NCBI GenBank assembly: GCA_020845575.1
Contig: JADLFL010000076.1
Span: 62,001 to 126,000, forward strand
Direction: 5' to 3'
DNA length: 64,000 nucleotides
Origin: Acidobacteriota bacterium
Lineage (GTDB): Bacteria > Acidobacteriota > Vicinamibacteria > Vicinamibacterales > Vicinamibacteraceae
In this document: positions 1 to 64,000 of the stretch, piece after piece
Layout of the letters: each line of letters opens with the position of its first letter
Position numbering within the stretch: the first letter of the stretch is position 1
Translations under genes and position numbers: made by a program
The notes under the pieces: model-generated
The model's database searches: none
What the model was told of the DNA's origin: nothing
The model's input: only the letters and a program-made list of their open reading frames with translations

Positions 1-2
1 GG

Positions 3-1028
3 TTGTCGAAGCTGATTCCCCGCACGCACGACGACTACATCTACTCGCTGCGCCGGAGCGTGGCGATCTGCGAGCTCGACGCATCGACGATCTACCTTGC
101 CGCCCTGCCGGCGGCGCACAACTTCACCATGAGCTCGCCCGGTACGTTCGGCACGCTGTATGCCGGGGGACGCGTGGTGCTCAGTCCGTCGCCGAGCCCC
201 GACGAGGCATTCGCGCTGATCGAGCGCGAACGCGTGACGATCACCGCCGTCGTCCCGCCACTGGCGCTCGTGTGGCTCGATGCCGTGCCCACGAGCACGC
301 GGGATCTCTCGAGCCTGCGCGTGCTGCAGATCGGTGGCGCGAAGCTGATTCCCGAAGTAGCGCGACGTGTCGAGCCGACGCTGGGCTGCACGCTGCAACA
401 GGTGTTCGGCATGGCCGAAGGCCTGGTCAACTACACGGAACTCGACGCCCCCGAACACATCAAGGTCCACACGCAGGGGCGGCCGATGTCGCCCGACGAT
501 GAAGTACGCGTCGTGGACGATGATGGTGCGCCGGCCGCGATGGGGACGCCTGGGCACCTGCTCACGCGTGGACCGTACACCATTCGCGCGTACCACAACG
601 ATCCCGCTGCCAACGCACGGTCGTTCACCGATGACGGGTTCTATCGCACGGGCGACATCGTCTCGCGCGACCAACAGGGCTACCTGACGGTGCTGGGCCG
701 CGCGACCGACCACATCAACCGCGGCGGCGAGAAGGTGTCCGCCGAGGAGATCGAGGATCACCTGCTCGCGCACCCGCAGGTGCACGACGCCGCCGTGGTC
801 GCGGTACCAGACCCGTTTCTCGGCGAGCGCAGTTGCGCGTTCGTCATCGCCCGCGAACCTCGTCCCACGGCTCCTCAGATCAAGGCGTGGATGCGCACGC
901 GCGGCGTCGCGGCCTTCAAGGTCCCCGACCAGGTGGTGTTCGTGGATGCGTTTCCCGCCACGGGTGTCGGCAAGACCAGCCGCAAGGACCTCCGCGCCGC
1001 GCTGCGCGCCGGAACGACCACTTCCTGA
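3..1028 (+). CDS. entE: 2,3-dihydroxybenzoate-AMP ligase, C-terminal part (cut by window start)
   Basis: This is the last 341 codons of a stand-alone adenylating enzyme; the reading frame is open to the window edge, so the N-terminus is missing. It would activate 2,3-dihydroxybenzoate as the acyl-adenylate and load it on the aryl carrier protein encoded two genes downstream. The opening residues [10 protein letters not shown] match the segment just after the P-loop of EntE/DhbE. Further core motifs are FGMAEG near residue 137, YRTGD near 216, the hinge [13 protein letters not shown] near 232-244 and the catalytic-lysine motif [11 protein letters not shown] at the end. It is followed after 3 bp by entB, so it belongs to the siderophore operon. 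The family assignment is firm; the exact aryl acid (DHB rather than salicylate) is inferred from the entA and entB neighbours. Confidence 0.93.
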
Positions 1029-1031
1029 CTC

Positions 1032-1688
1032 ATGGCCCTGCCGAGCATCACGTCATATCCGCTGCCCACGCAGCACGATCTGCCACCGTCGCGTGTGTCC
1101 TGGCGCCTGCGGCCGGACTCGGCGGCGCTTCTCGTCCACGACATGCAGGGCTACTTCGTGCGCGCGTTCCCAGCGGATGCCGCGCCGATGCCCGGCGTGA
1201 TCGCCAACATCGCGGCGCTCATCGCGCGCTGCGACGGGCTGGGGATACCTGTCTTCTACACGGCACAACCAGGCAGGCAGGACCCGCTCGAACGCGGCCT
1301 CCAGCAGGACTTCTGGGGACCGGGGATGTCGTCGGCGCCGGAGGACCAGCACGTGATCGCGGCGCTCGCCCCGCGGCCGGCCGACACGGTGCTGACCAAG
1401 TGGCGGTACAGCGCCTTCCAGCGCAGCGACTTCGAGCAGCGCCTGCGTGCGCGCGGCCGATCGCAGCTGATGATCGCCGGCGTGTTCGCGCACATCGGCT
1501 GCCTGATCACCGCGGCTGACGCGTTCATGCGCGAGGTGCAGCCGTTCTTGGTCGCCGATGCCGTGGCAGACTTCTCGCGTGCGCATCACGACCGTGCGCT
1601 GGTGCAGGTGGCGGCGTGCAGCGGCGTGGTGCTGTCGACCGCGCAGACACTCGCCGTACTCCATGACTCGACCGCCGCGGCGCGCTGA
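1032..1688 (+). CDS. entB: isochorismatase (EntB N-terminal domain only)
   Basis: This 218-residue enzyme would hydrolyse isochorismate to 2,3-dihydro-2,3-dihydroxybenzoate and pyruvate in the cytoplasm. It shows the isochorismatase signatures [10 protein letters not shown] (residues about 36-45, catalytic Asp), TKWRYSAF and [16 protein letters not shown], followed by [10 protein letters not shown] as in E. coli EntB. It ends where the EntB isochorismatase domain ends. The carrier domain that is fused in E. coli EntB is encoded by the next, separate gene. The start ATG lies 3 bp after the entE stop, which implies translational coupling. No isochorismate synthase (entC) is visible in the window; it may lie upstream of entE. 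Confidence 0.93.
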
Positions 1689-1727
1689 CGCGCGCGGCGT
1701 GGTTCGACTTCCTTCCGAGTGATACCG

Positions 1728-1967
1728 ATGGCTCCCTCCTCCCTGCAGGGCATGCTCGACGATGTGGCGCAGTTGCTCGACGTTCCCGCCGACGAGATCG
1801 ACGTGGACGACAACCTCGTCGATCACGGTCTCGATTCCATTCGCCTGATGCAGCTGGCACAGCGTTGGCAGGACGCCGGGCTACCCGTGAGCTTCCCCGT
1901 GCTTGCCGAGCGTCCGCAGATCTCGCACTGGTGGACGTTGGCGTCGGCGGGTTCATCGTCGTCATGA
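1728..1967 (+). CDS. stand-alone aryl carrier protein (ArCP)
   Basis: This protein of 79 residues is a free carrier domain. The phosphopantetheine site is in VDHGLDSIRLMQLA (Ser at about residue 37), closely resembling the EntB ArCP sequence around its own LDS motif. It should carry the dihydroxybenzoyl group from EntE to the condensation domain of the NRPS. An in-frame GTG at 1719 is an alternative start three codons earlier; neither start has a strong ribosome binding site. The stop overlaps the start of the NRPS gene in an ATGA (1964-1967). The phosphopantetheinyl transferase that must modify it is not in the window. Confidence 0.9.
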   Translation: MAPSSLQGMLDDVAQLLDVPADEIDVDDNLVDHGLDSIRLMQLAQRWQDAGLPVSFPVLAERPQISHWWTLASAGSSSS

Positions 1968-4900
1968 CCGACGACACCACGCGCGAAGGCACGACGGAGA
2001 CGACGGTGTCGGTGCGGCAGGAGGCGCGTCCGCTCACGCAGGCGCAGGCCGGCCTGTGGTACGCGCAGCGCCTCGATCCGCGCAACCCCGTCTTCAACAC
2101 GGCGCAGTACGTCGAGATTCGCGGACCGTTCGACGTTGTCGCCTTCGCCGACGCGGTCGGGCGTGCCATGGCGGAGGCCGACGCGCTTGCCGTTCGCATC
2201 ATCGACGAGGACGGGCAGCCGCGGCAGATCGTGGACGCGTCTCGCATCGCGTCGCTGGAGGTGGTCCATCTGCCTGGCGCGAGCGTCGACGCCGCGCAAG
2301 CGGCGATGAACGAGGACCTGCGCACACCGCTCGATCCGGCAGTCGACCGTCTTGCGCGCCAGCAGTTGTTCGTGCTCGGCAACAAACACCACGTCTGGTA
2401 TCAGCGCGTTCACCACGTGGTCATCGATGGCTATGGCACGGCGCTGCTGACGGCCCGGATTTGTGACCTGTATACGGCAGCCATCAATGGCACGGCACCG
2501 ACGACACCCGCGTTCGCGCCGCTCGATCCGGTGATCGATGCCGACGTGGCGTACCAGGCGTCGACGAAGCGCGAGACGGATCGCGCGTTCTGGATGGAGC
2601 GGTTGCGCGATGCGCCGCCGGCAGCGGGACTCGGCAGGAAGGTCGACGTCACGGCGCACGACTACAGGCGTGCGGCCATCGATCTCGAGGTCAGCGCCGG
2701 TGACGCACTCGGGCGCATCGCGAACGAGACAGGCATGCAGTGGCCCGACGTGCTCGCGGCGTTGTCTGCGGCGTACGTCGCCCGACATGGCGGCGTGGCC
2801 GATGTGACTGTCGGCGTTGCGGCGATGGAACGCCTGGGCACTGTTGCGGCGCGCGTGCCGGCGATGGCCATGAACATCGTGCCGCTTCGTGTGCTGGTGG
2901 ACGAGGACCGGCCCATCGTCGAATGGCTGCGCGCGCTTGCGCCTGACGTGCGTCGCATGCGGCGGCACGGGCGCTATCGCGGCGAGCACCTGCGGCGGGA
3001 TCTGGGGCTGGTCGGCGCCGATCGGCGCACGTATGGCGTGCTGGTGAACATCCTGCCGTTCGACGCGCCGGCACCGCTGGCCGGCGCCGAGACGACGGTG
3101 CACGTCCTCGCGACGGGCCCGGTCGATGACATCACGATCAACCTGCGTGCCGATGCATCGCTCACGCGCGTGCGAGCGGAGCTCGACGGAAACCCGCGCA
3201 TCTACTCGCAATCCGAACTTGACGCACACGCGGAGCGGCTCGCGACGTTCCTCGCTCGTGCACTCCGTGCGGAACGCCTTGCAACGGTTCCGACCGTCAC
3301 CGACGCGGAACGCGATCGTGTGCTCGTCGCTTTCAACGACACGCAGCACGAGGTCGAGGTCACCACGCTCGATCGCCTCATCAGCGAGAGTTGTGGCACG
3401 TTCGCCGGACGGGACGCGCTCGTGTTCGGTGAGCAGACGCTGACGTATGCCGGGCTGGCCGCAGACGTCGACGGCATGGCCGCGGGTCTGCGTGCGAAAG
3501 GCGTCGGCCGCGGCGACATCGTCGGCATCGCGCTGGAGCGGTCGCTGGATCTGATCCCGGTCATCTACGCGACGATTCGCGCGGGCGCGGCGTACCTGCC
3601 GCTCGACATGGCACAGCCCGTCGCGCGCCTGCAACGCCTGATCGACATCGCCGGGCCCAAGCTCATCGTCTCGACCGACGCGCTCGCGGAGCGTCTGCCG
3701 CCCGGCGCGCCGTACGTGACCGCCGCCGAGTTGCGAGATCGGGCGACCACAAGGGTCGCCCCTGCATCAGCATCCGACGCCGGTGGCCGCCCGCAACCGG
3801 GCGATGCGGCGTACGTGATCTTCACGTCGGGTTCCACCGGCGAGCCCAAGGGTGTTGTCGTGGAGCATGCGGCGATCGTCAACCGCCTGCTGTGGATGCG
3901 TGAGCACTACCAGGTCGGCCCTGATGACGTGCTCGTGCAGAAGACGCCAACGACATTCGACGTGTCGGTGTGGGAGCTGTTCCTGGCTGCGCTGGCAGGT
4001 GCGACGCTCGTTGTCGCGGAGCCAGACGCGCATCGCGATCCTCGGGCGATGGCGCGCCTGTTTCGCGAGCGTGGCGTGACGATGGCGCACTTTGTGCCGT
4101 CGATGCTGGCCGAAGTGCTCGATGAGCCGAGTCTCGGGACGGGCGCGCTTCGCGCGGTGATCTGCAGCGGAGAAGCGCTGTCGGCGCCGTTGCGCGATCG
4201 CTTCCACGCGCGCCTCGACGCCCAGTTGCACAACCTGTACGGGCCGACGGAGGCGGCCGTTGACGTCAGCTACTGGCCGGCGTCGCGCGAGGATCGCTCG
4301 AACCCCGTGCCCATCGGCTGGCCCGTCTGGAACACGTCGCTCTTCATCGTCGACGACAGGCAGCGGCCCGTCCCGGTTGGCGTCGCGGGCCACCTGCTGC
4401 TCGGCGGCGTGCAGCTCGCGCGCGGCTATCTCGGTCGCCCGGATCTGACTGCGGACCGCTTCGTGCCGAACCCGTTCGGCGAGGAGGGCAGCCGCGTGTA
4501 CCGCTCGGGCGACCTCGCGCGCTGGCGCGAAGATGGCGCCGTCGAGTACCTCGGCCGCTCGGACTTCCAGGTGAAGATCCGCGGGCAGCGCATCGAGCTC
4601 GGCGAGATCGAGGCCGCGATCGTGAGCAGCGGTCTCTCGGTGCGCGCCGTGGTCGTTGCGCGCGAAGCACGCGGTGCGACGACGCTCGTCGCATACGTGC
4701 AGCCGTCGGATCCACAGCAGGCGTTCGACGCGGGCGTGTGGCGGCAGGCAGTGGCGGCGCGCGTGCCCGAGGCGATGGTGCCGTCGGCGTTCGTGCCGGT
4801 GACCGAGTGGCCTGTCACCGCCAACGGCAAGCTCGATCTGCGCAAGCTGCCGGAGCCGTCAGGGCCGGCGATCGCGGGACCACGGCCGTCGACAGTGAGT

Positions 4901-5920
4901 GAGCGGCTCGTCGCCCGGTGCTTCGCCGATGTCCTGAAGCTTGACATCGAGGCGGTGAGTGCCGACGCGGACTTCTTCACGCTCGGCGGACACTCGTTGC
5001 TCGCCGCACAGGCGGTGCGTCGCCTGCGCGAGGCGACGAGCGACGAAACGCTCGAATTGAGCGTGCTGTTCCTCAACCCGACGGTGACGGCGCTGGCCTC
5101 GCATCTCGACGCGTCGCGCGAGGTGGCGGCAGGCTTCTCGCAGACAGATACGGCACCACTCGTGCGTCTCAGTGACGGCAGACAGGATCGCCAGGCGCTG
5201 TTCTGCATCCATCCGGCCGGCGGCTTGTCGTGGTGCTACCTGACGCTCGCGCGCCTGCTCGGCGGCGAGCGTGCGGTGTTCGGCATCCAGGCGCGTGGCC
5301 TCGGAGACACGCCGCTGGCCGAGTCGCTCGACGCGTTGGCAGACGACTACGTGGCGCAGGTGCGCGCGATACAGCCCCACGGTCCGTATCATCTGCTCGG
5401 CTGGTCGATCGGCGGCATCATCGCTCACGCCATGGCTGTCCGGCTGGAAGCGCTGGGAGAGACGGTGGGCGTGCTCGCGATGCTCGATTCGTATCCGAGC
5501 GATCGGTGGCGTACCGGTAACGACGCCACCGAAGCGATGGCATTGCGCGCATTGCTCCTGATGGCCGGAGAGCATGCCGCCGAGGGCGACGGGCTCACGC
5601 GCGCGGACGTGATCGCCCGGTTGCGTGAGAGCGGACACCCGCTCGGCCTGCTGTCGGACGCGTCGCTGTCTGGCGTGCTGCGCGTGGTGCAGCACAACAA
5701 CAGGCTGGTGCGGCGGCACGAGCACGCGCCGGTGCGTGCGAGACTGATGCATTTCATGGCCGATCGTGAGCACGTGGGCCATTCGACGAGCCCTGACGAA
5801 TGGGCGCCGTACGTCGGCGGCGTGGACGTCCATCACGTCGACGCGCTGCACGCGCACATGACCGCGCCGGATCAGGCCCGTCTCGTGGCAGGCGTGCTCG
5901 CGCGGGCACTCGAGTCGTAG
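1964..5920 (+). CDS. entF: EntF-type nonribosomal peptide synthetase, C-A-T-TE, serine-specific
   Basis: This protein of about 1318 residues is close in length to E. coli EntF. Domains in order: condensation (about 1-430, motif HHVVIDG at 150-156), adenylation (about 460-960, core FTSGSTGEPKG at 620-630), carrier (GGHSLL, Ser1011) and thioesterase (GWSIGG, Ser1148). I read the substrate pocket from FDVSVW (Asp666, Val667, Trp670), AHF, VICSGEAL, NLYGPTEAAVD and the terminal Lys of TANGKL, giving D-V-W-H-I-S-L-V-D-K, a known serine code. It should therefore join dihydroxybenzoate and serine; the TE may cyclise three units as in enterobactin. A dispersed hairpin repeat lies in frame at 3741-3761. 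I chose the ATG at 1964 because it overlaps the carrier stop; a longer frame from 1865 would overlap the carrier gene by about 100 bp. Confidence 0.95.
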   Translation: MTDDTTREGTTETTVSVRQEARPLTQAQAGLWYAQRLDPRNPVFNTAQYVEIRGPFDVVAFADAVGRAMAEADALAVRIIDEDGQPRQIVDASRIASLEVVHLPGASVDAAQAAMNEDLRTPLDPAVDRLARQQLFVLGNKHHVWYQRVHHVVIDGYGTALLTARICDLYTAAINGTAPTTPAFAPLDPVIDADVAYQASTKRETDRAFWMERLRDAPPAAGLGRKVDVTAHDYRRAAIDLEVSAGDALGRIANETGMQWPDVLAALSAAYVARHGGVADVTVGVAAMERLGTVAARVPAMAMNIVPLRVLVDEDRPIVEWLRALAPDVRRMRRHGRYRGEHLRRDLGLVGADRRTYGVLVNILPFDAPAPLAGAETTVHVLATGPVDDITINLRADASLTRVRAELDGNPRIYSQSELDAHAERLATFLARALRAERLATVPTVTDAERDRVLVAFNDTQHEVEVTTLDRLISESCGTFAGRDALVFGEQTLTYAGLAADVDGMAAGLRAKGVGRGDIVGIALERSLDLIPVIYATIRAGAAYLPLDMAQPVARLQRLIDIAGPKLIVSTDALAERLPPGAPYVTAAELRDRATTRVAPASASDAGGRPQPGDAAYVIFTSGSTGEPKGVVVEHAAIVNRLLWMREHYQVGPDDVLVQKTPTTFDVSVWELFLAALAGATLVVAEPDAHRDPRAMARLFRERGVTMAHFVPSMLAEVLDEPSLGTGALRAVICSGEALSAPLRDRFHARLDAQLHNLYGPTEAAVDVSYWPASREDRSNPVPIGWPVWNTSLFIVDDRQRPVPVGVAGHLLLGGVQLARGYLGRPDLTADRFVPNPFGEEGSRVYRSGDLARWREDGAVEYLGRSDFQVKIRGQRIELGEIEAAIVSSGLSVRAVVVAREARGATTLVAYVQPSDPQQAFDAGVWRQAVAARVPEAMVPSAFVPVTEWPVTANGKLDLRKLPEPSGPAIAGPRPSTVSERLVARCFADVLKLDIEAVSADADFFTLGGHSLLAAQAVRRLREATSDETLELSVLFLNPTVTALASHLDASREVAAGFSQTDTAPLVRLSDGRQDRQALFCIHPAGGLSWCYLTLARLLGGERAVFGIQARGLGDTPLAESLDALADDYVAQVRAIQPHGPYHLLGWSIGGIIAHAMAVRLEALGETVGVLAMLDSYPSDRWRTGNDATEAMALRALLLMAGEHAAEGDGLTRADVIARLRESGHPLGLLSDASLSGVLRVVQHNNRLVRRHEHAPVRARLMHFMADREHVGHSTSPDEWAPYVGGVDVHHVDALHAHMTAPDQARLVAGVLARALES
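3741..3761. repeat. palindromic hairpin repeat inside the NRPS gene
   Basis: GGGCGACC (3741-3748), ACAAG loop, GGTCGCCC (3754-3761) form a perfect 8-bp stem. The 24 bases 3742-3765 match the reverse complement of 28897-28920 with one difference. Inside entF the repeat is read in frame as roughly ATTRVAPA, in the variable linker just before adenylation core motif A3 (residues about 593-600). Confidence 0.75.
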
Positions 5921-5934
5921 GGAGCAGCGGAGCG

Positions 5935-6702
5935 ATGGCCGAAGACTTCGAAGGGCGGATCGCCGTGGTGTCTGGCGGCGCGAGCGGCATCGGGCAGGCC
6001 GTGGCGCGCGCGCTGTTGCGCGAGGGTGCGCGCGTGGCGATCTTCGACATCGATCCTTCAGGGGCTGGCGATCTCGCGCCGGCCGATCGCGTACACGCCG
6101 ACGCGTTGGACATCAGTGATACCGCCGCTGTCGATCGCGCCGTCGATCGCGTGGAGCGCGAGTGGGGTTCCATCGATCTCGTCGTCAGCGTGGCGGGCGT
6201 GCTGCACGTCGGTCCGGTGGTGGAGATGACGTCGGCGGAGTGGCGTCGCGTGCTGGACGTCAACGCGACGGGCGTGTTCAACCTGCTGCAGGCCGCGGCC
6301 CGGCGCATGCGCCCGCGCCGGCGTGGCGCGATCGTCACGGTGAGCTCGAATGCAGCGGGCATTCCGCGTCACGGCATGGCCGCCTATGCCGCGTCGAAGG
6401 CCGCGGCGTCGATGTTCACCAAGTGTCTCGGGCTCGAACTGGCCGATGCCGGCATCCGCTGCAACGTCGTCTCGCCGGGGTCCACGCGCACGCCGATGCA
6501 GATGGCGATGTGGGAGCGCGGCACCACCGAGCTGGACGTGATTCGCGGCTCACTCGAAGGGTTTCGCACCGGTATCCCGCTCGGCCGCATCGCCGAACCA
6601 TCGCAGGTCGCCGACGCCGTGCTCTACCTCCTGTCCGAACGCGCCTCTCACGTGACAATGGCCGACCTCTACGTCGACGGCGGCGCCACGCTGAGAGGGT
6701 GA
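5935..6702 (+). CDS. entA: 2,3-dihydro-2,3-dihydroxybenzoate dehydrogenase
   Basis: This short-chain dehydrogenase of 255 residues would oxidise 2,3-dihydro-DHB to 2,3-dihydroxybenzoate with NAD+, completing the arm of the siderophore that EntB starts. The Rossmann motif GGASGIGQ is at the N-terminus, NATG near the middle, the catalytic Ser in VTVSSNAAG, and YAASKAAA carries the Tyr and Lys. Length fits EntA (about 250). GGAG lies about 10 bases before the ATG at 5935, 14 bp after the entF stop. SDR enzymes are many and alike, so the precise reaction rests mainly on its place as the last gene of an entE-B-ArCP-F operon. Confidence 0.9.
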   Translation: MAEDFEGRIAVVSGGASGIGQAVARALLREGARVAIFDIDPSGAGDLAPADRVHADALDISDTAAVDRAVDRVEREWGSIDLVVSVAGVLHVGPVVEMTSAEWRRVLDVNATGVFNLLQAAARRMRPRRRGAIVTVSSNAAGIPRHGMAAYAASKAAASMFTKCLGLELADAGIRCNVVSPGSTRTPMQMAMWERGTTELDVIRGSLEGFRTGIPLGRIAEPSQVADAVLYLLSERASHVTMADLYVDGGATLRG

Positions 6703-6715
6703 GAGGAGCCTGCGG

Positions 6716-6736
6716 GTCACGGCCAGGGCTCGTGAC
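6716..6736 (+). terminator. weak hairpin after the siderophore operon
   Basis: GTCACG (6716-6721) and CGTGAC (6731-6736) can pair across a 9-base loop just after entA. There is no T-run, so it could equally be an operator or be meaningless. Confidence 0.2.
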
Positions 6737-6752
6737 GGCAGACACACGGACC

Positions 6753-6782
6753 TTGCAGGTTCCGCCTGTTTGCGATATTTAT
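6753..6782 (+). promoter_or_regulatory. possible promoter of the TonB receptor gene
   Basis: A small AT-rich island is unusual in this GC-rich region. TTGCAG (6753-6758) and TATTTA (6776-6781) are 17 bp apart, the ideal sigma-70 spacing. A transcript starting about 6 bases downstream would begin almost at the GTG codon at 6788, so the message might be leaderless or the true start might be further in. I could not make a convincing Fur box here. Confidence 0.3.
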
Positions 6783-6787
6783 TTTGA

Positions 6788-9097
6788 GTGGTCAAAAAGA
6801 AAAGTTCTCGATATGGAACTCGGTGGTTGTTCCTGTTGGGACGCTTCTGCCCCGTTGCCCTCTGTCTCATGCCTGGCGGCCATGCCGCTGTGGCGCAGCC
6901 CCGACTGGCTGGCGACGCGTGTCCGGTCCAGGGACGCGTGGTCGATTCGACCGGCCTCCCGGTCCCGGGAACGACAGTGCTGGCCACTCCTGGCGGGATG
7001 ACCGTTGCTGACGAAGGAGGGCGGTTCTGCCTGACGGGGCTGCCACCGGGCGGTCACGTGGTGGTCACCGTGTCGCTCGCGGGGTTCAGGTCCGACACGC
7101 GAACCGTGGACCTGCCCGCGTCAGGCGTGCTGCCGCCGCTCGACGTCGTGCTGGAACCCGCGGGCTTCCGCGACGACGTGGTGGTGACGTCCACGCGGAC
7201 GAGTCGTCGCCTTCAGGACACGCCGGTGCGCACGGAAGTGGTCGACACGGCGCTGATGCGCGCGATTGGTGCACGCACGCTTGCCGATGCCGTCGAGTAC
7301 ACGACCGGTGTGCGTGTGGAGTCCAACTGCCAGAACTGCAACTTCTCGCAAATCCGTCTGCTCGGTCTCGAAGGGCCGTACACGCAGATCCTGATGGACG
7401 GTCAGCCCGTGGTGTCGTCGCTCGCGCAGGTCTACGGGATCGAGCACATCCCGCAGCGCCTGATCGATCGCATCGAGATCGTGAAGGGCGGCGGCTCGGC
7501 GCTCTACGGATCCGGCGCAGTGGGCGGCGTGGTCAACGTAATCACCCGCGAGCCGTCGCGCCGGGGCGGCCTCTTCGAGTCGCGCGTCGACGTGTCGCGC
7601 GGCCTGCCGAACTACTCCAACAGCGGTTCGTTCGACTGGGTGGCCGGCGACCAGCGGTCCAACGGCATGGTGTTCTTCCAGGTGGACGATGTGAAGCCGC
7701 TCGACGTCTCCGGCGACGGCTACACCGAGGTGTCGCGGCGCGCGTTGCGTACCGGCGGCGGCCGCGCGAGCCACTACATGCTGAACGGCCGCGGCAAGTT
7801 GAGCGGTGAGGTCACCGTGCTGAGCGAGGATCGCCGCGGTGGTGACCTGCTGCGCCTGCCGCCGGACCAGGCCACCATCGCGGAGTGGGTCGACACGCGT
7901 CGGATCGGCGTGAGCACGACGTGGTTCCACAGCATCAATCCGTCAATCGACTATCGCGTCACGCTCGCGGTCGCCGACACGCATCGCGACAGCTACTACG
8001 GCACGGGCCGCGATCCCGATGCGTACGGCGTGACCGACAACGTGCTGGTCGTTGGCGACTCGCAGGTGAACCAGTACATCGGGCGGCACACGCTCACGTG
8101 GGGAGGCCAGGCCACATGGGAGGATCTGCGCGACGTCCAGCCTGCCTACGATCGGCTCACCGACGCGATCTATCGCAATGTGGGCGTGTACGCGCAGGAT
8201 GCCTGGGCGTTCGCTTCAGGTTGGGAACTCGTGTACGGCGTGCGCGCCGACAGGCACTCCGCAGTGGATCGCATCATCGCGTCGCCGCGGATGGCGTTGA
8301 AGATCTCGCCGTCGGACGTGTTGAACATCCGCGCGTCGGTCGCGCGTGGCTTCCGCGCGCCGCAGGCGTTCGACGAGGATCTGCACCTCAGCTCGGTCGG
8401 CGGTGAAGTCCGCTTCATTCGCCTCGATTCGAATCTGCGCGAAGAGCGGTCGACCAACTACATGCTGGGCGCCGAGTGGCGGCCCCAGGCCGGCCGCGGG
8501 CAGGCGCTCTTCGAGCTCAATGGCTTCTATACGGGCATGAGCGACATGTTCTTCAACCGCGAAGACGACGATCCGCGCACCAACGCGTTCGAGTTCCTCA
8601 AGGTGAACAAGGGCGACGCGCGCGTCCATGGCATGGAGGTCAATGCCGGATGGGGGATCGGTGACGAGCTCGTGCTGCAGGGTGGGCTCGTGTTCCAGCG
8701 CGCACGTCACGACCAACCAGAGCCCAACTTCGGCAGCCTCGACTTCGTCAGGACGCCGCGCCGCTACGGCAACCTGACGATGACGTGGACCAACCACAGG
8801 CTGGGCACGCTCTTCGCGGGGCTGCGCTATACAGGTCCGATGACGGTGCCGCACTACGCCGGCTTCATCGCGGAGGATACGTTGACGAACACTCCGAGCT
8901 TCGTCACGTTCGACGCGAGCGTCGCGTACCCGGTGTTCGCGTCCGGCGGGAGAAAGCTGACGCTTACGTTCGCCGGACGCAACCTGACCAACGCCTATCA
9001 GCGCGACGTCGATCAGGGTCCGCTGCGCGACAGCGACTACGTGTACGGTCCGCGCTTCCCGCGTGCGGTGAGCGTGGGCCTGAGGGTGGAGTTCTGA
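6788..9097 (+). CDS. TonB-dependent outer-membrane receptor, probably ferric siderophore uptake
   Basis: This 769-residue protein has a lysine-rich start and hydrophobic signal peptide (about 1-37), then a carboxypeptidase-regulatory-like beta domain (about 41-118, GRVVDSTGLPVPG), a plug (about 120-255, IRLLGLEGPYTQILMDGQ and VKGGGSALYGSGAVGGVVN) and a beta-barrel ending in GLRVEF with the usual terminal Phe. The plug has a CQNC cysteine pair near residue 180, a trait I associate with Bacteroidetes-like receptors. Directly after the DHB-serine siderophore genes it is the obvious candidate importer of the ferric siderophore, but a ligand cannot be read from sequence. The GTG at 6788 is the start that gives a full signal peptide. 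Confidence 0.88.
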   Translation: MVKKKSSRYGTRWLFLLGRFCPVALCLMPGGHAAVAQPRLAGDACPVQGRVVDSTGLPVPGTTVLATPGGMTVADEGGRFCLTGLPPGGHVVVTVSLAGFRSDTRTVDLPASGVLPPLDVVLEPAGFRDDVVVTSTRTSRRLQDTPVRTEVVDTALMRAIGARTLADAVEYTTGVRVESNCQNCNFSQIRLLGLEGPYTQILMDGQPVVSSLAQVYGIEHIPQRLIDRIEIVKGGGSALYGSGAVGGVVNVITREPSRRGGLFESRVDVSRGLPNYSNSGSFDWVAGDQRSNGMVFFQVDDVKPLDVSGDGYTEVSRRALRTGGGRASHYMLNGRGKLSGEVTVLSEDRRGGDLLRLPPDQATIAEWVDTRRIGVSTTWFHSINPSIDYRVTLAVADTHRDSYYGTGRDPDAYGVTDNVLVVGDSQVNQYIGRHTLTWGGQATWEDLRDVQPAYDRLTDAIYRNVGVYAQDAWAFASGWELVYGVRADRHSAVDRIIASPRMALKISPSDVLNIRASVARGFRAPQAFDEDLHLSSVGGEVRFIRLDSNLREERSTNYMLGAEWRPQAGRGQALFELNGFYTGMSDMFFNREDDDPRTNAFEFLKVNKGDARVHGMEVNAGWGIGDELVLQGGLVFQRARHDQPEPNFGSLDFVRTPRRYGNLTMTWTNHRLGTLFAGLRYTGPMTVPHYAGFIAEDTLTNTPSFVTFDASVAYPVFASGGRKLTLTFAGRNLTNAYQRDVDQGPLRDSDYVYGPRFPRAVSVGLRVEF

Positions 9098-9102
9098 GAG
9101 GG

Positions 9103-9135
9103 CCGGCAACCGGCAACGGGCAACCGGCAACCGGT
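9103..9135 (+). repeat. GGCAACCGG iterated repeat, copy 1
   Basis: The gap after the receptor gene is filled with four near-copies of a GGCAACCG unit (33 bases). Related iterations occur at 33231-33259 and, inverted, at 33346-33370. They look like a dispersed short tandem element of the genome. Confidence 0.7.
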
Positions 9136-9165
9136 AGGGCGCAGGGCGGGTCTCGCGGCATTCTC

Positions 9166-9660
9166 GTGTGCGTGCTTTTGTGGCTGACCATGCCGGCGCG
9201 TGTGGTGGCACAGGAGGATCCGCAGGTGCACCTGGCGCGGCTGACGCAGGCGTTCGCGCGCCTCGACGTCGTCGACATGGATGGCCGGCGATGGACGGCG
9301 GCCGACCTCCGCGGGCGCGTCGTGGTGGTGGACTTCTGGGCCACGTGGTGCGCGCCGTGCTGGACGGAGATCCCGTGGCTGCGACGCATCCACGAGCGGT
9401 ACGGCGATGGCCGCGTGCGGGTGATCGGCGTCAGCCTCGACACGACGGAGCGCCGGACGCTCGTGGCCTGGATGAACCAGCGACGCGTGGACTGGCCGCA
9501 GATGTGGGACGCGCGCGGCTATGACGGTGACCTCGCGCGCCGGTTCGGCGTCGACACGCTCCCGCGCTCCCTCCTCATCGCGCCAGACGGCCGCGTCGTC
9601 GCCACCGACCTCCGCAGCGACAGGCTGCTGACGGCTGTCGAGACGCTGCTCGAGAAGTGA
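9166..9660 (+). CDS. TlpA/ResA-like thioredoxin-fold protein, exported
   Basis: This protein of about 164 residues has a short signal peptide (VCVLLWLTMPARVVA) and a thioredoxin fold with the active site ATWCAPCW near residue 63-66, GVSLD and a cis-Pro segment DTLPRSLLI. Such periplasmic proteins reduce disulfides, for example in cytochrome c maturation. The GTG at 9166 is the first start after the upstream repeat that gives a signal peptide; a longer open frame would run back through the receptor gene and the repeat. Its position after the receptor may be chance or may reflect upkeep of the receptor's plug cysteines; that link is only a guess. Confidence 0.82.
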   Translation: MCVLLWLTMPARVVAQEDPQVHLARLTQAFARLDVVDMDGRRWTAADLRGRVVVVDFWATWCAPCWTEIPWLRRIHERYGDGRVRVIGVSLDTTERRTLVAWMNQRRVDWPQMWDARGYDGDLARRFGVDTLPRSLLIAPDGRVVATDLRSDRLLTAVETLLEK

Positions 9661-9688
9661 CGTGCGTCTCCTGACGTCCTACTCTGGT

Positions 9689-9862
9689 ATGACCATCGCG
9701 AAACGGGCAGGCAGGACGGTCAAGGTCAGTGTGTCTCTCGACGTGGACGACCTCGTCTTGCTGCGCCGGCACGCGCGTGAGTCGCATGGGGGCAACCTCT
9801 CGGCACGCATGCCAGCGCGATCCGATGCCGTCGGCGTCAGTCCACGCGGAGCATCGTCTTGA
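9689..9862 (+). pseudogene. truncated ribbon-helix-helix antitoxin-like fragment
   Basis: From the ATG at 9689 the frame reads TVKVSVSLDVDDLVLLRRHA followed by HGGNLSA, which resembles the start of RHH (CopG/Arc-like) antitoxins. After about 40 residues homology is lost and the frame ends at 9862, inside the 3' end of the opposing dehydrogenase gene. No toxin gene follows. I read it as the 5' remnant of a toxin-antitoxin pair; a small functional DNA-binding protein of 57 residues is less likely. Confidence 0.5.
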
Positions 9863-10856
9863 TGGCGCGGCGTTGGTCCATGGCCTTGTAGCCGTCGGCC
9901 ACCTCGGCGAGGGGCAGCACCAGGTCGAACACCTTGCCCGGCTGGATCGCGCCAGCGAGCACGCGATCCATCAGGTCGGGGAGGAAGCGGCGCACCGGCG
10001 CAGGGCCTCCCAGCATGCGCTGCTGCTTGAAGAACAGTTGCTGGCCGTCGAGGTTCACGCCGTGCGGTACGCCGACGTAGCCGATCGTTCCGCCGGGGCG
10101 GCACACGCCCATGGCCTGCTCCATCGACTCGGCCATGCCCACGCATTCGAGCACCGATTCGGCGCCGACGCCGTCAGTCAGTTCCAGGATCCGGGCGACG
10201 CCTTCATCGCCGCGCTCGGCCACGATGTCGGTGGCACCGAACTCGCGCGCCAGTCGCTGGCGCGGGGCGTGACGGCTCATCGCGATGACGCGCTCGGCCC
10301 CCATCTGGCTGGCGGCGAGCACGCCCATCAGCCCCACCGCGCCGTCACCGACGACCACGACGGTTCCACCCTCGCGCACCTGGGCCGCATCCGCGGCGTA
10401 CCAGCCTGTGCCGAGCACGTCGGACACCGCCAGCATGTGCGGAATCATGTCGGCATCTGGCATGTCGGCTGTGGCGACGAGCGTACCGTCGGCCAGCGGC
10501 ACGCGTGCGAACGGGGCCTGCGCGCCTGTCATGAACTCACGCTGTACGCACGACGACTGGAAACCGAAATTGCAGTGTGGGCAGGTGTTGTCGGACAGGC
10601 AGAACGAGCCGACCACGAACTGGCCCGGCTTCACCGTCTTCACCTCCGACCCGACCTCGACCACCACGCCGCAGTACTCGTGACCCATGTGCGCCGGGCC
10701 GTCCTGCGCAGACAAGCCACGATACGGCCACAGGTCGGAACCGCAGATGCAGGTGGCGGACAACGTGATGATGGCGTCAGTCGGCTTCTCGATCCTCGGA
10801 TCGGGGACCTGCTCGTAGCGGACGTCGCCGGGCGCGTGCATGACGGTTGCGTACAT
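9837..10856 (-). CDS. zinc-dependent alcohol dehydrogenase (MDR family)
   Basis: This 339-residue cytoplasmic oxidoreductase has the catalytic zinc ligands in CICGSD and GHEYCG, four structural-zinc cysteines in FCLSDNTCPHCNFGFQSSC and the nucleotide fold GDGAVGLMG (residues about 170-180). It resembles the glutathione-independent or IMP-type dehydrogenases that accept alcohols or aldehydes; the substrate is unknown. The ATG at 10856 has AGGAG 10 bases upstream. An upstream in-frame extension exists, but it consists of a degraded NmrA-like gene and is not part of this protein. It converges on the RHH fragment. Confidence 0.9.
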   Translation of the reverse strand: MYATVMHAPGDVRYEQVPDPRIEKPTDAIITLSATCICGSDLWPYRGLSAQDGPAHMGHEYCGVVVEVGSEVKTVKPGQFVVGSFCLSDNTCPHCNFGFQSSCVQREFMTGAQAPFARVPLADGTLVATADMPDADMIPHMLAVSDVLGTGWYAADAAQVREGGTVVVVGDGAVGLMGVLAASQMGAERVIAMSRHAPRQRLAREFGATDIVAERGDEGVARILELTDGVGAESVLECVGMAESMEQAMGVCRPGGTIGYVGVPHGVNLDGQQLFFKQQRMLGGPAPVRRFLPDLMDRVLAGAIQPGKVFDLVLPLAEVADGYKAMDQRRAIKTMLRVD

Positions 10857-10865
10857 GGGGGCGCT

Positions 10866-11028
10866 ACTCCTGTGTGGGGGATTGGTGACGCCCATGGCGG
10901 TCATCAGCGCGATGCGCACCTGGCGCCCGGCCAGTGCCGCCAGCACGTTGCGCACGATTCCTCGACGACGTAGCAGCCGATGCTCCCGCTGGCGCCCACG
11001 CACACACGGTCAGTTTCGTTGGACTCAT
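10866..11028 (-). pseudogene. NAD(P)-binding NmrA-like oxidoreductase, decayed remnant
   Basis: An ATG at 11028 with AAGGAG six bases upstream starts MSPTKLTVC. After a frame change the sequence continues VGASGSIGCYVVEE, a dinucleotide-binding GxxGxxG motif. After another change it reads GIVRNVLAALAGRQ and IALMTAMGVTN (10881-10961), an internal segment of NmrA/SDR-a5 proteins. So the start signals survive, but the gene has two frameshifts and an internal deletion. The last piece is in frame with the downstream dehydrogenase and falsely lengthens it. Confidence 0.65.
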
Positions 11029-11064
11029 GTCAGGCTCCTTTGCCGCGCCACGGCCGCGGCATGT

Positions 11065-11841
11065 TCAGCGTGGTGCGGCATCCAGCACCTTCGCCAGCGC
11101 CTCGCGCGCACGCCGGCCGTTATCGGCGCCGCCACGCTCGTCGAGCACCCGCACGGCCTGCTGCATCTGCGTGACCGTCAAGCCTACGTTCAAGCTGATG
11201 CGCAGATGCGATTGCAGTTGCGATTCCGCACCGGGCAGGGCCGACAGGAAGCCCACGGTGGCCAACTCGCGGTTCTGCCAATCGAGGTTGTCGCGCGCGA
11301 AGATATCGCCGAACAAGTGGGACTTGAGGTACTCGTCGATGGCGGGGGCGAACTCGAAGACCGGCCCTGTGACCGGCCCACCGACCAGCCTGGTCTGGTT
11401 GGCCGTGCCGGCGGCCAGCAGTGCGTCTCCCTTGGGGATGGCAGTGCTGGGCCCACGCCCCGGTGCATCCGCGACGCCGCGCTGCGCGCGTGCATCGAGG
11501 ACCTGCATCAGCGCCGTGAGCGCGTTGAGGCTGCGCGGGAACCCGGCATAGGCGTAGAGCTGTATCAGGATCTCCCTGCAGTCGCTGACGCTCAGGCCGG
11601 CATCGAGTCCCTGGTGCAATGCCGTGTTCAGCCGGTCGATGTCGCCTGCCGCCGCGAACGCCGCGATGGGCAGGATCGCCTGCTGGCGCGCGGCGAGGGT
11701 GTCGGTAGCCGGGGACGGGCGTTGTGTCGTCATGGTTCGTGACTCCTGTGCCGGAGACGTGCCTGCCAGGGCACTGCCGGAGGTCACCAGGACGCCCGAC
11801 GCCAGTGCGAATGCGACGAGGCGGCGTTCAGTGGTGTGCAT
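11065..11841 (-). CDS. carboxymuconolactone decarboxylase (CMD) family protein, exported
   Basis: This 258-residue protein has an N-terminal signal peptide (about 1-27, ending GSALAG) and two CMD-like helical repeats. The first holds SDCREILIQLYAYAGFPRSLNAL (broken here: SDCREILIQLY then AYAGFPRSLNAL) and the second ELATVGFLSALPGAESQLQS. The AhpD-type CxxC redox pair is absent, so a peroxidase role is not indicated. In this window CMD domains occur beside or fused to cupin domains (also at 36804-37985), suggesting a shared pathway on a ring or quinone-like compound, which is inference. GGTGAG lies shortly before the ATG. Confidence 0.82.
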   Translation of the reverse strand: MHTTERRLVAFALASGVLVTSGSALAGTSPAQESRTMTTQRPSPATDTLAARQQAILPIAAFAAAGDIDRLNTALHQGLDAGLSVSDCREILIQLYAYAGFPRSLNALTALMQVLDARAQRGVADAPGRGPSTAIPKGDALLAAGTANQTRLVGGPVTGPVFEFAPAIDEYLKSHLFGDIFARDNLDWQNRELATVGFLSALPGAESQLQSHLRISLNVGLTVTQMQQAVRVLDERGGADNGRRAREALAKVLDAAPR

Positions 11842-11844
11842 TGC

Positions 11845-11910
11845 TCACCCCAGGTCCGCCAGCGCGTCGCAGGGTGTGGCCAGGTCCTTCAACGCGGTAC
11901 GACGGTTCAC
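11845..11910 (-). other. very short ORF before the CMD gene, possible truncated signal peptide
   Basis: A GTG-started frame of 21 codons reads VNRRTALKDLATPCDALADL and stops three bases before the CMD start. The RRTALK stretch recalls a twin-arginine leader. It could be a leader peptide or a remnant. The rest of 11911-12269 shows nothing I can support. Confidence 0.2.
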
Positions 11911-12269
11911 GGTGCGAGTCTCCGTATCTCGGGCCCTCGCAGGCCTCGACCAGACGCGAGCGTAGCGTGCTCCCGTCCTGAAGGGAAGACACAAGAACGG
12001 CAAGGGGCTGTGAATGAAATGCACCAATGGCCCGCGACCGATTGAGCGACGCGAGTATCACTCGCCCGCGCACGTGCGTCAGCGTGTGCGGGTCAGGTCT
12101 GCGGTCTGGTGACGAGCGACACCCTGTTCAGCTCTCGCGCGGCGGTACATCGGCCGGCGCGCTGGCTGGTCGCGAGACGTCCGCGATACCCGAGGACCGA
12201 GATTCGTGCGGCGGGTGTGCTCAATGGCGCCGCCACTATCATGGCGACAGGGTCACTCGCGAACCGGCA

Positions 12270-13157
12270 TCAGACCCGCAGCGTCCTGATGAGCGCCGTG
12301 AGTGCCGGCGACTGTTGTCGGCGGCTCGTGTGATACAGGTAGTAGCCTGCGAACGGCTGGCACCAGTCTTCGAGTACCCGGATGAGGGCCCCGCTCGCGA
12401 GGTGTGCTGCAACTTGGTCCTCGAGCGTGAACGCGAGTCCGACGCCGTCGAGGGCGGCGACCGTCATCACGTCGACGTCGTCGACAGCCAGCGGACCACT
12501 GACAGCTACTGACAACGACTTCCGGCCGCGGTCGAACTCCCAGTGATACAGGCCAGCGCTGCCATGCCGAAAGTTGAGGCAACGGTGGGCCGTCAGGTCG
12601 CGAGGCGTCCTGGGCCTCGGGTAGGACGTGAAGTAAGAGGGTGAGCCCACGATGGCGGCCCGCTGCTCCCGTGAGATGCGGATCGCGACCATGTCGCGGG
12701 CGACGAACTCGCCGAGATGGATACCGGCGTCGAATCCGCCGCCGACAATGTCTATCCGGCCTTCCTCGGTCGTGGTCAGGTCAATGACGATGTCCGGGTA
12801 CTCGCGCGCGAACTGCGCGAGCTTCGGCGCGACGATCATCCGAGCCGCGAGCCGTGACGCGACGAGCCGCACACGGCCAGCCGGCTCTGCGCGAAGCCCC
12901 GAGATGTCCGCCCAGGCGCTCCGCACATCGGACAGCGCCGGGCCGATGCGCGCGATGAACTGCTCGCCGGCGGGGGTGGGGGCGACGCTGCGTGTCGTGC
13001 GGTCGAGCAATCGCACACCGATCCGCTCTTCGAGCCCGCGGATGGCGTGACTGAGTGCCGACGGCGAGACGCCCAACCGTCGAGCGGCCCGCGTAAAGCT
13101 GCGCTCTTCGGAGACGGTCACCAACGCGGCCAGAACGCTCAGTTCGTCGCGAACCAT
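12270..13157 (-). CDS. LysR family transcriptional regulator
   Basis: This 295-residue regulator has an N-terminal winged helix (SFTRAARRLGVSPSALSHAI, residues about 20-39) and [15 protein letters not shown], then a periplasmic-binding-like effector domain. It is very similar to the LysR encoded at 63107 and to the fragment at 39660. It is divergent from the aldo/keto reductase gene at 13334, which it probably controls. The start codon is followed at once, on the other side, by the palindrome TGAATATTACTCA (13161-13173), a good candidate autoregulatory site. The effector is unknown. Confidence 0.92.
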   Translation of the reverse strand: MVRDELSVLAALVTVSEERSFTRAARRLGVSPSALSHAIRGLEERIGVRLLDRTTRSVAPTPAGEQFIARIGPALSDVRSAWADISGLRAEPAGRVRLVASRLAARMIVAPKLAQFAREYPDIVIDLTTTEEGRIDIVGGGFDAGIHLGEFVARDMVAIRISREQRAAIVGSPSYFTSYPRPRTPRDLTAHRCLNFRHGSAGLYHWEFDRGRKSLSVAVSGPLAVDDVDVMTVAALDGVGLAFTLEDQVAAHLASGALIRVLEDWCQPFAGYYLYHTSRRQQSPALTALIRTLRV

Positions 13158-13160
13158 TGT

Positions 13161-13173
13161 TGAATATTACTCA
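13161..13173. promoter_or_regulatory. LysR-type operator TGAAT-N3-ActCA
   Basis: TGAATATTACTCA lies 3 bp from the LysR start and within the 176-bp divergent spacer to the aldo/keto reductase. It fits the T-N11-A LysR box and matches the sites at 39625 and 63091 with one mismatch in the palindrome. Confidence 0.55.
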
Positions 13174-13249
13174 CAAGAGCATACCACATTGTCCGACTAC
13201 CGATCGCGAATTGACCGGCGTACGCTTGCAGTGTGTAACGTGCCGCTGA

Positions 13250-14347
<1,098 letters not shown>

Positions 14348-14490
14348 AGCAGAACAGGGAGCACCACGGTCCCGGGGTTTCTGAGCGAGTCGATCCCCGG
14401 CATGACGGACGCGGACACAGGCAGAGAAGGCTGAGGGTGGCAAACTCGTCCTCGTCTTGCAGGATTAATCAAGAAGGCGGAGTGCACATC

Positions 14491-14594
14491 ATGAAGATCG
14501 CTGTTGTGGGAGCCACGGGAACTTCGCGGTGGCGATCGTCGATGAGTTGGAACAGCCTGCGCGTGGCGGCACGCGCTTCACCGTGGCGAACTGA
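14491..14594 (+). pseudogene. NAD(P)-binding protein reduced to its two ends
   Basis: The ATG at 14491, with an AAGGCGGAG-like ribosome site, starts MKIAVVGATGT, the N-terminal strand and glycine loop of NAD(P)H-binding (YwnB/NmrA-like) proteins. Only about 30 bases later, in another frame, comes FAVAIVDELEQPARGGTRFT followed by VAN and a stop at 14592-14594, the usual C-terminus of the same family. The roughly 170 residues between are gone. This is a clear internal deletion in a gene lying between an aldo/keto reductase and a cupin. Confidence 0.7.
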
Positions 14595-14651
14595 TCTGCA
14601 CCTCCCGCGTGGTTCGTGCGTGCAGAGTCGACCCAAGAAGGGAATCACCCA

Positions 14652-15179
14652 ATGAACATCGATCCATCCGGCAAGGTGGCCCGAGGGCAGGCACTTCTCA
14701 CGCTTGCCCTGTGCGCGACCGCGCTGCAGGCCACTATCGTCCGGACCGTCGAGGCACAGACCAATACCTCCGCCGGCGCGCAGCAGATCACGCGCGCGGG
14801 CGATCAGGCGTCGGTTGCCGGCCCGGCCGAGTTCTTCACGGGTCGCGTGCGGGTCGATCCGGTCTGGCCTGCCAACGACACCATCAACGCCTCCGGCGGC
14901 CTGGTCACCTTCGAGCCCGGTGCACGGTCCGCATGGCACACGCATCCGGCGGGGCAGCGGCTGATGGTCACCTCCGGTGTGGGGCTCACCCAGGAATGGG
15001 GCAAGGCCGTGCAGGTCCTCCGTCCCGGCGATGTGGTGTGGTGCCCGCCCGGTGTCAAGCACTGGCACGGCGCGGCGCCGGACACCGCGATGACGCATCT
15101 GGCCGTCACCGGTACGGTGGATGGCAAGAACGTCAACTGGATGGAGAAGGTGACCGATGAGCAGTACCAGTCACGCTGA
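14652..15179 (+). CDS. exported cupin-domain protein
   Basis: This 175-residue protein has a signal peptide (about 1-37, cleavage near VEAQ) and a single cupin barrel. The metal-binding set is visible in WHTHPAGQ, GLTQEWG and KHWHGA (His, His, Gln/Glu, His). The cupin ends with VTDEQYQ. The same ending occurs in the cupin half of the cupin-CMD fusion at 36804-37985. The substrate is unknown; cupin-CMD partners are often found with aldo/keto reductase and LysR genes, as here. The ATG at 14652 follows a GAAGGGA ribosome site. Confidence 0.88.
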   Translation: MNIDPSGKVARGQALLTLALCATALQATIVRTVEAQTNTSAGAQQITRAGDQASVAGPAEFFTGRVRVDPVWPANDTINASGGLVTFEPGARSAWHTHPAGQRLMVTSGVGLTQEWGKAVQVLRPGDVVWCPPGVKHWHGAAPDTAMTHLAVTGTVDGKNVNWMEKVTDEQYQSR

Positions 15180-15318
15180 GGCTCCGCAATGGTCGTTGGT
15201 TGCCCACGACGGTCGTTGCCTCTACCTGCCGGACGCACCAGAGCGATCCGCTCGCCACCACGTCTGGGCTGCACCCCGGTGAAAGCCGGGGTATCGGCGA
15301 CCACTGACGGCCAACGCC

Positions 15319-15597
15319 ATGTGTGCCCACAACGTGGCAGAGGTTCAGGCCCTCGTCGACAGACTCCCGCTGTTTCCCTTCTTCGATAGGGTCGAGTACT
15401 TCCCGCTGAACGAGATCATCGACGGTGCACCTGCGCCCGTTTCATCTCACGACACAGGAGCACGTCATGCAAGTTCAGCGACGCCAAGAGCGAGGCCACG
15501 CAGCAGGCGCTCGCGCGGCCGGGCTTGTCGGTCGACGACCTGCCCGTCGTCCTGATGCCGAACGGCGCGGTGCCGCGCGGTCCGGGGGGGGGGGGGG
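15319..15597 (+). pseudogene. patchwork of gene fragments ending in a 14-G run
   Basis: This 440-bp gap holds no intact gene. From 15319 a frame reads EVQALVDRLPLFPFFDRVEY, similar in style to muconolactone-isomerase or YCII-like proteins. From 15475 another frame reads SDAKSEATQQALARPGLSVD then DLPVVLMPNGAVPR, which resembles the thioredoxin/glutaredoxin-like part of fused FAD-dependent disulfide reductases. The second piece runs into fourteen consecutive G at 15584-15597. Between 15180 and 15318 I see nothing. Family guesses here are weak. Confidence 0.35.
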
Positions 15598-15622
15598 CGG
15601 AGGTCGACCGGGCCTGCGCCCT

Positions 15623-17560
15623 CTACCGGTTGCCGGTCGGCATCCACCTCGTCAGCCACCAGTGCGCGGCGACGGCGAGGAGGGCACTGCGGGCGTCCTC
15701 GTGACGCCAGGGCGTGGCTGACCGGCGATTCGCGGCGGCGATCGCGTGGATGGCCTTGCCGTCCCACAACCCGCTGCGCAGGAACTCGGGATCGTTGACT
15801 TCGTCCCAGAGCCACTCGCCAAGACCTCCGTCGAGCCAGCGCGCGACGGGGGCCACGTAGCCCAGCTTGTCGCGACGCAGGCGTATCCGATCGGGCAGGA
15901 CACCTCGCATCGCGTCGCGCAGCACGCGCTTGGTGAATCCGCCGCCCACCTTGCGTTGGTCGGGAAGCGAGAACGCGAGTCGTACGATCCGCCAATCGAG
16001 GAACGGCATGCGTACCTCGACGCCATGTCCCATCGAGTGCGCATCGAACGCGCGCAGGATGCGCGGGAGCGAGACGTGATGGAAGCTGCGATAGAGCGCG
16101 CCGGTGAGCGGCCCGAGCGCGTCGATGGCATCCGCCTCGGCACGCGCGTCGGCGTCGAGCGTCGCATCACGACCGCGCGCATGTTGCTCGAGATGGCCAA
16201 GCACTTCGCGCAATCGACCGCGTACCACTGGCAGCCGCCGTCCCACAGCCAGCGCTCCCGGGAGCGTCGCCGCCGCGACGAGCGCGGCGTTCGACTGGCG
16301 GTCGATCAGCCCCGGGCGATGCATGCGCCGCCACGTGTCGACGAGATCGCGCGTCCGCCATGGCTCGCGCAGCGCGCCGCGTCCGCGCAGCAGCGCGAGC
16401 GCCACGTGCAGGTGATAGCCGCCGAACAACTCGTCGGCGCCGTGGCCGTCGATGGACACCACGACGCCCTGGCGCCGCATGTCGCGATACAGCATCCATG
16501 GAGCGAGGCCGAACACGCCGACGATCTCCTCGAACTGCCAGAGGAACGCCTCGATGTCTTCCCGTGACACATCATCGGAGAACTGCCGTTCGACGGGGAT
16601 GGCTCCCGCATGCGCCGCCGCGAGCCGCGCATCGTCTGTCTCGTCCTGCGCCGTGCCGGGGAAGCCGGCGATGAACGCGTGCCGCCATTCGGGCGCTTCA
16701 CGCATGGTGTGACCAGCAGCATGCGCCAGGGCGAGGGCATTGACCACCGACGAGGAATCGAGTCCGCCGCTGAGCGACGTGGCGACGGGCACGTCGCCGC
16801 GCATCCGGAGCCGACACGCATCCACGAGCAGTGCGCGAAGCTCCTCGGCCTGCGCGTCAGGATCGCGGGGCGGTGTCACGAGATGGTCGAGCGTGTGCCA
16901 CCAGCGCCAGCGCCGCGAGCCCTCCGGCGTGAACTCCACGCACCAGCCCGCTGGAACCATCTCCACGCCGCGCAGCAGCACACGCTCGTGGAACGTGAGC
17001 GCCAGGCGTGCGGCGACGGCGTCCATGTCGGGCGCCGCATCGAACCCGTCGAGGAGGCGGAACGCCTTCAACTCCGACGCGAACGCGACGCGGTGCGCGT
17101 CGACAGCGAGGTAGAGCGGCTTGACGCCGAAGCGATCGCGCGCGAGCAGCAGGCGGCGCTCCTGGCGATCCCAGATCGCGAGGCTCCACATGCCGTTGAA
17201 GCGCAGCAGGCAATCGGCGCCCCAGCGCTCGTACGCGGCGAGGATCACCTCCGTATCGCTGTCGCTGCGAAACCGGAAGCCGTCGTTTTCGAGCTGGCGG
17301 CGCAGCTCGACGAAGTCGTACACCTCGCCGTTGTAGGTGATGTCGTAGCGTCCGCTCTCCGATCGCATCGGCTGCGCGCCGGCGTCGGTCGTGTCGAGGA
17401 TCGCCAGCCGGCGATGCCCCAGCGCCAGGCGCCCCTCGTCCAGCATGGCGATGCCTTCGCCGTCTGGCCCGCGATGCGCGACCGCGCGCAGGAACCGCGC
17501 GATGCGGCGCGGCTCGACGGGCGGCCCCTCGCGCTCCCAGATGCCGGCGATCCCGCACAT
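15623..17560 (-). CDS. asnB: asparagine synthase (glutamine-hydrolysing)-like amidotransferase
   Basis: This 645-residue cytoplasmic enzyme begins MCGIAGIWER, so the nucleophile Cys2 of the class II glutaminase domain is intact. RGPDGEG, YNGEVYDF and FNGMWSLAIWD follow. The synthetase half starts near residue 240 with the PP-loop SLSGGLDSSSVV (264-270). Being next to a glycosyltransferase and membrane protein, it more likely amidates a surface-glycan sugar or precursor than makes free asparagine, as AsnB homologues in exopolysaccharide loci are thought to do. It lies 10 bp after the GT2 gene, in the same operon. Confidence 0.92.
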   Translation of the reverse strand: MCGIAGIWEREGPPVEPRRIARFLRAVAHRGPDGEGIAMLDEGRLALGHRRLAILDTTDAGAQPMRSESGRYDITYNGEVYDFVELRRQLENDGFRFRSDSDTEVILAAYERWGADCLLRFNGMWSLAIWDRQERRLLLARDRFGVKPLYLAVDAHRVAFASELKAFRLLDGFDAAPDMDAVAARLALTFHERVLLRGVEMVPAGWCVEFTPEGSRRWRWWHTLDHLVTPPRDPDAQAEELRALLVDACRLRMRGDVPVATSLSGGLDSSSVVNALALAHAAGHTMREAPEWRHAFIAGFPGTAQDETDDARLAAAHAGAIPVERQFSDDVSREDIEAFLWQFEEIVGVFGLAPWMLYRDMRRQGVVVSIDGHGADELFGGYHLHVALALLRGRGALREPWRTRDLVDTWRRMHRPGLIDRQSNAALVAAATLPGALAVGRRLPVVRGRLREVLGHLEQHARGRDATLDADARAEADAIDALGPLTGALYRSFHHVSLPRILRAFDAHSMGHGVEVRMPFLDWRIVRLAFSLPDQRKVGGGFTKRVLRDAMRGVLPDRIRLRRDKLGYVAPVARWLDGGLGEWLWDEVNDPEFLRSGLWDGKAIHAIAAANRRSATPWRHEDARSALLAVAAHWWLTRWMPTGNR

Positions 17561-17570
17561 GATCGATCCG

Positions 17571-18557
17571 TCAGGACGCGCGCGTCCGCGCGAGGTGCAG
17601 CAGCACGCCTACGGCATATGTCGCGGAGCTGTACAGGTAGTAGAGCAGGTGCAGGCCGAACGCGGCCGCGGCGAATCGCCATCCATCAGCACCGGCGAAG
17701 AAGCGATAGAGACGACGATTGAGCACCACGAGCAGCACGACCGCCGTCAGCGCGAGCGCGGCACCGGCTCGGGGCGCGACGATGGTCGTGCCGATCGCGA
17801 TGACGGCACTCCACGCGACCAACGCCGACACGCGATCGCGCGTGCGCAGGTTGAGATCGTGCGCCGGCGCCTGCGTGTCGAGCAGCAGGCGCGTCCACGG
17901 GTACGCGCGATCGCGCACGTCCGTCGTCACGAGTTGACGCAGCGTCCATGTCTTGACGTGCGTGACCTGCGCCTCGCGCACGAGCCGCACGCGCAATCGG
18001 GCACGCCACAGTCGTGTGCCGAGCTCGATGTCCTCGATGCTCGGGCGCCGATAGCGCGCGGCATCGAACCCGCCGACGGCGTCGAAGGCGTCGCGCCTGA
18101 TCGCGCCGAAGCCAGCCCAGAACGACGTGCTGCGTTCGTCGGCCTGCTGATGGACGAAGTGGTGCAGCAGGTTCTTGAACCGCGACGGCACACCCGGTGC
18201 CACGGGATTCGCGTCGTACGAACCGAACGCCGCCGCGAGATCGTCTTCCGTCTCGAACGCCCCGAGCAGTCTCGAGACGGCGGCGGGCGACGCAATCACG
18301 TCAGCATCGACGAACACGATGATGTCGGATGTCGTGACGGCCACGCCGGTGTTGCGCGCGGCGGCAGGGCCGGACGGCCCGTCGATGCACAACACCTCGG
18401 CGCCATGTCGTCTCGCGATCGCTGCCGTGTCGTCCGTCGACCCATTGTCGACGACGAGGATCGATGCGGCGTGCGGCCCGCTCGCGAGAGCCGATAGACA
18501 GGTGCCGAGCGTCGCCGCGGCGTTGTAGGCAGGTACGACGATGGCAGCGCTGCTCAT
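17571..18557 (-). CDS. family 2 glycosyltransferase with C-terminal membrane helices
   Basis: This 328-residue protein has a GT-A fold: IVVPAYNAAATLGTCL at the start, VVDNGSTDDT, the donor/metal motif FVDADV near residue 97, and IEDIELGTRL as the acceptor-side ED motif. Two or three hydrophobic helices close it (about 235-325). It would transfer a sugar to a lipid-linked or membrane acceptor. Its ATG overlaps the stop of the upstream membrane protein gene (ATGA at 18554-18557), which fixes the start; an unbroken frame much further upstream is only a shadow of that gene. Confidence 0.92.
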   Translation of the reverse strand: MSSAAIVVPAYNAAATLGTCLSALASGPHAASILVVDNGSTDDTAAIARRHGAEVLCIDGPSGPAAARNTGVAVTTSDIIVFVDADVIASPAAVSRLLGAFETEDDLAAAFGSYDANPVAPGVPSRFKNLLHHFVHQQADERSTSFWAGFGAIRRDAFDAVGGFDAARYRRPSIEDIELGTRLWRARLRVRLVREAQVTHVKTWTLRQLVTTDVRDRAYPWTRLLLDTQAPAHDLNLRTRDRVSALVAWSAVIAIGTTIVAPRAGAALALTAVVLLVVLNRRLYRFFAGADGWRFAAAAFGLHLLYYLYSSATYAVGVLLHLARTRAS

Positions 18558-20698
18558 GGCCGTGCCCACATGGCGAGTTCGTCGACGGACCAGTACCACC
18601 GCTCGGCACGACCCGTCTGTCGCAACACGAGCGCGACCGACTGATTCGGCGGCAGCGCGAAGGTCAGCACGGGCCGTTCCGGCGCGCGGCGAATCGCCGC
18701 GCCGAGGGGCGCGAGGACATTCTCGTCGTGGAGGACGTGGACCGTACCTGTCGCGTCGTGCGATTCGATGCGCAGGTGCCGTGGATAGTCGCGCAGGCTC
18801 GCGTTGCCGAGCGTGATGTCGACGCGCGCCACATCCTGCGTGGCAGCGAAGCGCAGGACGATCGACTCGCTGCCATCCTGCGGCCGCCCCGACAGCCAGC
18901 GCGTCGCGGGATCGCCGTCGACGGCGCGCTCGACGCCCGTTCCGCTCGGCGACGCCGCAATCGTGAAGGCCGTTGACGGGATCCGTCGTCCGATCTCGAG
19001 TTCCGCGGCAGGTGGCAGCGGTGCAAGACGCAGGACGTGCACGCCACCCTCGCGAAGGGTCGACGTCACGAGTGCCGACGCCTGCAGTGCTGCCAACGTG
19101 GACATCCCGAACGCGTTGTCGACAAAGCGCGAGGGACGAACCACGACGTGACTCACGCCGAGCGACTGGAGCATCGGCAGGATCTCGGCCTGCCGGCCGT
19201 CGTACGAGAGTGGAGAGGCCGATCCGCCGAGCCACGCCTGGAGCGGCGTCTCGATGCGGGTCAATCCGTTGATGACGGGATGCCGATGGAGGAGCGCACC
19301 GTACTGTGCCCACAAACCGAAGTTGACGCGTCCCGGGGATCCGATCGGCACTTCGAGTACCGCGCCTGCCGGCTCGTGCGCCAGCCACTCGTACGCTCGC
19401 CGATCCTCGTCCGGCAGTACCGGCATGCCCGCTGTGAACGCACGCACGGTCGGTGTGCCTTCGAACACGATGACCGCGGCGAGCACCGCGACGATCGCCA
19501 CGACCATGCGACGCGAACGACCGGTCGTCAGACGTGCGACGCCGATGGACGCAAGCATGGTGGTCGCCAGCAGCGTCAGGGCGCCGAAGCGTGCCGGGGC
19601 GCGAATGACATGGAAGAGCGGGACCCACTCGGCGACCATCGCGTACGCCGACGGAATGGGCAGGCGCGTGCCCCACGCTCGGGGCTCCGGGCCAAGCGAC
19701 AGCAGCAGGGCCGCGAGCGCCACGGCGACCAACAGGCCTCGCATGCCCCACGAGATGCGATGCGCGCCGATCCAGCGGCGCGGCAGCGGTACCAGCGACA
19801 GGATCGCGAGAAGAGACACCGTCACGCCGGGAAAGAGCCGGCCTTCGGGTTGCGTCACGCCTGGCAGCCACCCGGCCGTGCGCATGTCGTCTGGCACATC
19901 GAGATAGGCGCCGAGGTCCGCCGAGTTGTGGTGGATCTCGGATGTTGCCGGTGCGCGATCGTTCCAGACGCGTCCGTACGCACCGATCGCCGGTGCCACG
20001 ATCGCGATCCCGATGGTGGCGGCGGCTCCGATGGGCAGCAGGGCGCGCCGAGACGGGAGGGCTCCCGACGCGAAGTGCCACACCGTGACGATGACGGCCG
20101 CGAGTGCGAGCTGGAACGCCGCGTACCCGTACGACAGGGCCTGGAGCACCGCCGCGCACACCAACACCGCGATCATCGTCGGCGTCCGTTGCCGCAGCAG
20201 ACGCAGGAGGGCCCACATCGCGACGGCGGTCCATCCGATCCACTGCACCTGGAGATGCCCGGCCTGCGCCACGCGATAGGGCAGCATGACGAAGGCGACA
20301 GCGGCGATCGCGGCGGCCGCGCGTGAACCCGTGCAGTCGCGTGCGAGCAGGTACGCGCCGATGGCGCTCACGACGTATGCGAGGAGGAACGCGACGTTGT
20401 ACGTCAGCGTGAGGCTGCCGCCCAGCCACAGAATCGGCGCGACCAACACCGCGACGCCGAGCAGGTTCTCCGAGTAGGCGAGGACGTCGCGATACGGATG
20501 GAACGCGGGCGGTGTCCAGAAGCCGGCGAGTCCGTGCGGAATGCGGTCGGCGGCCCACGCGAGCGCCCACCCGCTGATACTCGCGTCGGTACCGGCCTGC
20601 AGCACGTATCGATCGAGCTGCCGGCCGAGCGGCCACGTCGCGACGACGGCGAGCACGATGGCCGCCATCACCACGCCGCACACTTCTCGCGTCGACAC
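18554..20698 (-). CDS. large polytopic membrane protein with C-terminal F5/8-type (discoidin-like) domain
   Basis: About 714 residues: roughly ten or more transmembrane helices up to residue 450, then a soluble region. The membrane part looks like GT-C glycosyltransferases or YfhO-like proteins ([20 protein letters not shown], a loop with [16 protein letters not shown], then [11 protein letters not shown]). The C-terminal 150 residues ([32 protein letters not shown]) resemble an F5/8 type C carbohydrate-binding fold. It probably handles lipid-linked sugars at the outer face. I chose the GTG at 20698; the ATG at 20668 (704 residues) is nearly as likely. The start is only 12 bp from the divergent gene at 20711. 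Confidence 0.8.
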
Positions 20699-20710
20699 TG
20701 CCGATACTAT

Positions 20711-22228
20711 ATGCGCTCGATGCCTGCTGTCAGCGAACCGGCCGTCGTCATCGGTGCGGGCCCCGCGGGCCTCACCGCGGCTCATCGACTCACGGCCGAC
20801 GGCCGGCCCGTCGTCGTGCTGGAGGCCGATCCCGAGTACGTGGGCGGCATCTCGCGAACGGTCCGCTACAAGGACGTCAGGTTCGACATCGGCGGACACA
20901 GGTTCTTCTCGAAATCACCGGAAATCGAGACATTCTGGCGCGAGATGCTCGGCGACGACCTGCTCGTGCGCTCGCGTGAATCGCGCATCTTCTACAGGCG
21001 GCGATTCTTCCAGTACCCACTGCGTCCGGGAGATGCGTTGCGCAAGCTCGGTCCCATCGAGGCGCTGCGCTGCGTGTCGTCCTATTGTCTGGCCCGCGTC
21101 GCTCCCGCGCGCCCCGTCGTCAGCTTCCAGGACTGGGTCACCAACGAGTTCGGCCATCGGCTCTTCGAGATCTTCTTCAAGACGTACACCGAGAAGGTCT
21201 GGGGGATGGATTGTCGCGACGTGTCGGCGGACTGGGCGGCGCAGCGCATCCAGGGCCTGTCGCTCGGATCCGCGATCGTCGACGCGGTGCGGTCCGCGCG
21301 ACAGCGCGGCAACGGGCCGATCAAGACGCTGACACGGACCTTCCTCTATCCGCGGCTCGGGCCCGGGATGATGTGGGACGCGTGCGCGGCCGCCGTCCGG
21401 CGCCAGGGTGGCCAGATCCGTCTCGGGCGGCGCGTCACGGAGTGCCGCTGCGACGATGAGGGCACGTGGCACGTGACGCACGTCGGTACCGATGGCAGCG
21501 AGGAGACGACCACGGGGCGCCACGTGATCTCGTCGGCGCCGCTGCGAGAGCTCGTGGCGGCGCTGCGTCCGGCGATCGACCCCGAGACGCTCGACGCGGC
21601 ATCGAAGCTCCGCTATCGCGACTTCCTCATCGTGGCGCTCCTCGCGCGCGGTGGCACGCCGCTGACCGACCAGTGGATCTACGTCCACGATCCCGACGTG
21701 CGCGTGGGGCGCGTCCAGAACTTCCGCGCGTGGTCGGAGGACATGGTGCCCGACCCGTCGCTGGCGTCGTACGGACTCGAATATTTCTGCAGCGAAGGCG
21801 ACGACATCTGGACGCGATCGGACGAGCAGTTGCGCGCGCTCGCGGCATCGGAGCTCGCGCACATCGGCCTCGCGGCGCCAGACGACATCGTCGACGCGTG
21901 CATCATCAGGCAACCGAAGGCTTACCCGATTTACGACGATGCGTACAGGGCGCAGCTCGAACGGATCCGCGCGACACTGCAGGAGAGGTTCCCGACGCTG
22001 CAGGTCATCGGGCGCAACGGCATGCACCGCTACAACAACCAGGATCACGCGATGATGACGGCCATGCTCGCGGCGGAGAACATCCGTGAAGGTCGCATCC
22101 GCTACGACGTCTGGCGCGTGAACAACGACGCCGAGTATGTCGAGGGCCCTGGCGCGATCGCCGACGATGGTGGCCGCCAGGTACCGGAGCGGCTGCCGCT
22201 GGCCGCGCGGACGCGGCAGCAGACATGA
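20711..22228 (+). CDS. FAD-dependent amine-oxidase-like / UDP-galactopyranose-mutase-like flavoprotein
   Basis: This protein of about 505 residues begins with an FAD-binding Rossmann motif, [16 protein letters not shown], and [17 protein letters not shown]. It continues with the motif [14 protein letters not shown] that is typical of NAD(P)/FAD oxidoreductases in polysaccharide loci, and ends with [23 protein letters not shown]-galactopyranose mutase relatives share this architecture, so it may isomerise or oxidise a nucleotide sugar or polyprenyl substrate. An in-frame ATG at 20720 is an alternative start. It opens the plus-strand half of the glycan locus and couples by ATGA to the next gene. 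Confidence 0.85.
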
Positions 22229-23721
22229 CGATCGGGGATCGCCTGGAGGCGCGCCTGCGTCGCCACGTCGTGAGTCGCGCCGGCGCGCGCTGGGCCCGTA
22301 TGGAGTCGACGGTGGCCGTCGCCGCCATCGCCCGGCAGGAACGCGCCATTCCGTACTGGCCGCTCGACAGGATTCGCGCGCTGCAGCAGCAACGGCTGCG
22401 CACGCTGGTCGTCCATGCGCGCGACACCGTGCCCTTCTACCGGCACGCGTTGCGGGAGCGCGGCGTCGACGTCGGGGACGTTCGCACCGAAGCCGACCTG
22501 GCTCGCCTGCCCGCGATCGACGGGACGACCCTCGCGCGCGACCCGATGCCGTTCGTGTCAGAGCCCTTCGTGGCGGAGGGGCGCGAGGTCTTCAAGACCA
22601 GCGGGTCCTCGTCGGGCTTGCGCAAGCCCGTTTTCTGGGACTATCCGTCGCTGCTGCTCCGCCCGGCCAGGGGAGAACGCGACCGCGTGGTGATCGCGCG
22701 TCTCGCCGAAGAGCCGTGGACCGACGTGATCGTCCGCGAGTTCCTCACCACGGAGTGGCGCCACTCGCTGGCGCGCTGGGGTGGCGTGCGCACGCAGGGA
22801 CACCAGCGCCTGCTGATCCTGCCGAGCGATTTCTCGAGCCGCACGCAGCGCGCCATCTACAGCGAGCGCACCGTCATTCCGCAGCGTCCCGTGCACTACC
22901 ACCACCTGCCGCCATCGGCGCCGTTCGAGGTCGCCGCGGCGCACCTGCGCGCGATCCGTCCGCGCGTGGTGTTCTCGTTCGGATCCTACGTCGATCAGTT
23001 CCTCCACTTTCTCGATGCGTCAGGCGGCGACGTACCCATGCCTCGCGTGTGGGTGTACCTCGGCGATCGCATCTCGCCTGGCGGACGTGAACTGGCCGAC
23101 ACGCTCGGCTGTCGGCTCTACTCCGTGTACAGCGCGATGGAAGCGGGGACCATCGGATTCCAGTGTGAACGCCGCCAGGGCTTTCACCTCAACATCGACC
23201 TCTGCGCCGTCCGCATCGTCGATGACGATGGGCGACAGGTGCCTGATGGAGAGACGGGAGACATCGTGATCTCGCCGCTGGACAACCGCGCGATGGTGCT
23301 GCTCAACTACCGCGTCGGCGATCGCGGCGCCATCGCGCGTGAGCCGTGCGCCTGCGGCCGCACGCTGCCGCTGCTCGAACGCATGGACGGCAGGCGATCC
23401 GAGATCATCAGACTTGCCGATGGCCGCGAACTGTCGTCGCTCGCGATCGAGGCGGCCTTCAGCGCGGAACTGCGGCGCACCGTGCAGGCGCAGCTCGAAC
23501 AGGTGGCCGACGGACACCTGCGCTGGCGCGTCGTGCCGTACCGCGGCGTCGAACACGACCAGGTGCGCGCCGCGCTCGTGGCGCGCGGCCGCTACGCGCT
23601 CGGCGCCGATACGCGACTCGACGTGGAGATCCTCGACGAGATTCCCAGGACCAGTGCCGGCAAGTTCGTGCGCGTGCGCACGTCGCCCATCGCGCCGGTG
23701 GGACCAGGCGATGGCCGCTGA
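22225..23721 (+). CDS. CapK/PaaK-like adenylate-forming ligase
   Basis: This 498-residue protein belongs to the phenylacetate-CoA-ligase-like branch found in capsule and exopolysaccharide loci. It shows the phosphate loop [17 protein letters not shown] near residue 130, [17 protein letters not shown] near 295, and a C-terminal GDRGAI then [16 protein letters not shown] as in PaaK hinge regions, ending PRTSAGKFV with the catalytic-type Lys. It should activate a carboxylic acid as an adenylate or thioester for transfer to the glycan; the acid is unknown. The start ATG overlaps the previous stop (22225-22228) and the end overlaps the next gene by 11 bases. Confidence 0.88.
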
Positions 23722-24508
23722 GCCCGTGGCCTCGCCATCGTCTGCGGCGTACTGGGACGAGGTTGGCGAGGCGTGGACGGGCGGACACGCCGACGCGCTC
23801 TGGCGCGCGTACTGCGATCGACGCAACGGCGCGTTGATCGCGCGCTGGATGGGCAGGACGACCGGGCGGGCCCTCAAGACCGACAGCTTCGACGAGGCGG
23901 TGGCCGACGGCGTGTATGACGTTCTGCGCGAACGCGCGACGCGCGTGACAGCGATCGATGTGTCCGCCACGATCCTGCGCGCGGCGCGCGCGCGCCACGG
24001 CGACCTGGCCACGGCCCTTGCCGATGTGCGGCGCCTGCCGTATGCCGACGGAGCGTTCGACGCCGTGGTGTCCATCTCGACGCTCGATCACTTCGACTCG
24101 GTCGACGCGATCCGCCTCGCACTCGGGGAACTGGCGCGCGTGCTCCGCAGCGGCGGCGGGCTGCTCGTCACGCTGGACAACCCCATGCATCCGACCGTGG
24201 CGTTGCGCAACAGACTGCCGTTCGATCTGCTGCACCGCATGGGCATCGTGCCGTATCGCGTCGGCGCGACGTGCGGCGGCGCGGCGCTGCGCCGGCTGAT
24301 CACGGCCGCCGGGCTGGACGTGCGCGAACTGACGTGGGTGGAGCACTGTCCTCGATGGCTCGCCGTTCGCGCAGGACGGAAGCTCGGGCGACCCACACCG
24401 TATGCCGCCACGTTCATGCGCGTGCTCGAACGGTTCGAGACGCTCGAACGCTTGCCGCTCCGCTCGCTCACGGGGCACTACGTCGCTGCGTGGGCGGTCA
24501 AACCGTGA
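23711..24508 (+). CDS. class I SAM-dependent methyltransferase
   Basis: This 265-residue protein has a Methyltransf_11-type core: TAIDVSATILRAARARHG (motif I region is degenerate because the usual GxGxG precedes as FDEAVADGVYDVLRERAT), LADVRRLPYADGAFDAVVSI and DHFDSVDAIRLALGELARVL with RSGGGLLVTLDN. Tailoring of the glycan or its precursor is the likely job given its place between the CapK-like ligase and the DUF218 fusion. It overlaps both neighbours (11 bases upstream; GTGA at 24505-24508 downstream), so the four genes form one translationally coupled unit. Confidence 0.88.
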   Translation: MAAEPVASPSSAAYWDEVGEAWTGGHADALWRAYCDRRNGALIARWMGRTTGRALKTDSFDEAVADGVYDVLRERATRVTAIDVSATILRAARARHGDLATALADVRRLPYADGAFDAVVSISTLDHFDSVDAIRLALGELARVLRSGGGLLVTLDNPMHPTVALRNRLPFDLLHRMGIVPYRVGATCGGAALRRLITAAGLDVRELTWVEHCPRWLAVRAGRKLGRPTPYAATFMRVLERFETLERLPLRSLTGHYVAAWAVKP

Positions 24509-26625
24509 CAGTGACTGTCGTGCTCGCGTACGCCCTCGCGATCGCCGCCGCCGTGCTCATGCTGCTTGCGGTCGTGACGCTGCGGCGCATCGTCGCAGCG
24601 AGCCGTCGGGACGGCGAACCGCGTCCGGCCGACGCGATCCTCGTCTTCGGCGGCGGCGTGCGCCCCGAAGGGCCGAGCCTCACCGTGCGTACGCGCGTCG
24701 ACCACGCGGCGCGCCTCTACGACGCGGGGCTTGCACCGCTCGTGTTCTGCAGCGGCGGCTGCGAAGGGGCGCTCTCTGAAGCGCGCGTCATGCGGGGGCT
24801 GCTGATCGAGCACGGCGTACCTGCCGATGCGGTGATTCCTGACGACCACGGTCTCTCCACGCGTCTCGCCTTGGAGTCGGCAAGGCGCATGGGCCGCGGC
24901 CGATGGCACCGGATCATCCTCGTCAGCTCGCCGCATCACCTGCATCGCGCGGAGTTGGAAGCGTGCCGGCAGGGGCTGACCGTCGACACCGTGGCCGCCA
25001 GGCGCCGCGGGCGTTCGACGTGGCGGCATGTCGTGTTCGACATCCGGCAGCACGTGCGTGAAGTGCTGGCGGTGTGGGGCTACGCGCTGACGGCGCTGCC
25101 GGGCGATCGCGTGAACGAGTGGTTACCCATTCGCGTGGCGCGCCAGATCGGGGCTCGCCTGGCGTACCTGTTCGGCGGTGCCGACGCCGTGGCCGCGGCC
25201 AGCGTCGCGATCGGTGCCGCCATCAAGGCGCGCGTGGCCGACGTGCTCGACACGCAGTCGGTCCACACGCCGGCGTCAGGGCTCCACTGGCCGGCGGCCG
25301 GGCGCGTGGGTCATCACTTCGGCATGCGTCACGGCCGGCTGCACGGCGGCGTCGATCTGCGTGCCGCGCAGGGGACTCCCGTACGCGCGGCCGCCGACGG
25401 ACACGTGCTCCTTGCCGACTGGATCGGTCCGTACGGCAATGTCGTGGTGGTGCACCACGGCGGCGGACTCGCCACGTGCTACGCGCATCTCGGCGGATTC
25501 GTGGTGGAGGAGCGCGCGCCTGTCGTCGAGGGCGCACTCCTCGGATTCGTCGGCAGCACGGGGCGCAGTTCCGGGCCGCACCTGCACTTCGAAGTGCGCG
25601 TCCACGGGAGTCCCGTCGACCCGCTCGTCTACCTGCCCGACACGGTGCCGTACGAGCCGCGCCGCCAGGGACAGCACAATGCCGTGTGGGCCGAGAGCAT
25701 CTACCTGCGCGGTCACGATCCGAAGAAGCCGCGCAGGGTCCTGAACGACGGCGAGTTCCAGGCGCTCGCTCGTCGTCTCGAGGCGAACGACATCCGCTAC
25801 GTCTACCTGTTCGCCGGACCGTACGATGGGCATGGCGGCGTGCCCGCCTATGCGATGTCGGAGACGGCACGTGCGTCTGTGCGGAGACTGCGGCAACTCG
25901 TGCCGGATGTCGTGCTGCTGCCATGGGTGGGAGGGTTGCAGCACAGGACCGTGCATCTCGAAGATCCACAGTGGGTCGCACGCGCGATCGAGGAGACGGC
26001 GCGTCTGGTCGAGACGCTGGACGTGCCGGGCGTACACGTCGACTTCGAGTTCATCGTTCCGGAGGCGACATACGTGCGGCGGGAGCGCAATCTGCCCGAC
26101 ACCAACGAGGGGTTGCACGAGTACGGTGCCAGACACGTCGCGTTCACGCGTGCACTGCGCGAGCGCCTGCCGCAGGCGTTCCTCTCGGTCGTGATCCCGT
26201 CGACGTCCGGCCACGTGCGACCGTGGAAGCAGAAGCACAGCGTGGAGGAAGCCGCGACGCTGGCGACGCTCGTCGATCAGATCGCGCTGATGCACTACGA
26301 CACGTCGATTGCCGATCGGGCCGTGTTCGCGGCGAGTCTCGACGAGCAGTTGCGGCATGTCGCCGACTGGAGAGCGCGCTCCGCCTCAGCACGCACGCAG
26401 TTCCTGCTGGCGGTGGGGACGTTCGTCAACGCCAGGCCTCTTCGTCACCATCGTCATCTCGACGTCGAGGGGCTGGAGCACTACCTTCCGGCGATCGATG
26501 CCGCGATCGCGCGGACGCAGCGGGACGTCCGCCTGGTCGACGGCCTGGCCGTCTACTGCGACTGGACGACGAAGGATGTGGATTGGCGGCGCTTCAGACG
26601 GCTGTGGACGGCAGGTGCGCACTGA
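24505..26625 (+). CDS. three-domain fusion: membrane-anchored DUF218 (YdcF/SanA) - M23 peptidase - TIM-barrel hydrolase-like
   Basis: About 706 residues. An N-terminal transmembrane helix (about 1-27) leads to a DUF218 domain (about 42-175: DAILVFGGGVRPEG, FCSGGCEGALSEA, SSPHHLHRAELE). Then comes an M23/LytM endopeptidase (about 255-375) with HHFGMRHGRLHGGVDLR carrying His271 and Asp, and the HLH pair His359/His361. The last 300 residues read like a glycoside-hydrolase TIM barrel (GVHVDFEFIVPEA with Asp513 and Glu, LMHYDTSIAD, GLAVYCDWTTKD). It should act on envelope glycan or peptidoglycan outside the membrane. I do not know a named family with this order. The GTG at 24505 overlaps the methyltransferase stop. 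Confidence 0.82.
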   Translation: MTVTVVLAYALAIAAAVLMLLAVVTLRRIVAASRRDGEPRPADAILVFGGGVRPEGPSLTVRTRVDHAARLYDAGLAPLVFCSGGCEGALSEARVMRGLLIEHGVPADAVIPDDHGLSTRLALESARRMGRGRWHRIILVSSPHHLHRAELEACRQGLTVDTVAARRRGRSTWRHVVFDIRQHVREVLAVWGYALTALPGDRVNEWLPIRVARQIGARLAYLFGGADAVAAASVAIGAAIKARVADVLDTQSVHTPASGLHWPAAGRVGHHFGMRHGRLHGGVDLRAAQGTPVRAAADGHVLLADWIGPYGNVVVVHHGGGLATCYAHLGGFVVEERAPVVEGALLGFVGSTGRSSGPHLHFEVRVHGSPVDPLVYLPDTVPYEPRRQGQHNAVWAESIYLRGHDPKKPRRVLNDGEFQALARRLEANDIRYVYLFAGPYDGHGGVPAYAMSETARASVRRLRQLVPDVVLLPWVGGLQHRTVHLEDPQWVARAIEETARLVETLDVPGVHVDFEFIVPEATYVRRERNLPDTNEGLHEYGARHVAFTRALRERLPQAFLSVVIPSTSGHVRPWKQKHSVEEAATLATLVDQIALMHYDTSIADRAVFAASLDEQLRHVADWRARSASARTQFLLAVGTFVNARPLRHHRHLDVEGLEHYLPAIDAAIARTQRDVRLVDGLAVYCDWTTKDVDWRRFRRLWTAGAH

Positions 26626-26631
26626 CGCCGG

Positions 26632-27852
26632 TCACCGCCATGCGCGCGCGATGAGCCAGGGGGCAAGCGCGCCCATCAGCGACTCCGGGATCCACTCACG
26701 ACGATACGCTTCGAGTCCGAGCCCGCGCACGCGCCCCATGAGTGTCGGGTGAGCGGCGGCTTCCGCGACACGCGCGTGCCTGGCGAGTGACTCGGCTTCC
26801 GCCACCGCACGCACCGTGGTGCCCTGACGGCCCGCTTCGTCGAGGAACCGTCCCACCCAGCGTCGAACCGGCATGTCGATGATGGGGCCGATCCGGTTCG
26901 CGGGCACACCGGCGAACTCCAGCGTGCCGCCGAGTACACCGCCGCAGTTGCTCACGAAGTCGGGCACCGACAGGATGCCGCGCGCGTCGAGCGCCGCCTC
27001 GGCATCGTCGGTGAGCGGGTTGTTGGCGCCGGGACAGATGACGCGGGCCGACACCCGATCGAGCGTTGCGACATCGATCCCGTGCCGTCGTGCGCATGGC
27101 AGCAGGACGTCGGCTGGCGCGTCGAACAACGCGTCTCGCGGCAGGACGCCCGGCGTGTCGAGCACGAAGCGACTGCCGGCAGCCGCCGCGCGCGCGGTCA
27201 GGTCGTCGACATCGAGGCCGTCGGCGTCGACGAGCGCTCCATGCGACGTGGAGACCGCGACCACTCGCCCGCCGCGTTCGGCGACCATCCGCGCGGCGGC
27301 GCCGCCGACCTTGCCGAACCCCTCGATGGCGACGCGGCACGCCGGCCAGCAGAGTCCTCGTCGCGCGACGAGGACGTCCCCGGCCGCGAGGCAGGATCGT
27401 GCCGTGTGATCGCCGGACCGACCGGCCCGCCAGTCGCGCGCCCGCATGGGGATGCCGACCGCCTGCATCATCGTCCTGATGGCGGTGGCGTCGGTGCCCA
27501 GGTCGGCGTCGGGGATGTAGCGGCGTTCGCGGAGCAGAGGCTCTACGGCCCGCGCGAACGTCTCCAGGCGTCGGCGCCGCTGGTCCGGTGGGGCGTCGGG
27601 ATCGCCTACCACTCCGGCCTTGGCACCGCCCTGGGGTAGACCGAGGAGACCATACTTCAGCGTCATCGCCCGCGCGGCGTCGCGCATCTCGGGTTCGCTC
27701 AGATCGGCAACGAGCCGCAGCCCGCCGCGCGCGCGCCCCTCCACCGTGGAGTCGATGGCCACGAAACCCAGCAGTTCTCCGTCCCGATCGACGCGCCAGG
27801 ACACGGGAGCGGGCGGCGAGCCATGAACGATGGTGGTAGAGGGAGCCGCCAC
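26632..27852 (-). CDS. Glu/Leu/Phe/Val dehydrogenase family protein
   Basis: This 406-residue protein is an amino-acid dehydrogenase homologue. The N-terminal domain shows RGGLRLV, MTLKYGLLGLPQGGAKAG with the substrate-binding and catalytic lysines, and IPDADLGTD; the NAD domain has EGFGKVGGAAARMVAERG; ICPGANNPLTDDAE and LSVPDFVSNCGGVLG follow. The GRSGDHTARSC stretch is unlike the usual TGRGV segment, so substrate and activity are uncertain. The start is a GTG at 27852 without a clear ribosome site. It converges on the glycan operon with a 6-bp gap; a functional link is unproven. Confidence 0.85.
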   Translation of the reverse strand: MAAPSTTIVHGSPPAPVSWRVDRDGELLGFVAIDSTVEGRARGGLRLVADLSEPEMRDAARAMTLKYGLLGLPQGGAKAGVVGDPDAPPDQRRRRLETFARAVEPLLRERRYIPDADLGTDATAIRTMMQAVGIPMRARDWRAGRSGDHTARSCLAAGDVLVARRGLCWPACRVAIEGFGKVGGAAARMVAERGGRVVAVSTSHGALVDADGLDVDDLTARAAAAGSRFVLDTPGVLPRDALFDAPADVLLPCARRHGIDVATLDRVSARVICPGANNPLTDDAEAALDARGILSVPDFVSNCGGVLGGTLEFAGVPANRIGPIIDMPVRRWVGRFLDEAGRQGTTVRAVAEAESLARHARVAEAAAHPTLMGRVRGLGLEAYRREWIPESLMGALAPWLIARAWR

Positions 27853-27880
27853 GATGCGTCTGGTCTGGCCGGCCGTGCGA

Positions 27881-28849
27881 TCAGCGCTTCGCCGGCGTGA
27901 TCACGATGTTGCGGAATTCGACGGGGCCGTGATCGCCCTGGAAATAGATCGGACCGGGGGCGCCTTCGTCGCTGTCGAGGGCGCCTCCGGTGATGCCCGG
28001 GATCTCACGCTCGCAGATCACGGTCTTCCCGTTCAGCACGTAGGTCAGCGTTCGTCCCACCAGCGTCACGTCCATCGTCTGCCACACGTCGGGCCCCTTG
28101 CCGGCGTCTTCGCTCGGCGCGAGGAAGCCATAGACACCTCCCGTGTGGTGCGACGGCGAGTGCAGGCCCGTCGGGTCGTCGATCTGCAGTTCGTAGCGTC
28201 CGCGCAGGTACACACCGCTGTTCTCGCCCTTCGGCACGCGGAACTCGAGGTGCAGCTTGAAGTCCTCGAACGTCTGCGTGGTGCGGAGGTTGGCGCCGCG
28301 TGCGGCGTTCTTCAACACGCCGTCGGCCGCTGACCATTGGCTATCTCCGCGTCCGAGCGCCTGCCAGCCGTCGAGAGACTTGCCGTCGAACAGGGTGATC
28401 GGCGGACCCCACGCCGCCGGAGCGGGCCGCTTCAGTGCCGGTGCGCGCACGCCCGTGAACGCCTGCGTGCGATCGCCTTCCGTGATGGTGCCGACGAGGC
28501 GATCGCCGTCGAGACGGCCTTCGAGCCTCGTGTCGGCCGTGCCCCACTGCGGCGGAATCGTGAAGCTGAAGGCGCCATCCGCGAAGTCCACCTTCGAGAC
28601 CGGTCGTGCGCTGCCGCCCGTGCCGACGAACTGGCCGACAAGCGTCCGTGTCCCGGAGAGCTCGACTTCCAGCCACGACGGTGCCTTGCGCGGTCCCGCG
28701 TCGACAGTCAGATCCCAGCGTCCGATCAGCGGCGCATGGGGAGGAGGTGTTTGCGCGGACGTCGCCGCGAATCCACCAGCCATGAGCGTCAGCGCACCGG
28801 CGACGGCGGCGCGTGAGAGGTACGTGCGTGCAGGCGTCCAGTCAGCCAT
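27881..28849 (-). CDS. DUF1080 (3-keto-disaccharide hydrolase-like) exported protein
   Basis: This 322-residue protein has a signal peptide (about 1-32, ending TSAQ). A small beta domain (about 40-135, LIGRWDLTVDAG) precedes a concanavalin-like DUF1080 domain (about 145-320) with ITLFDGKSLDGWQALG, FEDFKLHLEFRVPKGENSGV, YELQIDD and GPIYFQGDHGPVEFRNI, all family hallmarks. DUF1080 proteins bind or hydrolyse (3-keto-)glycosides in the periplasm. It stands alone on the minus strand, 28 bp from the dehydrogenase start. Confidence 0.92.
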   Translation of the reverse strand: MADWTPARTYLSRAAVAGALTLMAGGFAATSAQTPPPHAPLIGRWDLTVDAGPRKAPSWLEVELSGTRTLVGQFVGTGGSARPVSKVDFADGAFSFTIPPQWGTADTRLEGRLDGDRLVGTITEGDRTQAFTGVRAPALKRPAPAAWGPPITLFDGKSLDGWQALGRGDSQWSAADGVLKNAARGANLRTTQTFEDFKLHLEFRVPKGENSGVYLRGRYELQIDDPTGLHSPSHHTGGVYGFLAPSEDAGKGPDVWQTMDVTLVGRTLTYVLNGKTVICEREIPGITGGALDSDEGAPGPIYFQGDHGPVEFRNIVITPAKR

Positions 28850-28896
28850 ATCCCCGGCATCCTACGTCAAACCCGTTCTCGGAACATCGCTGACAG

Positions 28897-28920
28897 GCAG
28901 GGGCGACCCTTGTGGCCGCC
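28897..28920. repeat. dispersed hairpin repeat, second copy
   Basis: The 24 bases are the reverse complement of 3742-3765 in the NRPS gene except for one base. Here the copy is intergenic, between the DUF1080 gene and a PIN-domain remnant. Confidence 0.7.
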
Positions 28921-28979
28921 ATCGACAGGACCGCCAACCGTTGCGGGCACCCGCAAGGGATCCCCTGCGACCCGCCCGC

Positions 28980-29169
28980 GACACTGACTTCAGCTCAGGC
29001 CGCCGAGCGCGTCGATGGCGAGAAGGCCACGCTGAGTTTCTGGGACGCCATGGTCGTCCATGCGGCCGCGGAACTCGGCTGTCAGGTGCTCTGGCCGGAA
29101 GACCTCAACGACGGCCAGGTGGTCGACGGCGTGCGGATCCGGAATCCCTTCGCCCAGATCGAGTCGTAG
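28980..29169 (+). pseudogene. PIN-domain (VapC-like) toxin, C-terminal remnant
   Basis: The end of an open frame reads KATLSFWDAMVVHAAAELGC then QVLWPEDLNDGQ and VDGVRIRNPF, the C-terminal half of VapC-type PIN ribonucleases with the late acidic residues (SFWDA, EDL). The N-terminal half with the first catalytic aspartate is missing and no antitoxin precedes it. Upstream lies a dispersed hairpin. An ATG at 28912 opens the frame, but its first 30 residues show no homology. Confidence 0.55.
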
Positions 29170-29234
29170 CGGCCGCCCTCGCGATGGCTACGGGTACCGG
29201 CGAGTGGCCTGCTCGCGCGTCAGCGCGTGATTCA

Positions 29235-29831
29235 TCATCGCGCGACCTGCATCGTGATCGACGGTGACGCCGTCTCGCGTGCCTCGTTCCTGCCGATACG
29301 GCCGGAGTGCTCGTGCAGTTCGCCCTTCACGGCGGGATACCACCAGCGCATGCCCACGTCGCGCGCCTCGCTGTATGCCCGATCGATGGACCACCCCTGC
29401 CTGGTGATGCGATAGAGCGCCGCGAAGGCGCCCGTACGATCCGCGCCGCGCTTGCAGTGGAAGAACACGGGGCCGTGCGAGGCGTCGTCGACGATCGCGA
29501 AAAAGCGCGTGACGGCTGCCTCAGGCAGCTCGCCGCCGAACCAGCGGAAGTGGACCGGGATGTGGATGTACTTCATCCCGAGTGCTTCGACCATCGCGCG
29601 CTCGTCGTCTCCGGTGCGGAAGTTCACGACGGTACGGATGCCCATGTCGCGCAGGCGTTCGTACCCGGCCTTGTCGGGCTGCCCGCCGCGGTAGAGCCCT
29701 GGCCCGATCTCCATGAATCGCCGGATCGGGGCCGCCTGCGTGGTCTGTGCGCCGAGTCCGTCGAGGGCGACGGGCGCGACGACAGCCGTGAGCACGAAGA
29801 GAGAAGCGAAGAACGCGCGTCGGGTCTGCAC
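29235..29831 (-). CDS. exported dual-specificity/tyrosine-type protein phosphatase
   Basis: This 198-residue protein has a signal peptide or membrane anchor (about 5-28) and a cysteine-phosphatase domain. The P-loop HCKRGADRTG is complete (His125, Cys126, Arg132), with the general-acid region around VHFRWFGG before it. It would remove phosphate from tyrosine, serine or an inositol-like substrate outside the cytoplasm. I chose the GTG at 29831 because GGAGG lies 9 bases upstream; a longer frame reaches back through the 11-base G/C tract at 29872-29882, which then would sit in the promoter region. Confidence 0.82.
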   Translation of the reverse strand: MQTRRAFFASLFVLTAVVAPVALDGLGAQTTQAAPIRRFMEIGPGLYRGGQPDKAGYERLRDMGIRTVVNFRTGDDERAMVEALGMKYIHIPVHFRWFGGELPEAAVTRFFAIVDDASHGPVFFHCKRGADRTGAFAALYRITRQGWSIDRAYSEARDVGMRWWYPAVKGELHEHSGRIGRNEARETASPSITMQVAR

Positions 29832-29871
29832 TGCCGGGATCCTCCAGAAATCCGGTGGGACGGTCGCGGCC

Positions 29872-29882
29872 GGGGGGGGGGG
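29872..29882. repeat. homopolymer tract of 11 G upstream of the phosphatase gene
   Basis: Eleven G on the plus strand (C on the coding strand) lie 41-51 bp before the phosphatase start. The position allows promoter phase variation by slippage; it may also be a sequencing weak point. Confidence 0.6.
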
Positions 29883-30078
29883 CGCCACCGCGCAGCCACG
29901 CACCTTCCATCATGCCCCAGTCGTCAAGGGGACCGGAGCGTATCCCCCCGTCCACGTCCGTCACTCGGAGCTCGACGATCCGCCGGAGCGGATCGGGAGG
30001 CATGGCCCCGCCGCGCGGCACTCATCATGCGAATGCACTATTGACCGGGTTCCGGAGGGTTGGAAAGATCGTCCGGTC

Positions 30079-30264
30079 ATGCTGACGGCGCGTCTCCTGT
30101 TCACGACCTTCACGGTGCTGTTGCTCGTCGTGATCACGCTGGGTTGGCGGTGGACCGCCACGCACCAGCCGCCGCCTCTCAACACGGCCAGCCACGTCGT
30201 GCTCGGTGTCTCCGCGTGCTTCGGGCTGTTCGCTATCGTGAAGATCTGGTCGCCGCGACGATGA
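30079..30264 (+). CDS. small two-helix membrane protein, unknown function
   Basis: This 61-residue protein has two hydrophobic helices (about 5-22, LLFTTFTVLLLVVITLGW, and about 36-55, HVVLGVSACFGLFAIVKIW) joined by a polar loop with His and Pro. I recognise no family. It is the first of five co-directional genes (30079-33262) that encode membrane or periplasmic proteins, and lies 37 bp before the next. The preceding gap 29904-30078 shows no clear feature. Confidence 0.6.
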   Translation: MLTARLLFTTFTVLLLVVITLGWRWTATHQPPPLNTASHVVLGVSACFGLFAIVKIWSPRR

Positions 30265-30301
30265 TGCGGCTCGGCCGCCTCGGCCCTGACGGAGTGATGC
30301 G

Positions 30302-30898
30302 ATGACGACGGCAACGATGGCGGCGACGCGGCCGCAGGCGGGCTTCCTCGACCGTCTCAACACGGACTGGCATGAGCTCGGCCTGAGGGTCTTCACGGGC
30401 ATCGTGCTGCTGCACTGGTTCGAGCACCTGCTGCAGGCATTCCAGATCTACGTCCTCGGCTGGCCGGTCCCGCAGGCAGGCGGGTTCGCCGGGTACTTCT
30501 TCCCGTGGGTCATCAAGTCCGAACTGCTGCACTACGGCTATGCCGTCGTGATGCTCGTCGGACTGTGGATTCTGCGTCGTGGCTTCACCGCACCGGCCGA
30601 TCGCTTCTGGTGGATGGTCGCGTTCTGGATCCAGTTCTTCCATCACATCGAGCACGCCCTCCTGCAGGGTCAGGCGATCCTCGGCATGAACCTGCTCGGC
30701 AGGCCGGTGCCCGTGAGCCTGGTGCAGCTGTGGGTGCCGCGCGTGGAACTGCACTTGTTCTACAACACCATCGTGTTCATCCCGATGATGATCGCGATGT
30801 ACTACCACCTGTTCCCGTCGCCGAGCGAGCACGCGACGTTCCAGTGTTCGTGCGCGCGATACGCGCCGACTCACGACCGCTCGCTCGCCCGCGCGTGA
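30302..30898 (+). CDS. histidine-rich multi-helix membrane protein, unknown function
   Basis: This 198-residue protein has about five transmembrane helices and a striking set of membrane-edge histidines: LLHWFEHLLQAF, SELLHYGYAV, IQFFHHIEHALLQ and VELHLFYNT. Repeated H-x2-H and HHxxH patterns suggest bound metal or heme. I do not recognise the family. GGAG precedes the ATG by about 9 bases. Its stop overlaps the GTG of the next gene (30895-30898), so it is coupled to the YtkA-like lipoprotein. Confidence 0.7.
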   Translation: MTTATMAATRPQAGFLDRLNTDWHELGLRVFTGIVLLHWFEHLLQAFQIYVLGWPVPQAGGFAGYFFPWVIKSELLHYGYAVVMLVGLWILRRGFTAPADRFWWMVAFWIQFFHHIEHALLQGQAILGMNLLGRPVPVSLVQLWVPRVELHLFYNTIVFIPMMIAMYYHLFPSPSEHATFQCSCARYAPTHDRSLARA

Positions 30899-31305
30899 TA
30901 CCTCTGGCGCGCGCCAGGCGCGCCGCGGTGCTGGTGCTCGTCGCCGCCATGACGACTGCGGCGACAGGCTGCGTGCGTCGTGATGCCGCCGATTCGCGTG
31001 TGCGGGTCACGTGGTTGCTCGCACCGCAGCCGCCCGTTGCCGGCGCTGCCGAGTTGACCGTTGCGCCGGCAACCCCGGATGGCAGTCCGATCGAAGGCGC
31101 CACCGTGCGGCTTGAGGGTCACATGTCCCACGCGGGCATGGCCCCGGTGATCGCCGATGGCACGGAGCGCCGGCCCGGCGAGTATCTGATACCGTTCACA
31201 TTCACCATGGCTGGCGACTGGGTGCTTCTCGTCTCGATCGTGGAACGCGACGGCACGCGCACGCAGCAACGGATCGACGTGGCTGCCGTGCGCGCGGCGT
31301 CGTGA
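30895..31305 (+). CDS. YtkA/FixH-like lipoprotein
   Basis: This 136-residue protein has a signal peptide ending in a lipobox (TTAATGC, lipidated Cys near residue 25) and a single immunoglobulin-like beta domain. ATVRLEGHMSHAGMAPV is the Met/His strand of YtkA- and FixH-like proteins, which have been linked to copper handling and cytochrome oxidase assembly. The GTG start (30895) and the stop both overlap neighbours by four bases. Its partner downstream is a FixG-like iron-sulfur membrane protein, which strengthens the FixH comparison. Confidence 0.75.
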   Translation: MIPLARARRAAVLVLVAAMTTAATGCVRRDAADSRVRVTWLLAPQPPVAGAAELTVAPATPDGSPIEGATVRLEGHMSHAGMAPVIADGTERRPGEYLIPFTFTMAGDWVLLVSIVERDGTRTQQRIDVAAVRAAS

Positions 31306-32702
31306 TCGCACCGGCGCGCCTCGCTCGTCTCCGCCCGGCCGGACAGGTCGTCCTCCTCGTGCTCTCCATCGCCATCGTCCTGCACGGTGTGCTCGGGCCT
31401 GATCTCGCGCCGAAGAACCTCGCCACGGTCCTCACGTGGGTGCACTATCGCGGGTTGCTGGCTGGGCTGTTGCTCGCGGTGGGCAACGTGTTGTGCGGCA
31501 TCTGTCCGATCGTGCTGGCGCGCGACATGGCGCGCCGCGTCCATGCGCCCACGCGCACCTGGCCGGCGTGGCTCCGCGGCAAGTGGATCGCCGCGCTGTT
31601 GACCGTAGCCGTCCTGTTCGCGTACGAGCTGTTCGACCTGTGGGCGCTGCCGGCCGCAACGGCGTGGCTCGTACTCGGCTACTTCGGGACCGCGATCGCG
31701 ATCGACGTGACGTTCACCGGAGGGGCGTTCTGCAAGCACGTCTGCCCGGTGGGGCAGTTCAGTTTCCTGCTGTCGACGCTGTCGCCGCTCGAGGTGAAGG
31801 CGAAGCGGCTCGCGACGTGCGAAGCCTGCGCCACGGCCGATTGCGTCAAGGGACGCTACACGGAGGCGACACCCGCGCGCCTCGTGCGTCGTGGATGCGA
31901 ACTGGGGCTGTTCCTGCCGGCCAAGGTGGGCAACCTCGATTGCACCTTCTGCCTCGATTGCGTGCAGGCCTGCCCGCACGACAATGTCACCATCGCGGGC
32001 CACGTGCCCGGCGAGGAGTGGGCCGACGATTCGCGCCGTTCGTCGATCGGGCAGTTGTCGCGCCGGCCGGACATCGCCGCGCTGGCCACCATCTTCACTT
32101 TCGGCGCGCTCCTCAACGCGCTGGCGATGACGCGGCCCGTGTATGCGATCGAACAGTGGATGGCACGTGCGCTCCACACCACGCACGAGGCGCCCGTGCT
32201 TGCGATCCTGTTCGCCATCGTGCTCGTGGCCGTGCCTGTCGCGTTGTTGGGCATGGCCGGCGTCGTCACGCGAACACTAGCGCCCTCGCGCACGCTCGAC
32301 GTCTGGGAGATCGCCGTCCGCTATGCCGTGGTGCTCGTGCCGCTCGGCGCGGGCGTCTGGGTGGCGCACTATGCGTTCCACTTCCTCACGGCCGTCGGCA
32401 CCATCGTCCCCGTGTTGCAGGGGGCGCTCGTCGATGCCACGGGACGCGCGCTCGCGGGCGAACCAGACTGGCGTTGGCTCGGACTGCGGCCGGGAGCCGT
32501 GGCGCCGCTGCAGGTCGGCTTCGTCCTGCTTGGCGCGCTCGGATCGCTGCTGCTCACGCATGCCGTGTCGCAGCGCGATCACGCGCCGCACGCGATACGC
32601 GCCGGCGTGCCGTGGATGCTGATCGTGGTGGCGCTCACGCTCGCGGCCCTGTGGATTCTGGCGCAGCCGATGGAGATGCGCGGGACGGCGCTGGCGGGAT
32701 GA
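31302..32702 (+). CDS. FixG/NapH-like 4Fe-4S membrane protein
   Basis: This 466-residue protein has about eight or more transmembrane helices. Cysteine clusters lie in VLCGICPIV, AFCKHVCPVGQFSF, TCEACATADC and the ferredoxin-like DCTFCLDCVQACPHDNV, enough for two 4Fe-4S centres. FixG/CcoG and NapH/NosR families share this membrane-ferredoxin build and move electrons to the periplasm, CcoG as a copper reductase. The second half carries extra helices (about 260-466). It starts at a GTG overlapping the lipoprotein stop. No cbb3 oxidase, nap or nos genes are in the window. Confidence 0.8.
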   Translation: MIAPARLARLRPAGQVVLLVLSIAIVLHGVLGPDLAPKNLATVLTWVHYRGLLAGLLLAVGNVLCGICPIVLARDMARRVHAPTRTWPAWLRGKWIAALLTVAVLFAYELFDLWALPAATAWLVLGYFGTAIAIDVTFTGGAFCKHVCPVGQFSFLLSTLSPLEVKAKRLATCEACATADCVKGRYTEATPARLVRRGCELGLFLPAKVGNLDCTFCLDCVQACPHDNVTIAGHVPGEEWADDSRRSSIGQLSRRPDIAALATIFTFGALLNALAMTRPVYAIEQWMARALHTTHEAPVLAILFAIVLVAVPVALLGMAGVVTRTLAPSRTLDVWEIAVRYAVVLVPLGAGVWVAHYAFHFLTAVGTIVPVLQGALVDATGRALAGEPDWRWLGLRPGAVAPLQVGFVLLGALGSLLLTHAVSQRDHAPHAIRAGVPWMLIVVALTLAALWILAQPMEMRGTALAG

Positions 32703-33262
32703 CGCGACGCGCACGTGTCGTGGCCGTGTTCGCCGCCGCGCTGTGCCTGCGCGCCGGCGCAGTGCAGGCGCACGACGGACCGCCGTACCCGATCGTATCG
32801 GATCTGATAGCTGGTGCTTACTCGATCTCCATCTGGACCGATCCGGACGCGACAGACGATGGGACGCCGGAGGGGAAGTTCTGGGTGATGCTGGCCGGTG
32901 CGCCGGGGACCGGTCGTGATGTACCCGCGGGCACGGCGGCGCGCGTCACGATTGCCCCGACCGATCGCGAGGGTCCGCCGGCGGCAGGCGCGGCAGTGCC
33001 CGTCGACGGCACACTGACGAACCAGTACATCGCCTTGCTCATGCCGCACGAAGGGGCTTACCGTGTGACGGTCGACATCGCCGGCCCTCTCGGCCCCGCC
33101 CGCGTCGAGAGCCACGTCGACGCCACCTACGACACGCGCCCAGCGCCCATCCTGCTGGTGGTCTACGCCTTCCCGTTCGTCGCCATCGGCGTCCTCTGGG
33201 CGCGGGTGATGTGGAGCCGGAAGCGACAGGCAACCGGCAACCGGCAATCGGCAACCGGTTGA
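32699..33262 (+). CDS. exported protein with C-terminal membrane anchor, unknown function
   Basis: This 187-residue protein has a signal peptide (about 1-24, ending VQAHDG), a beta-rich extracytoplasmic domain (IAGAYSISIWTDPDATDD, GAYRVTVDIAGP) and one transmembrane helix near the end (ILLVVYAFPFVAIGVLWARV). The last dozen residues, ATGNRQSATG, are encoded by the GGCAACCGG repeat, so the repeat has replaced or extended the original C-terminus. Its ATG overlaps the stop of the iron-sulfur protein. It is the last gene of the operon. Confidence 0.72.
   Translation: MTRRARVVAVFAAALCLRAGAVQAHDGPPYPIVSDLIAGAYSISIWTDPDATDDGTPEGKFWVMLAGAPGTGRDVPAGTAARVTIAPTDREGPPAAGAAVPVDGTLTNQYIALLMPHEGAYRVTVDIAGPLGPARVESHVDATYDTRPAPILLVVYAFPFVAIGVLWARVMWSRKRQATGNRQSATG
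33231..33259 (+). repeat. GGCAACCGG iterated repeat, copy 2
   Basis: Three to four near-copies of the CAACCGG unit overlap the last codons of the preceding gene. The same unit occurs at 9103-9135 and inverted at 33346-33370. Confidence 0.7.
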
Positions 33263-33270
33263 AAACAGGA

Positions 33271-33295
33271 CAAGGGCGGCCTTCAAGGCCTCTTG
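33271..33295 (+). terminator. hairpin after the membrane operon
   Basis: GGCC-TTCAA-GGCC (33278-33290) with flanking CAAG and CTTG gives a compact stem 9 bases after the operon's last stop. There is no T-tract, so this is a possible, not proven, terminator. Confidence 0.3.
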
Positions 33296-33345
33296 GAGTG
33301 TGTGTTGTGCTTTCCCGGCCTTGAGGTCACGTGCTCGCGGCTGTG

Positions 33346-33370
33346 ACCGGTTGCCCGTTGCCGATTCCGG
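33346..33370 (-). repeat. GGCAACCGG iterated repeat, inverted copy 3
   Basis: The sequence is the reverse complement of the unit at 9103 and 33231 and lies 24 bp before the symporter start, so it falls in that gene's leader. With copy 2 it forms a large inverted pair around the 33260-33345 spacer. Confidence 0.65.
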
Positions 33371-33393
33371 TGTCCTGCTAGACTCTGCGCACC

Positions 33394-35199
33394 ATGCAAC
33401 TCGCGGCCATCGACTGGCTGATCCTGATCGGCACGCTCATCGTCTGTTTCGCGCCGGCGCTGTTGTTCGGGAGGCGCGCGGGCCAGAGCACGTCGGAGTT
33501 CTTCGCGTCGGGCCGATCGGTGCCGTGGTGGCTGGCGGGCCTGTCGATGGTGGCCACGACGTTCAGCAGCGACACGCCCAACCTCGTCACCGACATCGTG
33601 CGCCGCAACGGCGTGGCGGGGACCTGGGTGTGGTGGGCGTTCGTGCTGACCGGCGTGTCGACGGTGTTCTTCTACGCGCGGCTGTGGCGTCGCTCGGGCG
33701 TGATGACCGACCTCGAGTTCTACGAGGTGCGGTACTCGGGGCGCCCCGCGAGCTGGGTGCGGGGATTTCGCGCGGTGTATCTCGGACTGTTCTTCAACAG
33801 CATCATCATGGCGACGGTGAACCTGGCCGCCTGCAAGATCATGGCGATCCTGTTCGGCCTCGAGCGATGGCAGACACTGGCGGCCGTCGGCCTGCTCAAT
33901 GTCGCGTTCGCGGCGCACTCGGGGTTGTGGGGCGTGCTGGTCATCGACATGATCCAGTTCTTCATCAAGATGACGGCCGTCATCGCCGCGGCGTACTTCG
34001 CGCTGCACGCGCCGGGCGTGGGCGGACTCGACGGCCTCATCACGAAGCTCTCGACGACGCGTGGACCTGACGGCATCGACTATCTTGCCGTGCTGCCCGA
34101 CTTCGCCAATCACTGGGAACTGGCGGTCGCGGTGTTCGTGATGCCGATCGCCGTGCAGTGGTGGGCGGTGTGGTATCCCGGCGCGGAGCCGGGCGGCGGC
34201 AGTTACATCGCGCAGCGCATGCTCGCGTCCAAGTCGGAACGCGACGCACTCGGGAGCGTGCTCTTCTTCAACGTGGCGCACTACGTGCTGCGCCCGTGGC
34301 CGTGGATTCTCGTGGCGCTCGCCTCGATCGTCGTGTACCCGGAACTCTCGGACATCAGGGCGGCGTTCCCGGCAGTGGACCCGGGCCTCATCGGCCACGA
34401 CATCGCGTATCCCGCCATGCTGAAGTTCCTGCCCGTGGGTTTTGCGGGCCTCATGGTCGGCGGCCTCGTCGCCGCCAACTCGTCGACGATCCTCACGCAC
34501 CTGAACTGGGGCGCGTCGTATCTCGTGCACGACTTCTATCGGCGCTTCATCAGGAGCGACGCCACCGAGGCGCACTACGTCCTGATGGGGCGCCTGGCGA
34601 CAATCGGACTGTTCCTCTGCTCGGCAGCGACGGTCTATCTGCTCGACACGGCCAAGGATGCGTTCGACATCATCCTGCAGGTGGGCGCCGGCACGGGCCT
34701 GCTGTATCTCGCGCGCTGGTTCTGGTGGCGCGTGAACGCGTGGTGCGAGATTGCCGCGATGGTGAGCTCGTTTCTCGTGTCGCTCGGCTTCCTCGCGCTC
34801 GCACGCGCGGGCACGCCGGTCAGCACGCACCGCGCGCTGCTCATCACGATCGCGATCACCACCGTGTGCTGGGTGATCACCGCGTTTGTGGCGCCGGCCA
34901 CCGACCGTGACGTGCTCGTCGCGTTCTATCGCAAGGTGAGACCGGTGGGCCCGGGCTGGGCGCCGATCCGCGCCATCGCCGGCGATCTCACCGACGACGG
35001 CACGCGGGGCGACAACATTCCGCTGGGCCTGCTCGGCTGGCTCGCCGGCTGCGCGATGATCTGGTCGGCCCTGTTCGCCGTCGGCAACGTGCTCTACGGC
35101 CGCATGGGCTACGCGATCGCCCTCGTCGTCGTCTGCCTGGCCACCAGCGCCGTCGTGATCGCCGTGATCAAGCGTCAGTGGCCGACGACAGCACGGTGA
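33394..35199 (+). CDS. sodium:solute symporter (SSS) family transporter
   Basis: This 601-residue inner-membrane protein has about 13-14 helices in the LeuT-like SSS pattern. Family features include FFASGRSVPWWLAGLSMVAT followed by TFSSDTPN in the first helix, and GFAGLMVGGLVAANSSTILTH (split: GFAGLMVGGLVAAN and SSTILTH) before helix 9. Members take up sugars, amino acids or carboxylates with Na+; the substrate is not readable. The downstream DAC-domain gene starts at a GTG that overlaps this stop, suggesting that the two act together. Confidence 0.92.
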   Translation: MQLAAIDWLILIGTLIVCFAPALLFGRRAGQSTSEFFASGRSVPWWLAGLSMVATTFSSDTPNLVTDIVRRNGVAGTWVWWAFVLTGVSTVFFYARLWRRSGVMTDLEFYEVRYSGRPASWVRGFRAVYLGLFFNSIIMATVNLAACKIMAILFGLERWQTLAAVGLLNVAFAAHSGLWGVLVIDMIQFFIKMTAVIAAAYFALHAPGVGGLDGLITKLSTTRGPDGIDYLAVLPDFANHWELAVAVFVMPIAVQWWAVWYPGAEPGGGSYIAQRMLASKSERDALGSVLFFNVAHYVLRPWPWILVALASIVVYPELSDIRAAFPAVDPGLIGHDIAYPAMLKFLPVGFAGLMVGGLVAANSSTILTHLNWGASYLVHDFYRRFIRSDATEAHYVLMGRLATIGLFLCSAATVYLLDTAKDAFDIILQVGAGTGLLYLARWFWWRVNAWCEIAAMVSSFLVSLGFLALARAGTPVSTHRALLITIAITTVCWVITAFVAPATDRDVLVAFYRKVRPVGPGWAPIRAIAGDLTDDGTRGDNIPLGLLGWLAGCAMIWSALFAVGNVLYGRMGYAIALVVVCLATSAVVIAVIKRQWPTTAR

Positions 35200-36542
35200 G
35201 AGTGGTGACTCGGGGTCGCGACATGCCTGGCCAACTCCCTTCGACGCGTGTGGACGCGGCGTACGACTATCCGCCCGACCTTGCCAGGTTCGCCCTGGAC
35301 CGGTGGTCGACGCCGCCGCCAGCCGCGCCGCAGGCTCCGGTGCCGGAACTGGCCACGTTGACGCATTTCCTGTCGGCGTGCTACCAGGCGAGCCTGCTGC
35401 GCGAAGAAGAGCGCCCCGTGACATTCCGCGCGATCCTCGCCTCGCCGGACCAGTTCCCGGCTGGCGGCGTTGCGCCAGCCGGCTTGCGTCGGCTCGCCTT
35501 CTGCGACGCGTGTCCGCTCGATGCCAATCAGCTGCGACGACTCGCCGTGGCGGCCGACATGCACCGGATGCTCATCGGCGCACACCAGGACGGCGACGGC
35601 AGCTTGCGGATCTGGGGCCTGGTCAACTCAGGGCCGCGCTGGCTTCGGGACGTCCAGGGCGGCCGGCGGGCGGGCGCGCCACTCCCGGCGGTGCCTGTCG
35701 CGCATGTCGAGGCGCCGGGCGTCGTGAGCGTGTACCGCGGACCGGAACTCGTCGCAAGACTTCAGGGAGGCCGCATCTCGGGTTCGCGGGCGGACGCGTT
35801 CGCGTCCACGTGGCTGCCCGATCGATTCGCGGACCTCCGTGCGGAGATGGAGGTCCGCCACTTCCGCGCGCGTGAGGCGTCCGCCGTTCACTGGGCACCG
35901 ATCGCGTCGAACCTCTCGCACGCCATCTCGCAACGCATGATGAAGCGCGCGATCGCCCTGCTGCGCCACGCGCGACACGGGGGCACGATCGTCTTCGTGC
36001 CGATGGAGACCGCGCAGGATCTGTGTGCTGCCGATCCCTTCATCGATCTCAAGTACGGCTTCGAGGACGTCCCCAGGCAGGGGTCGTTTCCCGATCTCGT
36101 CGTGTCCATCCTGAACCGTCTCGCCGCCCTCCATGGCGACGGCCCGCGCCCGAACGACCCCGTCGGGTGGGCGGAGTTCGAAACCACGCCTGACGATGAG
36201 TTGGCCACGCTCGATGAAGCACTCTTCGAGATGGCCCATCTCATCGCCGGACTCGCGTCCACCGACGGCGCCGTCGTGTTGAACAAGCAGCACGACATCC
36301 TCGGGTTCGGCGGGATGATCTCCGGCCGACTGCCGGCGGTGAGACGCGTGGACAGAGCGCTCGACCTCGACGGCAACGCCGTCGCGGAGGAAGGCACCGA
36401 GAACGTCGGAGCCCGTCACCGGTCCGCGTACCGGCTGGCGGGCGCGCTGCCGGGCGCCATCGTCATCGTGATCTCGCAGGACGGCGGCGTGCGGTTCGTC
36501 GCCCAGAAGGACGGACGCGTCACCTACTGGGAGCAGGAATGA
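35196..36542 (+). CDS. DAC-like (diadenylate-cyclase-related, DACNV-type) domain protein
   Basis: About 448 residues, apparently cytoplasmic. The C-terminal 130 residues carry the two DAC signatures: STDGAVVLN (Asp357-Gly-Ala) and GARHRSAYRLA (Arg407-His-Arg409), followed by the strand GAIVIVISQDGGVRF. In DisA/CdaA these form the ATP site that makes c-di-AMP, so catalytic activity is possible, though the spacing between motifs (about 50 residues) is longer than in DisA. The N-terminal 300 residues include an SLRIWGLVNSGPRWL segment and resemble the putative sensor domain called DACNV. I chose the GTG at 35196 because it overlaps the symporter stop; ATG at 35223 is an alternative. Confidence 0.7.
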   Translation: MRVVTRGRDMPGQLPSTRVDAAYDYPPDLARFALDRWSTPPPAAPQAPVPELATLTHFLSACYQASLLREEERPVTFRAILASPDQFPAGGVAPAGLRRLAFCDACPLDANQLRRLAVAADMHRMLIGAHQDGDGSLRIWGLVNSGPRWLRDVQGGRRAGAPLPAVPVAHVEAPGVVSVYRGPELVARLQGGRISGSRADAFASTWLPDRFADLRAEMEVRHFRAREASAVHWAPIASNLSHAISQRMMKRAIALLRHARHGGTIVFVPMETAQDLCAADPFIDLKYGFEDVPRQGSFPDLVVSILNRLAALHGDGPRPNDPVGWAEFETTPDDELATLDEALFEMAHLIAGLASTDGAVVLNKQHDILGFGGMISGRLPAVRRVDRALDLDGNAVAEEGTENVGARHRSAYRLAGALPGAIVIVISQDGGVRFVAQKDGRVTYWEQE

Positions 36543-36574
36543 CCGGGTGGAAAGTGCGTCGAATGCCCGTCGCG

Positions 36575-36785
36575 CACGCCCGCGCTGCTGCCCCGGTCGC
36601 CGCTGGCCGGTCTGCTGATCGATGTTCCAGCCGAACTTCGACGTGATCACGACCTCGTCGCGGAACGGCACGATGGCCTCGCCCAGAATCCGCTCGCATT
36701 CATGCGGGCCGTAGGCTTCGGCGGTGTCGAAGAACGTGATGCCCCTGTCGAACGCCACGCGGTTTGCGACCAGGTCATGTTCCGG
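36575..36785 (-). pseudogene. aldo/keto reductase, internal fragment
   Basis: Reading the minus strand from about 36779, the frame gives VAFDRGITFFDTAEAYGPHE then CERILGEAIVPF and VVITSKFGWNIDQQTGQRRP, which is the tetrad-bearing N-terminal region of an aldo/keto reductase with Asp, Tyr and Lys still present. Both the true start and the last three quarters of the gene are missing. The closest intact relative in the window is at 13334. Confidence 0.7.
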
Positions 36786-36803
36786 TGGTGGATGGCCTGT
36801 GAT

Positions 36804-37985
36804 TCAGGGCGGAGGGGTGCCGGTCACTGCGGTCAGCGCCGCAGTCGCCCTGGGCCATCCGGCGTAGAAGGCCACGTGGGTCAACGCCTCCACGACCTGC
36901 GCGCGCGTGAGGCCACTGGCGACGCCACGCTGCACATACGGCTGGAGTTGGTCATGCGCACCCATACCGGCGAGTGCGGCGATCGTGACCAGACTTCGAT
37001 CGCGGACACTCAGGTCGCCGCGTCGCCAGAGGTCGTCGAACACGACCTCGCTGGTGAGCTGTGCGAACTTCCGGGCGGTCGCCGCCACGGCATCGCTCAC
37101 GCCTTCGCGCCGTGACGTCTTTGCACCGGCGGTAGCGGTACGAGCCGCGGCGTCGGCAAGCGCCTGCGTATCGACGTTGCGAGCGGTGTACACCTGCTCG
37201 TACGCCTCGAGCGCCGAGACCGCATTCGGCCATCCGGAGTAGATCGCCAGATGGGCGAGCACGCCTGATGCCTCCGACGGCCGCAGGCCGTTGTCCAGCG
37301 CCCGCCCCAGGTGCCCGGTCAACTGGGCCGACTTTCCCGTGGCGATGAGCACCGAAATCGTCACGAGACTCCGGTCGCGCGGCGACAGCTCGGTACGCCG
37401 CCACACGTCGCCGAACAACACTTCGTCGGTCAGCCGTGCGAGCCCAGGCGCGAGTCGTTGTTGCCGGGGTCCGGACGGTCGCATCGTGCCCTGCGCCGGC
37501 GCGCCGCGTTGCGCCTGCGGGGCCGCGTGGTACTGCTCGTCGGTTACCGGCTCCATCCACTGCACGGTCGTGCCGTTCTGGTGCTCGCTGACGGCGATGT
37601 GGGTCATGGACGCGCGCGGTGACGCCCCATGCCAGTGCTTCTGGCCGGCCGGGATTCTGACGACGTCGCCCGTGCGGATCTCCTGGACGCCATCACCCCA
37701 TTGCTGGACTCGGCCGACGCCGGCGGTCACGATCAGCACCTGGCCGCGCGGATGCGCGTGCCACGCGGTGCGGGCGCCGGCCTCGAACGTGACCGTTCCG
37801 CCACTGGCATGTGAGGGGTCGGCCGCCTCGAACAGCATCTCGACGCGCACCGCACCCGTGAAGTTCTCTGTCGGTCCTGGCCGGACGGCGCGAGAGCCGC
37901 CGCGCGTGATGTCCACCGTCTGTGCCTCCGCCGACGCCGACGCAAGCAGCGCCGTCGCCGTGACGATCAATACCGGGAGATTCAT
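36804..37985 (-). CDS. exported cupin - double CMD fusion protein
   Basis: This 393-residue protein has a signal peptide (about 1-22), a cupin barrel (about 55-145; WHAHPRGQ, QQWGDG, KHWHGA metal ligands) and two carboxymuconolactone-decarboxylase repeats (about 185-275 with PRDRSLVTISVLIATGKSAQ; about 305-390 with VRDRSLVTIAALAGMGAHDQ). Elsewhere in the window cupin and CMD are separate genes (14652 and 11065), so the fusion supports a joint role. The reaction is unknown; related pairs are annotated as quinone or lactone processing. GGAG lies 6-7 bases before the ATG. It follows the Tat hydrolase gene by 44 bp. Confidence 0.87.
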   Translation of the reverse strand: MNLPVLIVTATALLASASAEAQTVDITRGGSRAVRPGPTENFTGAVRVEMLFEAADPSHASGGTVTFEAGARTAWHAHPRGQVLIVTAGVGRVQQWGDGVQEIRTGDVVRIPAGQKHWHGASPRASMTHIAVSEHQNGTTVQWMEPVTDEQYHAAPQAQRGAPAQGTMRPSGPRQQRLAPGLARLTDEVLFGDVWRRTELSPRDRSLVTISVLIATGKSAQLTGHLGRALDNGLRPSEASGVLAHLAIYSGWPNAVSALEAYEQVYTARNVDTQALADAAARTATAGAKTSRREGVSDAVAATARKFAQLTSEVVFDDLWRRGDLSVRDRSLVTIAALAGMGAHDQLQPYVQRGVASGLTRAQVVEALTHVAFYAGWPRATAALTAVTGTPPP

Positions 37986-38029
37986 GGATGCTCCGATCGT
38001 TGCCTCAGCCGGATCTCGGGCTGCTGCGA

Positions 38030-39133
38030 TCAGCGGCCGAGTGTGCGCGCGAAGAACGGCGTCAGCTTGCCCATGGCGGCCTCGACATACTCGGGCACCC
38101 AATAGGTCTCGATGTGTGTTGCGCCATCGATCGTGAACAGTTCCTTGTCCTTCGTGCCGGTCGCCTTGTGGAACGCGTCCTCGGTCATGTACAGGCTGTC
38201 GGCCTTGCTGCCGGCCATCATGAGGAGCGGCTGGTCGATCAGGGCGATCTGATCGGTGGCATCCCACCGCATCAGGTCCAGCAGGCTGCTCATGGTGTAC
38301 CTGAAAGTCGAGCACGCGTGCGCGTGGGTCCGCCAATAGTACTGGTACCCCTGCCGATACATCTCGAAGGGCAGAACCGCGATCTGCGCATCCGTCATGT
38401 CGGCATCACCGGCATACGAGACCGGACCACCCGCCATCTCCCGGGCGCGAGCCTCCGACGCCTGCCGCAGACGTTCCTGGATCGTGTCCAGTTGTGAATC
38501 TGCGAAGCCGTTCCGCCGCACTCGCCCGGAGTTGAACATGCTCAACGTCGCTACCGACGTGAAGCGCTTGTCGGTCTTGGCCGCAGCCAGCGCGTAGCCG
38601 CCACCGCCGCAGATGCCGAGCACGCCCAGGCGCGTCCCATCGGCGCCAGGGTACCTGGTGATGAAGTCCGCCATGCCGTGGATGTCCTCGATGCGATAGG
38701 CAGGCTTGTCGACGTTGCGCGGCGCGCCACCGCTGCCGCCCTGATACGCGGCATCCGCGGTGATCGTGATGTAGCCCTCCGCGGCGAGGCGCTGGGCATA
38801 CAGCCCCGCGACCTGTTCCTTGACTCCGCCGTTCGGATGCGCGACGACGACTGCAGGATATGTCCGCTGCGGGTCGTGGTTGGCCGGGGTGTAGACGTTG
38901 CCGACGATGTCCAGGCCGGTCAGCTTGTAGGTGACGGGACGGATGTTGACCTTGCCTGGCTCGTTCGTCGCGATGGCATCGCGATACACCAGGGTCCACG
39001 GATTCTGTGTCGACGTGCGTGCGTTGGCGGTCGCGTTGGTCATGGCTCGAACTCCTGGTACTGCACCCGAGAGCACCAGCGCGGAGGCTCCGAGGAACTT
39101 GCGTCGGCTCGTGTTGATGGCGTGAGCGGTCAT
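38030..39133 (-). CDS. Tat-exported alpha/beta hydrolase (dienelactone-hydrolase-like)
   Basis: This 367-residue protein has a twin-arginine signal (TSRRKFLGASALVL) and an alpha/beta hydrolase fold. YPAVVVAHPNGGVKEQ gives the oxyanion region and GVLGICGGGGYAL the nucleophile elbow, where the central residue is Cys as in dienelactone hydrolase rather than Ser. LLMMAGSKADSLY and a late IDGATHIETY supply the probable Asp and His. Its ATG overlaps the stop of the broken hydrolase gene upstream (39130-39133), showing that the two were once an operon pair. Confidence 0.88.
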   Translation of the reverse strand: MTAHAINTSRRKFLGASALVLSGAVPGVRAMTNATANARTSTQNPWTLVYRDAIATNEPGKVNIRPVTYKLTGLDIVGNVYTPANHDPQRTYPAVVVAHPNGGVKEQVAGLYAQRLAAEGYITITADAAYQGGSGGAPRNVDKPAYRIEDIHGMADFITRYPGADGTRLGVLGICGGGGYALAAAKTDKRFTSVATLSMFNSGRVRRNGFADSQLDTIQERLRQASEARAREMAGGPVSYAGDADMTDAQIAVLPFEMYRQGYQYYWRTHAHACSTFRYTMSSLLDLMRWDATDQIALIDQPLLMMAGSKADSLYMTEDAFHKATGTKDKELFTIDGATHIETYWVPEYVEAAMGKLTPFFARTLGR

Positions 39134-39521
39134 GACAGCTTCTTTCCGGCAAGGAACTGCGACACCAGATCGGCGATCTGCACGTTGTTCAGGTCGGACA
39201 TCAGGACGTGCGTGTTGCTGCGGATGCCGACATCAGGAAGATGCACGAGTTGGGCATCGCCGCCATGCCTGTTCACGATGTCGACCCAGAGCCTGGCCAT
39301 CGCGAGCCGCACCCGCCAGTTGTCCTGTCCGCGGGCCGTGGGCGGCTCGACCGGAAAGTTGTCGCCGTAGTGAATGGCGATCGGGATGCGGGTGAGCTTC
39401 TCGCCCGGATGACCAGCGCCGACGCGTCGCGGGCGGTGCGTGCCGCGCCTGGTGGCGCGCAGCCCGCCGTCATCGATGGCAAGGCGAGCGCGATGGCGAG
39501 GCTGGACATCTGGTGTGTCAC
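39130..39521 (-). pseudogene. exported alpha/beta hydrolase with internal deletion
   Basis: A GTG at 39521 opens a signal peptide, MTHQMSSLAIALALPSMTAG, but the frame is lost after about 50 codons. In another frame the true C-terminus follows: LTRIPIAIHYGDNFPVEPPT, WRVRLAMARLWVDIVNRHGG then DAQLVHLPDVGI and SNTHVLMSDLNN. The middle of the enzyme, including the nucleophile elbow, is missing. The stop still overlaps the next gene's ATG. Confidence 0.7.
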
Positions 39522-39624
39522 GGAGGGTTCCTTCGTGTGCGCTGACGCTCGTGTCGCTGTCGCGCCCGTCCAGCATAACCAGCCGCACCGCGTCCGAGTA
39601 GACCGTCAGACGTGGATGGGGATG

Positions 39625-39637
39625 TGAATGTCATTCA
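39625..39637. promoter_or_regulatory. LysR-type operator TGAAT-N3-ATTCA
   Basis: TGAATGTCATTCA is a perfect 5-bp palindrome with a 3-base centre, located between the minus-strand hydrolase/cupin-CMD genes and the plus-strand LysR remnant. The flanking GGATGGGGATGTGA is shared with the region at 56374-56390. Confidence 0.6.
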
Positions 39638-39659
39638 TCAATGCAGTTCCACAACCTGA

Positions 39660-42049
<2,390 letters not shown>

Positions 42050-42060
42050 GTCCATCCTCC

Positions 42061-44433
42061 TCACCTGTCGGCCGCACCCCTGGCGACGACAGCAGGTTTC
42101 AACACCAGCGTATGGGCCGCGGCCTGCTCGACGGCCGTGCGCGAGTACCGCAGCGGAAAGTACTGCCCCCTGGACCACGGCTCCCGCAGGTTGCCGTAGT
42201 ACGGGCTGCCCGGCTGCGCCGACTGCCCCGGCGTGTTGGTCACGCGCGAGTCGTCGAGATTGGAGAAATCGATGATCTCGCGGAACGTCGCGCCTGTGGA
42301 GGCCACCGTGTCGCCGCCGCCGTCCCGCTCCACGCCTGGCAGATCGTAGGCGCTCACGAGTGGGTGCGGGAACTCGCTCCGATGCAGGCGCCCCCACCGC
42401 CATTCGCGCCTGTCGGCGCCGAGCGTCCTGGTGAGCGTGTCCACCGCCTTCTCGAGTGCCGTCCGAGCCGCCGACGTGCGTGCCACGGTCGGAGAGGCGA
42501 GAGCGAGGTTCCGCACCGCCTCGCCGACACCGCCGCGGCCAGGGTCGCCGTCCACCTCCAGCGCGTCCGGATCCAGATGGCGGCGCCAGGTGTTGTGGAT
42601 CGCCGCCGCGGCGCTGCCGGCCACGTAGCGACCATCCCACGCCAGCATCGTCTGGCGCGCCCACTCGACGTCCTCCCGCCCGGACGTCCACGTCCGCAGG
42701 AACGCCTTCTCGGCCTCGAGATATGGCCAAGTCGTGTCGTGCTGGACGCGCTCGAAGTCCTTCGGACCGAGCCGGGTGCTCCCGCCGAGGACCTGATTGA
42801 GACGATCCCAGCGCACGTACGGCCCGCGCTTGAAGAAGAGCGGGGGATAGTACCCGGCGGGCATGATGTTGTGATTGGCCGTCGCGATCCAGCCACGAGC
42901 CGGGTTGAACTCGTACGGCAGGTCGTCGCGGAAGCCGTTCCATCGGTAGGCGCCCGTCCCTGGTACGGGCATCCGGCCGTACCAGCCGCCCTCGCGGCGG
43001 GGCGTGAGGCTCGACGCGTGCCACGCGATGTTGCCCTCGACATCGCCGCAGATCATGTTCTCGGACGGCGCCAGGTAGTGGCGCTGATGTGTAAGGAACT
43101 CTCGACAGGTTGGCGTGATCGATGCCTGGTTCAGGCGCAGCGCGCCGAGATACTCGGCGGTCCCGGGTTCTTGCAGCGTCGAACGCAACGCGTACGCGCG
43201 GTGATTCACGAGGTCTTCGTAGAAGATGGGCCCGTGCCGACTGTACTTGCGTTCAATCGTCCGGTCCGCGCCGCCGCGCACCGCGATGGTGTCGGCAACA
43301 ACACGCAAGGGGTACCACTCGCCCTGCCATCTGGCCTGGCCCGGATCGGCCGGGTTCAGTTCCTCCACGAACACATCGTCGTAGTCGGTGCCGACGATCG
43401 TCAGCCCCCAGCCGACCCGCCCGTTGTGGCCGATCGCCACCCCGGGAATCGCCGGCTCGGTCGCCCCGATGACGTCCCACCCCGGGGCGACGAGGTGGAC
43501 GATGTAGCGCAGCGAGGGGTTGGCGACCTGCCGGTGCGGATCGTTGGCGAGCAGCACGGCGCCACTGGCGGTGTGCGTACCGCGGAACACCCAGTTGTTG
43601 CTGCCCGGTGCGTGCTCGGGCGTGCCCATGTCCAGCGAGGCGACGGCGCCGGGCGCACCGCGGTAGGCGTCGAGCAACGGCGGCCGCGGGAACGGCACGA
43701 CGGGCAGGACGCCTTGGAGAGCGTCAAGAACCGACGGCGAGAGGATCGAGAGGTCGAGCCCCCGCGGAACCGTCAGCGGAATGTCGGGGTCCTGCCGCGC
43801 GCGCCGGCTGGCCTGGTCCACACCGAGGCGCGCCACATCGAGGGCGAACCGGAGTTCCGTGCGCGCGCTCGTCAGCGAGCGCGCCGGTACGCGCAGGACG
43901 ACATCGCGGATGGTCCATGGCTCCGGCGTGATGCCCGTCAACACGAACTCGACCGGCAGGTTGCCGCGATGGGCGTCGATGTAGGCGTTCACGCCGCTGG
44001 CAAACGCGGTGAAGATGCGCCGCGCTTCCGGGTGATAGCTGGCAAACTCGCGGTCGTCCCACGGTCCCTGGTACTGGACGAGCCGCAGCAGGCGGTCGTG
44101 CGCGACCGCCTGCTCGCCGAGGATCTCCGCCAGCCGGCCGCCGTTGTAGCGACGCCACAGCTCCATCTGCCAGAGGCGGTCCTGCGCCTGGACGTAGCCC
44201 TGGGCGAAGAACAGGTCGTCGGTATTCGCCGCGTAGATGTGCGGCACGCCCCACGTGTCGCGGATGATCTCGACCGGTGCGCGGAGACCAGCAACCGTCT
44301 CGCTGCCGTCGATCCGGCTGAGCGACTGCCGTGCCAGCGCATCGAAGGAGGGCGGGGCCGGTGCCTGCCCCGCCACCCGCGACCACAGCAGGACGGGCAC
44401 CAGCACCAGCAGTGCGACGATGCTTCGCGGCAT
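42061..44433 (-). CDS. penicillin acylase family Ntn-hydrolase
   Basis: This 790-residue periplasmic enzyme has a signal peptide (about 1-23), an alpha-chain region starting VEIIRDTWGVPHIYAANTDD, and the autocatalytic cleavage site HAPGSNNWVF, where Ser278 would become the N-terminal nucleophile of the beta chain. Later IGHNGRVGWGLTIVGTD and GWIATANHNIMP follow the family pattern. Relatives cleave amides such as beta-lactam side chains or acyl-homoserine lactones. It sits between an Oar-type receptor and an alpha/beta hydrolase, suggesting degradation of an imported amide. Confidence 0.92.
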   Translation of the reverse strand: MPRSIVALLVLVPVLLWSRVAGQAPAPPSFDALARQSLSRIDGSETVAGLRAPVEIIRDTWGVPHIYAANTDDLFFAQGYVQAQDRLWQMELWRRYNGGRLAEILGEQAVAHDRLLRLVQYQGPWDDREFASYHPEARRIFTAFASGVNAYIDAHRGNLPVEFVLTGITPEPWTIRDVVLRVPARSLTSARTELRFALDVARLGVDQASRRARQDPDIPLTVPRGLDLSILSPSVLDALQGVLPVVPFPRPPLLDAYRGAPGAVASLDMGTPEHAPGSNNWVFRGTHTASGAVLLANDPHRQVANPSLRYIVHLVAPGWDVIGATEPAIPGVAIGHNGRVGWGLTIVGTDYDDVFVEELNPADPGQARWQGEWYPLRVVADTIAVRGGADRTIERKYSRHGPIFYEDLVNHRAYALRSTLQEPGTAEYLGALRLNQASITPTCREFLTHQRHYLAPSENMICGDVEGNIAWHASSLTPRREGGWYGRMPVPGTGAYRWNGFRDDLPYEFNPARGWIATANHNIMPAGYYPPLFFKRGPYVRWDRLNQVLGGSTRLGPKDFERVQHDTTWPYLEAEKAFLRTWTSGREDVEWARQTMLAWDGRYVAGSAAAAIHNTWRRHLDPDALEVDGDPGRGGVGEAVRNLALASPTVARTSAARTALEKAVDTLTRTLGADRREWRWGRLHRSEFPHPLVSAYDLPGVERDGGGDTVASTGATFREIIDFSNLDDSRVTNTPGQSAQPGSPYYGNLREPWSRGQYFPLRYSRTAVEQAAAHTLVLKPAVVARGAADR

Positions 44434-44448
44434 GGTCGTTCCTGTGCC

Positions 44449-47400
44449 TCAGAAGTTGAACCTGATACCCAGTTCCGCCGTGCGCATGTCGAGGGCCGAG
44501 GTGATTCGTCCGAAATTGGCCGCGCCGAGCGTGGTGTTGGGCGCCCCCCAGTTCACCTCGTTGAACACGTTGAGGATCTGCGCCTGCGCCGTGAGGCGAT
44601 AGCGGCCGGCGAACGCGAACGTCTTCATGATCGAGAGATCCGTTCGACTGTAGCCAGGCCCGCGCAGCATGTTCCGTGGGGCGTTGCCGAACGTGTACTG
44701 CGCGGGCATCGCGAAGGCCGCCGGATCGATGCAGTCGACAAGTCCCAGGCCTGAGGGATTCGGCCGGCAGTTCAGACTCACGTCGCGCAGGACGTCGGGC
44801 CGCTGGTTGGGGCTGCCGACATTGGCCCGGTCGCCCTGGATGACGACGTTGAGCGGCGTGCCGCTCTGGAAGGTCGCTACGCCGCTGACCTGCCAGCCGC
44901 CGGCAAGGGTACGCACCCACGCGGAGTCGGAATCCCTGAAGAACGGCAATTCGTAGATGCCGCTGATGACCAGGCGATGGGGGACATCCCACGACGCCGG
45001 CCCGTAGTCGCTCCAGATGTCGTAGTTGTTCACGATGCGGCCGCCGGCGTTGGAGTGGTCGGCCATGTCGCGCGTGCGCGACCAGGTGTAGTGGGCGTTG
45101 AGCGCGAGGCCGGCGGTCATGCGACGCCGGACCACCGCGGTGACCGCGTCGTAGTCGGACACGAGGTCGTTCTCGATCACGCGAATCTCGCGGAACAGCT
45201 GGTTGGGGCGCCTTGGGTCGATGGCGCCAGGACCCGGCAGGGGCGTGTTCGCGTAGTAGCTGCGATCCAGGTGAGTGGTCCGCGAGGCGAGGTACTGGAG
45301 TTCGACCACGGTGGCCTTGAACAGTTCGTGCTGCACGTCGACGCTCCACTGGTTCTTGCGGGCGTTCGGAAGGTCGCGGTTCGGGGTCACCATATTGGGC
45401 GGCCCCGCCGGGCCGACGACACCGGTGGGCTGGCTCAGGCTCATCGTCGGGTTGGCCGGGTCGTTGGTGTAGGTGGTTCGCGCCGCCAGCGGGGGGTTGT
45501 TGGTGAGGAACGTGAACGAGTTCATCTGGTTGGGGTTGGAGTAGATGCCCCACCCGGCTCGCAGGACGGTCTTGTCCGACAGGCGGTACGTCGCGCCGAT
45601 GCGCGGCGCGATGTCGGTCTTGTTCGGCTCGTGGAACTCGAAGCCTGGTGACGGTAGTGTCGCCGGGATGATCTGCGTGCGGGTGTCGTCCAGTTCGGTG
45701 GCGTATCCGGAGTAGGTCTGGACGGGCGTATTCAGTTCGTAGCGGAGACCCAGGCTCAGCGTCACCTTCGGTCCGATCTGCCACACGTCGTTGACGAACA
45801 GGCCATTGCGCCAGCCGCCGACGTGCCCGGGAATCTGGTCCGACGATGTGACGACGGTGCGCGGCAGTCCGAGCATGAAGTCGGCCATCGAGTAGCCGGT
45901 CATGTCGCCGTTGAACGTGAAGCTGCCGCGCGGCGTGTTGGCGGCGCGCCGGCCGGTCTCGAGACGTCTGAGGTCGAACCCGGCGCGGATGTTGTGGGTG
46001 CCGCGGGTGTACGACAGGACGTTGGCCACCTGGAAGGTCTTGTCGAACTGGAACCAGTTGGTGCCGCCGGCGCCGAGGCCGCTGAAGGCGGTCGGGGAGA
46101 ACGAGGGAATGCCCGAGTTGCCGTACACCACGTCGGCGTCGAATCCCGGTATGCCGAGGGCGGCTCCAGAGCCGGTGACGCCGTTGACGTAGTCGGCATT
46201 GACGGTGCTGAAATCGAGATCGTGATAGCCGATGCGGAAATCGTTGTGCAGATTCGTGCTGAGCGTGTGCGTGTAGGACGCCAGCCAGTTCTTGTTGACC
46301 CTGGGCTGGAACACGGCGACGCTCGCGATGGGCGATGGCGTCAGGACCTCGTCGCTCTCCATCCAGTTGTAGCGGAACGACAGGCGGATACGGTTGCCGA
46401 GGTTCTGATCGACCCGGGTGATGACCTGATTGTGCGAGTCGTTGTCGAGCGCCGGTCCCTGGTAGTTGGCCGCGGTCCCAGGCAGGTTGGCGCGTGGATA
46501 GAAGTCCATCAGTTCGAGGGCGATGGGCGACAGCATCGACGACGGGATGACGTTGCCCGGGAACGGCTGGCGCGTGAACGGATTGCGGATCGGCGTGGCG
46601 ATCTCCGAGAAGTCGCCACGGCGCATCCGATCGGTCGGCACCGAGATGATGGGACTGGTCTGCCCCTTCTGGCGGACGCCTTCGACGGCAGCCATGAAGA
46701 AGGTGCGATTGCGTCCGTCGTAGAACGGCAGGACCACCGGGCCGTCGAACTGGACGCCGAACTGATCGCTGCTCTGCGGGTTCTTGGCCACGGCGCGATT
46801 GTCGAAGTACCCGCGCGCGTTGAGCGCCTCGCTGCGGTAGTACTCGTAGCCGGTCCCGTGGAACGTGTTGGTGCCGCTCTTGGTCACGACGTTGACGTTC
46901 ACGCCGAGAAACGAGCCGTACTCGGCCGACGTGCTGCCCGTTTGCACCTGCACTTCCTCGACGGCCGCCTGGATGGGGCGCATGCTGGTCATCGCCAGCA
47001 GGTTGGAACTCGAACTGATGCCATCGAGCGTCATGTTGTTCTGGATGTTGCGCTGGCCGGCCCCGCGAAAGCTGTAGCCGATATCGCTCGAGTTGCCGCT
47101 CAGGACGCCGGGCGTCGTGCTGGCCAGGGCCCAGACGTTCCTGTCGGCCGTGGGCAACTCGGTGACCGCTCGTGAATCGATCGTCTGTGAGAGTGCCGCG
47201 CGGTCGGTGGCCAGGGTGGTCGACGCTCCTTCGACCACCACGGTCTCGGTGAGTGCGCCGACCTCGAGTACGGCATCGCGGCGGACCACCTGGTTGCCTG
47301 CAACCTCCACGCCCGTGGCTTGGTACGTCTTGAATCCCTGGAGGGCGACGCTGATCTCGTACCGCCCCAACGCGACATTGGGAATGGTGTACAGCCCCTC

Positions 47401-47592
47401 GCCGTTGGTGGTCACCTCGTAGGTGTCGCGCGTGCCGACGTTGACGGCGGTCACCGTCGCACCGGGAATCACGGCACCGCCGCTGTCGCGCACGGTCCCC
47501 ACCAGGCCCGTCTGCGAGGCCAGCTGCGCAAGCGCCCCGGTCGGACACGCGACGCACAGCATCAACACCAAGAGAACTCGAACTCCGGACAT
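44449..47592 (-). CDS. Oar-type TonB-dependent receptor with carboxypeptidase-regulatory domain
   Basis: This 1047-residue outer-membrane protein has a signal peptide (about 1-22), a carboxypeptidase-regulatory-like domain (about 27-105: GLVGTVRDSGGAVIPGATVT), a plug (RNIQNNMTLDGISSSSNLL region, about 165-280) and a large barrel ending in GIRFNF. This is the Oar/SusC-like type abundant in Acidobacteriota, thought to import large or complex molecules. AAAGGAG lies 7 bases before the ATG at 47592. It is 15 bp from the penicillin acylase gene and 53 bp from the isomerase-like gene. Confidence 0.92.
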   Translation of the reverse strand: MSGVRVLLVLMLCVACPTGALAQLASQTGLVGTVRDSGGAVIPGATVTAVNVGTRDTYEVTTNGEGLYTIPNVALGRYEISVALQGFKTYQATGVEVAGNQVVRRDAVLEVGALTETVVVEGASTTLATDRAALSQTIDSRAVTELPTADRNVWALASTTPGVLSGNSSDIGYSFRGAGQRNIQNNMTLDGISSSSNLLAMTSMRPIQAAVEEVQVQTGSTSAEYGSFLGVNVNVVTKSGTNTFHGTGYEYYRSEALNARGYFDNRAVAKNPQSSDQFGVQFDGPVVLPFYDGRNRTFFMAAVEGVRQKGQTSPIISVPTDRMRRGDFSEIATPIRNPFTRQPFPGNVIPSSMLSPIALELMDFYPRANLPGTAANYQGPALDNDSHNQVITRVDQNLGNRIRLSFRYNWMESDEVLTPSPIASVAVFQPRVNKNWLASYTHTLSTNLHNDFRIGYHDLDFSTVNADYVNGVTGSGAALGIPGFDADVVYGNSGIPSFSPTAFSGLGAGGTNWFQFDKTFQVANVLSYTRGTHNIRAGFDLRRLETGRRAANTPRGSFTFNGDMTGYSMADFMLGLPRTVVTSSDQIPGHVGGWRNGLFVNDVWQIGPKVTLSLGLRYELNTPVQTYSGYATELDDTRTQIIPATLPSPGFEFHEPNKTDIAPRIGATYRLSDKTVLRAGWGIYSNPNQMNSFTFLTNNPPLAARTTYTNDPANPTMSLSQPTGVVGPAGPPNMVTPNRDLPNARKNQWSVDVQHELFKATVVELQYLASRTTHLDRSYYANTPLPGPGAIDPRRPNQLFREIRVIENDLVSDYDAVTAVVRRRMTAGLALNAHYTWSRTRDMADHSNAGGRIVNNYDIWSDYGPASWDVPHRLVISGIYELPFFRDSDSAWVRTLAGGWQVSGVATFQSGTPLNVVIQGDRANVGSPNQRPDVLRDVSLNCRPNPSGLGLVDCIDPAAFAMPAQYTFGNAPRNMLRGPGYSRTDLSIMKTFAFAGRYRLTAQAQILNVFNEVNWGAPNTTLGAANFGRITSALDMRTAELGIRFNF

Positions 47593-47645
47593 CGTGTTGC
47601 TCCTTTCATCCGGGGGCGCGGCTGGCGCGACCCGGGTCTGACCGC

Positions 47646-49112
47646 TCATACTCGTCCGCTCGTCACGCCGACGACGACGCTCTCGATGCCGAGGGCATCG
47701 GCAATCCGCCGCAGCGTTCCGGCCCGATGACCCACGCCGAGCGCGAAATGGTGCGTCGGCCCCTCGGCCACCCATTGCTTGAGAAACGTCCGCACGTCGG
47801 GCTTGAAGAAGCCGCGCGTGTTGGTGTTGCCCGTCGCCGGGATCGGTCCGGCCACGCTCTCGCCCTCGGCGAGGATGAACTTGAACGTGCCCCGCGCCGT
47901 CACGCCGATGCTCAGCATGGTGATCGGGCCTTCGCGGATCTTGAACTCCACGCTGGCACCGCGCCCGGGCTTGCCGTGGTACGCCGCCAGGCTGCGCAGC
48001 GAGGGCCGACCCTGCGCGATGTTGATGTGGTGCGGACCGTCGTGCCCGACGAGCACGAAGCCCTCGCGGAAATCGACCGGATGGAACTCCGCGAAGCTGC
48101 CGCCGATGTCGATGCGGTCCATCAGCAGCATGGCGATACAGGTCTTGAGGTCGGATTCGCCGCACATCGGGAAGCCAGCCGCCGTGAGCAGGGAGTTGCC
48201 CACGATCAAGTTGGTCACGATGTGCCGCAGTTGGCTGCCTGGCTGCCCGGCGTAGTAATAGGCCAGGCCGTCCAGGTCGTGGTGGACCACGAACCGCTCG
48301 AGCGTCGCGGCCACGCGCGCGGCCACCTCCAGGTCCTCGTCGGTCAGCCGGCGGGTCAGCGGATCGGCGCCGGGGTCCGGCGTGTCGAACAACGCGAGAA
48401 TCTCGTCGACCTTGCGACGCACCTCCTCGTCGGTCACCGCCGCGGCCAGCGACAGGAGATCGTCGGCTTCGGTCTGCACGATGTGGCAGCCGAAGGCGGC
48501 GGTGAGCGCCGCCTGGTCTGTCTGCATATCGAGCATGTGCTCGATGGGATGGCCGAAGTGCCCGATCCGCGCGGTCCGGACGTCGCGGAGGGCCATCGCT
48601 ACATCGCACCAGTCGGCAAGGTCGGCCTCGGCCTCGGGGTCGTTCTCGAGCGTCCCGAGAACGACGGGCGGCGGCCGCCGGCCCATGCGGATGGCGACGC
48701 CGGTGAACTCCGGGACAGAGCAGAAGTCGTCGTTGGCCAACTGCATGTGCGTCGTCGCACGCGCGTAGTCCAGGGCAGCGAGCGGCTGGAGGGCCACCAG
48801 CACGATCGGCACATCGAGGTTGCGAACGATGTTCGCGAAGGTGGCCGACGTCGCATACGTCAACATGTCGCAGAACACGATGTCGAGGTCGGCAGCCTTG
48901 AGGCGCGGCAGGACCGCGTACGCGTCCTGCGCCTTGTCGACCATCCCGAAGTTGGTCACGCGGACGCCGCGTCGTTCCAGCCTGGCGACGAGCACGTCCA
49001 GCTTCGCGAGCAGTTCCTCGAGCAATCCGGGGAACTGTGCCCAGTAGACGTGGTAGCCGACGCCGAACACGCCGACGTGCGCTCCACGAGGTTTGCGGCG
49101 CGGAATGGTCAC
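47646..49112 (-). CDS. L-arabinose/L-fucose isomerase-like protein
   Basis: This cytoplasmic protein of 488 residues resembles the L-fucose/L-arabinose isomerase family: VGVFGVGYHVYWAQFPGLLEE at the start (GVFGVGYHVYWAQFPG), DMLTYATSATFANIVRNLDV, GRIGHFGHP-like RTARIGHFGHPIEHM, the metal-site segment CGESDLKTCIAMLLMDRI and HHFALGVGHRAG near the end. It would isomerise a sugar or a related polyol after uptake. The start is a GTG that overlaps the MFS stop (GTGA, 49109-49112). Its pairing with an Oar receptor and hydrolases suggests a sugar-containing substrate. Confidence 0.85.
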   Translation of the reverse strand: MTIPRRKPRGAHVGVFGVGYHVYWAQFPGLLEELLAKLDVLVARLERRGVRVTNFGMVDKAQDAYAVLPRLKAADLDIVFCDMLTYATSATFANIVRNLDVPIVLVALQPLAALDYARATTHMQLANDDFCSVPEFTGVAIRMGRRPPPVVLGTLENDPEAEADLADWCDVAMALRDVRTARIGHFGHPIEHMLDMQTDQAALTAAFGCHIVQTEADDLLSLAAAVTDEEVRRKVDEILALFDTPDPGADPLTRRLTDEDLEVAARVAATLERFVVHHDLDGLAYYYAGQPGSQLRHIVTNLIVGNSLLTAAGFPMCGESDLKTCIAMLLMDRIDIGGSFAEFHPVDFREGFVLVGHDGPHHINIAQGRPSLRSLAAYHGKPGRGASVEFKIREGPITMLSIGVTARGTFKFILAEGESVAGPIPATGNTNTRGFFKPDVRTFLKQWVAEGPTHHFALGVGHRAGTLRRIADALGIESVVVGVTSGRV

Positions 49113-50341
49113 GGCAAGTGTCCTCGGATATCGTCCGAGGCGACCGACCGCTGGCTGGCGATGACGAGCCACGCGATCGGGTACACCACGGCGGAGATGA
49201 GAAAGACGGGCGCGAAGCCGAATCGATCGACGACCGGACCCGTGATGAGATTGGACAGCATGGCGGCCACGCCACCGGCCATGCCGGTCAGGCCGACTGC
49301 CGTCGCCACGGCCCCGGATTCCACCGTGTCGGTGATCAGCGTGATGAAGTTGGCGATCCAGATCCCGTGCGCGAGCATGAGCACCGACATCAACGCGATG
49401 GCCACGCCAGGACCGTTGGCCACGACGACAAACCAGGAGGCCGGCGTGAACAGCGCCGCCCCCAGCATCCACGCCAGACGCGCTCGTCGCGGCGACCAGC
49501 CGCGCTGGACGAGCAGGTCTGACAGGCGCCCGCCGACGATGGTCGACAGGCCGACGGCGAGGAACGGGATCCAGGTCAGTGCGCCGATCTGCGCGAGCGA
49601 CATGCCACGCTCGCGCGACAGGTACTGGGGAATCCAGAACATGTACAGGTAGAAGACCGGATCGAAGCAGAAGCGGGCCGCGACCAGCCTGGCCACGGCT
49701 GGTCGCGCGAGCAGATCACGGAACCGCACGCCGGAGCCTGCCGAAGGCGCGGCATGCACGGATGGCAGCCCGCGCGTGGCCAGCGTCCAGGCGACAAGCC
49801 ATGCCATACCGAGCACGGCAGTGACGGCGAACGCGCCGCGCCACCCGAGCGTCTCGGCCCACCACGCCGTCAGCGGAGGCGCGAGCACGGCGCCGAACGC
49901 GGAACCGCCGTTGGCCACGCCCACGGCCAGCGCACGCCGGTGTGCGGGCATCCATTCGATGGCGCCCTTGGTCGCGCCGGGGAAGCACGCGCCTTCGCCT
50001 ACGCCGAGCGCAAAGCGCGCGGCCCCGAGGCTCCACGCACCGGTCGCCAGCGCATGCGCGGCACTGGCCAGCGACCACACGCCGACGGCCAACCCCAGGC
50101 CGAGACGCGTGCCGAGCGCATCGAGCACGCGACCGCCCACGGCGAACATCACGGTGTAACTGGCGACAAACGCCGTCACGACGCGCGCGTACGTCGTGTT
50201 GCTCATCGTGAACTCGTCCACCAGCGTCGGTGCCAGCACGCTGAGCACCTGGCGATCCAGGAAGCTCAATGCCGTGGCACAGAACAGCAGGCCACAGAGG
50301 ACCCAGGCGCGCGTTGTCGAGGGGAGGGACGCCTCGCTCAT
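49109..50341 (-). CDS. major facilitator superfamily transporter (ACS-like)
   Basis: This 410-residue protein has 12 predicted helices. ALSFLDRQVLSVLAPTLVDEF in helix 1 (ALSFLDRQVLSVLAPTL), the GRVLDALGTRLGL loop between helices 2 and 3, and GVGEGACFPGATKGAIEWMP match the anion:cation symporter branch, whose members import sugar acids such as hexuronates or galactonate. Its ATG overlaps the stop of a 34-codon upstream ORF (ATGA at 50338-50341). It probably imports the product released in the periplasm. Confidence 0.9.
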   Translation of the reverse strand: MSEASLPSTTRAWVLCGLLFCATALSFLDRQVLSVLAPTLVDEFTMSNTTYARVVTAFVASYTVMFAVGGRVLDALGTRLGLGLAVGVWSLASAAHALATGAWSLGAARFALGVGEGACFPGATKGAIEWMPAHRRALAVGVANGGSAFGAVLAPPLTAWWAETLGWRGAFAVTAVLGMAWLVAWTLATRGLPSVHAAPSAGSGVRFRDLLARPAVARLVAARFCFDPVFYLYMFWIPQYLSRERGMSLAQIGALTWIPFLAVGLSTIVGGRLSDLLVQRGWSPRRARLAWMLGAALFTPASWFVVVANGPGVAIALMSVLMLAHGIWIANFITLITDTVESGAVATAVGLTGMAGGVAAMLSNLITGPVVDRFGFAPVFLISAVVYPIAWLVIASQRSVASDDIRGHLP

Positions 50342-50442
50342 GCGCGCGTACCCCGCGTCCCCGATTCGCGGCGCTCGGCCGACGCCAGCGGCGGACCGGC
50401 CAGGACCACCACCCCGGCCACCTTCATCGCGCGTGAACGCAT
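50338..50442 (-). CDS. 34-residue leader-like ORF, a truncated copy of the nitrilase signal peptide
   Basis: The peptide begins MRSRAMKVAGVVVLAGPPLA and ends SAERRESGTRGTRA. The first 22 residues match the signal peptide of the nitrilase at 52988 (MRSRVMTMAGVVLLAGLPLA), and upstream bases TGCGTCAC also correspond. It therefore looks like the front end of a second nitrilase-type gene whose body was deleted, leaving the promoter, operator and start to drive the MFS operon. The stop overlaps the MFS start, so its translation may be needed for the operon. Confidence 0.55.
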   Translation of the reverse strand: MRSRAMKVAGVVVLAGPPLASAERRESGTRGTRA

Positions 50443-50478
50443 TGCGTCACATTCCTCCAGTGACAATCACGGACACGC

Positions 50479-50493
50479 GTTCACGGGATGAAC
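50479..50493. promoter_or_regulatory. IclR-type operator candidate 1, GTTC-N7-GAAC
   Basis: CGTTC-ACGGGAT-GAACG lies 37 bp upstream of the leader ORF and the MFS/isomerase/receptor operon. Arms and spacing equal those of the sites at 53025 and 53143. Confidence 0.55.
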
Positions 50494-50529
50494 GCGTCCG
50501 CCCCACTCGCACGACGTGCGAACCTCTCG

Positions 50530-51891
50530 TCAGTAGTCCACGACGGCGGACACGACCAACTCGAGCGTCCGCCTCACTCCGGTCTCGACGTCAGGAGGCG
50601 GATCGTGAAACTGATCGTGGGGATGCAACCGCCACGTGGCGCGGCTTCCGTCATACGGCACGTTCTGCGGCAGACCCCGTGCAGTCCATTGGTACTGCGC
50701 GTCCACGCCGCCGATCTTCCAGACCACCAGGTCGAGCGAGGGAACGACGTAGAGCCCGTAGCCATTGGTTCCGGACTTGAAGTACGCATCACGCGGGGCG
50801 CCAGCCAGGTGCCCGTCCTGGTTCGACGTGAACTGGAAGCTGTACATCGTGTGCGGGTTGTAGGGTGACGGCCTGGACGCGTGCTCGATGAAGCTTGCCG
50901 GCACGAGCTGCTGATTGCCCCAGCGTCCCTTGTGGAGCAGCATGTATCCGTAGCGAAGCATGTCCGTTGCCCGCACCGCGACACCGCCACCTCCCGGTGT
51001 GTTGGTCTGGGGCGTGCCATCGGCGGATGGCGGCCAGCCCCAGGGGCCCCATTGCATCGGCGTGGCCAGCTTCTCCCGAAGATAGTCCTCCATCAGTTGC
51101 CCGGTCACGCCGTGCACGAGGATGGACAGGACGTGGGTTGCCGAGGTGGAGTACACGTACCCGCCACCAGGCGCTGTCCACATCGGCGCACGCAGAGCAC
51201 GGAGATCCCGGCCGAGCGACGGATCTGCGGCCGGCCCGGGTGCCAACGGGACCGCCTCTGAATCGACGTACCCGAAGCGGGGAACCGTGGGCGGTGCGCC
51301 GCCGCTGGCGTACTCGGACATGCCCGAACTCATCGCCAGCAACTGCCCCAGCGTGATATCGGCTTTTCTCGGGTCACTGAGCGGAAAGGCGTCTGGCAGG
51401 TACGTCCGCGTGAACACCTTGGTGTCCAGCCCATCGGGTAACCGATCGCGGTGATCTCGCAACATGATGCCGCACGCGATGGCGGTGAACGTCTTCCCGA
51501 TGGATGCCGTGGACGGTGTGACATCACGAGACGCTCGGCCGAAGTATCGTTCGTAGACGAGCCACCCGCGCCTGATGACCAGCAATCCACCGTGTTGACT
51601 CGTCCGCTTCGCGTACTCGAACGCCCCATCGAGCCTGTTGACGTCGATGCCGGCGACCTGTCGCACCTGACCGGGATCTGCCAGCGTTCGCCACCCGCCC
51701 GCGCTGTCGGGTGGCGGGTAATAGACCTGAGCCGATACCGGTGCCTGGTCCTCGGAATCGGACACCGTACCGTCGATGCGTCCCGTGATGCCCTGGCCCG
51801 GTGACGGCTGGACGGCAAGGCACGAGAGAAGGCCGACGACGACTACCGATCGAATGATCTGTTGGCTGCGCGACAACGCGTCGTGAAACAT
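50530..51891 (-). CDS. serine hydrolase (class C beta-lactamase-like), exported
   Basis: This 453-residue protein has a signal peptide (about 8-33) and a penicillin-binding/beta-lactamase fold. TASIGKTFTAIACGI contains the SxxK nucleophile (Ser and Lys of SIGK), YSTSATHVLS is the YxN-like second motif, and FKSGTNGYGLYV is near the third. Relatives hydrolyse esters, D-peptides or amides in the periplasm. AGGAG is 5 bases before the second of two adjacent ATG codons; I chose 51891. It follows the nitrilase gene and shares its probable operator. Confidence 0.87.
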   Translation of the reverse strand: MFHDALSRSQQIIRSVVVVGLLSCLAVQPSPGQGITGRIDGTVSDSEDQAPVSAQVYYPPPDSAGGWRTLADPGQVRQVAGIDVNRLDGAFEYAKRTSQHGGLLVIRRGWLVYERYFGRASRDVTPSTASIGKTFTAIACGIMLRDHRDRLPDGLDTKVFTRTYLPDAFPLSDPRKADITLGQLLAMSSGMSEYASGGAPPTVPRFGYVDSEAVPLAPGPAADPSLGRDLRALRAPMWTAPGGGYVYSTSATHVLSILVHGVTGQLMEDYLREKLATPMQWGPWGWPPSADGTPQTNTPGGGGVAVRATDMLRYGYMLLHKGRWGNQQLVPASFIEHASRPSPYNPHTMYSFQFTSNQDGHLAGAPRDAYFKSGTNGYGLYVVPSLDLVVWKIGGVDAQYQWTARGLPQNVPYDGSRATWRLHPHDQFHDPPPDVETGVRRTLELVVSAVVDY

Positions 51892-51917
51892 CATCACTCC
51901 TCGAACAATCACACCGG

Positions 51918-52988
51918 TCACGGGACTGGCAGCGGACGGGTCGGTGCAGGCGTCCCGACGCGTGCCCGCAGCACGCGATCCGATTCGACGTGGGCATCCA
52001 TCTCGCGCAACTGCTGCGTCTTCAACATCACGCCGATCGGCATGGCCGGGTCGTTGGACCAGAAGACGCCGGTGTCCTCGCGCACGCTGTACTGGTACCC
52101 GACCTTGTCGCCATAGATCCGCGTCAGCAGGCGGCCGTTGTCGAGCCGGTCCTGCCAATGCAGCACCGCATACGCCAGATCGATCTCCTGCACGAGCACG
52201 GGGTCCGCCGTCGTCTGCGCCGCCACCTGCCCGGCGGGATTGAAGATGGTCGCGTTGTCGCGCGGCGTCGCGGTCACCACCCAGTAGCGATATCGCTCGG
52301 CGAATCCCGCGGGGCGGATCGTCTGCGGACTGGCGCTCGGGATGACGACGATCTCTGCCCCACCCGCTGCCACCGCTGCGAACCCGTCGTCATAACTCAT
52401 GTCCCAGCAGATCTGGACGGCAACCTTGCCGAAGTCCGCCGTGAACACCGGAAAGGTCCGGCCGGGCGTGATGCCGTTCTCGAGCTGGTCGCTCCCCAGT
52501 CGGCCGACCGGATGTACCTTGTCGTACACGCCGACGAGCGCGCCCGCGCGATCGAGGACGGCGGCGCTGTTGGTGTAGTGGCCGTCGACCGCGCGAATCA
52601 GCGGCACGACGAGATACGTCCGGTGCGCGCGCGCCATCGCGGCCATCCGGGTCAGCACCACGCCCTCGAGGGCGACGGCCTTGTCGGCCGCCGTCGCGTC
52701 GCGGCCCCGCTTGTCGGTCTGAATCGCGTGTTCGGGCAGCACGACGAGGTCGAGCCTGCCACCGTGGCCGTGCCGGGCCCGATCCGCGGCAGCGGCGATG
52801 ACCTCTTCGGCCTGCGACAGCCGGGCGTCCAACACCCCGGTGAAGTGCTTCATCACCGTGGCCACCACGACCTTCCGCGGCGCGTCAGCGCTCCGGGGCG
52901 GCGTCGCCGGCCCGCGATGCTGGGCCGACGCCAGCGGCAGACCAGCGAGCAGTACCACCCCCGCCATCGTCATCACCCGTGAACGCAT
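51918..52988 (-). CDS. exported carbon-nitrogen hydrolase (nitrilase superfamily)
   Basis: This 356-residue protein has a signal peptide (MRSRVMTMAGVVLLAGLPLA, cleaved near ASAQ) and a complete Glu-Lys-Cys triad: LPEHAIQ (Glu), GVYDKVHPVG (Lys) and VAVQICWDMSYDD (Cys). It should cleave an amide or nitrile C-N bond, and export is unusual for the superfamily. It heads a two-gene unit with the serine hydrolase. An operator candidate lies 37 bp upstream of its start. The truncated twin at 50338-50442 shares its N-terminus. Confidence 0.9.
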   Translation of the reverse strand: MRSRVMTMAGVVLLAGLPLASAQHRGPATPPRSADAPRKVVVATVMKHFTGVLDARLSQAEEVIAAAADRARHGHGGRLDLVVLPEHAIQTDKRGRDATAADKAVALEGVVLTRMAAMARAHRTYLVVPLIRAVDGHYTNSAAVLDRAGALVGVYDKVHPVGRLGSDQLENGITPGRTFPVFTADFGKVAVQICWDMSYDDGFAAVAAGGAEIVVIPSASPQTIRPAGFAERYRYWVVTATPRDNATIFNPAGQVAAQTTADPVLVQEIDLAYAVLHWQDRLDNGRLLTRIYGDKVGYQYSVREDTGVFWSNDPAMPIGVMLKTQQLREMDAHVESDRVLRARVGTPAPTRPLPVP

Positions 52989-53024
52989 CGCGTCACTCCC
53001 TCAGAGCCGACGGATCTTCACCTC

Positions 53025-53039
53025 GTTCACTTGGTGAAC
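53025..53039. promoter_or_regulatory. IclR-type operator candidate 2, GTTC-N7-GAAC
   Basis: CGTTCAC-TTG-GTGAACG is a perfect 7-bp palindrome 37 bp before the nitrilase start, the same distance as candidate 1 from the leader ORF. Confidence 0.6.
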
Positions 53040-53142
53040 GCGGTGAGATGAGCGCGTGACCCCATGAACCTCTTGATGTTGCGAACCTTGAATCTGCTGT
53101 GGAATACTCCGCGCCTGTTGAGTGACTGTCAATGGCCCATGT

Positions 53143-53157
53143 GTTCGCAAGATGAAC
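53143..53157. promoter_or_regulatory. IclR-type operator candidate 3, GTTC-N7-GAAC
   Basis: GTGTTC-GCAAGAT-GAACAC overlaps the ATG (53152) of the IclR fragment and precedes the sorbosone-type dehydrogenase. The GTTC/GAAC arms keep the 7-base spacing of the other two sites. Confidence 0.5.
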
Positions 53158-53350
53158 ACCGTGCCGTCCACTGACATGACCACGGCTGCGCGTAACGGTC
53201 CGGTGTTGAACACGCTCGCGAGGGGTCCGGCCGTGCTTCGTAGTTTCGAAGCGTTCGGCCGGCCGGCGACGAGGACTGAGGTCGCCGCCGCCGTGGCGAT
53301 GAATCGGATGACGTCGTGCTGCCGCGCGACAACTGGCGAGCCTGCTACCC
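53152..53350 (+). pseudogene. IclR family regulator, N-terminal remnant fused in frame to the next gene
   Basis: From the ATG at 53152 the frame reads VLNTLARGPAVLRSFEAFGR then PATRTEVAAAVAMNR, which matches the start of the IclR winged helix (LARGLAVLRSF-type). After about 50 residues homology ends and the frame runs without a stop into the dehydrogenase at 53353. The effector domain is missing. It may be a dead 5' end of iclR, or be translated as a short N-terminal extension. Confidence 0.6.
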
Positions 53351-53352
53351 CC

Positions 53353-55113
53353 ATGCGAAACCTCGAGCTGACGCGTTCACGCCTCTCCATCTGTGCCGGG
53401 CTGGTCATGATGCTGCTGGCCGGCGGCTGCCGTCGCCAGCCGGCCCTGCCACCGGGCAGTCCCGACAACGGCGGACTCGCCCTGCCGGACGGCTTCGAGG
53501 CCGTCGTCGTGCACGAGGGCGTGGGTCGCGCGCGACACCTCGCCGTGAGCGATGCGGGCGACATCTACGTGAAACTGCGCGTGCCACAGCCCAAGGGCCT
53601 GGTGGCGCTGCGTGACGCCGACGGCGACGGACGCGCCGAGCAGATGGAGGTGTTCGGTGCCTACGAGGACGTCGGGGACTACGGCACCGCGATGCGCATC
53701 CATGAGGGCCATCTGTACTTCACCACGGCCTCCGAGGTGTTCCGGCAACGCCTCACGCCGGGGCAACTCGTCCCCGACAGCCCGGTCGAACTGGTCCTGA
53801 AGCACGACACGACACGCGTCAAGCCGTACGAGCACGTCGCGATGCCGGTGGCCTTCGACAACGCCGGACATCTGTACGTGCCCTTTGGCGCGCCCGGCGA
53901 TGTCTGCCAGGAGTTCAATCGCCGGCCTGGCGCGCCCGGTCTCGATCCATGTCCCGAACTCGAATGGCATGGCGGCATCTGGCAGTTCGACGCGCACAAG
54001 ATCGGGCAGACCGAGCGTGATGGCCGCCGGTATGCAACGGGCGTTCGCAGCGCCGTCGCCATGGCGTGGAACGACGCGGTCGGCGCGTTATATGCCGTGC
54101 AGCACGGCCGCGGCCTGCTCTACCAATCCTGGCCGGACCGCTACTCCCGCTGGGCCAGCGCGCTGCTGCCGGCCGAGGAGTTCTTCAAGGTCACCGAGGG
54201 CTTCGACGGCGGGTGGCCGTACTACTACTACGACCAGGTGCAGGGCCGGAAGCTGCTCAATCCAGAGTACGGCGGCGATGGCCACGCGGAGGGCAACGGT
54301 CGTTCGTTGACCCCGCCGATTCTCGCCTTTCCCGGACACTTCGCACCCAACGATCTGGTGTTCTACACCGGCGATCAGTTTCCGGAGCGCTACCGGCAGG
54401 GCGCCTTCATCGCGTTCCATGGATCGACCAATCGCACGCCATACTCCCAGGCCGGCTACTTCGTGGCCTTCGTGCCGTTTGCCGATGGCATGCCGTCCGG
54501 TCCCTGGGAAGTCTTCGCCGACGGGTTCTCCGGCGTGACGCCCATCCCGAACACGAGCGACGCGGTGATGCGCCCGGTGGGACTGGCGCAGGGGCCTGAC
54601 GGCTCTCTCTATGTCAGCGACAGCGTCAAGGGCCGCATCTGGCGCGTGATGTTCACCGGCGATCGGACGTCGTTCGGGCCCGCGCACCTGGCGCGCATGG
54701 CCACGCACATGGACCTGCCCCACGTGAGGACACCCGACGAAACAGCCGACGTGTTGGGACGTGAGCAACTCGACGCAGGCGGCAAGCTCTACGCCACCTA
54801 CTGCAGCAGTTGCCACCAGCCGAATGGCAAGGGGGATGGCGCACGATACCCGCCGCTGGCGCACACGAGCCGGGTGCGCGGCGACAAGGGCGCACTCATC
54901 GACGTCGTGCTCCACGGCTTGCAGGGGCCGACCACGGTGGCCGGCGTCGCGTACAACGGTGTCATGCCGCCCCATGCGTTCCTGAGTGACGACGACGTCG
55001 CGCACCTCCTCACCTACATCAGGCGAAGCTTCGGGAACCTGGCACGCCCCGTCGAAGCCGCCGACGTCGCGGAGGTACGTGCCAGATCGGGCGCGCAGCG
55101 TCCTGCCAGGTAG
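53353..55113 (+). CDS. sorbosone-dehydrogenase-like (PQQ-type) lipoprotein fused to cytochrome c
   Basis: About 586 residues. The signal peptide ends in a lipobox (LLAGGC), so it is membrane-anchored in the periplasm. A six-bladed propeller of the PQQ-dependent sugar/sorbosone dehydrogenase type follows (LPDGFEAVVVHEGVGRARHL, VAMAWNDAVGALYAVQHGRG, GFDGGWPYYYYDQV). The last 110 residues are a cytochrome c domain with YCSSCHQPNGKGDG and a Met in GVMPPHAF. It would oxidise a sugar or aldehyde and pass electrons to the respiratory chain. The ATG at 53353 gives a proper signal peptide; an IclR fragment lies in frame upstream. Confidence 0.88.
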   Translation: MRNLELTRSRLSICAGLVMMLLAGGCRRQPALPPGSPDNGGLALPDGFEAVVVHEGVGRARHLAVSDAGDIYVKLRVPQPKGLVALRDADGDGRAEQMEVFGAYEDVGDYGTAMRIHEGHLYFTTASEVFRQRLTPGQLVPDSPVELVLKHDTTRVKPYEHVAMPVAFDNAGHLYVPFGAPGDVCQEFNRRPGAPGLDPCPELEWHGGIWQFDAHKIGQTERDGRRYATGVRSAVAMAWNDAVGALYAVQHGRGLLYQSWPDRYSRWASALLPAEEFFKVTEGFDGGWPYYYYDQVQGRKLLNPEYGGDGHAEGNGRSLTPPILAFPGHFAPNDLVFYTGDQFPERYRQGAFIAFHGSTNRTPYSQAGYFVAFVPFADGMPSGPWEVFADGFSGVTPIPNTSDAVMRPVGLAQGPDGSLYVSDSVKGRIWRVMFTGDRTSFGPAHLARMATHMDLPHVRTPDETADVLGREQLDAGGKLYATYCSSCHQPNGKGDGARYPPLAHTSRVRGDKGALIDVVLHGLQGPTTVAGVAYNGVMPPHAFLSDDDVAHLLTYIRRSFGNLARPVEAADVAEVRARSGAQRPAR

Positions 55114-55239
55114 AGGCGCGCCTCACACCTCCAGCACGCTGTCCGGGTCGGCTGTGGCCGACCCGCGCGATCGTCTGCCGCTTCCATCTGCCTGGTCGTG
55201 ACGCCCGATCGTCGACGGTGATGGCCCGGAGCGCCGCCG

Positions 55240-55923
55240 TCAGTGGCTCGTGCGAGGTCGGCGACGCCGCGAACGTGCCGTCGCAACAGACGTCGCGTCG
55301 ATCGTCTGCAACCAGCGTGCGAGCTCTTCCCGTACGTCCGTCGCGCGTGCTCCCTGGATCACCAGATACCGACCGTCTCGTTCCACTCCGCCGCGGGTGC
55401 TGAAGGCTTCCAGGACCGTGCAGCCGGCACAGAGGTCGCGGACCGTCTGCAGGCTGCGTCCGACGCCGTATCCCGCGTGCGTGTTGAACGGGACGACCGT
55501 CTTCCCCCGCAGATCGTGCGTGCGGAGAAAACTCTTCATCGGTGGCGGCAACTGCATCCCCCATGTCGGGAACCCGAGAAACACCACGTCGTACTGCTCG
55601 ATGCGCTCGACGCTCGCCTTCAGGGGTGGCAGATGGCCGGTGTCGTTCTCACGCGTCACCTGTTGCACCGTGGCCTCGTAGTCGCTCGGATACGGCGTTG
55701 CCGGCTCCACCGCCGCGATCGTGCCGCCGACGCGTTGGTGGATGAGTTCGGCCACCGCCTTCGTGTTGTTGGTCCTGGACAGATACACGACCAGCACGTT
55801 CCGGCCGGCGAAGAGCGGGCGGGCATCGGCGGGTGACTCCTGCGCGCCCGAGGGGTCGGGGAGCCCACACAGCGCCGTCGCGATGAGCAACGATCCGACA
55901 GTGAATCGCACGGCGGCTCTCAC
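55240..55923 (-). CDS. exported flavodoxin-like protein
   Basis: This 227-residue protein has a signal peptide (about 5-28, ending SGAQ) and a flavodoxin fold: VLVVYLSRTNNTKAVAELI is the FMN phosphate-binding loop, FLGFPTWGMQLPPPMKSFL the second FMN loop, and VVPFNTHAGYGVGRSL the third. Such secreted flavodoxins occur beside cupin and AKR genes. The GTG start overlaps the stop of the truncated cupin gene (GTGA at 55920-55923), so translation depends on that remnant being read. The basic tail RSRRRRPRTSH is odd. Between 55114 and 55239 I see nothing. Confidence 0.83.
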   Translation of the reverse strand: MRAAVRFTVGSLLIATALCGLPDPSGAQESPADARPLFAGRNVLVVYLSRTNNTKAVAELIHQRVGGTIAAVEPATPYPSDYEATVQQVTRENDTGHLPPLKASVERIEQYDVVFLGFPTWGMQLPPPMKSFLRTHDLRGKTVVPFNTHAGYGVGRSLQTVRDLCAGCTVLEAFSTRGGVERDGRYLVIQGARATDVREELARWLQTIDATSVATARSRRRRPRTSH

Positions 55924-56276
55924 GTGTCCTGGCGCCGCCGGCCGGGGCCGGATCCGCCGGCTCCGTCGAGCGACGTGCGAGGCCGGGCCCATCGCTGGAC
56001 CCTGGCGACGCCGGCGGTGACGATGAGCACCTGACCACGCGGATGGGTGTGCCACGCGGTCCGGGCCCCTGGTTCGAAGGTGACGTTGCCCCCGCTGGCG
56101 TGTGACGGATCGACGGCCGTGAACAGCATCTCGACGCGCACGGACCCCGTGAACGTGTCCGCCGATCCGGCCTCGACGCGACGGGAACCGCCCCGTGTGA
56201 TGTCCAACATCTGTGCCTCCATCGACGCCGACGCCAGCAGCGTCGCCGCCATGACGATGAGTGCCTGGCGTTTCAT
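55920..56276 (-). pseudogene. truncated exported cupin (second half and any CMD part deleted)
   Basis: The first 90 residues (LLASASMEAQMLDITRGGSR, EMLFTAVDPSHASGG, WHTHPRGQVLIVTAGVARVQ) match the cupin half of the fusion at 37985 almost word for word. Right after the first metal histidines the sequence changes to WARPRTSLDGAGGSGPG and stops, so the last ligand strand KHWHGA is missing. The 118-codon frame is open and its stop overlaps the flavodoxin start, so it may still serve translation coupling. Confidence 0.65.
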
Positions 56277-56386
56277 GTGCGCTCCGGTGATGGCTTCAGT
56301 CTGCCGTGTTGGCGTGTGCACGTCATGACGTCCAGCGTAGCCGTCCGGCCTCCCTCTGGGTAGACCGTCACGTCCGCATGGGGATG

Positions 56387-56399
56387 TGAGCCGCGTTCA
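56387..56399. promoter_or_regulatory. degenerate LysR-type operator
   Basis: TGAGCCGCGTTCA keeps the outer bases of TGAAT-N3-ATTCA, and its left flank (TAGACCGTCA...GGGGATGTGA) equals that of the 39625 site. No LysR gene remains here. Confidence 0.4.
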
Positions 56400-56415
56400 G
56401 CAATGCACCTGATGA

Positions 56416-57522
56416 TCAATGTCCTTTCAGCCGGAGCAGATCGAGTTCGTTCGCGGTGCCGAGCCGGGCGGCAACCATGTAGGTGCCGACGCCGCGCGAC
56501 ACGAAGATCCGGAGACTACCCTCTTCGTAGAGGCCTGCGTTGTAGCGATAGATCCACGCGGCCAGCAGCGTGCCCGGGAACACCTGTCCTCCATGAGTGT
56601 GTCCCGAGAGCAACAGGTCGACGCCGGCGGCGGCCAGATACGGAATCCCGATCGGGCTGTGGTGGAGCGCGACGGTCGGGAGGCTGTCGTCCACGGGAAA
56701 CGTGGCCATCACCGACTTGATGGTCCGCTCGTCATCGGACGGATGCAGGTCGGCGCTGTGCTCGTCTGCGTTCATGTAGTTCAGGCCCACGATGCGGAGT
56801 CCGTGAATCATGACCGCCTCGTTGCGCAGCACGCGCACGCCCTGCCGCGCGATGGCGTCGAGCGCACGTGGCGAGCCGACGTACTTCTCGTGATTGCCCT
56901 CGACCAGGTACGCAGGCGCCGCGAGCGCGGCAAGCGGATCAAGCACGCCCGGCGCCAGCGCCGCCTTCGAGTCGACGAGGTCGCCGGTGATGACGACGAC
57001 GTCCGGATGGTGCGCGTTGATGGTCTCGACCACGCGCACGAGGTACTCGCGGCCACGATGATGGCCCAGGTGGACGTCCGACACGTGCATCACGACCACG
57101 TCATGAGCCAGCCCGCGAACGGGGATTACGGTCTCGCGTACCGCGAACCGGCTGGCGCCACCGACGCCTGCCACTGTCGCGATTGCCGGCAGCAGCACGA
57201 TCGCCGACCGCACCACACGGGGCGGCAGCGAACGAACGGCAGTGACCAGGTGCACAGCCAGCAGCGTCAGCAGCAGGTAGATGTACGTCAGGAACACAAG
57301 GCCGCCCGCGACGTACGCGATCCCGACCGCGCGGGCCGCCGGCACCGCACCACCAAAGGTGGCCACCATCGCACCGACCAACACGACGGTGACCGCCAGG
57401 CGGGCACGCCATCGCGCGCGCCACCCGAAAGCACGACGCAGACGACCGGCGACGTACCACGCCGACGCGAATGGCAGCCCCAGGAACAGCAGCGGAAAGG
57501 CCAGCAGGAACAGCGAACGCAT
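56416..57522 (-). CDS. membrane-anchored metallophosphoesterase (YkuE-like)
   Basis: This 368-residue protein has four N-terminal helices (about 1-115) and a calcineurin-like phosphoesterase domain. The metal motifs are complete: VSDVHLGHHRG, ITGDLVDSKA, VEGNHEKYV, LHHSPIG and LLSGHTHGGQVFPG. YkuE-like enzymes hydrolyse phosphate esters at the membrane, for example on lipid headgroups. It lies 11 bp after the SMP-30-like gene and is probably the last gene of that operon. Confidence 0.92.
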   Translation of the reverse strand: MRSLFLLAFPLLFLGLPFASAWYVAGRLRRAFGWRARWRARLAVTVVLVGAMVATFGGAVPAARAVGIAYVAGGLVFLTYIYLLLTLLAVHLVTAVRSLPPRVVRSAIVLLPAIATVAGVGGASRFAVRETVIPVRGLAHDVVVMHVSDVHLGHHRGREYLVRVVETINAHHPDVVVITGDLVDSKAALAPGVLDPLAALAAPAYLVEGNHEKYVGSPRALDAIARQGVRVLRNEAVMIHGLRIVGLNYMNADEHSADLHPSDDERTIKSVMATFPVDDSLPTVALHHSPIGIPYLAAAGVDLLLSGHTHGGQVFPGTLLAAWIYRYNAGLYEEGSLRIFVSRGVGTYMVAARLGTANELDLLRLKGH

Positions 57523-57533
57523 CGCGTGGCCGG

Positions 57534-58373
57534 TTAACGCACCCGGTACGCCACGACCGTGTTGTGCTGGTCGGTCGTCATGTACATCGTCCGGGTCTTC
57601 GGGTCGTACAGGTTGATGCCGCCGGGCACGCGATCCGCCGTCGTGTCGAGCAGCACCTGGTGGGAGCCGTCAGCGCTGATGTAGTACACGAAGCCTCCCC
57701 AGTTGGTGGCGAGGAACTCCTTCCCGTCGACCATCTGGAGCCCGTTGGCGCGCCGGTCCATGCCCGTCGCCACGACGGTCCTGTTCTTCTGGGCGTCGAT
57801 CTTCACGAGGCCTTCGCCGGTGTAGACGTAGAGATCCGTCCCCGAGAGCACGAGCCCCGAGGGCGCGCTGAGCTGCTCGACATACGTGCTCACCTGGTCG
57901 CCGCGAATCGCATGAATCTTCCCGGTGAACATGTCGCTGACGTACAGCAGGCCATCGGACGCGATGACGATGTTGTGCAGTAGCGTGGCGCCAGGCACGG
58001 GAATGCGCCGCACGATGGTGGCCTTCGTCGTGTCGACCACCACGACCTGGGCGAGGTCTGCCAGGTAGAGCAGGTCGCCCTGCTGGCGCATGCCCTTCGG
58101 CGCGTCGAGACCGGTCACCCATTCCACCTCGATGACCTTCCCGTCCATCCCGATCTTGCCGATCGAACCACGGCCGTCCTTCTCGAGCGGGGCGCCGTCC
58201 GTGTTGGACACGTACATGAACTGGCCGCCAGGCTCGATGACGACCTCCTCAGGAAACTTGAGCACCGCGTCGGTTTCCCAGAGCTTTTCGAGCGAGTGCT
58301 GTGTCGACGTCTGCGCATGCGCGCTCAGCGGCAGTGCCAGCGCCAGGGCCAGGGCTGGAATCACGATTCTCAT
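57534..58373 (-). CDS. exported SMP-30/NHL-type beta-propeller protein
   Basis: This 279-residue protein has a signal peptide (about 1-20, ending AHAQ) and a propeller of NHL/SMP-30 style repeats: EEVVIEPGGQFMYVSNTDGA, LLHNIVIASDGLLYVSDMFT, APSGLVLSGTDLYVYTGEGL. Relatives are gluconolactonases or strictosidine-synthase-like proteins; catalysis is not certain. It is 20 bp downstream of the cytochrome-linked dehydrogenase gene, whose lactone product it could open. That is inference from gene order. Confidence 0.83.
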   Translation of the reverse strand: MRIVIPALALALALPLSAHAQTSTQHSLEKLWETDAVLKFPEEVVIEPGGQFMYVSNTDGAPLEKDGRGSIGKIGMDGKVIEVEWVTGLDAPKGMRQQGDLLYLADLAQVVVVDTTKATIVRRIPVPGATLLHNIVIASDGLLYVSDMFTGKIHAIRGDQVSTYVEQLSAPSGLVLSGTDLYVYTGEGLVKIDAQKNRTVVATGMDRRANGLQMVDGKEFLATNWGGFVYYISADGSHQVLLDTTADRVPGGINLYDPKTRTMYMTTDQHNTVVAYRVR

Positions 58374-58393
58374 GACGATCTCCTTGAACGGTG

Positions 58394-59929
58394 TCAGCGT
58401 CCTGCCGGTGCGAGCCGGATCACACGGCCCCCCGCGTTGTCAGTGAGGACCCACAGCGCGCCATCCGGGCCCTGACCCACCCAGCGCATCATCTGGCGCT
58501 GGTCCATCAGCAGGCGCTCTTCGCCGGTGACGCGCTCGCCGTCGAGCACGAGCCGTGCGATGTGCTGCCCGTTGTGCGATGCCACGAACAGGTTCCCCTT
58601 CCACTCCGGGATGAGGTCGCCGTTGTAGAAGGCCATGCCGGTCGGGCCGATGGCCGGGTCCCAGTAGTACGCCGGCTGTTCCATGCCCGGCGCCGAGGTG
58701 CGGCCGCCGTTGATGGGTCGCAGGTCGTACTCCGTGCCATAGGCAACCAGGGGCCAGCCGTAGTTCATCCCGCGCTTGATGATGTTGATCTCGTCGCCCC
58801 CGGCCTGGCCATGCTCGATGGACCAGAGCGCTCCGGTGTCCGGATGCCACGCCAGGCCCTGCGAGTTGCGGTGGCCGTAGGACCAGATCTCGGGCAGGGC
58901 GCCGGTCGTGCCGACGAGCGGATTGCCCGGGGCCGGGGTTCCGTCCGGGTTGATCCGCAGCACCTTGCCGAGGCGAGAATCGAGATCCTGCGCCTTGACG
59001 CGCAGCGCGGGCTCGAAGCGCTCGCCAACGGTCACGAGCAGCTTGCCTTCGCGGTCGAAGAGGAGCCGCGAGCCGAAGTGCGCCGGCATCGGGCGCGCCG
59101 GGTCCACCCTGAGCAGCACCGTCACGTCTTCGAGCGCGGCGTCATCGTCGCGCAGTCGTGCGCGGGCGACGGCCAGGCCGCTGCCGCCGCCGCGAGACTC
59201 GACGAACGTGAAGAAGATCTGGCGATTGGACCGGAACACGGGATCGAGCACGACATCGAGCAGGCCGCCGTCCCCTCCGTACGCGACCTTCGGCACGCCG
59301 CCTATGGCGTCGCTCACGGCACCCGATGACGTCACGATCCGCATGGTGCCCGGCTTCTCGGTCACGAGCATCCGGCCATCGGGAAGGAAGGCCAGCGACC
59401 AGGGGTGCTGCAGCCGCTCGGTCACGACGGTCGTCGTGACCGGCGTCGTCGTGCGGACGGCCAGGGCACGGGTCTGTCCAGGAAATGCCGGCGTCTGGCC
59501 CGCACCGTTCGGACCGCGCGTCTCGAGGGGCTGTCCGACGACCGGAGGCGCGTCCGGCACGCGCCCGGTCAGCACGAAGACCCCGCCGCGCGGGCCCTGT
59601 CCGGCAGCGGGCGCCGGGCTCCCAGGCGCGAAATGCGTGCTGAGGTATGTGACGATGCCGGGCACGTCACCATCGGCGACCACGGCGCCACGTGCACGCA
59701 TGTCGGCGACCACGGCGCTCCACTCGTCGCGGGTCCGCTGCCGGCCAAGCACGGTCGTGACCAGGTGGCACCGGTTGCAGCCGCTGATCAGCGCGTCGCG
59801 ACCGTCGCCTGGCGGCAGGGCGACGCCTGGCGCCGACGTGGTGGGTGCCGCCGGCATCTGGGCGCCCAGCGAGAGGGAGAGGGCCAGCAGACCCAGTGGA
59901 GCGAGCAGGCAGGTTGGATGCAGTCGCAT
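58394..59929 (-). CDS. cytochrome c - PQQ aldose dehydrogenase fusion
   Basis: This 511-residue periplasmic protein has a signal peptide (about 1-23), then a short c-type heme domain (SGCNRCHLVTTVLG, CxxCH near residue 51-55) and, from about residue 165, a soluble aldose sugar dehydrogenase propeller (LQHPWSLAFLPDGRMLVTEK, YGGDGGLLDVVLDPVF, EIWSYGHRNSQGLAWHPDTG, GGDEINIIKRGMNYGWP). The usual order in such fusions is propeller first, as in the protein at 53353; here the heme domain leads. It lies 8 bp from the gene upstream. Confidence 0.88.
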   Translation of the reverse strand: MRLHPTCLLAPLGLLALSLSLGAQMPAAPTTSAPGVALPPGDGRDALISGCNRCHLVTTVLGRQRTRDEWSAVVADMRARGAVVADGDVPGIVTYLSTHFAPGSPAPAAGQGPRGGVFVLTGRVPDAPPVVGQPLETRGPNGAGQTPAFPGQTRALAVRTTTPVTTTVVTERLQHPWSLAFLPDGRMLVTEKPGTMRIVTSSGAVSDAIGGVPKVAYGGDGGLLDVVLDPVFRSNRQIFFTFVESRGGGSGLAVARARLRDDDAALEDVTVLLRVDPARPMPAHFGSRLLFDREGKLLVTVGERFEPALRVKAQDLDSRLGKVLRINPDGTPAPGNPLVGTTGALPEIWSYGHRNSQGLAWHPDTGALWSIEHGQAGGDEINIIKRGMNYGWPLVAYGTEYDLRPINGGRTSAPGMEQPAYYWDPAIGPTGMAFYNGDLIPEWKGNLFVASHNGQHIARLVLDGERVTGEERLLMDQRQMMRWVGQGPDGALWVLTDNAGGRVIRLAPAGR

Positions 59930-59937
59930 GGGTGGCT

Positions 59938-60933
59938 CTACAGTCGTGGGTCCACGACATCCCGTGCCAGCGACACCCGTGTCGCTGGCACGACGTCGAC
60001 GCGCGGAGGGGCAGACGCGTCCGCGACAGGCGCTGCTGCACGGTAGGGCACGGCGACGGCCTTCAGATGCTCGACCAGCACGAACGCCTGTTCACCCACC
60101 AGCGTCACGCCCGTGGCGCCGGTCAGCCCGTCTTTCACGACGCGGACGTCGGCGCGCGTGCCCTCGATCGTGATCTGCGTCAGCCGTCCGCCGCCTTCAG
60201 CCTGTAGCAGGACGTTGGGGCCGACTGCGCGCAAGCCGTCGGGCCGCTCCATGGGGATGGTCGTCTGCAACTGCTGCGGTGCGCCCGCACTGCCGTCGGG
60301 CTGCACCGGAATGCGGTACAGACGCCCGGTGAAATACGTATTGACGTAGAGCGCACCATCCGCGAGGAGGCTCACGCCATCGACGATGGCGAGTTCCTGC
60401 GGATCGGCCAGCCACACGTCCAGCGAGTCGGCGCCCGGCTTCAGCCGGAGGATGCGTCCGCCGAAGCTCTCGGTCACGTACGTCGTACCGTCTGAGGCAA
60501 CGGCGATGTCGTTGCACAGCCCACCGCCCGGCACTGGATAGCGCGCCTTCTGGGCGCCGGTCTTCAGGTCGAACGCACGAACGGTCGTCTCGCCGGTCGT
60601 TGGCCCACCGGGCCGCCCCTGGGCATTGGAGCAGACCCACAGCGTGCCGCTCCGTTCGTCGGCGAGCACGCCGAGCACGTTCGTGAGGTCGTGACTCGAC
60701 GCGAGGATCCAGGGTTCGGCCTGCGCCGCGCCGGGGCGCGCACGGTAGATCGTGCCCTTGGCCCTGCTGCCGAAGTACACGGTGCCGTCCGCCGTCGACG
60801 TGAGGTTCTCGGGCGAGACGTCGGTGTCGTTGATCGTGATCTCGGTGCGTGACTGAGCGATCCCAGGGGCGGTGCAGGCCATGGTGACGAAGGCCGCGAG
60901 GCCCGATAGCGTGATCCAACGGTGCATGTGCAT
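59938..60933 (-). CDS. exported SMP-30/gluconolactonase-like protein
   Basis: This 331-residue protein has a signal peptide (about 5-28, ending GIAQ) and SMP-30-like repeats: VSPENLTSTADGTVYFGSRA, VLGVLADERSGTLWVCSNAQ, GLCNDIAVASDGTTYVTESF and MERPDGLRAVGPNVLLQAEG. NxxAVASDG is characteristic of the lactonase metal-site loop. It is the first gene of a minus-strand operon with the dehydrogenase, a second propeller and the phosphoesterase. Two ATG codons are in tandem (60933 and 60927); I took the first. Confidence 0.83.
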   Translation of the reverse strand: MHMHRWITLSGLAAFVTMACTAPGIAQSRTEITINDTDVSPENLTSTADGTVYFGSRAKGTIYRARPGAAQAEPWILASSHDLTNVLGVLADERSGTLWVCSNAQGRPGGPTTGETTVRAFDLKTGAQKARYPVPGGGLCNDIAVASDGTTYVTESFGGRILRLKPGADSLDVWLADPQELAIVDGVSLLADGALYVNTYFTGRLYRIPVQPDGSAGAPQQLQTTIPMERPDGLRAVGPNVLLQAEGGGRLTQITIEGTRADVRVVKDGLTGATGVTLVGEQAFVLVEHLKAVAVPYRAAAPVADASAPPRVDVVPATRVSLARDVVDPRL

Positions 60934-61160
60934 GGTAGCGAGACTCCCGGCGACGCTCCACGGCGCGCCGATGGTCATCATCCCTGTGGGTGTGCGCGGC
61001 GTCATCCGACTTCTGGTGAGCGGTGGACGGGCGCGTGTGAACCGTGCGTCTGGCCGTGCAGACGTACCGTTCACACGGCCAGCACGACGGTTCGCCAGAA
61101 GCCGCAGGTGTTGGGGGAGAGCCGTCGTAGACTCGGCCCGTGCGGTGCGTTGACGACCAC

Positions 61161-62306
61161 ATGGCGACTCAGGACGAGCCGCTGCGCTATCCGGGCTTCT
61201 GGCTTCTGCTCGCGGCATGGCTGACCATCGGCGTGCTGACGTCGGCGCGGTACGTGCTGCAGCCGGCCAGACCCGAGCCGTTCGCACTGCCGATGACGCT
61301 GCTCTGGATCGCGTGTTTCGTGCCGTGGGCCGTGCTGTCGCCCTTGGCGTTCACGCTCGAGCGGCGGTTCCCGCTCGGAAGCGGCGCCTGGGTGAGCAAT
61401 CTGGCGCGCCTGGTGGGTGCCAGCGTTGTCGTCTCCATGCTGGCGTCGCCGCTGATGCTGGGGGCGGCGGGGCTTGTGGCCGTGGCCATGGGGTGGCCGG
61501 GCGGGTTCTTGCGATACCCCTGGATGTGGTTCAGCCATGTGCCGGCCGCCATGCCCTGCTTCTGGTGCAGCGTGGCCGTGGCGTACTTCATTCGCACGCG
61601 GCACCAACTGCGGGCGCATGAGCGCCGCGCGGCCAGACTCGCACTCGACAAGGCCCATCTCGAGTCCGGCTTGAACCAGGCACAGTTGGAGGTGCTGCGG
61701 GCCAAGCTCAACCCGCATTTCCTGTTCAACAGCCTGCAGAACATCTCGGTGCTGACCAGTCAGGATCCCGAAACGGCCAGCGAGATGCTGACGCGCCTCG
61801 GCGACCTGCTCCACGCCGCGTTGCGCGGCGATGCGACGCCGGAGGTCACCGTGCACGACGAGACCGAACTGGCGCGCGCCTACGTCGCGCTCGAGCAGTT
61901 GCGATTCGGCGATCGCCTTCGCGTGACGTTCGACGTGGCCGCTGACGTCAGGTCGATGCTCGTGCCGTGCTTCGTGCTCCAGCCGTTGATCGAGAACGCC
62001 GTCGTCCACGGGCTCCGTCGCGTGCGTACGCGCGGAGAGATCACGATCGTGGCGCGGCGAGCGGGCGACGACCTGCTGCTGTCGGTTGCCGACAACGGCG
62101 TCGGACTTCCGTGTGCGGATCCCGCGGAACTGACGCTCGGGGTGGGACTCGGCGCGACGCGTGAGAGGATCGCCCGCCTCTATCCGGACGCGCACTCCTT
62201 CGCCATTCGTTCCGCGCCGGGCGGTGGCGTCGAGGTGCGAATCACGTTGCCGCTCCGGCCGTCGACAGACCATGCCCGCGCCGTGCCGCTGACCACCAGT
62301 GCCTGA
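61161..62306 (+). CDS. LytS-type sensor histidine kinase
   Basis: This 381-residue membrane protein has about four helices (about 14-145), a short coiled coil (HQLRAHERRAARLALDKAHLE, here HQLRAHERRAARLALDKA), and a His_kinase domain with LNPHFLFNSLQN (His186). The ATPase follows with LQPLIENAVVHGL and VADNGVGLP. It should phosphorylate the LytTR regulator encoded immediately downstream. It is divergent from the SMP-30 operon across 227 bp. A GTG at 61140 could add seven residues; neither start has a clear ribosome site. Confidence 0.92.
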   Translation: MATQDEPLRYPGFWLLLAAWLTIGVLTSARYVLQPARPEPFALPMTLLWIACFVPWAVLSPLAFTLERRFPLGSGAWVSNLARLVGASVVVSMLASPLMLGAAGLVAVAMGWPGGFLRYPWMWFSHVPAAMPCFWCSVAVAYFIRTRHQLRAHERRAARLALDKAHLESGLNQAQLEVLRAKLNPHFLFNSLQNISVLTSQDPETASEMLTRLGDLLHAALRGDATPEVTVHDETELARAYVALEQLRFGDRLRVTFDVAADVRSMLVPCFVLQPLIENAVVHGLRRVRTRGEITIVARRAGDDLLLSVADNGVGLPCADPAELTLGVGLGATRERIARLYPDAHSFAIRSAPGGGVEVRITLPLRPSTDHARAVPLTTSA

Positions 62307-63054
62307 CCTCCGCCTGCTCATCGTCGAGGACGAGCCGCTCATCCGTGTCGGCATCCGGAATGCGGTCGCCGGCCTGCCTGGCGTGGTCGTCGTCGGTGAG
62401 TGCGAGTGCGTGGCTGATGCGGTCGTCGCCATCACATCGGACACGGTCGACCTCGTGCTGCTGGACGTGCAACTGCCCGACGGAACCGGGTTCGACGTGG
62501 TGCGGCAGGTGGGGGCCGAGCGCATGCCGACCGTGATCTTCGTCACGGCCTACGACCAGTACGCGGTCAGGGCGTTCGACGTGCACGCGGTCGACTACCT
62601 GCTCAAGCCGTTCGACACCAGGCGCCTGTGCGACAGCATCGAGCGCGTACGGACGCGTCTGGCGCGACCCGCAGACATCGTGCAGCAACTGCAAGGCCTG
62701 CTCGACGTGCAGAGCCAGCCGTGGCTCCAGCGTCTCGTCGTCCGGAACGGCGAGCACTTCGATTTCGTCCCCGTCGACGCGATCGACTGGATCGAGTCGG
62801 CCAACAACGACACCATCCTGCATTGCCGCGGGCGTGACTTCACCTTCAACCAGAACCTGGCGGCGCTCGAACGGCAGCTCGATCCGCGGCGGTTCGTGCG
62901 GGTTCATCGCGGCCACATCGTCAACGTCGAGCGTGTGCTCGGCGCGAACACGTTGCTTGGCGGCGCGTACGAGTTGCAGCTGAGGAGCGGCGTCACCGTT
63001 CGCACGGGACGCCAGTACGCGGATACGGTTCGCCACCTGCTGAAGTCGCGATGA
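62299..63054 (+). CDS. LytTR-family response regulator
   Basis: This 251-residue protein has a receiver domain (LRLLIVEDEPLIRVGIRNAV; phosphoacceptor Asp56 in LVLLDVQLPDG; Thr/Lys in VTAYDQYAVRAF and YLLKPFD) and a LytTR DNA-binding domain (about 150-250: VDAIDWIESANNDTILHCRG, FVRVHRGHIVNVERV). The GTG start overlaps the kinase stop by 8 bases, so the two are co-expressed. Targets are unknown; LytTR regulators often control surface or nutrient genes near them. Confidence 0.93.
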   Translation: MPDLRLLIVEDEPLIRVGIRNAVAGLPGVVVVGECECVADAVVAITSDTVDLVLLDVQLPDGTGFDVVRQVGAERMPTVIFVTAYDQYAVRAFDVHAVDYLLKPFDTRRLCDSIERVRTRLARPADIVQQLQGLLDVQSQPWLQRLVVRNGEHFDFVPVDAIDWIESANNDTILHCRGRDFTFNQNLAALERQLDPRRFVRVHRGHIVNVERVLGANTLLGGAYELQLRSGVTVRTGRQYADTVRHLLKSR

Positions 63055-63090
63055 GTGGCGTCACTTGTCCGTATCAGCCTGACGACGTGT

Positions 63091-63103
63091 TGAATATGAT
63101 TCA
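63091..63103. promoter_or_regulatory. LysR-type operator TGAAT-N3-ATTCA
   Basis: TGAATATGATTCA is a perfect palindrome 3 bp before the LysR start at 63107, in the same place relative to the gene as the site at 13161 relative to its LysR gene. Confidence 0.6.
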
Positions 63104-63106
63104 CGA

Positions 63107-64000
63107 ATGGCGCGCGATGACCTGAGCGCGCTCGCCGCCTTTCTCACCGTTGCCGAGGAGCGCAGCTTCACGAAGGCGGCGGCTCAGCTCGGCGTCTCTC
63201 CGTCCGCCCTGAGCCACGCGGTACAGAAGCTCGAGGAGCGACTCGGCGTCAGACTGCTCGCCCGAACGACGCGAAGCGTCAGTCCCACCGACGCCGGCGA
63301 GAGGCTCATGAGCAGGCTCGCGCCCGCGCTGGCCGACGTGCGAGGCGCGTGGGAAGAGGTCGCGGGCCTCGGCGGTGACCCCCGAGGCAGGGTGCGCCTG
63401 ATTGCGTCCCGGCTCGCGGCACGCATGGTCCTCACCCCGCGCCTCGCTGCCTTCGCGCGCAGCCACCCCGGTGTCGTGATCGACGTGACGACCACGGAAG
63501 AAAGCCGCGTCGATCTCGTGGGCTCGCGCTACGACGCGGGCATTCAGCTGGGCGAGTTCGTCGCGAAGGACATGGTTGCGGTGCGCGTCTCGCCCCAGCA
63601 GCGGGGAGCGGTGGTCGCCTCGCCCGAATACTTCGCCTCCCGCCCGAAACCGACGAGCCCGCGCGACCTGACCGCCCATCATTGCATCAACTTCCGTCAC
63701 GGTGCGTCGGGCGTCTACCGTTGGGAGTTCGAGAAGGGACGCAAGTCGCTCGCGGTTGGCGTCGATGGGCCACTGGTCGTCGACGATGTCGAAATGCTCA
63801 TCAGGGCGGCCCTGGATGGCGTCGGCCTCGCGTGGACACTGGAGTCGCAGGCCGCGCCACACCTTCAGTCAGGTGCGCTTGTCAGGGTGCTCGAAGACTG
63901 GTGCCCGCCGTTCCCGGGCTACTTTCTCTACTACCCGAGCCGCAAGCACCAGCCCGCGCCGTTGACAGCACTGATCAACGCCTTGCGGACACCTCCGACC
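63107..64000 (+). CDS. LysR family transcriptional regulator (runs off the window end)
   Basis: The 298 codons visible are open to the last base. The winged helix (SFTKAAAQLGVSPSALSHAV) and the effector domain (RVRLIASRLAARMVLTPRLA, GIQLGEFVAKDMVAVRVSPQ, YRWEFEKGRKSLAVGVDGPL) are colinear with the LysR at 12270-13157, so only a few residues should be missing. Its operator lies 3 bp upstream. Target genes are probably beyond the window. Confidence 0.92.
   Translation, partial: MARDDLSALAAFLTVAEERSFTKAAAQLGVSPSALSHAVQKLEERLGVRLLARTTRSVSPTDAGERLMSRLAPALADVRGAWEEVAGLGGDPRGRVRLIASRLAARMVLTPRLAAFARSHPGVVIDVTTTEESRVDLVGSRYDAGIQLGEFVAKDMVAVRVSPQQRGAVVASPEYFASRPKPTSPRDLTAHHCINFRHGASGVYRWEFEKGRKSLAVGVDGPLVVDDVEMLIRAALDGVGLAWTLESQAAPHLQSGALVRVLEDWCPPFPGYFLYYPSRKHQPAPLTALINALRTPPT

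Follow-up and report, generated by a model that had tools for sequence, protein, structure and literature searches.

A stand-alone DACNV-DAC protein encoded behind a sodium symporter in an Acidobacteriota bacterium is probably a second diadenylate cyclase

In the stretch of DNA analysed here (the window, 64,000 nucleotides from an Acidobacteriota bacterium), a sodium symporter gene is followed by a gene that is a stand-alone member of a widespread, little-studied bacterial family of signalling-nucleotide cyclases. Its soluble product, with an N-terminal DACNV domain and a C-terminal DAC domain, is probably a second, divergent diadenylate cyclase acting beside the housekeeping CdaA; that the protein is of the diadenylate-cyclase type is well supported, its activity being inferred. 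This explanation is preferred because of the family to which the protein belongs, its DAC fold, the register and conservation of its motifs, the existence of a separate CdaA in the genome, the lack of a recurrent neighbour and the position of the protein in the tree. The gene is spread over many phyla without fixed partners, and its position behind the symporter is most likely an accident of its landing place and not a dedicated switch. The features of the locus are collected in Table 1, in which, as in the text, residues are numbered from ATG 35223 unless the 454-aa open reading frame is stated.

Table 1. Features of the symporter/DACNV-DAC locus, with positions in the window
Feature	Position	Strand	Basis
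SSF sodium:solute symporter, substrate not assigned	33394-35199	+	PF00474, 1.4e-20, 74 bits (cut-off 22.8)
DACNV-DAC protein, 439 aa	35223-36542	+	Likelier start ATG 35223; 454 aa if GTG 35178
DACNV domain, residues 36-134 (Pfam range)	35328-35624	+	PF21751, 3.9e-25, about 88.4 bits (cut-off 27)
DAC-like folded unit of the model, residues 38-187	35334-35783	+	Fold match to DAC structures only
C-terminal DAC-fold domain with insertions, residues 226-439	35898-36539	+	DisA 4yxm, Z 12.6; hhalign to CdaA, E 8.8e-6
DGA motif, residues 348-350	36264-36272	+	DGA in 59/61 relatives, D and G invariant; aligns with CdaA DGA
GFG motif, residues 361-363	36303-36311	+	Invariant in 61 relatives
RHR motif, residues 398-400	36414-36422	+	R and H invariant, second R in at least 90% of 61 relatives; aligns with CdaA RHR
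SQD motif, residues 418-420, at the place of CdaA SEE	36474-36482	+	S and D invariant, Q in at least 90% of 61 relatives

The original prediction placed a sodium symporter and then a DAC-like gene on the same strand, and both open reading frames are indeed present, with Pfam matches to SSF, DACNV and, weakly, DAC; the nearest solved relatives of the symporter are the vSGLT-type sodium/glucose cotransporters. The translational coupling also proposed, through a GTG start overlapping the symporter stop, is not favoured by the comparison with relatives. GTG 35178, which does overlap this stop, is merely the first possible start of the DAC-like frame. The N-terminus of the nearest DAC relative (63-64% identity) reads MPEENAGSEDGRDAAGYSYP, that of the window protein from ATG 35223 reads MPGQLPSTRVDAAYDYP, and in most relatives conservation sets in only downstream of this ATG. 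Thus, ATG 35223 is the likelier start; it lies 23 nt beyond the end of the symporter frame, and a stop-start overlap is not established. Co-transcription of the two genes is possible. Directly downstream of the DAC gene, before the one that follows, the minus strand (36564-36758) carries a piece of an aldo/keto reductase (PF00248 positions 27-79 of 291), an apparent gene remnant that is in keeping with a rearrangement at the locus. A 97-aa open reading frame (39684-39977, plus strand) that contains a LysR-type DNA-binding domain without the ligand-binding part is probably a gene fragment.

The DAC-like nature of the C-terminus is borne out by its fold and by catalytic motifs that are in register and conserved. 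In an AlphaFold2 model of the full protein, obtained with 61 relatives (pLDDT 86, pTM 0.85), residues 226-439 match Thermotoga DisA D75N with c-di-AMP (4yxm) at Z 12.6 over 124 residues, with an rmsd of 2.3; all the CdaA and DisA entries listed give Z values of 8.9-12.6, and the next unrelated chain stands at 3.4. When a profile of the C-terminal half is compared with CdaA proteins by hhalign (E 8.8e-6), DGA falls on DGA and RHR on RHR. Among the 61 relatives, no change is seen at D348, G349, G361-F362-G363, R398, H399, S418 or D420, whereas R400 and Q419 are each retained by at least 90%. DGA and RHR are needed for ligand binding, and catalysis requires two DAC domains placed head to head (PMC8573169). 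From the modelled fold and the register, both motifs would share one site, and their near-fixed state argues for selection acting on an active site; a diadenylate-cyclase-type enzyme is therefore plausible on sequence and model grounds. The presence of both motifs had been correctly anticipated, with residue numbers (357-359 and 407-409) that are six too low, since they lie at 363-365 and 413-415 of the 454-aa open reading frame. Their spacing, described as different from that of DisA, is real and is accounted for by an insertion within the DAC domain, taking into account that the motifs are in register with those of CdaA and that the fold matches DisA and CdaA.

It has to be noted that several features count against the cyclase reading. 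The match to DAC (PF02457) is weak, with 24.5 bits for the open reading frame against a cut-off of 27, rising to 27.3 bits when neighbouring in-frame matches are added; no family fits the protein in an NCBIfam scan; and the window sequence has ARHR in place of TRHR and SQD in place of SEE. This divergent score would also suit a receptor, that is, a nucleotide sensor whose DAC domain binds ATP or c-di-AMP without synthesis, as would the lack of fixed partner genes. Moreover, in other DACNV proteins of the class RHR is often replaced by RHL, RHI or RHF, so that the wider family does include cases of lost catalysis. However, RHR is kept in nearly all 61 members of the query subfamily, a degree of conservation that an enzyme which had lost its activity would not be expected to show, and the receptor is considered a rather doubtful alternative to the second cyclase. 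The replacement of RHR suggests that many of the common 380-aa DACNV-DAC proteins have lost or changed catalysis. Such proteins with RHL (or RHI, RHF) are found at loci L013, L018, L019, L020, L024 and L027 and at similar loci of the class, in a survey made with a motif regular expression on one strand and, since it picked up some spurious open reading frames, restricted to clean rows.

The DACNV half, which contains neither DGA nor RHR, was predicted alone with 43 relatives (pLDDT 85.8, pTM 0.80), and its helices and strands follow one another in this model as they do in a short DAC. Among candidates chosen by Foldseek only, all the chains with Z of at least 5 (42 of 42) are DAC proteins and the next entry has a Z of 2.0. 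The DAC entries give Z 6.1-7.8 over 117-125 residues (rmsd 3.3-4.4), a Z of 7-8 not being decisive alone, and the sole good match in Foldseek itself is a DisA (E 2.2e-3). By profile-sequence comparison, the likeness of DACNV to DAC (hhalign E 0.2 and 0.063) is no better than that obtained with shuffled columns. Since the DACNV model matches DAC structures alone, it may be suggested, tentatively, that DACNV is a DAC domain stripped of DGA and RHR and that each DACNV-DAC protein is a tandem cyclase of the pseudo-DAC/DAC type, a model-based proposal that is a lead and not a result. Some class III adenylyl cyclases are built from unequal halves; by analogy, the active half could have the pseudo-DAC half as its face-to-face partner, in cis or in trans, and the latter could in this way control the synthesis of c-di-AMP or take a second substrate of another kind. 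If DACNV were a pseudo-DAC, the fold and the origin of a "probable sensor" domain would be known, and its mode of action could be tested. No mention of DACNV was found in the literature searched, a search not covering Galperin 2023 (All DACs in a row).

A regular CdaA is encoded elsewhere in the genome (TIGR00159, 229.8 against a cut-off of 188.8), and, of 60 genomes in the order that give a DAC match, 56 also have one. The genome of the window further encodes DHHA1-domain proteins, a group to which c-di-AMP phosphodiesterases belong. Neither a PgpH-type hydrolase nor a c-di-AMP riboswitch was found in the genome, and no RNA families were found near the symporter and DAC genes of the window. 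In the mechanism proposed for the second cyclase, ATP would be bound by the C-terminal domain through DGA and RHR, and c-di-AMP would be made once two copies of this domain come together head to head. Control of the activity would fall to the N-terminal DACNV domain, perhaps a DAC-like domain that has lost catalysis, and the c-di-AMP formed would add to the general pool. Because the gene lies behind the symporter, it may be transcribed by read-through. Thus, if the DACNV-DAC subfamily is active, its host bacteria would have a second, soluble source of c-di-AMP besides CdaA.

A local nucleotide switch for one transporter had been put forward for the symporter and the DAC-like gene, with recurrence of the pair as its test. 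No SSS gene was found in the flanks of 80 relatives' genome loci (0/80; some flanks stop early at the end of a contig, and simple gene calls were used) or beside query-like DACs of the class, and no DAC accompanies any of 19 SSS orthologues (73-84% identity) across the class. In two genomes of the same genus (G001 and G004) both genes are present, about 1 Mb or more apart. As the pair does not recur, the analysis gives no support to a dedicated switch, and the symporter is probably a neighbour and not part of a dedicated system, a negative result that spares a false lead.

The broader form of this proposal, in which local c-di-AMP controls the adjacent symporter or ion transport in general, could call on the 23-nt distance and common strand of the two genes and on the nearest relative (G044; L068:1736-5897, the same record as L110), where the DAC gene lies 14 nt upstream of trkA-trkH, TrkA of Streptococcus mitis being a protein that binds c-di-AMP (PMC12453120). 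However, besides the failure of the symporter pair to recur, Trk genes stand beside one relative only, c-di-AMP diffuses, and CdaA is already in the genome, and such a switch is judged unlikely. In G044, the closely spaced DAC-trkA-trkH genes are a possible c-di-AMP/potassium operon, and a link to transport through trkA-trkH beside the closest relative is possible, as is a weaker general link of DAC to ion transport, with this single case in its favour. A hybrid histidine kinase gene precedes the three genes. Trk-DAC linkage as a general rule was rejected, since it is seen in one of the 80 relatives, G044/L110 alone.

A conserved operon partner was likewise discarded, no Pfam family being found in more than three of 55 sampled operon-like neighbours. 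The only repeats worth noting are glycosyltransferases (Geomonas and two Verrucomicrobia) and a UDP-sugar dehydrogenase (Geomonas). In Geomonas (L137:3689-7520 and others), the DAC relative lies between the UDP-sugar dehydrogenase and the glycosyltransferase genes, and in the two Verrucomicrobia (L121, L124) a glycosyltransferase gene is upstream of it.

Relatives occur in at least eight phyla (Acidobacteriota, Planctomycetota, Actinomycetota, Verrucomicrobiota, Melainabacteria/Cyanobacteriota, Thermodesulfobacteriota, Myxococcota and Nitrospirota). DACNV is matched in 61 of 61 of them, and the DACNV plus DAC architecture is present in all or nearly all. Further full-length relatives with about 30% identity, named "putative sensor domain DACNV-containing protein", are plasmid-borne in Hymenobacter (Bacteroidota). 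The tree puts the window copy together with those of G044, Bryobacterales and Planctomycetaceae (100/97), near Rubrobacteraceae, and copies from its own genus elsewhere. Because the window copy groups outside its genus, horizontal transfer, or an old duplication followed by loss, fits these sequences better than within-genus inheritance. A DAC beside CBASS has been proposed as the second cyclase of an anti-phage system (PMC13092281), and the patchy distribution of the present family, which suggests transfer, would agree with a role of that kind. However, the 55 operon-like neighbour positions yield one match to a defence model (mad3) and no CBASS gene, and the window DAC protein matches no PADLOC model, which makes an anti-phage cyclase highly improbable.

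When the second-cyclase reading is set against known systems, the c-di-AMP-controlled Trk/Ktr potassium uptake systems are approached by the nearest relative, whose DAC gene precedes trkA-trkH, and not by the window gene, whose locus has no Trk gene and whose genome has no TrkH. DisA provides the best structural match of the window DAC domain (4yxm, Z 12.6), although this domain is N-terminal in DisA and C-terminal in the window protein, which does not match NF010009 (NCBIfam scan, E 0.01). CdaA (DacA) shares with the window protein the DAC fold and DGA and RHR in register; however, about 30 residues separate these motifs in CdaA and 48 in the window protein, which gives no TIGR00159 equivalog match, the true CdaA being separate in the genome. 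The DACNV proteins (PF21751) have the same two domains as the window protein. Most of those of the class are shorter than the query, with about 380 aa, and the ones whose sequences were inspected carry RHL, RHI or RHF, whereas the query subfamily, whose alignment with them covers chiefly the DAC part, keeps RHR.
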